Source: a virus
Direction: 5' to 3' (one strand)
Length of the DNA stretch: 29,444 nucleotides
IMG/VR virus record: IMGVR_UViG_3300044675_000310
Coordinates: 1 to 29,444 of that record
The notes beneath the pieces were generated by a model. The model made no database searches. It was given only the letters and a program-made list of their open reading frames with translations, and had not been told where the DNA came from. A program made the translations under genes and the position numbers. Below, piece after piece: positions 1-29,444 of this stretch (positions are counted from its first letter, which is position 1; each line of letters opens with the position of its first letter).

Positions 1-1465
1 TGCCAATGACAAACTCGTTGTAGTTTGATTTCCAACCCATTGACGCATACAAGTTTGTCAGTCCTCGCCGTTGCTTTAACTCCTCCATATATGAACGTAG
101 AAGCATTTGGAAGTTTTCCGTTTGTGACTTGTTAAAAAGAAGGATGCCTTGGTCTGCGATAGTGGTAGAGAAGTCACGGCTACCCTGTGCCAAATTAGCT
201 TGGCGCATTACCAACTCAGTCCATCCAACGTGTGGACGATTCCACATGAAACGAACAACCTCATAGCCAAGTCCTTCATCCTTACCGTAGCCAACTGGAT
301 ACAGGTCGAACTTGCATATGTCAATGTCTGTCTCATCAATCACCATCTTCATACCATCAGTGGTACGCTTAAATGGTTTCGGTACTGGTACAACTGCGGC
401 AAGTGGGTCAACTAAAGCCGCCATTGATTTGACTTCAGCTAGTTGCGTACCCAATCTCGCAGGGCTACCAATCTTGTCCTTGAACTTACAACCCTTACAA
501 CCCTCAGGTCGCTCAAGCATAAACTTCTCGCACAGTGTTGGGCCTGTTGCACCGTTCTTCCAGTTCTCAATCTTGGCGGTTACTTCACTCTCATTAAAGT
601 GTTCGTAGTCTTTACTCCATGCAATCGCAGTAGCAACTGGTTCTTGGCAGTAGGCGGCAATGCCCATCATCTTCCACCAAAATGGTTCGCTCACATCGTT
701 CTGATTCTCAGCACCCCATTTAATCTGTTGGCATCCCGAGACTACTCGCTCTGCATTAGCAGGCTGATACTCATGCTTGACTGCTAGGTTATCCAACAAC
801 GTACTGTTACGTGTTGGTTGTGCGGGTAGCTCATAGGATGAGCCATGAGTAAACGGTTCGAGTACTGACCACAACTGGTTGTAGGTTACGTCAGGTGCAT
901 CACGCAACAACACCGCAGTCTTGCCACCCTTGGGGTTCACACACCCAATCGGTCTAAGAATACGTGCGCTATCCCCAGTCACACCGATGTCAGGCGTAAA
1001 CCCTTTATCTAAGCAAGCCGCTTTCAACGCACTTGCCAATGGCTTCCACTGCTCAGGCGCAATCGCCGTATCAAGAATCCAGTAAACATGTAGCCCATTG
1101 CCCGACGAAACAATCATCGGCATGGGTAGCCCAACATCTTTGACGAAAGCAATCAGAGCCTTGGCCCCTTCGCTTGCATCAATGAACGGCTTTGGCTTTC
1201 CGTTCTTGCCGATACCGCAGTCAACGTCTATAGCAAGCACCTTCGTGCGCTCAACGAACTCCTGCTTCCTACGTTTCTCCGTGAATGTGGAGATGCCGTA
1301 GTACGTGTTTTGCCCTCTGCTGTTTAGGGCGAGTGCAACTTGTGCGAGTTTTTCTACCGAATCAAAGTAGCCATGTCTTGGTGCAGGATTGTCACCCTCA
1401 AAACTAGCTATGCAATATAAGCCTTCACTTGGTAGTACTCGCTGAAAGAATCTCAGCGTGTCCAT
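1..1465 (-). CDS. PrimPol (AEP-type) primase-helicase with DUF927-like C-terminus, partial
   Basis: I translated this by hand. The frame is open from ATG 1465 to the left edge (about 488 codons, C-terminus missing). The N-terminal part looks like an archaeo-eukaryotic-type primase: a DxD metal motif (D80, D82 in LAIDVDCG), the SGNGLHVYW motif at about 121-129 with its histidine, and a third motif D159..D165..R168 ending in RPIGCVNPKGGK. A C312/C323/C326 cluster (with C245 upstream) could bind zinc. From about residue 370, and clearest in the stretch ending LYASMGWKSNYNEFVIG, it resembles DUF927 primase-associated helicases. Expected role: primer synthesis and fork unwinding for the family A polymerase encoded upstream. 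The helicase P-loop would lie outside the window, so I cannot confirm it. GGGGA is the only weak ribosome site. Confidence 0.8.
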   Translation of the reverse strand, partial: MDTLRFFQRVLPSEGLYCIASFEGDNPAPRHGYFDSVEKLAQVALALNSRGQNTYYGISTFTEKRRKQEFVERTKVLAIDVDCGIGKNGKPKPFIDASEGAKALIAFVKDVGLPMPMIVSSGNGLHVYWILDTAIAPEQWKPLASALKAACLDKGFTPDIGVTGDSARILRPIGCVNPKGGKTAVLLRDAPDVTYNQLWSVLEPFTHGSSYELPAQPTRNSTLLDNLAVKHEYQPANAERVVSGCQQIKWGAENQNDVSEPFWWKMMGIAAYCQEPVATAIAWSKDYEHFNESEVTAKIENWKNGATGPTLCEKFMLERPEGCKGCKFKDKIGSPARLGTQLAEVKSMAALVDPLAAVVPVPKPFKRTTDGMKMVIDETDIDICKFDLYPVGYGKDEGLGYEVVRFMWNRPHVGWTELVMRQANLAQGSRDFSTTIADQGILLFNKSQTENFQMLLRSYMEELKQRRGLTNLYASMGWKSNYNEFVIG

Positions 1466-1480
1466 TTGTTTCCCCGTTAA

Positions 1481-1509
1481 TGAGGGGGTGGTTAGCCCCC
1501 CTTACCTCA
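1481..1509 (-). other. G/C-rich intergenic hairpin
   Basis: TGAGG and CCTCA form the outer arms and GGGGG and CCCCC the inner arms around a short loop. The hairpin starts at the stop codon of the HTH gene and sits just before the primase-helicase start. There is no T-run after it on the minus strand, so it looks more like an mRNA-stability or processing element than a terminator. Confidence 0.4.
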
Positions 1510-1791
1510 ATTAAAACGCTTCATCAATTCGTCTAGGCGTTCTTTTCGTTGCTTCTGTTCCATAGCAATGACATCAGGCGTAGGCCATTTGTCATCCACC
1601 ATGATGGAGAGCAACTGTTTGAGTACCGTCCTGACTGTGCCATCGTTGGCTTTGCGGATAATCTTTCCACGCACCCAACCATAATACGTCATACGACTGA
1701 CACCAAACAAGGAAGCCATGTCATTGTTAGTCAACATCATGTGCTTCCGTAACGCTTCGACCTTTACAAAGTCGAGCGGATTAGGCGTCAT
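1507..1791 (-). CDS. Small helix-turn-helix DNA-binding protein
   Basis: 94 aa. Residues about 15-45 (LRKHMMLTNNDMASLFGVSR then TYYGWVRGK) have the helix-turn-helix pattern of Cro/XRE-like regulators: an N-terminal helix, the MASLFGVSR turn and a recognition helix. The C-terminal third is Lys/Arg/Glu-rich helix (QKQRKERLDELMKRF). The gene overlaps the end of the upstream SSB-like gene by 11 nt and has GAGGTGA as ribosome site, so it is translated with the replication operon. It could be a transcription regulator or an origin/primase accessory factor. Its position directly before the primase-helicase fits either. No regulator partner is seen nearby. Confidence 0.75.
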   Translation of the reverse strand: MTPNPLDFVKVEALRKHMMLTNNDMASLFGVSRMTYYGWVRGKIIRKANDGTVRTVLKQLLSIMVDDKWPTPDVIAMEQKQRKERLDELMKRFN

Positions 1792-2752
1792 CTGCGTTCA
1801 CCTCACCAACAAGTGCGGCAATCTCATCAGCCAATGATGCGGCAGATGGGGCAGACGCAGTAGCCTTAGCCTGTGGTGCAGGTGTAGGGGTGGCTACCTT
1901 TTTAGATGCACCAAAACCACGCTTCGGAGCGGCAGGTTCTTCTGCCACGGGGGTAGGAGCAGGTTCAGGTTGAGCCGCTACGGGTGCGGGCTTCGGTGCA
2001 ACTTGTTGTGGTGAGGCAATCTTAGGCACTGCCGGGACAGCGGCGGTACGCAACTCACCAGTAATCTGACGTACTTCCTCAGTGCCAAACAACTTGTCAA
2101 CTTCTTGTTGTGTGTCAGCATCTAAGAAACCACCAAAGTCAAACTTCAATTTGGGGAACGAGGCATCGGTGTCAAACGACACACGAGTACGGACAATCTC
2201 AGCAGGGATACCACGCAGAGACAACTCTTTCTGATACTTACCTAAGCCTTGCAATGCGGCAGGGGTAACTTGCAACAGGTAGATTGGGCCTGTTGGGTCA
2301 TCCGCAGACACAACTGCTAAACGCTTTTGGTCAGAACAGGCTTTGATTTGTTTGCCTTGTGGAGTTACTTTGCTACCCCATGCGTTCTGTGGACAAGATG
2401 CACACAGGTCATTCTGTGGCTCAGTGGCTTGCACATCAGGGCCGACACCATCCAAAGAGAAACAGTCAGGGCTAGATGGTTCGCTCTCAGGAGTCCATGC
2501 CTTGGCGTACCAAGTCTTAGACAACCTAGGGTTAGCACCTACAACAACCACGTCAAGGTTTGTTGTATCAAGCACAGTCTCAGTACCACCTTCGGCAATA
2601 CGGAAGCGAGAGCCTTTGATAGAGATACGTGCAGTGGTTTCACCACTACCGATACCACCTGCCAATGACTGGGCTAGGATAGATGGGACACCAACACGTT
2701 GTGCGAGGTGGGCGGGGACTTGCACGTTGGCAAGGGTAAGGGCGTTGCTCAT
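1781..2752 (-). CDS. Phage replication-block protein with Cys4 motif and acidic tail (possible ssDNA-binding protein)
   Basis: 323 aa, SD GGAGAA before the ATG. Residues 1-235 look like a globular domain with four cysteines (C97, C117, C120, C139; pattern C-x19-C-x2-C-x18-C) that could hold one zinc. Residues about 240-305 are a Pro/Ala-rich flexible linker with alternating Lys patches. The protein ends in a short hydrophobic-acidic segment (DEIAALVGEVNADDA). A DNA-binding core, a disordered Pro/Ala linker and an acidic tip is the general plan of single-stranded DNA-binding proteins such as T7 gp2.5 and bacterial SSB, and the gene sits among primase, helicase and nucleases. The SSB role is inference. 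I did not recognise an OB-fold signature. Confidence 0.6.
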   Translation of the reverse strand: MSNALTLANVQVPAHLAQRVGVPSILAQSLAGGIGSGETTARISIKGSRFRIAEGGTETVLDTTNLDVVVVGANPRLSKTWYAKAWTPESEPSSPDCFSLDGVGPDVQATEPQNDLCASCPQNAWGSKVTPQGKQIKACSDQKRLAVVSADDPTGPIYLLQVTPAALQGLGKYQKELSLRGIPAEIVRTRVSFDTDASFPKLKFDFGGFLDADTQQEVDKLFGTEEVRQITGELRTAAVPAVPKIASPQQVAPKPAPVAAQPEPAPTPVAEEPAAPKRGFGASKKVATPTPAPQAKATASAPSAASLADEIAALVGEVNADDA

Positions 2753-2775
2753 AGATATTCTCCTTTAGTGAGCGG

Positions 2776-3180
2776 TTAAGTTTCTACACGAGTGGCAGGT
2801 TTGCGGATATTGATTTCTAGTTTCGTACCATAGTTAACTCCGGGGGGTACGGCTTTGTTTGCCTCAATATATCCACGGACGGCAATCTTACTGATGCGTT
2901 TTTCTAACATGTCAAATGCTTCTTGTGTCCGTATGAAATCTAATACGGCATCCCAATCAGCTACGTTTGCATAGTCAGTGGTAGTAAGGAACGCAGTGCC
3001 ATGCTTGGTCTTGAACGATGTCACACCTTGCACGTCAGCTTGTTCTTTAATCCATGCTTCTAACTTCTCCATCTTGGCTTTGATGGTGGACACCTTGTCC
3101 TTCACCTCAGCCTCCATAGATTCCTTCTGCGACCTTAGCTTCATGTAGGTCGCTACTACATCATCTACTTGTACAGTCAT
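2776..3180 (-). CDS. Coiled-coil phage protein of the replication/recombination block
   Basis: 134 aa. Residues about 8-48 form a charged heptad-like helix (MKLRSQKESMEAEVKDKVST, then IKAKMEKLEAWIKEQ), probably a coiled coil. An alpha/beta part follows with TKHGTAFLTTTDYANVADWD and PPGVNYGTKLEINIRKP. A long N-terminal coiled coil plus a small mixed domain recalls Mu Gam-type DNA-end or host-nuclease-inhibitor proteins, but I saw no diagnostic motif, so that is only a suggestion. It starts 4 nt after the helicase stop, sharing AGGTGA as ribosome site, so the two are probably translationally coupled. It may be a helicase or SSB partner. Confidence 0.6.
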   Translation of the reverse strand: MTVQVDDVVATYMKLRSQKESMEAEVKDKVSTIKAKMEKLEAWIKEQADVQGVTSFKTKHGTAFLTTTDYANVADWDAVLDFIRTQEAFDMLEKRISKIAVRGYIEANKAVPPGVNYGTKLEINIRKPATRVET

Positions 3181-3184
3181 AGTG

Positions 3185-4738
3185 TCACCTAATAGTCTGT
3201 TGTTGAATTAAATCAAGAAGCAAGCCTTGCAGTTTCTGCTTATTCTTTAGTCGTTCATACATCCTGTACTCAAGGTCTGTCGCCTCGATGTGGATGACGT
3301 TCGATACATGCTTCTTGCCGATACGCTCAATGCGCCCGTTTGCCTGAACATATTGTTCGTTGCTAGTTATCGGGCCATACCAGATGATTGTTGACGCACT
3401 CGTGAGCGTTAAGCCGTGTGCCATCGTCGCAGGATGGGCAACCAACACATGTGGATGTTTAGCATGTTGAAAGTCATGGAAGATTTGGTTACGCTTCGAT
3501 GCGGATACCGCACCATTCACAACACCAACCGACCAATGTTTCGACAGTTCTTTCTCCAACATATGTAGAGTACCCGTCAGCGGTACAAACACAATCACCT
3601 TTTCCCCTGCTTCCTCAATGACCTCCTTTACTAAGTTCACACGGGGAGCGCAATCCAGTTCAATGTTCTGTCCATCATCACCATAGGCTACGCCACAGGC
3701 TATCTGAACTAACTTCTGAATCTTGACTGCTTCGTTCACTGCCGTGATAGTTCCATCGGCAGTCATCTCTGTCACAAAATGCTTGAGCATCTGTGAGTAA
3801 TGCTTCTTCTGTTCCGCAGTTAACTCTACCTGTCGTGTCTGTATCACGGTATCAGGCAAATCGAAACACTCATCTCTTGTGTAACGTACCGCAGGTTGCA
3901 GTATGTGCTTCACAATATCAACGCTCTCAGGTCGTGGTACAAACTTCCACTGACCAATCTTCATCATCACCTGTTCACGGAAAGCCGTAAAGGTTTTGGT
4001 GCAATGAGGACTGCTTACTAACTTAGCCAATGCCCACGCATCTGTCGGGTCGTTAGGTGTAGGTGTGCCAGTCATCAACCACAAACGTGTTGATGGGTTA
4101 GCATCAATCCATCGGCGGAATATCTTGAACCTTTGTGTCGATGGATTACGTAGCACCGCCGCCTCATCGACAATCACTAAGTCGAACATACCCTTGGCTT
4201 CTTCGGCAATGATGTTGAACCCATCATGATTGATGACATAGAACTGCACGTCTTTCGACAACAACTTCATGCGCTTCTCAGCAGTACCATGCAACACCAC
4301 AAACTTGCGATGAGGGAAACCAGTAAAGAGTGCGTCACCCCACACACGTTCCAGTGTGGACAGTGGAGAAAGAATCAGCACCTTCTTTACATGCTTAGTC
4401 TTGATGAGATAGTCAGCCGCCCATAGAGCAGACTGAGTTTTACCAGTACCAATTTCATTCAGCACTAACCCCCGTTGGTTCAACGTCAAGAACGCCGCAG
4501 TATCTTTCTGATGGTCATACGGCGTGTACTGTCCGGGCCAGTCGTAGTAATGCAGGATAGGAGATGGTGCATTGATGCCAAGATTGCGCAGAACTTTAAC
4601 CTCATCCAACTTGTGTGGTGTGAGCACAAGCGGTACACCACGTAACTCTACGTGCTTCGCAGTCGGTATGCTATCAAGCACCCGATTGGGGTTATTCAAT
4701 TTCAGAGCAAGTGTCCTTGCCTGTTCCACTACTACCAT
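3185..4738 (-). CDS. SNF2-type superfamily 2 DNA helicase/translocase
   Basis: 517 aa. The first RecA-like domain has Walker A GTGKT (97-101), motif Ia LILSPLSTLERVW, motif II DEAA (191-194), and motif III LMTGTP (221-226). The second has VIVFVPLTG, a motif V region around MAHGLTLTSASTIIWYG, and motif VI QANGRIERIGKK (about 466-476), the Q-x2-GR-x2-R-x-G pattern of SNF2-like ATPases. It is expected to translocate on duplex DNA during replication, recombination or repair. Its partner is probably the VRR-NUC nuclease encoded just upstream, as in other phages. I placed the start at ATG 4738, preceded by AGGTGA and 4 nt after the VRR-NUC stop. A longer frame would need TTG at 4765. DEAA replaces the usual DEAH. 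Confidence 0.9.
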   Translation of the reverse strand: MVVVEQARTLALKLNNPNRVLDSIPTAKHVELRGVPLVLTPHKLDEVKVLRNLGINAPSPILHYYDWPGQYTPYDHQKDTAAFLTLNQRGLVLNEIGTGKTQSALWAADYLIKTKHVKKVLILSPLSTLERVWGDALFTGFPHRKFVVLHGTAEKRMKLLSKDVQFYVINHDGFNIIAEEAKGMFDLVIVDEAAVLRNPSTQRFKIFRRWIDANPSTRLWLMTGTPTPNDPTDAWALAKLVSSPHCTKTFTAFREQVMMKIGQWKFVPRPESVDIVKHILQPAVRYTRDECFDLPDTVIQTRQVELTAEQKKHYSQMLKHFVTEMTADGTITAVNEAVKIQKLVQIACGVAYGDDGQNIELDCAPRVNLVKEVIEEAGEKVIVFVPLTGTLHMLEKELSKHWSVGVVNGAVSASKRNQIFHDFQHAKHPHVLVAHPATMAHGLTLTSASTIIWYGPITSNEQYVQANGRIERIGKKHVSNVIHIEATDLEYRMYERLKNKQKLQGLLLDLIQQQTIR

Positions 4739-4742
4739 GTTG

Positions 4743-5048
4743 TCACCTGTCTTTTCGGTTTTCAATCACTGCGTTTAATACTTCGAGGGTTACGTCATCT
4801 GATACCACCATCCACGTACCCCCTGCTTTTTCTATCTGCTTACCACAAATCTTCTGCAACTCCGTTGGCTTGCCTGTTGCTGACTTCACTTCCACCCCAA
4901 CAAAATGTCCATCAACTATGGCAATGATGTCGGGTATGCCTGACTTCCCAAACCCATTGTTAGCAGGGAAGAAGTACCACACATCATGCTTCTTCAAGAC
5001 CTCAACAACCTTACGTTTTACCTTGCCTTCGGGTGTCATAGCACTCAT
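4743..5048 (-). CDS. VRR-NUC domain nuclease
   Basis: 101 aa, a stand-alone VRR-NUC (PD-(D/E)XK superfamily) domain. Visible motifs are GIPD with D40, then GHFVGVEVKS with E53 and K55, and TELQ with Q65, the D...ExK...Q set of the family. Stand-alone VRR-NUC proteins of this size are common in phages and often adjoin an SNF2 helicase; some are structure-specific or nicking endonucleases. Here the SNF2 gene follows 4 nt downstream, suggesting a two-part machine for branched or replication-fork DNA. AGAGGAAT gives a good ribosome site for the first ATG at 5048. An in-frame ATG lies three codons on. Confidence 0.88.
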   Translation of the reverse strand: MSAMTPEGKVKRKVVEVLKKHDVWYFFPANNGFGKSGIPDIIAIVDGHFVGVEVKSATGKPTELQKICGKQIEKAGGTWMVVSDDVTLEVLNAVIENRKDR

Positions 5049-5090
5049 TGTATTCCTCTTTACGTCTCTGTCAAGTTTTATTTTATTAGG

Positions 5091-5750
5091 TTAAACCCTA
5101 GCCGAATCACAGTCGTGTCGAGCGGGGCAGAATCTACATAAACCTGATGGCTTGGCAGGCCAGTTGTCGTGGTCAAGGCTTGTGTGAATACGTTGTATAC
5201 GCTTCATCACCTCAGCCCATATAGCATTGACATCCCCCCGTAGGTACGTCTCGGTGTCAATCTCAAACGTCTTGAGCCACACCAATGAAGTCTTTACCAT
5301 CGTCACTTCGGGGTAGTGCTTGAACACTTGGGCGGCGAACAGTTCCATCTGAAACTGGTCGGTCTTACGCTTACCTGTTTTCCAATCCATGACGTTAGCC
5401 ATGTTGCCATTGATTACAAGGATGTCAAGTTTAGAACGTAGCCATGCGTCAGCATCCCACCAACCTGTTGGTGTAAGGTTCTCGTTCAGCACAAGTTCCT
5501 TCTCGATGTGCAGTTCACCGCCTTTGGAGATGCGTTCGACTGACGAACACAGTGGTTCGTAGTGTGCTATCTCTTGAGGCAATAGGCTATTCGCCTTGAG
5601 CCGATGTTCAAGGTACTCATGGATTCGTTCGCCGTACTTACTAGCCTCACCACCTGCATCAACAATGTCTTTGACAACACGCTGACGGAAGTAGCGGTAA
5701 GGGCAGTTCTCATACAACTTAATGGATGAGTAGGAGTGGCTAAGGCGCAT
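5091..5750 (-). CDS. Cas4/RecB-like PD-(D/E)XK exonuclease with Fe-S cysteines
   Basis: 219 aa. The N-terminus (LSHSYSSIKLYENCPYRYF) is the typical opening of RecB/Cas4/AddB nuclease domains. H44 (GERIHEYLEHR) matches the conserved histidine, LDILV gives D109, and MDWKTGK gives D122-x-K124, the catalytic D...(D/E)xK. QMELFAAQVF follows as motif IV. C16 with C205, C208 and C214 (LCRFCPARHDC) is the split four-cysteine arrangement that binds a 4Fe-4S cluster in Cas4 and AddB. It probably acts as a DNA exonuclease in phage recombination or end processing. No cas1, cas2 or CRISPR array is present, so a CRISPR adaptation role is not supported. Confidence 0.88.
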   Translation of the reverse strand: MRLSHSYSSIKLYENCPYRYFRQRVVKDIVDAGGEASKYGERIHEYLEHRLKANSLLPQEIAHYEPLCSSVERISKGGELHIEKELVLNENLTPTGWWDADAWLRSKLDILVINGNMANVMDWKTGKRKTDQFQMELFAAQVFKHYPEVTMVKTSLVWLKTFEIDTETYLRGDVNAIWAEVMKRIQRIHTSLDHDNWPAKPSGLCRFCPARHDCDSARV

Positions 5751-5810
5751 AGTTTGTAGCCCCTCGGGGTGTCCTTGGGGTTCTCTGTTAAATTGAAAGT
5801 CCAGTGTACA

Positions 5811-6044
5811 TCACTCGTGCATACGGCGCAAGATGTCGTACTTCAATATTTCCAACTGGGCAATCACCTCGGTCACAGTCTCTAGCTTAGTGGAGTAGCG
5901 CAGGTATCTGTCGTCAGCCTTGAGTAAGATAAGTACATCGCTTGCACCCCCCTCCTCGACCCGTGCCAGTGCTGATTGCAACATGGCAACAACTTCCTCT
6001 TTGCGTCTATTCCCTACTACATCAGTCAAGTTTGTTATGTTCAT
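5811..6044 (-). CDS. Small hypothetical protein
   Basis: 77 aa, mostly helical, with a Glu/Lys-rich N-terminal helix (RRKEEVVAMLQSALARVEEG), a beta-like VLILLKADDRYLRYST and a C-terminal amphipathic helix. No recognised family. The ATG overlaps the polymerase stop codon by one base (TAATG) and GGAGATAC provides a ribosome site, so it is coupled to the polymerase gene. It could be a small polymerase or nuclease accessory, but nothing in the sequence proves this. Confidence 0.65.
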   Translation of the reverse strand: MNITNLTDVVGNRRKEEVVAMLQSALARVEEGGASDVLILLKADDRYLRYSTKLETVTEVIAQLEILKYDILRRMHE

Positions 6045-7921
6045 TACGTATCTCCATAGTTTTCTGCGTAGCCTGATTCACAAGCTACTGGTAAGTCGGC
6101 ACACCAGCTAGGCGCAGTGGACATTACATCCACAAGATGTTTCTGTGCGTCAGTTGCATGGGCTACCGGGGCCGTGATGATAATCTCATCGTGTACTTGA
6201 AAGGCAACGTGATAGTGTTGCCCAATGTGTGCCATCTGTTCGGATATAACAATGCGAGCCATCGCTTGGATGATGTTCTCTGTCGCCTTACCCCCGTAGA
6301 TTTTTGTCCACGATAGGTCATCGACCTGCCCCACAAGTACTCGGTCTGTCACTGCTTTGCGGTAGGTACGTGCATCACCGATGTATTCGTAGTTGCTTCC
6401 GTTCGCTCGCAGCGCAGGGTAACGGATATACAAACCGTTCGGCAGCCGTATGCCTTGCTCGTCATACTGCAACATCTTTGAGATTGTTCCTGTCTGCCTT
6501 GCCAAGATACCGCCCAGTGCGTGACCACACTTCTGCCATAAAGCAACAATCCTGTGGTTCTTCTGTCGGTACAAGCGAACGATACGCTCTGCCTCGGACA
6601 GTTCAATCTTTACACTGATGCCACCTTGCCCTATCTCTAGGGTACGTCTGAACTTCTCAGCCCCCATGCCATAGCCTAGCCCCAAGATACAAGTCTTGCC
6701 AACGAATCGCTCTACCTTATCTTTCTTGGTGATGGTTCGACCATACACTTCGGATGCAAACTCAGAGTACACATCTCGGTTCTCTGCGAACGCACTTAGT
6801 AAGTCGTGTTGTTCTGCTACCCATGCAATCATTCGAGCTTCTATCTGCGATGAATCACACGACACAAGAACTTGTCCTGTGGGTGCTTTCAATGCCCGCC
6901 GTATCGTGTTGTCACCACGAGCAGGTAAGTTCTGCAAGTTCAGCTTGTCACCCCCTGAGAACCTGCCTGTGTGCGCACCATAATAGTTGAGCATGATTGG
7001 CAGGCGACCTCGCTCGGACACACCAATCAAATTGAGGGTGCGAGTTTCTTCTAGGGTGGACTTCACGCCAAGCCTTGCGGAGACCGCGACCTGAACCTTC
7101 TCATTAGGATGCTCGAGAAGTTCGATGAAAGCCTTGTCAGTTTTCCCGAACGCATACGCTTCCTTACCTGTGCGTGCGGACACCTTGGTTGGTGGCTCGA
7201 TTCCGAGATTGATTAGATACTTCGCAAAGATTTGGTTGCTCATCAACGTCTTGGTGATTGCTTCGTCACTGATACCAGTCAGCCCCATATCTGCAATCAA
7301 GGTGCGCTTCCGTGCCTTGACTTCCTCAAGATGTTTCTCTAAGAGTTCCCTGTCAAGTTCAATCACAGGCTCGGTGTACATACGTAATGTTTGGTCAATG
7401 ACCATCAACTCACTGGTGGGAAACCCCTTGCTCAGTTTCTTGAACAAGTTGTAGGTTAATTCCACATCGTTCTTGCAGTACTCACCATACCTAGCCATCT
7501 CGTCAGGTGTGAAGTCTACTTTACGTTTACCGATTGCTTGGATAACTTCCTCCCCCTTAGCACCTAGTCCATAGTAAGTAGCAAGTGCCTTGAGTGAACC
7601 CCCCACAGTCATCTGATGCAGGGGTCTTGCCATAGATAAAGTGTCAAGCCATAGCTTAGGCTTGATGCCAAAGTGCCACGACAAGATAGCCCCATCGAAC
7701 GCAGTATGGTGGCACAAGATTGCCTTGTCTTTGTAGTCCAGTGAGTTCAAGAACTTGGCAGGGTCACTGCCTGTATACCAGTCGGTCGGGTAGTTGTTGA
7801 CCTTGATGCCTACCCCGATGACTTCAAACCTTGGGTCACGGATGTAACTCTCAGTGGTCATCTTCGATAGACTGAAGTCTTTGTCGTAGTACGTTTCAAA
7901 GTCTATGGTTACGATGTCCAT
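6044..7921 (-). CDS. Family A DNA polymerase with 3'-5' exonuclease domain
   Basis: 625 aa. The exonuclease domain has Exo I D7-x-E9 (TIDFETYYD), Exo II around HHTAFDG (D76) and Exo III Y145..Y148..D152 (GEYCKNDV). The polymerase domain has HTGRFSGG (about 317-324), motif A CDSSQIEAR with D356 and E361, motif B K409..YG418 (GKTCILGLGYG) and motif C HDE (577-579). The 5'-3' exonuclease domain of bacterial Pol I is absent, as in T7-like and other phage replicases. This is the replicative polymerase. I chose ATG 7921 because AAAGGA lies 6 nt before it and the upstream stop is 2 nt away. A TTG five codons earlier would extend the frame. In the exo II motif a His replaces the usual Asn. Confidence 0.95.
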   Translation of the reverse strand: MDIVTIDFETYYDKDFSLSKMTTESYIRDPRFEVIGVGIKVNNYPTDWYTGSDPAKFLNSLDYKDKAILCHHTAFDGAILSWHFGIKPKLWLDTLSMARPLHQMTVGGSLKALATYYGLGAKGEEVIQAIGKRKVDFTPDEMARYGEYCKNDVELTYNLFKKLSKGFPTSELMVIDQTLRMYTEPVIELDRELLEKHLEEVKARKRTLIADMGLTGISDEAITKTLMSNQIFAKYLINLGIEPPTKVSARTGKEAYAFGKTDKAFIELLEHPNEKVQVAVSARLGVKSTLEETRTLNLIGVSERGRLPIMLNYYGAHTGRFSGGDKLNLQNLPARGDNTIRRALKAPTGQVLVSCDSSQIEARMIAWVAEQHDLLSAFAENRDVYSEFASEVYGRTITKKDKVERFVGKTCILGLGYGMGAEKFRRTLEIGQGGISVKIELSEAERIVRLYRQKNHRIVALWQKCGHALGGILARQTGTISKMLQYDEQGIRLPNGLYIRYPALRANGSNYEYIGDARTYRKAVTDRVLVGQVDDLSWTKIYGGKATENIIQAMARIVISEQMAHIGQHYHVAFQVHDEIIITAPVAHATDAQKHLVDVMSTAPSWCADLPVACESGYAENYGDT

Positions 7922-7922
7922 A

Positions 7923-8393
7923 TCATGTCCTTTCAATAATGCTCGTCATGCGTTTTTGTTTACGCTCATTCTCAACTAGGGCAACTGCTCTCTCAACATC
8001 TTTGACATTGATAACCTCTAGCTGTGCGTCGTGCAACTCAACCAATTCATTGAGTGCCCTCATCTCATCTGCCTTTAAAATAAACCTGCTACGCTCAGCC
8101 CCCCTACGGGATACCGCAAGCAACGCAGAACTACCTAACGTGATGATGTCTTTGTATTCAGTACCAAACCCCAAGCGGAACAAGGCTTCAGTCATGTTAG
8201 CCATGCCAATAAGTTTGTCCATATCATCTTTCTCTGCCTTACCTTGGGTCAAAGCAGTCATCGCATAGTGGTGCTTCAGCTTTAGATTGATGAGGGTATC
8301 GTCATACCGACCCAATGGGGTCATGCTTTCTAACACATACCCCACTGGATTGACTAACACTTTCTTTGGTCGGTACTTACTACGCTTACGCAT
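7923..8393 (-). CDS. Conserved-looking phage hypothetical protein upstream of DNA polymerase
   Basis: 156 aa, basic N-terminus (MRKRSKYRPKKVLVNP), otherwise helical with two amphipathic stretches (HHYAMTALTQGKAEKDDMDK and ALNELVELHDAQLEVINVKD). The style resembles a hypothetical family I have seen in proteobacterial phage genomes beside replication genes, but I cannot give a family name or function. It overlaps the upstream 45-aa membrane-peptide gene by 8 nt, and its stop lies 1 nt before the polymerase start. GGAG precedes the ATG. A DNA-binding or replisome accessory role is possible from the basic N-terminus and the context. Confidence 0.75.
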   Translation of the reverse strand: MRKRSKYRPKKVLVNPVGYVLESMTPLGRYDDTLINLKLKHHYAMTALTQGKAEKDDMDKLIGMANMTEALFRLGFGTEYKDIITLGSSALLAVSRRGAERSRFILKADEMRALNELVELHDAQLEVINVKDVERAVALVENERKQKRMTSIIERT

Positions 8394-8523
8394 CGTCTCC
8401 AGCCCATGCAGTTATGGCTATACAAGCGACAACAAACGTCAAGAGTACGGCAAACAAAATCCCCACGCTTATCAGCATGAAGCTAATGCCTGCCCACATT
8501 ACTGACAGAAGTATGTCAATCAT
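8386..8523 (-). CDS. 45-aa membrane microprotein
   Basis: Too short for routine ORF calling, found by reading the gap between two genes. ATG 8523 to TAA 8386 gives 45 aa with a nearly continuous hydrophobic core (residues about 4-40, for example GISFMLISVGILFAVLLTFV), enough for one long or two short membrane helices, then a polar AGDDA end. It overlaps the DUF3310 gene by 8 nt upstream and the 156-aa gene by 8 nt downstream, filling the gap exactly, which is strong evidence of a real coupled gene. A holin-like role is conceivable but unsupported; its place among replication genes suggests an early inner-membrane peptide instead. Confidence 0.7.
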   Translation of the reverse strand: MIDILLSVMWAGISFMLISVGILFAVLLTFVVACIAITAWAGDDA

Positions 8524-8947
8524 CGTTACCTCTTACCTCAACAAGTTTGTCGATGTAGTGCCGTGCCTTCTTGATGTCGTCTATCCCACCCTTGACATCA
8601 CATCGTGCAAGATATTTGATTGCGTTACCACGTAGGAAACCTGCGAACTGTTCGGGTGTCATCCATGATTCCATAGCTACCCAAGGTTGTACACCCATGT
8701 TCTTGTAGTGGTCACCGCCTATCTGTAAGCCATCAGCTTTGGTACTTGGTACGAATGGCTTGCTCTGCGTTACCGCATCAGTGATTTGGTCATTGATACG
8801 ACCCAACATAGACCCACTAAGCACACGCTTGCGTATCGCATACACCGATGGCATAGCCACCTTGAACTTAGCACCAACAACTTTAGGTACTGCACTTGGG
8901 TTTGCTAAGAAGTACTCTGCCACCTTCATTGATTTAGATTTTTTCAT
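8516..8947 (-). CDS. DUF3310 protein (T7 gp1.7-like)
   Basis: 143 aa. The C-terminal half (about 74-138) carries the DUF3310 signature: GGDHY at 77-81, QPWVAMESW, the LRGNAIKYLAR helix and KGGIDDIKKARHYIDKL. This domain is shared with T7 gp1.7, reported as a nucleotide kinase acting on dTMP/dGMP, so a role in nucleotide metabolism is likely. No P-loop is visible, consistent with gp1.7 lacking one. The N-terminal part (KVAEYFLANPSAVPKVVGAK, then FKVAMPSVYAIRKRV) looks like a helix-turn-helix, a fusion that suggests DNA or RNA contact. ATGA overlap with the gene before it and an 8-nt overlap with the membrane microprotein after it. Confidence 0.85.
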   Translation of the reverse strand: MKKSKSMKVAEYFLANPSAVPKVVGAKFKVAMPSVYAIRKRVLSGSMLGRINDQITDAVTQSKPFVPSTKADGLQIGGDHYKNMGVQPWVAMESWMTPEQFAGFLRGNAIKYLARCDVKGGIDDIKKARHYIDKLVEVRGNDD

Positions 8948-9144
8948 TTGTCTTTCCCTACGGAGTTAAGCCATGCACATTCTTCTTCCAACAACTTGAC
9001 CCGTGCATGTAAAAGGTCAATGTCCTTCTGTTGTTCAGCCCATGAAGCATCCCATACTTCTTTACTCCACCCACCATCATCTTCAGTAGCTACGCTACCA
9101 ATGAAATGGGAGTAAGCACCATCACGTTTGAGGGTATCAGTCAT
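8944..9144 (-). CDS. Small acidic hypothetical protein
   Basis: 66 aa from ATG 9144, which has AAGGAG 5 nt upstream; a GTG one codon earlier is too close to that site. Acidic with several Trp (DDGGWSKEVWDASWAEQQKD) and a short C-terminal coiled-coil-like helix (LLHARVKLLEEECAWL). No family recognised. It ends in an ATGA overlap with the DUF3310 gene, so the two are co-translated. It is separated by only a few bases from the upstream 273-aa gene. Confidence 0.65.
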   Translation of the reverse strand: MTDTLKRDGAYSHFIGSVATEDDGGWSKEVWDASWAEQQKDIDLLHARVKLLEEECAWLNSVGKDK

Positions 9145-9153
9145 CACATCTCC

Positions 9154-9975
9154 TTAGGTTGTTTCTTTATACACACCGAACTTCCTACGTAGGTCAAGAC
9201 TGTACGTAGTACATAGTCTATCTGCCTCATCTACTATTTCTTTGACAGATACTTGTGTCTGATAGTAGCCACGACTTACTGATTTGATGATACCTTTTAG
9301 TAGGTCAGTGGAACATTCACTATCTCTGATAGAAGTGTATAGCATATCTTGCCACGCATCAGTATCCCAGTTAGGCATGTCCCAGTCATGTCGGGATATA
9401 CCCGTACGTTCTCTATCAACTTGTTGTAGTAAAGATTCTAGTACACCCATACGAGCACGTACCTTGATAGCTTGTTTGAAAGTACGCAACTGTCGTAGCC
9501 ATTTAAGTTTGTTCTCTTGGTCTACCTCAGTATTTTTGAGTAGGGGTTTAGCATTGATAGGCTCATAAGTATTGAGGTCAAAGCATAAGCCATCAAATAG
9601 TTCATAGCCTTCTTGTGTATGGAAGTAGTCCCACGGGTGTGGGTTATCGTGTTGCTTCTTGTACTCCTCGTACTGTGGTGTAGGCTTGATGACGTACCTA
9701 CCAGTAGCCTTACGTACCCATAGAAAGGGGATAGCACGTTGCATTGCTTGGCTAAGGGTGATACTACAACGTCTTGCGTCTTGTGAGGTCAACTTAAACG
9801 TGAACTTATTGTCAGGTGAGAACACACCTACCACGGCATTACCTAACCGCAGTTCGTAGTTACCCTCTACCTTAAACATACGTGCCCATGACTGCAAGGG
9901 TCTACCCTTCTCAGGGTTACGGCATCGTGTAAACCATTCAGCAACTTCTCCGTATGAGATTTTATCTGTACGCAT
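9154..9975 (-). CDS. Uncharacterised phage protein
   Basis: 273 aa, start placed at ATG 9975 because AAGGA lies 6 nt upstream. An ATG two codons earlier abuts that site. The middle is rich in aromatic and charged residues (NPHPWDYFHTQEGYELFDGL), and the C-terminal half is helical with many Arg/Lys (FKQAIKVRARMGVLESLLQQ, then VDRERTG). No catalytic or metal-binding motif stands out and I recognise no family. It belongs to a run of early or middle leftward genes between the VWA/AAA+ module and the replication block, where phages often keep host-takeover or anti-defence genes. Confidence 0.7.
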   Translation of the reverse strand: MRTDKISYGEVAEWFTRCRNPEKGRPLQSWARMFKVEGNYELRLGNAVVGVFSPDNKFTFKLTSQDARRCSITLSQAMQRAIPFLWVRKATGRYVIKPTPQYEEYKKQHDNPHPWDYFHTQEGYELFDGLCFDLNTYEPINAKPLLKNTEVDQENKLKWLRQLRTFKQAIKVRARMGVLESLLQQVDRERTGISRHDWDMPNWDTDAWQDMLYTSIRDSECSTDLLKGIIKSVSRGYYQTQVSVKEIVDEADRLCTTYSLDLRRKFGVYKETT

Positions 9976-9984
9976 AGTCATTCC

Positions 9985-10605
9985 TTATCGTGTTAGTTTG
10001 TTGAAAACAACTTGCGCTGTCAGAGCAGACAGGTCTACATCTACCTTGACTTCCTTCTTCTCACGCTCTACTACTTGGCGGTGTCTCTCCTTGTACTCCT
10101 CAGGTATCAAGTCCCATAAGGGTTGCCACATCTTGAGGGCAGGGGCTAGAGTTACGTGGGCTTCAATCACCTGTGTTACTGAGGCGATAAAGGCTTTCTT
10201 CTTATCAGCTACTGCTAGGATGTTGGCTTGGTAGTCAGCTATCTCTTGGGCTATATCCTCCCACTCGTTACCGACTAACTCATAGCCGTAGTAGTCCTTA
10301 CCCTTGGCAGGTACATCGTTCGGTAGTTGGTTAGGGATAGCACGTTTGGCAGTAGTCTTGCAGACTAATCCACCAACGTCTTTGCCGTTGATTTTTGATA
10401 CCTTCATCTCCTCTGTAGTAGAGAAAAAGCACATAGGTAATGCGTTCATAGAGGGTATGTACTTAGCATGTATGCGTTCATATATGCGGTCACCCCATGT
10501 TGAGTTGACATTACCCCTTGCCGCATCCATCTGCTTGTCGAACATATGCCCTGCGTTCTTAACGATTGCATCCTTTAATTCTTTTGAGAATCTTACTGTT
10601 GCCAT
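9985..10605 (-). CDS. Uncharacterised phage protein (possible Nmad5-like)
   Basis: 206 aa, SD AAGGAG 6 nt before ATG 10605. It opens with a helical region resembling the start of small modification-associated phage proteins (FSKELKDAIVKNAGHMFDKQ) and contains a beta-rich centre (MCFFSTTEEMKVSKINGKDV). The end is Lys/Glu-rich helix (EEYKERHRQVVEREKKEVKV). The overall shape reminded me of Nmad5 (nucleotide-modification-associated domain 5) proteins, but this is a weak memory-based match and should be treated as unassigned. No hypermodification enzymes such as thymidylate-synthase-like or glycosyltransferase genes are visible nearby, which argues against that label. Confidence 0.7.
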   Translation of the reverse strand: MATVRFSKELKDAIVKNAGHMFDKQMDAARGNVNSTWGDRIYERIHAKYIPSMNALPMCFFSTTEEMKVSKINGKDVGGLVCKTTAKRAIPNQLPNDVPAKGKDYYGYELVGNEWEDIAQEIADYQANILAVADKKKAFIASVTQVIEAHVTLAPALKMWQPLWDLIPEEYKERHRQVVEREKKEVKVDVDLSALTAQVVFNKLTR

Positions 10606-10606
10606 A

Positions 10607-10771
10607 TCAATCTCCTTCTTTGGTTAGTATGTCCAATGCTTTCTTAGCTTGGTCTAGTACCTCAGGTACATCGTACATTTCTGCGTACTCTGAGTCGGGT
10701 TGTAGTTGTTCAACACAATGCACTAAGTTGTGTAGTGCTAGTGCTACTACTTGCTTCTCGTCATTCGTCAT
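10607..10771 (-). CDS. 54-aa hypothetical protein
   Basis: Found by translating the gap between larger genes. It runs from ATG 10771, overlapping the end of the 195-aa gene by 11 nt, to TGA 10607, 1 nt before the next ATG. 54 aa, acidic and helical (MTNDEKQVVALALHNLVHCV, then PEVLDQAKKALDILTKEG). The fit between neighbours, with the next gene's ribosome site inside its last codons, supports a real gene. No family or motif recognised. Confidence 0.65.
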   Translation of the reverse strand: MTNDEKQVVALALHNLVHCVEQLQPDSEYAEMYDVPEVLDQAKKALDILTKEGD

Positions 10772-11348
10772 TATCTTCCTCCACGTTTAGGTCATTGGCG
10801 ATAACAGTTTCTTGTACCGCTTCATCACTCGTCAAGTAGTCGTACTCCTTCTCTAACGTACGATACAACGTACGCATATGGTCTTTGAATGTATCTTTGA
10901 ATAGTGATTCAAAGTCTGCATGTACTCCATCAGTCAGTACTGCAAGCCACGCTTGGGACTTAAACTCTCCCTCGTATGGGCTGAACATCCTAGTGAACTC
11001 ATCGTTGTCATACCCATCAGGCATAGGTAAGTCCCCGTTGAAGTTGGTACAGTTCTCGTGGTAGTAGTGACCACTGTGGTCTACCTTGAATGACCAATGG
11101 TTCTTAGCATGTGTGGTGAGGGTAGGGTTGTCATACCCCAACTTATTGAGGAATAGTTCCCAGTCCTCTACCCTACCTTCAAAGCAAGCACCATCACCTT
11201 GTGACCAAAACCCTGAGAAGTACATCTTGTCTACGTCAATGCCGTGTTCCTTCATGTCCTCCTTAAAGTTTTCATACACGCAGTCCCACCAATCCATACA
11301 CTCAACATTGATATGCCTATACTTCTCAAGCATCTTGTCGGCTATCAT
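10761..11348 (-). CDS. Acidic uncharacterised phage protein with GFWSQGDGACFEG motif
   Basis: 195 aa, strongly acidic, Trp/Tyr/Phe-rich. The stretch MYFSGFWSQGDGACFEGRVE (about 42-61) is distinctive. I have a general memory of SGF(W/Y)SQGDGA(S/C)F motifs in uncharacterised phage proteins, but no function is attached. His-rich segments (HAKNHWSFKVDHSGHYYHEN) could bind metal. The C-terminus is a run of Asp/Glu. The start ATG overlaps the stop of the metallopeptidase-VWA gene (ATGA), so it is the fourth gene translated with the AAA+ module. High acidity could reflect DNA mimicry or interaction with a basic partner; this is inference. Confidence 0.75.
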   Translation of the reverse strand: MIADKMLEKYRHINVECMDWWDCVYENFKEDMKEHGIDVDKMYFSGFWSQGDGACFEGRVEDWELFLNKLGYDNPTLTTHAKNHWSFKVDHSGHYYHENCTNFNGDLPMPDGYDNDEFTRMFSPYEGEFKSQAWLAVLTDGVHADFESLFKDTFKDHMRTLYRTLEKEYDYLTSDEAVQETVIANDLNVEEDNDE

Positions 11349-12511
11349 TTCATTACCACCACTTCACCGAAGGGTGCGTCACCTTCATCAGTTGATACCC
11401 ACAGTACAGGGTAGCTAGGCATATCACCGAAGTCATCACAGCACAGGTCGGTCAAGAACACACAGGCTACTGGCTCAATGTCATGCTCTGTGAAGTACTG
11501 GAACACAGGGCTGAAGGCAGTACCTCCACCGCCGTGTGCCTTGATGTCAAGGGTGTCATCTCTACCATACGATTCGTAGTGTGATACCTCGCTATCGAAG
11601 TACACCACATGGATTTTTGTAGGGTTGCCATCTTCCTTGATAGCGTTAATCTCCCCTGCAAACTGTGCCAGTATCTTGTCATCAATAGAACCTGAGCAGT
11701 CCACTGCAATGGCTATCTCACCGAGGGATTCACCGCTAATGCTAGGCAAGTACAGTCCTTGTGATAAGAACCTACGATTAGGTCTAGCCCATGAGCGTTC
11801 ATCAGTACGGCACTTCTCGACAAACTTACGTAGGACATCACGCCAATCTACCTTAGGTGCAAGTACATCGTTGACCAGTCGCTCTAGTCCTGCACTCATC
11901 TTGCCCATCATCTTAGCGGCTTGTGCCGCTTGTGCTACACGTACCTTCCACTCGGCTTGCTGTTGTGCCTTCTCAGCAGGGGTATCACCGCCATCGTTGC
12001 AGTCATCCATAGCTTCAGTACCATCACCGCCACCACCTTCATCGGGTTCATCAGGCAACAAGTTGTAGATACCATCAGTCGTTTGGTTGCCTGCTTGGTA
12101 CAGTTGCGGGTTAAGCAGTCCGAACGTAGGCATCTTGCCAATGCTTTCGTCAGTCAGCAGTTGGTTGATAACGTAGTCACCTGCCTTGTTCCATCGCTTG
12201 TGCTGACGTTCACCACGTCTGAAGTTGTGGTCAAGCATAGGGTGCATACACTCATGGGCTACTACGAACTTGCGTTCCTCATCACCGAATGAGTCCATGA
12301 AGTATGGGTTGTAGCCGATACGCTTGCCATTCGTCCATGCAGTACGGCATGTGTAATCAGGTACGAAGGGTAGGTTCAATGCAATGTTGCCAATGAAGGG
12401 GTGTTCAAGTACCAATGCGGTACGTGCCTTGGCAAGTAAGCGGTCAATACGCTTCTCGTCAGCAGGTGACATCGGTTCTTTGTTGGCGTGGTTAGGTACG
12501 ACTGAGGTCAT
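11345..12511 (-). CDS. Metallopeptidase (DUF2201 N-terminal) plus VWA-like domain protein
   Basis: 388 aa. The N-terminal domain has a zinc-protease HExxH motif (VVAHECMHPMLDH, H86-E87..H90, further His at 95) in the context typical of DUF2201-type putative metallopeptidases (YNPYFMDSFGDEERKF before it, RWNKAGDYVINQLL after it). A Gly/Asp/Glu linker follows at about 152-180. The C-terminal VWA-like domain has a full metal-ion-dependent adhesion site: DCSGS (D271, S273, S275), T331 in GGGGT and D355 in FLTD. Such proteins work with MoxR-type AAA+ ATPases, like CobT-CobS and ViaA-RavA, and the partner ATPase is encoded two genes upstream. It could remodel or cleave a host or phage protein. The target is unknown. 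Confidence 0.88.
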   Translation of the reverse strand: MTSVVPNHANKEPMSPADEKRIDRLLAKARTALVLEHPFIGNIALNLPFVPDYTCRTAWTNGKRIGYNPYFMDSFGDEERKFVVAHECMHPMLDHNFRRGERQHKRWNKAGDYVINQLLTDESIGKMPTFGLLNPQLYQAGNQTTDGIYNLLPDEPDEGGGGDGTEAMDDCNDGGDTPAEKAQQQAEWKVRVAQAAQAAKMMGKMSAGLERLVNDVLAPKVDWRDVLRKFVEKCRTDERSWARPNRRFLSQGLYLPSISGESLGEIAIAVDCSGSIDDKILAQFAGEINAIKEDGNPTKIHVVYFDSEVSHYESYGRDDTLDIKAHGGGGTAFSPVFQYFTEHDIEPVACVFLTDLCCDDFGDMPSYPVLWVSTDEGDAPFGEVVVMK

Positions 12512-12512
12512 A

Positions 12513-13361
12513 TCAAAGTCCTTTCATGAATACGGACATCTTGTCCATGATTTGCTTAGCTTCTACTGCCGTGTCACGGCGTAGGTCGGGGTCATTACGT
12601 AGTGCTTCAGGGTGTTTGATAAGTGAACCCTCCACTTGTGCTCGTAGTGCTTCAAGGTTGGGGTCATCCATGAAGTTCAGACGGGGTAGCAGGGCACACA
12701 ACTCCTTGGTGTTATCCACTAAGGTGTCACGGAAGATAGCCTTGGGGTCTGCTAACTTCTCAGCCATGTGCTTTACTCGGTCGTAAAGTCTATCCCATAC
12801 CTCCTTCATAGCTACAGTCTGTGCCTCTGTCACCCTACGCTCAACATCTTCTTGGATGCGTGTCAACTCATCGCTTGCAATGCTCACTCGGAAGTCGGTC
12901 GATGGCACTGGGAAGATAGCCATGTCAATCTTGAACTTACGTGCTATTTCCTGCTCATCGGGGTAGTCTGCATCGTTGTATAGTCCGTTGAGTAACCGCT
13001 TGGCATCCAGTCGCAACTGGTCGTAGTTCGCAATGAACTGGTCTACAAGGTACTGCCACTCACCCTTCTCCTTACGGAAGTCAGTCATGAAGGCTAGGTA
13101 GTTGGCAGAGGGAAGCATCTGCGTACCCTCCATACCCCAAGGCAATGTGTTCTCGTAGAACTTAGTGCGAATGTGGGTAGTCTTCTTGTGCACATGGTCA
13201 AGCAAGTCATTGGCAGGCAGTAACGCCTTGTTGTATCGCCCTGCTTGGGTTGATGTGCCGTAGGTATTGGCAACATCTTGTGTTGCCTTCTTGTCGTACT
13301 TGCGTGCTGTCCATTGGGATACGGATAGCTGTACGAGTAATGCTCTGTCGTTCAGATTCAT
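12513..13361 (-). CDS. DUF3150-like middle protein of the AAA+/VWA module
   Basis: 282 aa, mainly helical. It begins with NLNDRALLVQLSVSQWTARK, continues with lysine-rich helices, a YENTLPW segment and a Tyr-rich ANYLAFMTDFRKEKGEWQYL. It then has long charged helices (RIQEDVERRVTEAQTVAMKE). Length, the opening motif and the position between a MoxR-type ATPase and a metallopeptidase-VWA protein match the DUF3150 proteins seen in analogous three-gene phage cassettes. Biochemical function is not known for the family as far as I can say; a scaffold or adaptor between ATPase and VWA partner is plausible. It ends 1 nt before the ATG of the VWA gene and starts behind GGAGT. Confidence 0.75.
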   Translation of the reverse strand: MNLNDRALLVQLSVSQWTARKYDKKATQDVANTYGTSTQAGRYNKALLPANDLLDHVHKKTTHIRTKFYENTLPWGMEGTQMLPSANYLAFMTDFRKEKGEWQYLVDQFIANYDQLRLDAKRLLNGLYNDADYPDEQEIARKFKIDMAIFPVPSTDFRVSIASDELTRIQEDVERRVTEAQTVAMKEVWDRLYDRVKHMAEKLADPKAIFRDTLVDNTKELCALLPRLNFMDDPNLEALRAQVEGSLIKHPEALRNDPDLRRDTAVEAKQIMDKMSVFMKGL

Positions 13362-13388
13362 AGTAGGTACTCCTTCTGTTGGTTAGGT

Positions 13389-14375
13389 TTAGAACAATAC
13401 GTCTGAGTGCTTCATTGCCCACTTGGTAAACGCTTGCGTGTTAGCCAGTTCGGGTTTCTTACGTGCCGCATAGGACACAGTAAGCACTGAGAAGTCAGCA
13501 GGCATACGCTCTGCATAGGTACAGACTCTCTCGAAGTTGCCTTCAGTAGCACGTTCAGACAGTGCACCACTCAGGGCATACAAGGTAGCAGGGTCAGTCG
13601 GCACATCAGCAGTAGTCGGGTTCATCAGTACTGCATCAGGGTTAGGTAGCTTACGGAAGATACGCAGGAAACCTACGAACTCAGCCGCCGCACCTTCACC
13701 TACTGCACCCTTGAAGCACTCGAACTCAGCATCAGTAGGGCATACACCAAGCACATCGCTTACACCCTCAACCCATGAACGAGGCGTAGCGTTTTGGTCA
13801 CGCTGAGCATCGAAGTCATGAAGCAATGCAGGACGGAAGCGAATGAACGATACGACCTCTGACCTTACGTTGTTGTCAAGTGCCCATGTAGTCCAGTCAT
13901 CGAGATGGGTTTCTAGTTCCAATACAGTCTCACGATTACGCAGATGGGACAGTACTCGGTTAGCACCTGCTCGGTCTGCTTGCCTGTTGCCAGTAGAGAT
14001 TACCTGCCACCCATCAGGCATCGGTGTGCCGTGTAGAGTACGTGCTTGACAGATGTTAGCCAGTACTTTCTGTAGGTCACTGCTTGCTTGATTGCGGTCA
14101 TCGAACAACAGGATACCCTTCTCAGGTGCTTTACCTTTAACTGGAAACCAGTCAGGCAACTTGTACTCTAGTCCGTTGCCCTCTTTGGGAAACAGGATAC
14201 CGAAGTCCTCGACAAGCATGGTTGGCATATGTCGTTCGATAACAGGGATGTCAAGTTCTTCTGCAACTTGATGCACGATGGTTGTCTTACCACCACCGGG
14301 GCTACCCTCGATACACAGCGTACGCTGAATAGGGAATGTAGATTTGATTGTGTCTTTAAGTAGAGAAGCTCGCAT
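13389..14375 (-). CDS. MoxR/CobS-like AAA+ ATPase
   Basis: 328 aa. Walker A GSPGGGKT (24-31), then the MoxR-typical region with FGILFPKEG. Walker B is GILLFDDRNQAS (D92-D93), sensor 1 is ISTGN (N130), and candidate arginine fingers lie in NRVLSHLRNRE (R140, R146, R148). The order and the xxDRNQA context fit MoxR-family ATPases, which act as hexameric remodelling motors for VWA-domain partners. The first gene of the cassette with DUF3150-like and metallopeptidase-VWA genes downstream. Odd point: the second acidic Walker B residue is Asp rather than the usual Glu. The ATG lies 3 nt after the upstream stop, with AAAGGA as ribosome site. Confidence 0.87.
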   Translation of the reverse strand: MRASLLKDTIKSTFPIQRTLCIEGSPGGGKTTIVHQVAEELDIPVIERHMPTMLVEDFGILFPKEGNGLEYKLPDWFPVKGKAPEKGILLFDDRNQASSDLQKVLANICQARTLHGTPMPDGWQVISTGNRQADRAGANRVLSHLRNRETVLELETHLDDWTTWALDNNVRSEVVSFIRFRPALLHDFDAQRDQNATPRSWVEGVSDVLGVCPTDAEFECFKGAVGEGAAAEFVGFLRIFRKLPNPDAVLMNPTTADVPTDPATLYALSGALSERATEGNFERVCTYAERMPADFSVLTVSYAARKKPELANTQAFTKWAMKHSDVLF

Positions 14376-14378
14376 GGT

Positions 14379-14558
14379 TTACTGTCCTTTGTAAAGTTTA
14401 TGGTCAATGCCGTAAGTGACGAAGTACTCGTCAGTTCTTTGGGTGATGTTGCTACGATGGTTACGTGCCGCTTGCTTGTCAGAGAAGTACATCGGTTGCT
14501 TCTGTTCATTGCGGACAAGTTGTCCACGGCTATCACGGATTGCAAATAGTCGCTTCAT
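14379..14558 (-). CDS. 59-aa basic hypothetical protein
   Basis: Translated by hand: ATG 14558 behind AAGGAG (5-nt spacer) to TAA 14379. 59 aa, basic, beginning MKRLFAIRDSRGQLV and continuing with MYFSDKQAARNHRSNITQRT, which reads like a small RNA- or DNA-contact domain. It lies tightly between the 74-aa membrane protein and the AAA+ ATPase. A longer frame through the same DNA in another phase is a shadow without a ribosome site. No family recognised. Confidence 0.7.
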   Translation of the reverse strand: MKRLFAIRDSRGQLVRNEQKQPMYFSDKQAARNHRSNITQRTDEYFVTYGIDHKLYKGQ

Positions 14559-14560
14559 GT

Positions 14561-14785
14561 TTACTCCTTAGGGAAGTTGATAAATACACACTCGTTTAAG
14601 TGCGTCCTGCCGTTGGCATCAATGTAGCTTTCGCCACATCCTGCCATCCATTCGATGAGTACCACTGCCATGAAGGTACAAAAAAGCACCATAACTACGG
14701 CAGTTAGCACCCATCGAGTGATTCGTTTAAGCCATGAGTCCTTGACTGATAGCCCCATCGGTTTGATTGGTGTCAGCTTTCTCAT
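14561..14785 (-). CDS. Small single-span membrane protein
   Basis: 74 aa from ATG 14785. N-terminal basic stretch (MRKLTPIKPMGLSVKDSWLK), one hydrophobic helix (about 26-47, WVLTAVVMVLFCTFMAVVLI), then a short outside tail with two cysteines (C50 and C66) that could pair in the periplasm. I chose this start because it forms an ATGA overlap with the stop of the 23-codon gene; a longer frame to 14836 has no ribosome site of its own. N-in/C-out orientation is predicted from the positive N-terminus. It might be an inhibitor-type or holin-like membrane protein, but nothing distinguishes these. Confidence 0.7.
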   Translation of the reverse strand: MRKLTPIKPMGLSVKDSWLKRITRWVLTAVVMVLFCTFMAVVLIEWMAGCGESYIDANGRTHLNECVFINFPKE

Positions 14786-14853
14786 GACATCAAGTAGGCG
14801 GCTAAGCCACCCATGATTAGTCCGTAAAGCATCCACAAGATGTATCGTTTCAT
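14782..14853 (-). CDS. 23-aa membrane micropeptide
   Basis: ATG 14853 to TGA 14782: MKRYILWMLYGLIMGGLAAY plus three residues, a single short hydrophobic helix with a GxxxG-like GGLAA patch. The ribosome site AGAGGA lies 6 nt upstream. Its ATG overlaps the stop of the zinc-ribbon gene (ATGA) and its stop overlaps the ATG of the 74-aa membrane gene (ATGA). A spacer would not be expected to keep stop-start coupling at both ends, so I think it is translated. Function unknown. Confidence 0.6.
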   Translation of the reverse strand: MKRYILWMLYGLIMGGLAAYLMS

Positions 14854-15062
14854 GTTATCCTCTTTGGGTTAAGTTGTTTGAGATGATTGGGGTCAGTGAT
14901 AAGCTCATACCCCTGTTTGTTGTTGCAAGCTACTGTAAACTTACGTTGCTTTGCTACTATTTCCCCACAGCGTAAGCATGTAGGTCGTGTCATGTTACGG
15001 CGTTGGGGTTCAACCCTCACGGCATAGCAGTTGGTACAGATGGGTAAGTGGTAGTCCTCCAT
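14850..15062 (-). CDS. Small zinc-ribbon protein
   Basis: 70 aa with two CxxC knuckles (ICTNC, C9/C12, and TCLRC, C29/C32) spaced 16 residues apart, the pattern of a four-cysteine zinc ribbon. A basic patch lies between and after them (VEPQRRNMTRP; AKQRKF). Such miniature ribbons often bind nucleic acid or RNA polymerase, but the partner here is unknown. It starts on the stop of the 48-aa gene (TGATG) and ends in ATGA with the 23-aa gene. Confidence 0.75.
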   Translation of the reverse strand: MEDYHLPICTNCYAVRVEPQRRNMTRPTCLRCGEIVAKQRKFTVACNNKQGYELITDPNHLKQLNPKRIT

Positions 15063-15208
15063 CAGTAAAGTCTCCTTGGTTTACGCCAGTTGATACGGCG
15101 ATAGCTGGTGTAGTCATCCCCTACCCTGCAATACTCAACATCGTAGGGTAGGAATACTGGCAGGTTGAAGATAAGACGATATAGCCATGAGTTTACTTTG
15201 ACAATCAT
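15062..15208 (-). CDS. 48-aa basic hypothetical protein
   Basis: ATG 15208 to TGA 15062, 48 aa. The first half is hydrophobic (SWLYRLIFNLPVFLPYDVEY), the second basic and aromatic (DDYTSYRRINWRKPRRLY). The ATG overlaps the 121-aa gene stop (ATGA), and its stop shares a base with the zinc-ribbon ATG, just behind AAGGAGAC, which serves as that gene's ribosome site. Short, but bracketed at both ends by coupled junctions. No family recognised. Confidence 0.6.
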   Translation of the reverse strand: MIVKVNSWLYRLIFNLPVFLPYDVEYCRVGDDYTSYRRINWRKPRRLY

Positions 15209-15570
15209 GTTGATACCTCCTCGTTAAAGATACGTTCTTTGGCTATGGACTGATAGCCGTTGTTAGCAAGACGTTGCATCCATCTTGTCGATAGCAGGAT
15301 AGTGTTAGCACCCATTGGTCTAGCTTGTGACTTCTGCTTAGACGTTGAAGGGCTATAGCTATCCTCGTTCTCAAACCATAACCCCTCGGTGTATATGAAC
15401 ATAGGGTAGTGGTCACCATAGGAAAACACTGTGTAAACTTCGTGGTCTGCATCCATCAGGGAATAGATGCCGTAGAGGTTGCTACCCTTGAAGGGGTCAC
15501 GCTCTGTAACGTAAGGTCTGCACTTGGCATTGGCTACACGAGGTAGCCCATCTAGTTGTGGGCTACTCAT
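15205..15570 (-). CDS. Uncharacterised phage protein (YTVFSYGDHYPMFIY motif)
   Basis: 121 aa. A central beta-rich segment, FKGSNLYGIYSLMDADHEVY then TVFSYGDHYPMFIYTEG, is followed by WFENEDSYSPSTSKQKSQAR and a helical C-terminus. The FKGSN...YxVFSYGxHxPMxxY pattern looks like a family of small phage proteins I have seen without known function. The ATG is 1 nt after the stop of the preceding gene. The ribosome site is weak, so translation is probably by re-initiation. Ends in ATGA overlap with the 48-aa gene. Confidence 0.75.
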   Translation of the reverse strand: MSSPQLDGLPRVANAKCRPYVTERDPFKGSNLYGIYSLMDADHEVYTVFSYGDHYPMFIYTEGLWFENEDSYSPSTSKQKSQARPMGANTILLSTRWMQRLANNGYQSIAKERIFNEEVST

Positions 15571-15571
15571 G

Positions 15572-15745
15572 CTACATCACCCCAAAGGCTGACTCATCAC
15601 CATCGTAGAACCACTCGGTATACGAGTAGATGCTACCCTCAGCACTGAGGTACTGCCCATGTACTGGCTCATCGGAGGTGTCCTCCTCCAACTCAGCATC
15701 GTAAAGCGATAGAAAGCGTGTGGTTTGTGTCATGTCTACTCTCAT
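15572..15745 (-). CDS. 57-aa acidic hypothetical protein
   Basis: 57 aa from ATG 15745. I chose it over an ATG seven codons upstream because AGGAG lies inside that longer frame, 8 nt before this ATG. Acidic, Tyr/Ser-rich (LYDAELEEDTSDEP; IYSYTEWFYDGDESAFGV). No recognised family. First gene of the small-gene chain: just upstream is the terminator of the paralog gene, so this chain either has its own promoter in about 15745-15775 or depends on read-through. I could not see a convincing promoter there. Confidence 0.6.
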   Translation of the reverse strand: MRVDMTQTTRFLSLYDAELEEDTSDEPVHGQYLSAEGSIYSYTEWFYDGDESAFGVM

Positions 15746-15774
15746 CGAGTTATCTCCTATAAACATGTTGATAG

Positions 15775-15799
15775 AAAAGGCAGAGGGGTTACCTCTGCC
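15775..15799 (-). terminator. Rho-independent terminator after the 86-aa gene
   Basis: On the minus strand GGCAGAGG pairs with CCTCTGCC (8 bp, 5-nt loop) and is followed by TTTT. It lies 6 nt beyond the 86-aa gene stop. The short T-run suggests partial read-through into the small-gene chain. Confidence 0.7.
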
Positions 15800-15805
15800 G
15801 TGGGT

Positions 15806-16066
15806 TTAGAACAACTTCTGCTTTGGTGCACCAGTTGCAGTACCTTCCTGCAATACTTCCATACCTTCCAATGTTTCACACTTGATGTAAAGTGCACCTC
15901 CTGCTTGTGGTGGTGCTACTACCTTGAAGGTGTTGTTCTTTACACTACCACTGACACTGTGTATCTCAAAGGCAGAGAACGTGCCGTTCTCATTGACCTT
16001 CTTAGCAGTCACCTTGATGGTGAATGTTACTGGCTTGATGGACTTCTTCAATGTTGCTGTCTGCAT
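15806..16066 (-). CDS. Small beta-rich protein, paralog A
   Basis: 86 aa, SD AGGAG before ATG 16066. Related over its whole length to the protein at 17102-17368: both have (K/R)(K/R)SI(K/A)PVT near the start, INENGT or VNENGT, a PP-x-AGGA(L/I)Y(I/L)K motif, (E/S)LEG(M/L)(E/Q)VL and end in K-x-KLF. Strand-like segments dominate (FTIKVTAKKV, TFKVVAPP). The short K-x-K-L-F tail could be a partner- or clamp-binding tag. Function unknown. Because the two copies flank the candidate origin, a DNA-binding or early-regulator role is possible. It is followed by its own terminator. Confidence 0.8.
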   Translation of the reverse strand: MQTATLKKSIKPVTFTIKVTAKKVNENGTFSAFEIHSVSGSVKNNTFKVVAPPQAGGALYIKCETLEGMEVLQEGTATGAPKQKLF

Positions 16067-16256
16067 AGCTAACTCCTAAAGTTGATTGTTTACATTACAT
16101 TTAAGACACCACAGCGTTGTTGCTGGGGTCAGGACTAGATTGCCTGAACCTCGGAAAAACGCAAACACAGGCTGGGCGTGGCTTGGCGGGTGAGTGACCG
16201 CTCACTTCGAGGGGTCGGCTTAGTAAAGTAATTTTACAAGGTCAGCCAGTAATCCA

Positions 16257-16400
16257 TCACCGCGAATACCATATCCAAAGAAACCAGTCAAATACAAAAC
16301 TTAGATTGTTAGGAATACATAGAAGAATCAAGGACTTACGAGCGAATAATCTAGATAAGGCAAATAATCTAGTAAGGTTTGGGTCTAGAAATGTGTGCAT
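16257..16400 (-). CDS. Weak candidate 47-aa ORF in the intergenic region
   Basis: ATG 16400 to TGA 16257 gives a hydrophobic, aromatic 47-mer (LILLCIPNNLSFVFDWFLWI). AAGGAGG, the strongest ribosome-site match in the area, lies 10 nt upstream. Against it, the first half is simply the two AATAATCTAG direct repeats read as codons (RLFALSRLFA), and the spacing is long. Listed because of the ribosome site only. Confidence 0.25.
   Translation of the reverse strand: MHTFLDPNLTRLFALSRLFARKSLILLCIPNNLSFVFDWFLWIWYSR
16345..16372. repeat. Two direct repeats of AATAATCTAG
   Basis: Perfect 10-bp copies at 16345-16354 and 16363-16372, 18 bp apart start to start. Their core TAATCTA is the reverse complement of the TAGATTA core of the tandem nonamers downstream, so the region has the same motif in both orientations. 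Confidence 0.75.
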
Positions 16401-16463
16401 ATGGACGCCGCCTCCTTAACTTTACAGTCTGACCCCTAGATGAAAGGGTATATGGGTAAATTG

Positions 16464-16490
16464 TTTAGATTATTTAGATTATTTAGATTA
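16464..16490. repeat. Three tandem TTTAGATTA iterons
   Basis: Three perfect, adjacent 9-bp copies at 16464-16472, 16473-16481 and 16482-16490. Iteron-like, in the longest gene-free stretch of the leftward arm. Confidence 0.85.
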
Positions 16491-16696
16491 ACTCTACTAC
16501 AAGATGGCTAAACACCAATGAAATCAACCACTTACTGGTGTCAAGTTATACCTTACAACAATCTAAACATGCCATATGGGTTAGATTGTCCATAGATTAT
16601 CCCCATTACTTTACATCTTATAGCGCAAATGTGCCGTGCCTGCACCCCCCGACGTATGGTTTATATATAATACACAAAGAAAAAGAAAAGAAAGAC

Positions 16697-16723
16697 GTAA
16701 AAAAACCCGCCTTTCGACGGGTT
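16697..16723 (-). terminator. Rho-independent terminator with GAAA tetraloop
   Basis: On the minus strand AACCCGTC pairs with GGCGGGTT (8 bp, one G-T) around loop GAAA, followed by a run of seven T. It starts 7 nt after the 31-aa gene stop. It is a strong stop for leftward transcription before the iteron region. Confidence 0.85.
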
Positions 16724-16729
16724 GGGTGG

Positions 16730-16825
16730 TTAGAACAGAGCCATTGCCAGCCACAACAGCACGTAAAGTACTGGTGCAATGATGATAGCCGCTACTTCGG
16801 GGTGGTTTTCGCAGAACTTTTCCAT
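16730..16825 (-). CDS. 31-aa membrane micropeptide
   Basis: ATG 16825 with AGGAG 6 nt upstream to TAA 16730. A polar start (MEKFCENHPE) is followed by one hydrophobic helix (VAAIIIAPVLYVLLWLAMAL) to the end. A good ribosome site and a strong terminator right after the stop frame it as a real small gene. Function unknown; micropeptides of this size in phages can act on the host membrane. Confidence 0.65.
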   Translation of the reverse strand: MEKFCENHPEVAAIIIAPVLYVLLWLAMALF

Positions 16826-16851
16826 TTAAATCTCCTGTAAGGTTAGGGGAG

Positions 16852-16867
16852 GGAGCCTTTCGGCTCC
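16852..16867 (-). other. Intergenic GGAGCC hairpin with GAAA loop
   Basis: On the minus strand GGAGCC-GAAA-GGCTCC makes a perfect 6-bp stem with a stable GNRA loop between the 54-aa and 31-aa genes. No T-run follows, so mRNA processing or stabilisation is likelier than termination. Confidence 0.5.
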
Positions 16868-16878
16868 GCTCCTTTGGT

Positions 16879-17043
16879 TTACTTCATCGTTATCCGTATA
16901 TCCTGCATCGGGATTCCGTCGTCTATCAACTCTTGCTGGAACTGACATGCCTGTTTGTCACGTTTGAACCAGCGGAAGTAGATAGAATCGTTTTCTAGCC
17001 ACTTGACACAGAACCGATACGGTTCTTCTTTACGTACCTTCAT
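16879..17043 (-). CDS. 54-aa basic hypothetical protein
   Basis: ATG 17043 preceded by GAGGAG to TAA 16879. 54 aa with many aromatic and basic residues (EEPYRFCVKWLENDSIYFRW, then FKRDKQACQFQQELIDDGIP) and an amphipathic end (MQDIRITMK). The compact alternation of strand and helix suggests a folded minidomain. No family recognised. A terminator before and a hairpin after it mark it as its own small unit. Confidence 0.7.
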   Translation of the reverse strand: MKVRKEEPYRFCVKWLENDSIYFRWFKRDKQACQFQQELIDDGIPMQDIRITMK

Positions 17044-17065
17044 TGGATTTCTCCTCATGGTTTAT

Positions 17066-17094
17066 AAAAAACCCGACTGCTGTCACCAGTCGGG
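17066..17094 (-). terminator. Rho-independent terminator after paralog B gene
   Basis: On the minus strand CCCGACTG pairs with CAGTCGGG (8 perfect bp, 7-nt loop) and is followed by TTTTTT. It lies 7 nt past the stop of the 88-aa gene. Confidence 0.85.
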
Positions 17095-17101
17095 GGGTTC
17101 G

Positions 17102-17368
17102 TTAGAACAACTTACGCTTTACTGCTACCTTCGGCTCGTCGCCTGTCAGGACTTGTAATCCTTCGAGACTCTCCGCTTTCAGGTAGATTGCTCCGCCTGC
17201 CATTGGGGGTACTGAGGTTTTAAACTCGTTACCCTTGACTGGTTGCTTCACAACCTTTGCCGTAATTCCCGAGAGCGTGCCGTTCTCGTTGATACGGGTG
17301 GCTGTGATTTCTACCGTCACAGTTACGGGGGCAATCGACCGCTTAACGGTCGGAGTGCGTTCACTCAT
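17102..17368 (-). CDS. Small beta-rich protein, paralog B
   Basis: 88 aa from ATG 17368, chosen because AGGAGA lies 6 nt upstream; the frame stays open 23 codons further without another site. Same family as the protein at 15806-16066: shared [28 protein letters not shown] versus [19 protein letters not shown] versus TLEGMEVL, and K-x-KLF end. First gene of the leftward arm, so probably expressed very early, and insulated by a strong terminator. No known family recognised. It could be a transcription regulator, an ssDNA-binding protein or a host-takeover factor. Confidence 0.8.
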
Positions 17369-17489
17369 GGTATTTCTCCTATCAAGTTTAAAGAACATCA
17401 GGCTTTCACCTGAATCGACTGCATCTGCAACCGACAAATCCAGATTGCCTTAACTTTACAATAATGTCAAATACGCCTGATTTCGGGGC

Positions 17490-17535
17490 TTGGGCGCGGT
17501 GCTTTTTATTTTTGTTTTTTGGGCGCGGTGCTTTT
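17490..17535. repeat. 17-bp direct repeat TTGGGCGCGGTGCTTTT x2
   Basis: Perfect copies at 17490-17506 and 17519-17535, separated by a T-rich spacer. G/C-rich core plus T-run, in the non-coding DNA just upstream of terS. It could be a packaging (pac/cos) recognition site or regulator site; inference only. Confidence 0.8.
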
Positions 17536-17548
17536 CGCTTTGGCTCAT

Positions 17549-17585
17549 GGGGGGGTACATGGATTGCGTTTTTCTTGGCCCCCCC
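17549..17585. other. G7/C7 inverted repeat
   Basis: Seven G (17549-17555) and seven C (17579-17585) separated by 23 nt that include a T-run. It could form a hairpin or, as a G-run, act as a replication or transcription pause. It lies beside the 17-bp repeats. Confidence 0.6.
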
Positions 17586-17660
17586 TGTATATAGTAAACC
17601 TCTTAAACTAAGACCCAAAAAAAGGAACGTGTAAAGTTAGCTTAATTTTTCCGCTATCTA

Positions 17661-17690
17661 TTGACACAGCAGTAAGACACCGTGTTATAT
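17661..17690 (+). promoter_or_regulatory. Sigma70-like promoter for terS-terL
   Basis: -35 TTGACA (17661-17666), perfect consensus; 18-nt spacer; -10 TTATAT (17685-17690). The expected transcription start falls at about 17696-17698, on the terS ATG. Confidence 0.7.
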
Positions 17691-17697
17691 TCGCAGC

Positions 17698-18177
17698 ATG
17701 GATACCCTACCACTACACCACACTAAGTGGTCAGATAGGCTGGCGTTCGACATTGCTCTCACACTAGAGGGCAGCGGCGAAACCTTGCAAGAGGTAATGA
17801 CTCGCCACAAGATAGCCGCATCTGACATCATTTCCTTCAACGCCGACAAGGTGTTCTTGAAGAAGGTCGAACACTATCGAGGAGAAATCCAAGAAAAAGG
17901 TTTGACGTTCAAACTCAAGGCGCGTGCACAGGCGGAAGAACTCCTAACAACGTCTTGGATGTTGATACACGACCCTGCCGTATCCCCCGCAGTCAAGGCC
18001 GACCTGATTAAATCCACTGTGAAGTGGGGTGGGTTAGAGCCAAAAGTTGAAACGGGTAACGAAGGCGGTACGGGCGGAGTACGTATCACCATCAACCTCG
18101 GCAACACACCACAAGATGCTCGGACAATAGAAGCAGATACCACTGAGGTGACCGATGTCGATGCCCTTGAGTCTTGA
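17698..18177 (+). CDS. terS: Terminase small subunit
   Basis: 159 aa. The N-terminal part has a helix-turn-helix-like region (LQEVMTRHKIAASDIISFNA), a central helix rich in Lys/Arg/Gln (FKLKARAQAEELLTTSWMLI) and a C-terminal tail (GGVRITINLG then acidic). Position directly before TerL and the size fit the DNA-recognition subunit that nominates packaging sites. The central segment resembles the oligomerisation helix of small terminases. No Shine-Dalgarno precedes ATG 17698 and the predicted transcript starts there, so translation may be leaderless. The call rests on context and helix pattern, not on a diagnostic motif. Confidence 0.75.
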   Translation: MDTLPLHHTKWSDRLAFDIALTLEGSGETLQEVMTRHKIAASDIISFNADKVFLKKVEHYRGEIQEKGLTFKLKARAQAEELLTTSWMLIHDPAVSPAVKADLIKSTVKWGGLEPKVETGNEGGTGGVRITINLGNTPQDARTIEADTTEVTDVDALES

Positions 18178-18358
18178 AAACCTATTCGACTCAACCTACG
18201 AGGGGATGCGAGCCGCAAGGTTCAAGTCCGCCAGCGAAGCACACAACATGGAGACCAACCTGAAATGGTTGAATCTCTCCTTCAAGACTAAGATAGTCAA
18301 ACACAAACGCCGAGGCAATGAGTTCATTGTCTTGCTGGTGGAGGCACACAATGCTTGA
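18155..18358 (+). CDS. Small hypothetical protein between terS and terL
   Basis: 67 aa, basic, with a helical start (SLENLFDSTYEGMRAARFKS) and a strand-like end (KRRGNEFIVLLVEAHN). It overlaps terS by 23 nt (GAGGTG before the ATG) and overlaps the terL start by 8 nt. A second in-frame ATG lies two codons on. No family recognised; the tight coupling suggests a packaging accessory. Confidence 0.65.
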   Translation: MSMPLSLENLFDSTYEGMRAARFKSASEAHNMETNLKWLNLSFKTKIVKHKRRGNEFIVLLVEAHNA

Positions 18359-19736
18359 TATTAACTATACACCTCCGCCAACTGGCAAGAAGTTCATGGA
18401 CTCGGACAAGAAGATGCGTGTCCTGATTGGGCCTGTCGGTTCGGGTAAGTCCGTGACTTGCTCGTTTGAAGTAGTCCGCAGGGCTAGTATGCAAGAACCC
18501 AATGCCCAAGGAATACGCAAAACACGGGCGGCTATTGTGCGTGAAACTGCACGGCAGCTACAAGATACGACCATTAAGACCTTCTTGGATTGGTTTCCAC
18601 CGGGGGTTTGCGGGCAATACATGCGTACGACCAAGACTTACTTCTTTAAAGTAGGGGATGTCGAGTGCGAGATTATGTTCCGGGCACTGGACGATGCGGA
18701 TGACGTAGCCAACTTGAACTCCTTGGAGCTATCCTTCGCATGGTTTAACGAGTGCCGAGACATCCACCCCGACATTGTGGATGCGATGTCCAAGCGTATT
18801 GGGCGTTTTCCGTCGGCTAAAGACGGTGGCCCATCGTGGCATGGGATGTGGGGCGACACCAACCCACCGACTATGGATACGTGGTGGTACTACCAGATGG
18901 AGGGGCTTGACCCCAAGGATGGGGTGTCAGCCAACAACAACGGATGGGATGTGTTCAAACAGCCCTCCGGTCGCAGTCCTTATGCAGAAAACATCGAGAA
19001 TCTACCCGATGGCTACTACGATACCCAAGGTCGCTCAGAAGAATACATCCGTGTCTACATCGACGGGGACTACGGTCTGTCGTCTGCTGGTATGCCCGTC
19101 TACAAATACTTCAGACCGGACTACCACATGGCAAAGGAGAAACTCCGGTTCATCCACAACGGTGTGCGCCCTGTTGTCATCGGGATGGACTTGGGACTTA
19201 CCCCCGCCGCAGTCATCGGACAGCAAGACCCAAGAGGTCGGGCGTTGATACTTGGCGAGGCTGTATCGTTTGACATGGGTATCCAGCGATTTGTGCGTAC
19301 AGTATTGAAGCCACTTATATATGAGCGGTTCGGTGGTGCACCTATCATTGTGGTGACTGACCCAGCAGGCGTGCAGCGGGCGCAGACCGACGAGCGCAGT
19401 GCGGTGGACATCATCAAGGCTGAGGGACTTAAAGTATTCCCAGCCAAAACCAACAACGTCAGTTCCCGGATTAACGCAGTCGATGAGTATCTGATGCGTC
19501 AAGTTGACGGAGACCCAGCGTTCTTACTTGACCCCGGGTGCACACAGCTTAAAGCCGCCATGATGGGTGGGTATAGGTTTAAACCCAAAGGCGACGGGGA
19601 TATTGACAAGAACAAGCACTCCCACGTAGCCGAAGCCTTACAGTACCTGATGCTACATATCGCCAGCGTAGGGGAGGGTAGCTATACCCCCCAACGTCGG
19701 GACATTCGCCCTGTTGCATCCGCAGGTTGGACTTGA
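18351..19736 (+). CDS. terL: Terminase large subunit (ATPase-nuclease)
   Basis: 461 aa from ATG 18351, chosen because GGAGG lies 7 nt upstream; an ATG at 18318 has no good site. ATPase domain: Walker A GPVGSGKS (27-34), a Q/R-type region VRETARQLQD, Walker B ELSFAWFNE with catalytic E134. Nuclease domain (RNase H-like): VVIGMDLGLTP (D280), IIVVTDPAG (D337), and KHSHVAEALQYL (E428) as the third acidic site. It translocates DNA into the procapsid and cuts it. The glutamate at the third site where many families use Asp is a small variation. A strong terminator follows 41 nt after the stop. Confidence 0.95.
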   Translation: MLDINYTPPPTGKKFMDSDKKMRVLIGPVGSGKSVTCSFEVVRRASMQEPNAQGIRKTRAAIVRETARQLQDTTIKTFLDWFPPGVCGQYMRTTKTYFFKVGDVECEIMFRALDDADDVANLNSLELSFAWFNECRDIHPDIVDAMSKRIGRFPSAKDGGPSWHGMWGDTNPPTMDTWWYYQMEGLDPKDGVSANNNGWDVFKQPSGRSPYAENIENLPDGYYDTQGRSEEYIRVYIDGDYGLSSAGMPVYKYFRPDYHMAKEKLRFIHNGVRPVVIGMDLGLTPAAVIGQQDPRGRALILGEAVSFDMGIQRFVRTVLKPLIYERFGGAPIIVVTDPAGVQRAQTDERSAVDIIKAEGLKVFPAKTNNVSSRINAVDEYLMRQVDGDPAFLLDPGCTQLKAAMMGGYRFKPKGDGDIDKNKHSHVAEALQYLMLHIASVGEGSYTPQRRDIRPVASAGWT

Positions 19737-19777
19737 TATAATGAGTTTGGTTTCTCCTTCACGCAGTTGTCACCTTT

Positions 19778-19810
19778 ATCCCCGGGGGTTCACGTCCTCG
19801 GGGATTTTTT
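19778..19810 (+). terminator. Rho-independent terminator after terL
   Basis: ATCCCCGGGGG pairs with TCCTCGGGGAT (11 bp with two G-T) around TTCACG, followed by TTTTTT. It separates the packaging genes from the structural operon. Confidence 0.9.
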
Positions 19811-19814
19811 ATAC

Positions 19815-19844
19815 TTGCACTTTATTTTTGAGTGTGTGTATACT
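19815..19844 (+). promoter_or_regulatory. Sigma70-like promoter of the structural operon
   Basis: -35 TTGCAC (19815-19820), 18-nt spacer, -10 TATACT (19839-19844), directly after the terL terminator and about 50 bp before the next ATG. The terminator-promoter pair lets capsid genes be driven independently of terminase. Confidence 0.6.
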
Positions 19845-19897
19845 TCTTGTCATGCACAACCTACAATATGTGGTAAGGTGTGAACTAGGAGACTTCA

Positions 19898-20086
19898 ATG
19901 GCAAAAGTTAAAGTTACCAAGACGTCGCAAATTTTCTCGGACAACGAGAAGATGGACAACAGTGGTCTTGCTGGAAAGCCGAGACCAATGGGGGTATACG
20001 AGTACACACCACCACCAATGGATATTGATGACATCATGGAAGTGCGAGAGTACAAGACCAGTAAGCGCCCTGATACGGATGATTAA
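19898..20086 (+). CDS. Small hypothetical protein before portal
   Basis: 62 aa, SD AGGAG 6 nt upstream. Lys-rich start (MAKVKVTKTSQIF), Pro-rich middle (GKPRPMGVYEYTPPPMDIDD), charged end. Probably disordered. First gene of the structural operon, 3 nt before the portal ATG, which has no ribosome site of its own. One job of this gene may therefore be to deliver ribosomes to the portal. Confidence 0.7.
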   Translation: MAKVKVTKTSQIFSDNEKMDNSGLAGKPRPMGVYEYTPPPMDIDDIMEVREYKTSKRPDTDD

Positions 20087-20089
20087 AAC

Positions 20090-22150
20090 ATGGCAGGTTT
20101 AAATTTTCTTCGTGTAGTCTCTAACGCTGAACTCACCAAGCAGGATGAGGACGCAACGGCGCAGGCTTTACAAGAGCGACAGAACCAGCCAATGGTACTT
20201 GGCTTGTCTCAACACGTTCGTATGTGCTGGGATGTAGCGAAGATTGCCAAGAAGCCCATCGAAGACCAAATGCTGACCGCTATGCGTCAGCGTAATGGTA
20301 CGTATGAGCCAGATAAGCTACGTCAGATTAAGCAACAAGGCGGTTCGGAAATCTACATGATGATTACCGAAGTGAAGTGTCGTGCTGCGGAGTCGTGGTT
20401 ACGAGACATCTTGCTTGACAGCGGTACACCCCCTTGGGATATTGTCCCCACCCCGATTCCTGACTTGTCGCCACTTGACCGTCAACAGATTCAAGACACG
20501 TTTGCCAGCGAAGTGTTAACTATGCTGGAGGAGAACCAACAAGCTCCTAGCAAACAAGAAATGGCGCAACTCAAAGAGATGGTCTCACAGGACTATCGCT
20601 TTAAGATTTTGCAAGACGCACAGACCCGTGCTGACAAGATGAAGCTAAAGATTGAAGACCAGTTTGCTCAAGGCGGCTGGGCTGATTCATTCAACGACTT
20701 CGTTACTGACCTTGTAACTTACCCATGTGCCTTTATCAAAGGCCCGATTGTGCGTCGTCAACGTACACTTGGTTGGAAGATGGTTGATGGTCGTACGACT
20801 GTAGAACCAATTGAAAGACTTGCTCCTGAGTTTGAGCGAGTTGACCCATTCCGTATCTATCCTGAGCCGGGTATTACCCGCCTCGAAGATGGTTACTTGT
20901 TCGAGCATCACCCACTGTCTCGCCCTAACCTATCAGACCTTATTGGTGTGCCGGGTTACGACGATGACGCTATCCGTAGTATCTTAGATGAAGGCGCAGG
21001 CCCATCTTGGATTAACGAAGACGTGGAGTTGATTAAGAACGAGGAGGAGCGCAAGTACTACTCCTACATGCGTCCGACTGATGTGTACGATGCGCTTGAG
21101 TTCTGGGGCAAAGTCTCCGGCAAGATGCTTCGTGAGTGGGGATTGACTGAAGAAGAAATCCCTGACGAGGCTCAAGAGTACGATGCCAACGTCTGGATGA
21201 TTGGTAACTACGTCATCAAGGCTGTATTGAACTACGACCCACTGGGTCAGAAACCATACGCTAAGACTTCGTTTATCAAGTGCCCCGGTGCGTTCTGGGG
21301 TAAGGGTATTCCCGAAATCATTGAAGACTTGCAGAACGTGTGTAACGCTGCTGCTCGTGCGTTGGTGAACAACATGGGTATTGCTTCCGGCCCTCAGGTC
21401 GAAGTAAACCTAGAGCGTATTCCTCCGAACGAAGACATCACACAGATGTCCCCTTGGAAGATTTGGCAAGTGACCAACGACCCTGTGGGTTCGAGTGCAC
21501 CTGCTGTACGCTTCACACAACCAGACGATAACGCACAGACCCTTGTGGCTGTGTACGATAAATTTGCACGCTTGGCTGATGACCACTCCGGTATCCCAGC
21601 TTACCTTTATGGCAACACGGATGTACAAGGCGCAGGCCGTACATCGTCTGGCCTGTCCATGCTGATGGGCGCTGCTGGTAAGGGTATCCGCCAAGTTGTT
21701 GGTCACATCGACGGTGATGTGATTAAACCTATTGTCCAACGTCAGTTCGTATACAACATGCGCTACGACGAGGATGAATCTATTAAGGGTGATGTACAAG
21801 TCATCGCCAAAGGCGCAATCAACTTGGCTGTCAAAGAGACTGTCAACGTGCGCCGTATTGAATTTCTTAACGCAACCGCCAATGAAATCGACATGTCGAT
21901 TCTTGGTAAGGATGGTCGCGCCGCGATTCTTCGTGAAGTGGCTAAAGGGTTGCAGATGTCTGTGGATGAACTCATTCCATCTCGGGATAAACTTGCGTAT
22001 CAAGGCCGCATAGCAGCGGCTGCTGAACAAACACAAGCTCTAGCTGCCCAACAGCAGCAACCAGCAGGTGCAGCACTTCAGCCTGATGGCACACCCAAAG
22101 GTGGTATGGAAGCAAACACAGTCATGAATCGCAGTGGGGGTCAACCGTGA
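20090..22150 (+). CDS. Portal (head-tail connector) protein
   Basis: 686 aa. Long mixed alpha/beta protein with portal-like features: an N-terminal arm, the ITEVKCRAAESWLRDILLDS helix with GTPPWDIVPTP after it, a GYLFEHHPL segment, the NMGIASGPQVEVNLERIPPN stretch, and GRTSSGLSMLMGAAGKGIRQ (about 524-543), a pattern of portals of this type. The C-terminus is helical with Gln runs (AAAAEQTQALAAQQQQ). The dodecamer at the capsid vertex conducts DNA and binds TerL. The call rests on length, motif style and position between terL and scaffold/capsid. No Shine-Dalgarno is present. The stop overlaps a GTG start. Confidence 0.88.
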   Translation: MAGLNFLRVVSNAELTKQDEDATAQALQERQNQPMVLGLSQHVRMCWDVAKIAKKPIEDQMLTAMRQRNGTYEPDKLRQIKQQGGSEIYMMITEVKCRAAESWLRDILLDSGTPPWDIVPTPIPDLSPLDRQQIQDTFASEVLTMLEENQQAPSKQEMAQLKEMVSQDYRFKILQDAQTRADKMKLKIEDQFAQGGWADSFNDFVTDLVTYPCAFIKGPIVRRQRTLGWKMVDGRTTVEPIERLAPEFERVDPFRIYPEPGITRLEDGYLFEHHPLSRPNLSDLIGVPGYDDDAIRSILDEGAGPSWINEDVELIKNEEERKYYSYMRPTDVYDALEFWGKVSGKMLREWGLTEEEIPDEAQEYDANVWMIGNYVIKAVLNYDPLGQKPYAKTSFIKCPGAFWGKGIPEIIEDLQNVCNAAARALVNNMGIASGPQVEVNLERIPPNEDITQMSPWKIWQVTNDPVGSSAPAVRFTQPDDNAQTLVAVYDKFARLADDHSGIPAYLYGNTDVQGAGRTSSGLSMLMGAAGKGIRQVVGHIDGDVIKPIVQRQFVYNMRYDEDESIKGDVQVIAKGAINLAVKETVNVRRIEFLNATANEIDMSILGKDGRAAILREVAKGLQMSVDELIPSRDKLAYQGRIAAAAEQTQALAAQQQQPAGAALQPDGTPKGGMEANTVMNRSGGQP

Positions 22151-22362
22151 TACGTCCTGACCCATCAGTTGTAAAGGCTCTTTCTGTCGCTGTGCGTCAG
22201 CATCCAGAACTTCTGGACTGGTTGGCTACATGGCGTATGCACGAGCTAGAGCAACTACCATCTGCGGTAAACAACGCGGCATTGATGCAGGGGCGATGCC
22301 AAGTTTTGGGTGAGATTTACAAACTCGCCAAAGAGTCCCCTGAACTAGCGGCAAAGTTATGA
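22147..22362 (+). CDS. Small hypothetical protein after portal
   Basis: 71 aa, GTG start overlapping the portal stop (GTGA). All-helical (SVVKALSVAVRQHPELLDWL, then RMHELEQLPSAVNNAALMQG), with a C-terminal KLAKESPELAAKL. No recognised family. Its overlap with the portal and its place before scaffold suggest a morphogenesis accessory. Confidence 0.7.
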   Translation: MIRPDPSVVKALSVAVRQHPELLDWLATWRMHELEQLPSAVNNAALMQGRCQVLGEIYKLAKESPELAAKL

Positions 22363-22408
22363 TATGACTCGCCGTCTAATCCACGCATACCGATAGGAGC
22401 GTTTTACT

Positions 22409-23455
22409 ATGGCACTTCCAGAGCAAATTCGTAAACAGACCGAGGCAGTTCAAGAACTGTATAAGCAACTCAATGGTGATGGAACCAATGGCGAGGAACA
22501 AAATTCTTCCGCCGACGGTGGAACTCCGCCCAGCAATGATGCTAATACACGCACTCCGACCGCCGACGATGATGCTGGTTCGAACAATGCTGCCCAGTCA
22601 TCTAGTGTTGAGCACACGAAAGATGATGGAAAAGGCTCAGAAGATAATTTATCTCAGAAATATCGCACTCTCCAAGGCATGTACAACGCCGAAGTTCCTC
22701 GCCTGCATGGGCAGAACAAAGAACTTTCAGGTCGTTTGCAGCAGATGGAGCAATTGTTGGCAACGATTTCTGCGCAACAGTCTTCAGGTCGCTCAGGGCA
22801 GGTCAGTATTGACCCGCTAGTTACTGAGAAAGACCAAGAGGAATATGGGGAGTCACTAGACGTTATGCGTCGTGTGACACGAGAGGAGTTAATTCCTGTC
22901 GCCCAGAAAATTGCACAGCTTGACCGTTTACTTCAGCAGTTTCAGACTAGCGTAGTGCCACAGGTGAATAACCTTGCACATCGTCAAGCCGCAACTGTCG
23001 AACAACAATTTTGGATGGAGTTGACAGGCTACATTCCGAACTGGAAAGCTATCAATGAAGACCCAGACTTCCAGTCTTGGCTTCTTGAGACTGACCCGTT
23101 GTCTGGTATTAGCCGCCAAACCATTCTTGAGGACGCTCAACGTGGCCTCGATGTGCGCAGAGTAGTTAACTTCTTTAAGTCTTGGCTTGAAATAACTGGA
23201 CAAGTCACTGCTGCTCAAAACACCCGCCGGAATGTGTCTGCTTCCGAGTTGGAACGCCAAGTTGCCCCCGGTAAAGGGCGCAGCACAGGTAACCCAACAG
23301 GAACAAACGCCAAGACCTACAGCCCTGATGACATCAAAACCTTTTTCAACGATGTTCGTCTAGGCAAGTACAAAGGACGTGAAGCAGAGCGTGACCGCAC
23401 CGAACGTGACATTTTCTCTGCACAGAGAGAAGGTCGCATAATTGTTAACGCTTGA
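22409..23455 (+). CDS. Capsid assembly scaffolding-like protein
   Basis: 348 aa, SD AGGAG upstream of ATG 22409. Residues about 20-85 are a low-complexity Asn/Asp/Ser/Glu linker. Residues about 85-185 are helical with coiled-coil character (LSQKYRTLQGMYNAEVPRLH, then KELSGRLQQMEQLLATISAQ). The C-terminus is basic and charged (DDIKTFFNDVRLGKYKGREA, then ERDRTERDIFSAQREGR). An acidic, coiled-coil, highly charged protein directly before the major capsid gene is the usual place and style of a scaffold, whose basic C-terminus binds coat. No HK97-type protease is seen. Confidence 0.82.
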   Translation: MALPEQIRKQTEAVQELYKQLNGDGTNGEEQNSSADGGTPPSNDANTRTPTADDDAGSNNAAQSSSVEHTKDDGKGSEDNLSQKYRTLQGMYNAEVPRLHGQNKELSGRLQQMEQLLATISAQQSSGRSGQVSIDPLVTEKDQEEYGESLDVMRRVTREELIPVAQKIAQLDRLLQQFQTSVVPQVNNLAHRQAATVEQQFWMELTGYIPNWKAINEDPDFQSWLLETDPLSGISRQTILEDAQRGLDVRRVVNFFKSWLEITGQVTAAQNTRRNVSASELERQVAPGKGRSTGNPTGTNAKTYSPDDIKTFFNDVRLGKYKGREAERDRTERDIFSAQREGRIIVNA

Positions 23456-23471
23456 TTAGAGGAGTAATATC

Positions 23472-24380
23472 ATGGCATTTCCCGTAGCCGCAGGCCGCCC
23501 GAACTATTCGGGTAACTTCATTCCAGAAATCTGGTCTGGTAAACTCATCGAGAATTTCTACGACGCCACCGTGCTCGCAGCAATCTCTAACACTAACTAC
23601 GAAGGTGAAATTCGTAAAATGGGTGACACGGTTAACATCCGTACCACTCCTGAAATCACTATCAAGACTTACGTTAAGGGCCAAACCCTGAGCGTTGAGA
23701 ATCCTGATAAACCAAAAATCCAATTGGTTATCGACAAGGGCGAGTACTTTGCCTGTATCGAAGACGACGTGGATAAGGTTCAAGCCGATGTGAACATGAT
23801 GGACACTTGGTCTAAAGACGCTTCTGAGCGTATGAAGATTAAGATTGACCAACGTGTTTTAACAGATATTCTTCCAAGCATTTCTGCCTCGAACAAAGGT
23901 GCATCTGCTGGTCGTATCTCTGGCAACATTGACTTGGGTACATCTGGTTCGGCTATCGCTATTACTAAGACCAACGTCCTTGAATACATCGTAGACATGG
24001 GCACTGTTCTTGACGAAGCAAACTGCCCTGAGTCTGAGCGTTTCTTGATTATTCCAGCCAAGATGGCTGGTTACATTAAGAAGTCAGACCTGAAGGATGC
24101 TTCTATCACTGGTGACAGCGTTTCTGTGTTGCGTAACGGTCGCTTGGGCATGATTGACCGCTTTACTGTCTATGTAAGCCACAACTTATCTGTGACTTCT
24201 GGCAAGTTCAGCATCATTTCTGGTCACAAGATGGGCTTTACTTTTGCTTCACAGATGACTGAGATGGAGTCTTTGCGTGCAGAGTCTACTTTCGGTAACG
24301 TCATTCGTGGCTTGCAAGTTTACGGCTACCAAGTTGTTAAACCTGAAGCATTGGCACAAGGTATCGTTACTTTAGCGTAA
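23472..24380 (+). CDS. Major capsid protein
   Basis: 302 aa, SD AGGAG at 8 nt. Begins MAFPVAAGRPNYSGNFIPEI with an N-terminal arm typical of coats, then FYDATVLAAISNTNYEGEIR and GDTVNIRTTPEI, a pattern frequent in phage coat proteins with an HK97-like fold, and an E-loop-like charged region around KGEYFACIEDDVDKVQADVN. The C-terminal third (ISGHKMGFTFASQMTEMESL and NVIRGLQVYGYQVVKPEALA) is the characteristic coat ending. It follows the scaffold and is followed by a strong terminator. Codon use is skewed to highly expressed style. Not autocleaved as far as I can see. Confidence 0.93.
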   Translation: MAFPVAAGRPNYSGNFIPEIWSGKLIENFYDATVLAAISNTNYEGEIRKMGDTVNIRTTPEITIKTYVKGQTLSVENPDKPKIQLVIDKGEYFACIEDDVDKVQADVNMMDTWSKDASERMKIKIDQRVLTDILPSISASNKGASAGRISGNIDLGTSGSAIAITKTNVLEYIVDMGTVLDEANCPESERFLIIPAKMAGYIKKSDLKDASITGDSVSVLRNGRLGMIDRFTVYVSHNLSVTSGKFSIISGHKMGFTFASQMTEMESLRAESTFGNVIRGLQVYGYQVVKPEALAQGIVTLA

Positions 24381-24386
24381 CCAACT

Positions 24387-24410
24387 GGGGGGCTTCGGCC
24401 TCCCGTTTTT
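24387..24410 (+). terminator. Terminator after the major capsid gene
   Basis: GGGGGGC-TTCG-GCCTCCC (7 bp, stable TTCG loop) followed by GTTTTT and another T-run. It could act as a partial attenuator that keeps capsid mRNA above downstream tail mRNA. Confidence 0.85.
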
Positions 24411-24430
24411 AACTTTTTTGGAGATTTAAA

Positions 24431-24904
24431 ATGGCTACATACACTGACTCTCTGGGCTTTAATAAAGGCTCGGCTGCTTACCCTGCGGATTCTCTTAATA
24501 AGACTGTTCGTTTGGAAATTACGCTTGATTTCCCTGCAATCATTGCGGCGCGTCTTGCTGCTGGTGCTACTGCACTGGCTGCTTCTGATGTGATGGAAAT
24601 TATCCCTATCCCTGCTGGCACTATCGTGTCTAACGTAGGTATGGTGGTAACTACTGCCGCTGGCGTCACTAGCACCATTTCTATCGGTGACGGCTCTGCC
24701 GCCGCTGGTTACTTGGCTGCTACTTCAGCGAACGCTACTGGTACTTCTGGTGGTGTTCCTGTGTTGTCGTCTGGTGCATTTGCTCCCACTCTGAGTGGTG
24801 GTAAGGTGTACGCTGCTGCTGATACTATCGACATCACGCTTGGTACTGCTGTACCAGCCGCTGCTGTTGTGCGTGTCTTCGCATTGTTGACAGACATCAA
24901 CTAA
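24431..24904 (+). CDS. Probable head decoration or minor structural protein
   Basis: 157 aa, SD GGAGAT before the ATG. It opens MATYTDSLGFNKGSAAYPAD, then a strand-rich, Ala/Thr/Gly-rich body (MEIIPIPAGTIVSNVGMVVT; GVTSTISIGDGSAAAGYLAA). The fold suggests a compact beta sandwich or trimeric decoration protein, with the expected position right after the major capsid. The surrounding terminators suggest it is transcribed in a defined amount. The function is inference from position and composition. It could also be a head-fibre protein. Confidence 0.75.
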   Translation: MATYTDSLGFNKGSAAYPADSLNKTVRLEITLDFPAIIAARLAAGATALAASDVMEIIPIPAGTIVSNVGMVVTTAAGVTSTISIGDGSAAAGYLAATSANATGTSGGVPVLSSGAFAPTLSGGKVYAAADTIDITLGTAVPAAAVVRVFALLTDIN

Positions 24905-24909
24905 AAGGT

Positions 24910-24932
24910 GGGGGGCTTTAGCCCCCCTTCTT
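24910..24932 (+). terminator. Hairpin/weak terminator after the decoration gene
   Basis: GGGGGGC-TTTA-GCCCCCC, a perfect 7-bp stem followed by only TTCTT. Probably a partial terminator or 3' mRNA stabiliser. Confidence 0.65.
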
Positions 24933-24947
24933 ACATAGGAGAACAAT

Positions 24948-25241
24948 ATGTCAAAAGGTGTAGAAGTACTTCAAGTAACCGCCGATGGTCTTGCCATCAC
25001 AGGGCGTTTTTATCTAAGGCAAGTGTGTGTAGTGCATAAGGGCAGCGGAGATGTCGATGTAGACATCTACGACCAACTTACTGCTCCCGCTGGTGGGGAT
25101 ACTCCGCACTGCCAGATTCCTGCTTTAGGTAAGGGCGTGAACACCATACCTGTTCCGACTCCCGGCATGTTGTTCCTTACTGGGGCGTATGTTGATTTAC
25201 CTACCAACACAAGCATCGTGTTGTTCTACGAGAAAGCCTAA
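24948..25241 (+). CDS. Small beta-rich structural protein
   Basis: 97 aa, SD AGGAGA before ATG 24948. Strand-rich throughout (VEVLQVTADGLAITGRFYLR; GSGDVDVDIYDQLTAPAGGD), like small head or tail decoration proteins. No family recognised. The neighbours are the decoration protein and a basic DUF-type protein, so a minor virion protein is likely. Confidence 0.7.
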   Translation: MSKGVEVLQVTADGLAITGRFYLRQVCVVHKGSGDVDVDIYDQLTAPAGGDTPHCQIPALGKGVNTIPVPTPGMLFLTGAYVDLPTNTSIVLFYEKA

Positions 25242-25243
25242 TC

Positions 25244-25525
25244 ATGGCTACCAAAGACTCCCGACTTGAGCGTGCTGGAGTATCAGGCTATAACCAGCCT
25301 AAGCGTACTCCGGGCCACCCGACTAAAAGCCACGTTGTTGTGGCGAAGTCTGGCACTGAGGTGAAGACGATTCGCTTCGGGCAGCAAGGTGTCAAGGGTG
25401 CTGGTGCAAATCCGACGACGGCTTCTGAGAAGGCTCGTAAAAAGAGCTTTGAAGCACGTCATGCGAAAAACATTGCCAAAGGCAAAATGTCTGCGGCATA
25501 CTGGGCGGACAAGGTGAAATGGTGA
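25244..25525 (+). CDS. Basic phage protein of the DUF5872/DUF6321-like type
   Basis: 93 aa, Lys/Arg-rich. It carries the pattern SRLERAGVSGYNQPKRTPGH then KSHVVVAKSGTEVKTIRFG, and ends in SFEARHAKNIAKGKMSAAYW and ADKVKW. This ending and the RFGQQGVKG element are shared by small basic phage proteins that I remember under DUF5872/DUF6321-type names; I am unsure which DUF applies. A role binding DNA in the capsid or in the host chromosome is plausible from charge. Its stop overlaps the next gene by 7 nt. Confidence 0.8.
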   Translation: MATKDSRLERAGVSGYNQPKRTPGHPTKSHVVVAKSGTEVKTIRFGQQGVKGAGANPTTASEKARKKSFEARHAKNIAKGKMSAAYWADKVKW

Positions 25526-25674
25526 AAGAAGTTTGGGATAAACCAAGACCTAAAGGACTCGGTAAGCCGAAGCCTTTAACGCCTGAGCAGAAAGCAAAGG
25601 CGAAAGCGGCGGCTAAGAAAGCGGGGCGCAAATACCCTAACTTGGTCGATAATATGAGAGCAGCAAAAAAGTAA
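25519..25674 (+). CDS. 51-aa Lys/Pro-rich protein
   Basis: ATG 25519 (in frame with a GTG one codon later that overlaps the previous stop) to TAA 25674. 51 aa, about one third Lys: KPRPKGLGKPKPLTPEQKAK, then AAAKKAGRKYPNLVDNMRAA. Similar Lys/Pro/Ala micro-proteins ending NLVDNMRAAKK are familiar to me from related phages next to the basic DUF protein, which supports a real gene. Likely binds nucleic acid. Confidence 0.75.
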   Translation: MVKEVWDKPRPKGLGKPKPLTPEQKAKAKAAAKKAGRKYPNLVDNMRAAKK

Positions 25675-25684
25675 GGAGAGTTGC

Positions 25685-25930
25685 ATGGCACGTTACCTGC
25701 GAAACAAACGAGATGGTTTCATTTACGATTACACTGACTTGTTGGCTGAGAACCCATTGGTTGAGGAAGTAACTGAGGAAGAAGCGTTTCCTGAGAAGTT
25801 CATCCCAAAGAAACAGACTGGTCGTAAGACAGGCTTAAAGCTAGAGACTCCTGAGGAAGAAATCCCAGTTGAACCTCCTGTTGAAAACCACGAACTCAAC
25901 GCTGATGCTTCTAAGGGATTACCCGAATGA
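25685..25930 (+). CDS. Small acidic hypothetical protein
   Basis: 81 aa, SD AAGGAG before the ATG. It starts with an aromatic/basic motif (MARYLRNKRDGFIYDYTDLL) and then becomes Glu/Pro-rich and probably disordered (EEVTEEEAFPEKFIPKKQTG; TPEEEIPVEPPVENHE). An N-terminal peptide plus acidic tail could be a small virion component. ATGA overlap with the adaptor gene that follows. Confidence 0.7.
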   Translation: MARYLRNKRDGFIYDYTDLLAENPLVEEVTEEEAFPEKFIPKKQTGRKTGLKLETPEEEIPVEPPVENHELNADASKGLPE

Positions 25931-26577
25931 TACTCAATGATGTAGTCACCGAGGCTCGCCGCCTTTTACAAGACATTAGTGCACCCCAACGCTACAGCGA
26001 TGCGGTGTTACTTGGCTTTGCCAATCAAACGCTCAAGCGTATGTCTGTATTGCGCCCTGACCTCTTTGCCTACATCGGGGATATTCCATGCACGGCAGGG
26101 TCTGTTATTCAGTCCCCTCCAATCGAGTCACTTCGTGTTGTGGAAATCTTCCAAGTCAAAGACGGCTCAGGTGTAACGGAAGTTGACCGTACCGCCCTTG
26201 ACCAGACGTACCCCGGCTGGATGAATGATGCTGCTGGCCCAACGGTCAACTGGATGCGTCATGTGCGCAACCCCAACAAGTTCTTTATCTATCCCAAAGC
26301 CCCCGCAGGTCTAGTCCTTATTGGGGAATACGCACAGACTCCCCCTAACTACGCTGGTGTAGACACTGTGGCTTTGTTGCCCGATGCTTTCTTCCCTGTT
26401 GTGGTTGACGGTACTGTGTTCTTAGCTGAATCCGTAGATAATGAGCATGTAAACTCTAACCGTGCGCAGTTGTTCCAACAAGCATTTACCCAAGCACTTG
26501 GTGTGAGCGCACAGGCAAGGTCACTGACTGACACGGAAGAAGCGGGTCTATCTAAAGAACAGGTAATCGCCTCATGA
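25927..26577 (+). CDS. Phage head-tail adaptor protein (DUF6682-like)
   Basis: 216 aa. An N-terminal helix bundle (LNDVVTEARRLLQDISAPQR, then SDAVLLGFANQTLKRMSVLR) is followed by a beta domain (PIESLRVVEIFQVKDGSGVT, FFIYPKAPAGLVLIGEYAQT) and a C-terminal helix. The opening ILNDVV.EARRLLQD and PDLFAY pattern is that of adaptor or tail-tubular-A-like proteins (DUF6682) that sit on the portal and seat the tail. ATGA overlaps on both sides with its neighbours support coordinate expression. Confidence 0.8.
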   Translation: MILNDVVTEARRLLQDISAPQRYSDAVLLGFANQTLKRMSVLRPDLFAYIGDIPCTAGSVIQSPPIESLRVVEIFQVKDGSGVTEVDRTALDQTYPGWMNDAAGPTVNWMRHVRNPNKFFIYPKAPAGLVLIGEYAQTPPNYAGVDTVALLPDAFFPVVVDGTVFLAESVDNEHVNSNRAQLFQQAFTQALGVSAQARSLTDTEEAGLSKEQVIAS

Positions 26578-27227
26578 GTACTCGCACATTTCTCTCGTTG
26601 GCTACACGCCTTGCGGCAAGTGTACCGGGCTGTCCGCAGCCAATCTTAGAGCAACATATTCGTGATTCAGCGATTGAGACGTGCGAGCGTACGCTTGCAT
26701 GGCGTTATCAGCAACCTTCAATCCGTTTGACCCCGGGCGTGTACGAGTATCCGTACAACAACCCAACTCAGACTGAAGTTCACGCCTTCCTTACAGCCAC
26801 AGTAAATGGTGCACCACTCTCGCCTTTAACGCTTGAGCAGTTGTATGACACCTACCCACAGTGGCCTGATTTAGATGTAAACCAACGGGCTGACCCGAAG
26901 TTTATTTGTCAGCTAGACCCTGACAGCTTTGTTCTTGCCCCACTACCTGATAGCTCTGTATCGTACGACCTCAGGATGATTGTGGTTCTAAAGCCTTTAC
27001 GTACGTCTACAGGCATGGACAAGACAATCTTTGATGACCTAGAGAACGTCATCATGCACGGTGCGTTGCAGCACCTCCTCGTCATGCCAAACAAAAACTG
27101 GAGTGACCGTGAGTTGGCTACGTATCATGCCAAGCAATATCTTTCAAAAATAACCGAGCGCAGAGCAAGAGCTAATCTAGGTGCAGCCCGTGCCTCGATG
27201 AGCGTGCAGATGCGCCCTTTAGCGTGA
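26574..27227 (+). CDS. Probable neck/head-closure or tail connector protein
   Basis: 217 aa. Helical start (FLSLATRLAASVPGCPQPIL, then HIRDSAIETCERTLAWRYQQ), followed by beta-rich sequence (SIRLTPGVYEYPYNNPTQTE and SYDLRMIVVLKPLRTSTGMD) and a helical end (HLLVMPNKNWSDRELATYHA, then KQYLSKITERRARANLGA). The RDSAIE.CE...W motif is common in a second connector protein next to DUF6682 in such phages. Position after the adaptor and before the tail-fibre-like genes supports a connector or head-closure role. Confidence 0.75.
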   Translation: MSTRTFLSLATRLAASVPGCPQPILEQHIRDSAIETCERTLAWRYQQPSIRLTPGVYEYPYNNPTQTEVHAFLTATVNGAPLSPLTLEQLYDTYPQWPDLDVNQRADPKFICQLDPDSFVLAPLPDSSVSYDLRMIVVLKPLRTSTGMDKTIFDDLENVIMHGALQHLLVMPNKNWSDRELATYHAKQYLSKITERRARANLGAARASMSVQMRPLA

Positions 27228-27234
27228 GGACAAT

Positions 27235-27570
27235 ATGGCTGCTGATGTCATTCGTTTAGTAGAAGGTGATGAGAAGCCAGTCATTGTTGTTACGTTGACT
27301 GACGACTTAACTGGTTCGCCTATTGATTTATCTCTGTCCACCACGGTTGTCACAATTAAGTTCAGAGAATCTGGTACAACTACACTGTTGTCCACTATTA
27401 GCACCTCTAAGCTGAGTGGTGGTACGACTGGGCAGATACAATTTAATTTTGCTGGTGGTGTGCTTAATGTAGACCCCGGCATGTACGAAGGCGAGATTGT
27501 GATTAACTTTAACGGTGAAGTACAGACTGTGTATGACACTCTACGCTTTACGGTTAGAGAGAGCTTCTAA
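27235..27570 (+). CDS. BppU-N-like beta-sandwich tail protein
   Basis: 111 aa, SD GAGGAC before the ATG. Strand-only sequence: RLVEGDEKPVIVVTLTDDLT, SPIDLSLSTTVVTIKFRESG, GQIQFNFAGGVLNVDPGMYE, EIVINFNGEVQTVYDTLRFT. The order, the PIDLS segment and the GxYEGEI ending match the N-terminal domain of baseplate upper protein (BppU)-like proteins, an immunoglobulin-like fold that docks receptor-binding parts. It shares its stop with the fibre ATG (TAATG), so the two are coupled. Confidence 0.78.
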   Translation: MAADVIRLVEGDEKPVIVVTLTDDLTGSPIDLSLSTTVVTIKFRESGTTTLLSTISTSKLSGGTTGQIQFNFAGGVLNVDPGMYEGEIVINFNGEVQTVYDTLRFTVRESF

Positions 27571-29066
27571 TGGCTAATATCCGTGCTTCTGCTGCTGCAA
27601 CAACTTTACTGGTAGCTGCCGTTTCGGCAGTCTCTATCGGTATTGCTGCTGCGGGTGGAGTTACGGTTACAGCCCAGCCGGATACGGTTGTCCGTGCGTC
27701 TGCGTTTGTTGTACCCACCACCACGTTGGAGAATCAGACTGTACAGATGTCTGACTTCCGTGCGTTCTTTATTGAGCAAATCAGTATTGACGTAGCTACA
27801 GCTACGGATGACGTGGCAATTTCATTCGATACCTCGTTCACAGACTCTGTGACGATGACTGATGCAATCAATCGGATGTTCTATGGCAACATCGACTTTG
27901 ACCCACTAGACCCTGATGCCGACCCTGACCCTATCGTCATGGCGGACGTAAATGCAAAGAACGTAGGGAAAACCCTTACAGATACAACTACAGCAACGGA
28001 TAGCCTAGCAAAGACTCCCGGCAAGGCGGTAACTGACTCAGTTACTTCTGCCGATGTAATCACCACCAAAGATGTTGGCAAGTCACTGACTGACACGGCT
28101 ACCACTAACGACATCATCAATACATTCAACACAGACAAAGTTCTTGTTGATAGTGCGACGGCTACAGACGCAGCGGCTAAAGACTTCACACGTCCTAATG
28201 TTACCGACTCAGTGACTACGGCTGATGATTCTTCACGCCAACCCGAGTTGGGTAAGACCGAGACAGTAACTGCTTCTGATACGCTGAACAACTTCGATAT
28301 AGGGGTAAACCCTAGTGATGCAGCAACAGCAACGGATGCGGTCAACACTTTTGCAGTCAATAAAGTTCTGGCTGATACCGTTGAGATGACGGACTTTATT
28401 GCTAAGACACCGGGCTATGAGTTTGACTTTGACGTAGTGGATGCTGACGCTGACCCAGACCCAGTGACTATGGGTGATGTGATGGCTAAGTCGCTTACTC
28501 GTCCTAACATTACAGACACGGCTACTGCTATTGATGCCCCAGCCTTTACAGTGGGTGATGTACAAACTGATTCTGTGACTATGGCAGATGCCGCAGCCTT
28601 TACAGTAGGTGATGTACAGACAGACTCTGTAACTGCAACAGACGCAGCGGCTCTTACTTTTGGTAGTGCTCAGACTGACTCAGCTACAGCAGCCGATGCT
28701 ATCAGTACGTTTGCTCTGAACAAGACCCTTACAGGGGCAGATACAGTGGATATGGCAGATGTCATCACTACGTTTGCTTTGGACAAGGTACTTACAGACA
28801 CAGCGACTATGGCTGATGCCATTAACCTGATACTGACCCTTGGGCAATCGTCGCCTCTGTACGATTGGGCTTTTACATCTGATGACAAGTTTACGTACTT
28901 CCAAGTACCGGGAACTATCAATAGCCACCTAATCCATCAACCGCTTATAAACGGTGAATTTGTGCTGACAACTGACCCCAATGCTGGTATTGTTTATACA
29001 ATACGCACGGAGTCGTACAGTTACATGTTTGCTGGATACGGCCTAAACGAAAACCAACTCAACTAA
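27570..29066 (+). CDS. Repetitive Thr/Asp/Ala-rich fibre-like protein
   Basis: 498 aa. N-terminal 30 residues are very hydrophobic (RASAAATTLLVAAVSAVSIG, then IAAAGG), resembling an anchor or signal-like segment. Residues about 50-430 consist of many degenerate ~18-residue units built on (L/V)TD(S/T)(V/A)T-x2-D(A/V)(I/A), often with NTF/FAL before the next unit. Two units hold an Asp-rich insert (DPDADPDP and DADADPDP) that could bind calcium. The C-terminus (about 430-498) is a different, Tyr/Phe-rich domain (SPLYDWAFTSDDKFTYFQVP). Most likely a trimeric tail fibre or spike stem with a receptor-binding tip. Tail function is inferred from repeats and position. Confidence 0.75.
   Translation: MANIRASAAATTLLVAAVSAVSIGIAAAGGVTVTAQPDTVVRASAFVVPTTTLENQTVQMSDFRAFFIEQISIDVATATDDVAISFDTSFTDSVTMTDAINRMFYGNIDFDPLDPDADPDPIVMADVNAKNVGKTLTDTTTATDSLAKTPGKAVTDSVTSADVITTKDVGKSLTDTATTNDIINTFNTDKVLVDSATATDAAAKDFTRPNVTDSVTTADDSSRQPELGKTETVTASDTLNNFDIGVNPSDAATATDAVNTFAVNKVLADTVEMTDFIAKTPGYEFDFDVVDADADPDPVTMGDVMAKSLTRPNITDTATAIDAPAFTVGDVQTDSVTMADAAAFTVGDVQTDSVTATDAAALTFGSAQTDSATAADAISTFALNKTLTGADTVDMADVITTFALDKVLTDTATMADAINLILTLGQSSPLYDWAFTSDDKFTYFQVPGTINSHLIHQPLINGEFVLTTDPNAGIVYTIRTESYSYMFAGYGLNENQLN
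28541..28648 (+). repeat. Two near-identical 54-bp coding repeats
   Basis: The 54-bp units starting at 28541 and 28595 (both begin AGCCTTTACAGT) encode two almost identical 18-residue repeats of the fibre-like protein, AAFTVGDVQTDSVTMADA and the same with ATDA at the end. Silent differences show that they are not one very recent duplication. Confidence 0.85.
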
Positions 29067-29076
29067 GGAGTAAATC

Positions 29077-29444
29077 ATGTTTAACGACGCAATCAAAATG
29101 ACAGGTAACCTGAAGCTCGTTCTCACTGACGAGCACGGCAATGTCAAGCAAGAAGAAGAAGTAAAGAACCTAGTGGTAACAGTAGGTAAAAACTTTATTG
29201 CTTCTAGCATGGCTAAGACCACAACCAACAGTCCAGCGGCGATGACGCATATGGAAGTTGGTACTGGCACAACCGCTGCTGCGGTAGGTGACACTGCTCT
29301 TGAAACTGCTGTTGGAAGTTCGCGTGTGACGTTGACTTCAACAACTGTGACTACAAACAACGTAGCGTATGTTGCTACATTCCCAGCAGGTACAGGCACT
29401 GGTGCATTGACTGAAGCAGGTATTTTTAATGCTGCGTCTACTGG
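29077..29444 (+). CDS. Tail-associated protein, partial (N-terminal 122 codons)
   Basis: ATG 29077 with AAGGAG 6-7 nt upstream; open to the right edge. It begins MFNDAIKMTGNLKLVLTDEH, then GNVKQEEEVKNLVVTVGKNF, and MTHMEVGTGTTAAAVGDTAL and YVATFPAGTGTGALTEAGIF follow. The K-NLVVTxGKxFIAS and MxHMxVGTG patterns match a widespread family of small phage tail-fibre or tail-associated proteins. It probably belongs with the fibre-like gene before it. The C-terminus is missing. Confidence 0.78.
   Translation, partial: MFNDAIKMTGNLKLVLTDEHGNVKQEEEVKNLVVTVGKNFIASSMAKTTTNSPAAMTHMEVGTGTTAAAVGDTALETAVGSSRVTLTSTTVTTNNVAYVATFPAGTGTGALTEAGIFNAAST

Follow-up and report, generated by a model that had tools for sequence, protein, structure and literature searches.

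The locus described here raises the question of what a phage does with a MoxR-type AAA+ ATPase, a protein that joins a metallopeptidase to a VWA domain, and a third protein encoded between them. The window, by which we mean the whole 29,444-base stretch of virus DNA that was analysed, carries the cassette as three adjacent ORFs on the minus strand at 11345-14375, where the original prediction had placed it (Table 1). That prediction had also held that the function of such a cassette in phages is not established, and this agrees with the situation in N4, whose related core genes are likewise unexplained. The question extends beyond this virus, since the ATPase-VWA pair is core in N4-like phages and also occurs in jumbo phages.

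The cassette and its three proteins

All three genes are preceded by a Shine-Dalgarno-like sequence, a single base separates the stop codon of the middle gene from the start of the VWA gene, and the stop codon of the VWA gene overlaps the ATG of the gene that follows. Past the triad, the leftward block encodes a DUF3310 protein, a PolA-type polymerase, a PD-(D/E)XK exonuclease and an SNF2-type helicase, and its layout suggests that the block is a single transcription unit. Genes for terminase, a portal-like protein and further virion components are read rightward from about 17.7 kb, and the triad is on the opposite (leftward, replication) side. A megablast search with 10 kb against phages gave no match. 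The triad is under purifying selection, with dN of about 0.12-0.32 against dS of about 1.0-2.0 for the cassette.

Table 1. Genes and motifs of the cassette, in window coordinates
Feature	Position	Strand	Description
ATPase gene	13389..14375	(-)	328 aa; MoxR/midasin-type AAA+; N4 gp24-like; phrog_1297
Walker A GSPGGGKT, residues 24-31	14283..14306	(-)	G27, G29 and K30 invariant in 19 homologues
Walker B D92-D93	14097..14102	(-)	Asp replaces the usual second-position Glu
Sensor 1 STGN, residues 127-130	13986..13997	(-)	N130 invariant in 19 homologues
Probable arginine finger R148	13932..13934	(-)	Invariant in 19 homologues
Probable sensor 2 R199 (TPRSW)	13779..13781	(-)	Invariant in 19 homologues
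Middle gene	12513..13361	(-)	282 aa; mostly helical; remote DUF3150 homologue
VWA gene	11345..12511	(-)	388 aa; DUF2201_N metallopeptidase + DUF2201 VWA; N4 gp25-like; phrog_1314
HECMH zinc-binding motif, H86-H90	12242..12256	(-)	H86, E87 and H90 invariant in 24 homologues
D112, candidate third zinc ligand	12176..12178	(-)	Invariant
MIDAS DCSGS, D271-S275	11687..11701	(-)	D271, S273 and S275 invariant in 24 homologues
MIDAS T331	11519..11521	(-)	Invariant in 24 homologues
MIDAS D355	11447..11449	(-)	Invariant in 24 homologues

The motifs on which the original prediction relied (GSPGGGKT, STGN, HECMH, DCSGS, T331 and D355) are all located as it described. Chance resemblance can be excluded because of the strength of the family matches, which for the VWA protein are PF13203 (DUF2201_N; 165 bits against a cut-off of 23.2, E=2.7e-48), PF09967 (DUF2201; 95 bits against a cut-off of 26.4, E=3.5e-27) and phrog_1314 (E=2e-103), and for the ATPase phrog_1297 (E=6e-70). 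On sequence evidence, then, the families, the intact motifs, the operon-like layout and the conservation are established.

The ATPase also matches Pfam AAA_5 (PF07728) with 24.2 bits, above the curated cut-off of 22, and the top solved-structure match of its profile, built from 19 homologues and used in a PDB profile search, is midasin (E=3e-29), itself a MoxR-VWA remodeller. It had been described as a complete MoxR-type ATPase, which is borne out by the AAA_5 match, the Walker A motif, the sensors and the arginine finger but not by the Walker B motif, which is DD and not DE. The DD form is found in the main phage clade, to which the window belongs, and in the Burkholderiales triads, and DE is found elsewhere, N4 included. 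Since the catalytic glutamate is thus missing from its usual place, we call the protein MoxR-type with a variant Walker B. When the triad was compared with the anti-phage defence systems of PADLOC-DB there was no convincing match, and identity with a known defence system was rejected, the matches being weak P-loop ones of the ATPase only.

The assignment of the VWA protein as a metallopeptidase-VWA partner is supported, with DUF2201_N and DUF2201 matches that together span nearly all of the protein. Its invariant residues were defined on 24 homologues with identity down to about 26%. The HExxH and MIDAS residues are constant in all the phage homologues compared, which range from podoviruses to jumbo phages, and the motifs are kept in Bacillus PBS1, Staphylococcus LY01, Yersinia phiR1-37 and Vequintavirus phiWec196. 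The AF2 model has a mean pLDDT of 78.6, and VWA domains can be superposed on its C-terminal half with Z scores as high as 11.8 (3.0 A, 148 residues). Foldseek with this model returned no match under E=0.001, and a PDB profile search gave a weak match to the minimal peptidase MJ1213 (E=0.001). The widespread PHROG name 'HNH endonuclease' for this family is wrong, because no HNH family is among the Pfam matches. A CobT or cobaltochelatase identity was likewise rejected, only DUF2201 families being above cut-off.

The middle protein had been predicted to be helical and DUF3150-like. The first point is supported by a helical AF2 model (pLDDT 73.5), for which a Foldseek search had no match below E=0.001; a second look brought up common helical bundles only. 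The second stands at the level of profiles but not of Pfam membership. The protein has no convincing single-sequence family match in Pfam, PHROG or NCBIfam, a direct search of the window for DUF3150 (PF11348) gave no match, and its plasmid homologues score under the Pfam DUF3150 cut-off. Profile-profile comparison with hhalign, using 19 and 14 diverse sequences, aligned it with DUF3150 at 96.4% (E=1.3e-9, 229 columns), against less than 1% for reversed profiles and less than 3% for the other two cassette proteins. A first comparison with smaller alignments was weak (38%), and the result became positive only after both alignments were enlarged. Gene position agrees with homology here, as at four loci (L182, L183, L192 and L195) a true DUF3150 protein is encoded with a CobS-like ATPase on one side and a CobT-type gene on the other, and at further loci one such neighbour was detected. 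The profile evidence thus identifies the middle protein as a remote DUF3150 homologue that falls outside PF11348 when the curated cut-off is applied.

Distribution among phages and plasmids

A scan of viral sequences found 74 loci with the middle gene; all contigs among them that are long enough hold the whole triad, and the order of the genes is the same in every IMG/VR locus of sufficient length. More than 50 viral contigs have the conserved triad, and a second viral scan picked up 483 stretches that encode a relative. Among 50,697 phage records searched, the VWA gene was found in 551 and the ATPase gene in 582, and the middle gene in only three (65,014 bases each). The original prediction had treated the three genes as an indivisible unit, and this has to be given up, as eight named phages carry the ATPase and VWA genes without the middle gene (N4, PEV2, K477, PAC2, CBB, phiFa, S-TIM61 and RHph_TM27B). 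What survives of the expected co-occurrence is one-sided: a middle gene without the pair was nowhere seen in these surveys, and this distribution indicates that the middle gene depends on the pair.

Plasmids give the same picture. The VWA gene is in 62 plasmid records and the middle gene in 41, all 41 of which also have the VWA gene (40 matched by listed accession and one by genus tally), and 21 plasmids have the VWA gene without the middle gene. The triad plasmids, about 40 in number, include bacterial megaplasmids, are mostly from Burkholderiales, and several are conjugative. The Burkholderiales triad consists of the same three genes in the same order as in the phage, with the same DD Walker B, and in C. 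taiwanensis the identity to the phage proteins is 37% for the VWA protein, 34% for the middle protein and 34% for the ATPase. In pBcp895-1 an IS21-type element interrupts the middle gene, and the ATPase and VWA frames stay open. The middle gene is also found on acidobacterial and other genome contigs, and a genome survey of one order gave a patchy distribution (3 of 200 with the genes).

The neighbourhood differs between the two kinds of element. Many plasmid triads have PRTRC genes 5-11 kb away, and some stand before, or adjoin, type IV secretion genes, neither of which was seen in the phage window. A PRTRC ThiF gene on the contig of the triad, 5-11 kb away, was confirmed by coordinates at 10 loci and is probably near the triad at 13 of the 19 tested, the last three judged by contig numbering. 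In C. taiwanensis the PRTRC module comprises E2-like, JAB, ThiF, protein C and ParB-like genes.

In a VWA tree of 44 rows, presence of the triad requires two changes, against 12.7 in shuffles. MinM2 clusters with a plasmid from Rhodovastum, and the Burkholderiales clade is separate from the main clade of phages. These groupings suggest that the genes have been exchanged between phages and other replicons. The plasmid triads are useful in two ways: they help to separate virion-related from intracellular explanations, and they supply tractable systems and natural variants in which HExxH is lost or the middle gene interrupted.

Possible roles of the cassette

The reading that we favour, tentatively, is that the cassette encodes a remodelling machine of the MoxR-VWA kind that has its peptidase built in and would act on an intracellular protein target early in infection. 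In NorQD, a hexamer is associated with one NorD whose VWA domain has been modelled in the pore of the ring, and the MIDAS is required for target activation and dispensable for ring binding (PMC9976466). By analogy with NorQ-NorD, the phage ATPase would assemble as a ring, and the VWA protein would dock on it and use its MIDAS metal to grip the target, whose structure would come under strain as ATP is hydrolysed. The HExxH domain, on the same chain as the VWA domain, could then cut the exposed segment, and the DUF3150-related protein may be an added subunit for specificity or scaffolding. Because the DUF2201 VWA domain is short, a NorD-like pore finger is not assured. The target would probably be met early and within the cell, either host-made or part of the element's own replication or recombination machinery, rather than a virion protein; the early timing is suggested indirectly, by gene position.

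For the jumbo-phage MoxR and metallopeptidase-vWA pair, Iyer and colleagues (2021) proposed virion assembly with proteolysis (PMC7824862), in which the machine would help virions to assemble as a chaperone and to mature as a protease. The pair is indeed near structural genes in CBB and S-TIM61, which counts against an intracellular target. Bacterial megaplasmids, which have no virions, carry the same triad, however, and the triad is therefore probably not for building virus particles. Since the window triad also lies in the replication unit, away from the virion genes, virion processing alone is an unlikely explanation, and an intracellular role accords better with the occurrence on plasmids. 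Virion processing keeps some weight because phage and plasmid functions could differ. That the machine serves in counter-defence, dismantling or cleaving a specific host defence protein, is plausible but in our view similarly unlikely. Such a role would suit the placement of the triad in an early or replication unit, its patchiness among genomes (the 3 of 200 above) and its sharing by phages and conjugative plasmids, which face the same barriers, but that N4-like phages keep the genes in their core set (PMC4193335) suggests a broader need.

The peptidase itself might be vestigial or regulatory and the machine a pure remodelling chaperone. A Variovorax plasmid triad has ATVLH where HExxH is expected and still has an intact MIDAS, the ATPase and the middle gene, and this loss, together with a Walker B motif without the usual glutamate, means that the machine may sometimes do without cutting or fast hydrolysis. 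As HExxH is nonetheless invariant in all phage homologues checked, we think a vestigial peptidase improbable. Even less credible, to the point of being very nearly dismissed, is the proposal that the proteins are CobST-like metal chelatase subunits. Viral CobS/CobT genes have been annotated as auxiliary cobalamin genes (PMC8651126) and DUF3150 proteins accompany CobS/CobT-like genes, but the VWA protein matches DUF2201 families rather than CobT and bears HExxH, and no CobN match was found among the window proteins searched, the window being an incomplete genome.

Within the favoured remodelling reading, the plasmid neighbourhood invites a more specific suggestion. The MIDAS of midasin binds a UBL domain (PDB 8ql1). 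Plasmid triads might cooperate with the PRTRC ubiquitin-like module, the VWA MIDAS recognising proteins with a ubiquitin-like tag and the AAA+/peptidase remodelling or cutting them, and phages might employ this machine with a different recognition signal; this we regard as a long shot.

Relation to known systems

NorQ-NorD, RavA-ViaA, CbbQ-CbbO and midasin likewise pair a MoxR-type AAA+ protein with a VWA/MIDAS module, and we know of no DUF2201_N peptidase or DUF3150 subunit in any of them. Closer relatives are found in phages, and the ATPase-VWA pair as such is already known from N4-like phages (PMC4193335) and jumbo phages (PMC7824862). We consider as new the DUF3150 link, the triad common to phages and plasmids, and the PRTRC neighbourhood, no earlier report having been found in the limited literature searched; the literature searched for mentions of DUF2201 or DUF3150 contained no mention of DUF3150 that we could find.

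Genes 24 and 25 of N4 are middle-time genes among the 14 core genes of N4-like phages, where they are listed as unknown and vWFA (PMC4193335). Their products are homologues of the ATPase and the metallopeptidase-VWA protein in the same order, with 29% and 30% identity, but the N4 pair is without the DUF3150-like middle gene and its ATPase has a DE Walker B. We found no result for N4 gp24 or gp25 in the main text of the CRISPRi-ART paper. The jumbo-phage pair has the same two domain architectures as the window ATPase and VWA protein, and no middle gene was detected at the CBB and PAC2 loci. The triads of CobS, DUF3150 and CobT resemble the cassette in having the same order of ATPase, DUF3150 protein and VWA protein, and differ from it in that their VWA protein is of the CobT type, whereas that of the phage is a DUF2201 metallopeptidase-VWA protein.

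Naming of the VWA family

The PHROGs label for phrog_1314, to which the VWA gene of the window belongs, is HNH endonuclease, and the same label is found in many phage records, phage N4 gp25 among them. Despite this name, the family is one of metallopeptidase-VWA proteins.

Other features of the window

A gene two genes downstream of the cassette matches the nucleotide-modification-associated domain Nmad5, but at a score below threshold. AT-rich 9-base tandem repeats of the TTTAGATTA type, accompanied by inverted copies, lie between the gene blocks that diverge from each other, and this region is a possible origin or control region.

Coordinates of the features discussed
Feature	Record	Position
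phrog_1314 gene	window	11345-12511
Nmad5 match	window	9985-10605
Tandem repeats	window	16345-16490
N4 gp25	L080	11164-12306
pBcp895-1 locus	L160	5643-11230
Variovorax plasmid VWA protein	L207	6010-7296
Sphaerotilus plasmid locus	L202	946-10662
pSYSA locus	L201	

Variants on plasmids

The middle gene of pBcp895-1 is naturally interrupted, being split by an IS21-type element, and the ATPase and VWA genes on either side remain open. The Variovorax plasmid VWA protein, which carries ATVLH where HExxH is expected and has an intact MIDAS, is probably a natural peptidase-dead variant. The Sphaerotilus plasmid and pSYSA each hold an ATPase-VWA pair that lacks the middle gene and lies close to one or more DUF262 genes (in the former, a Sir2 gene is also nearby); these pairs may have a defence-related use.
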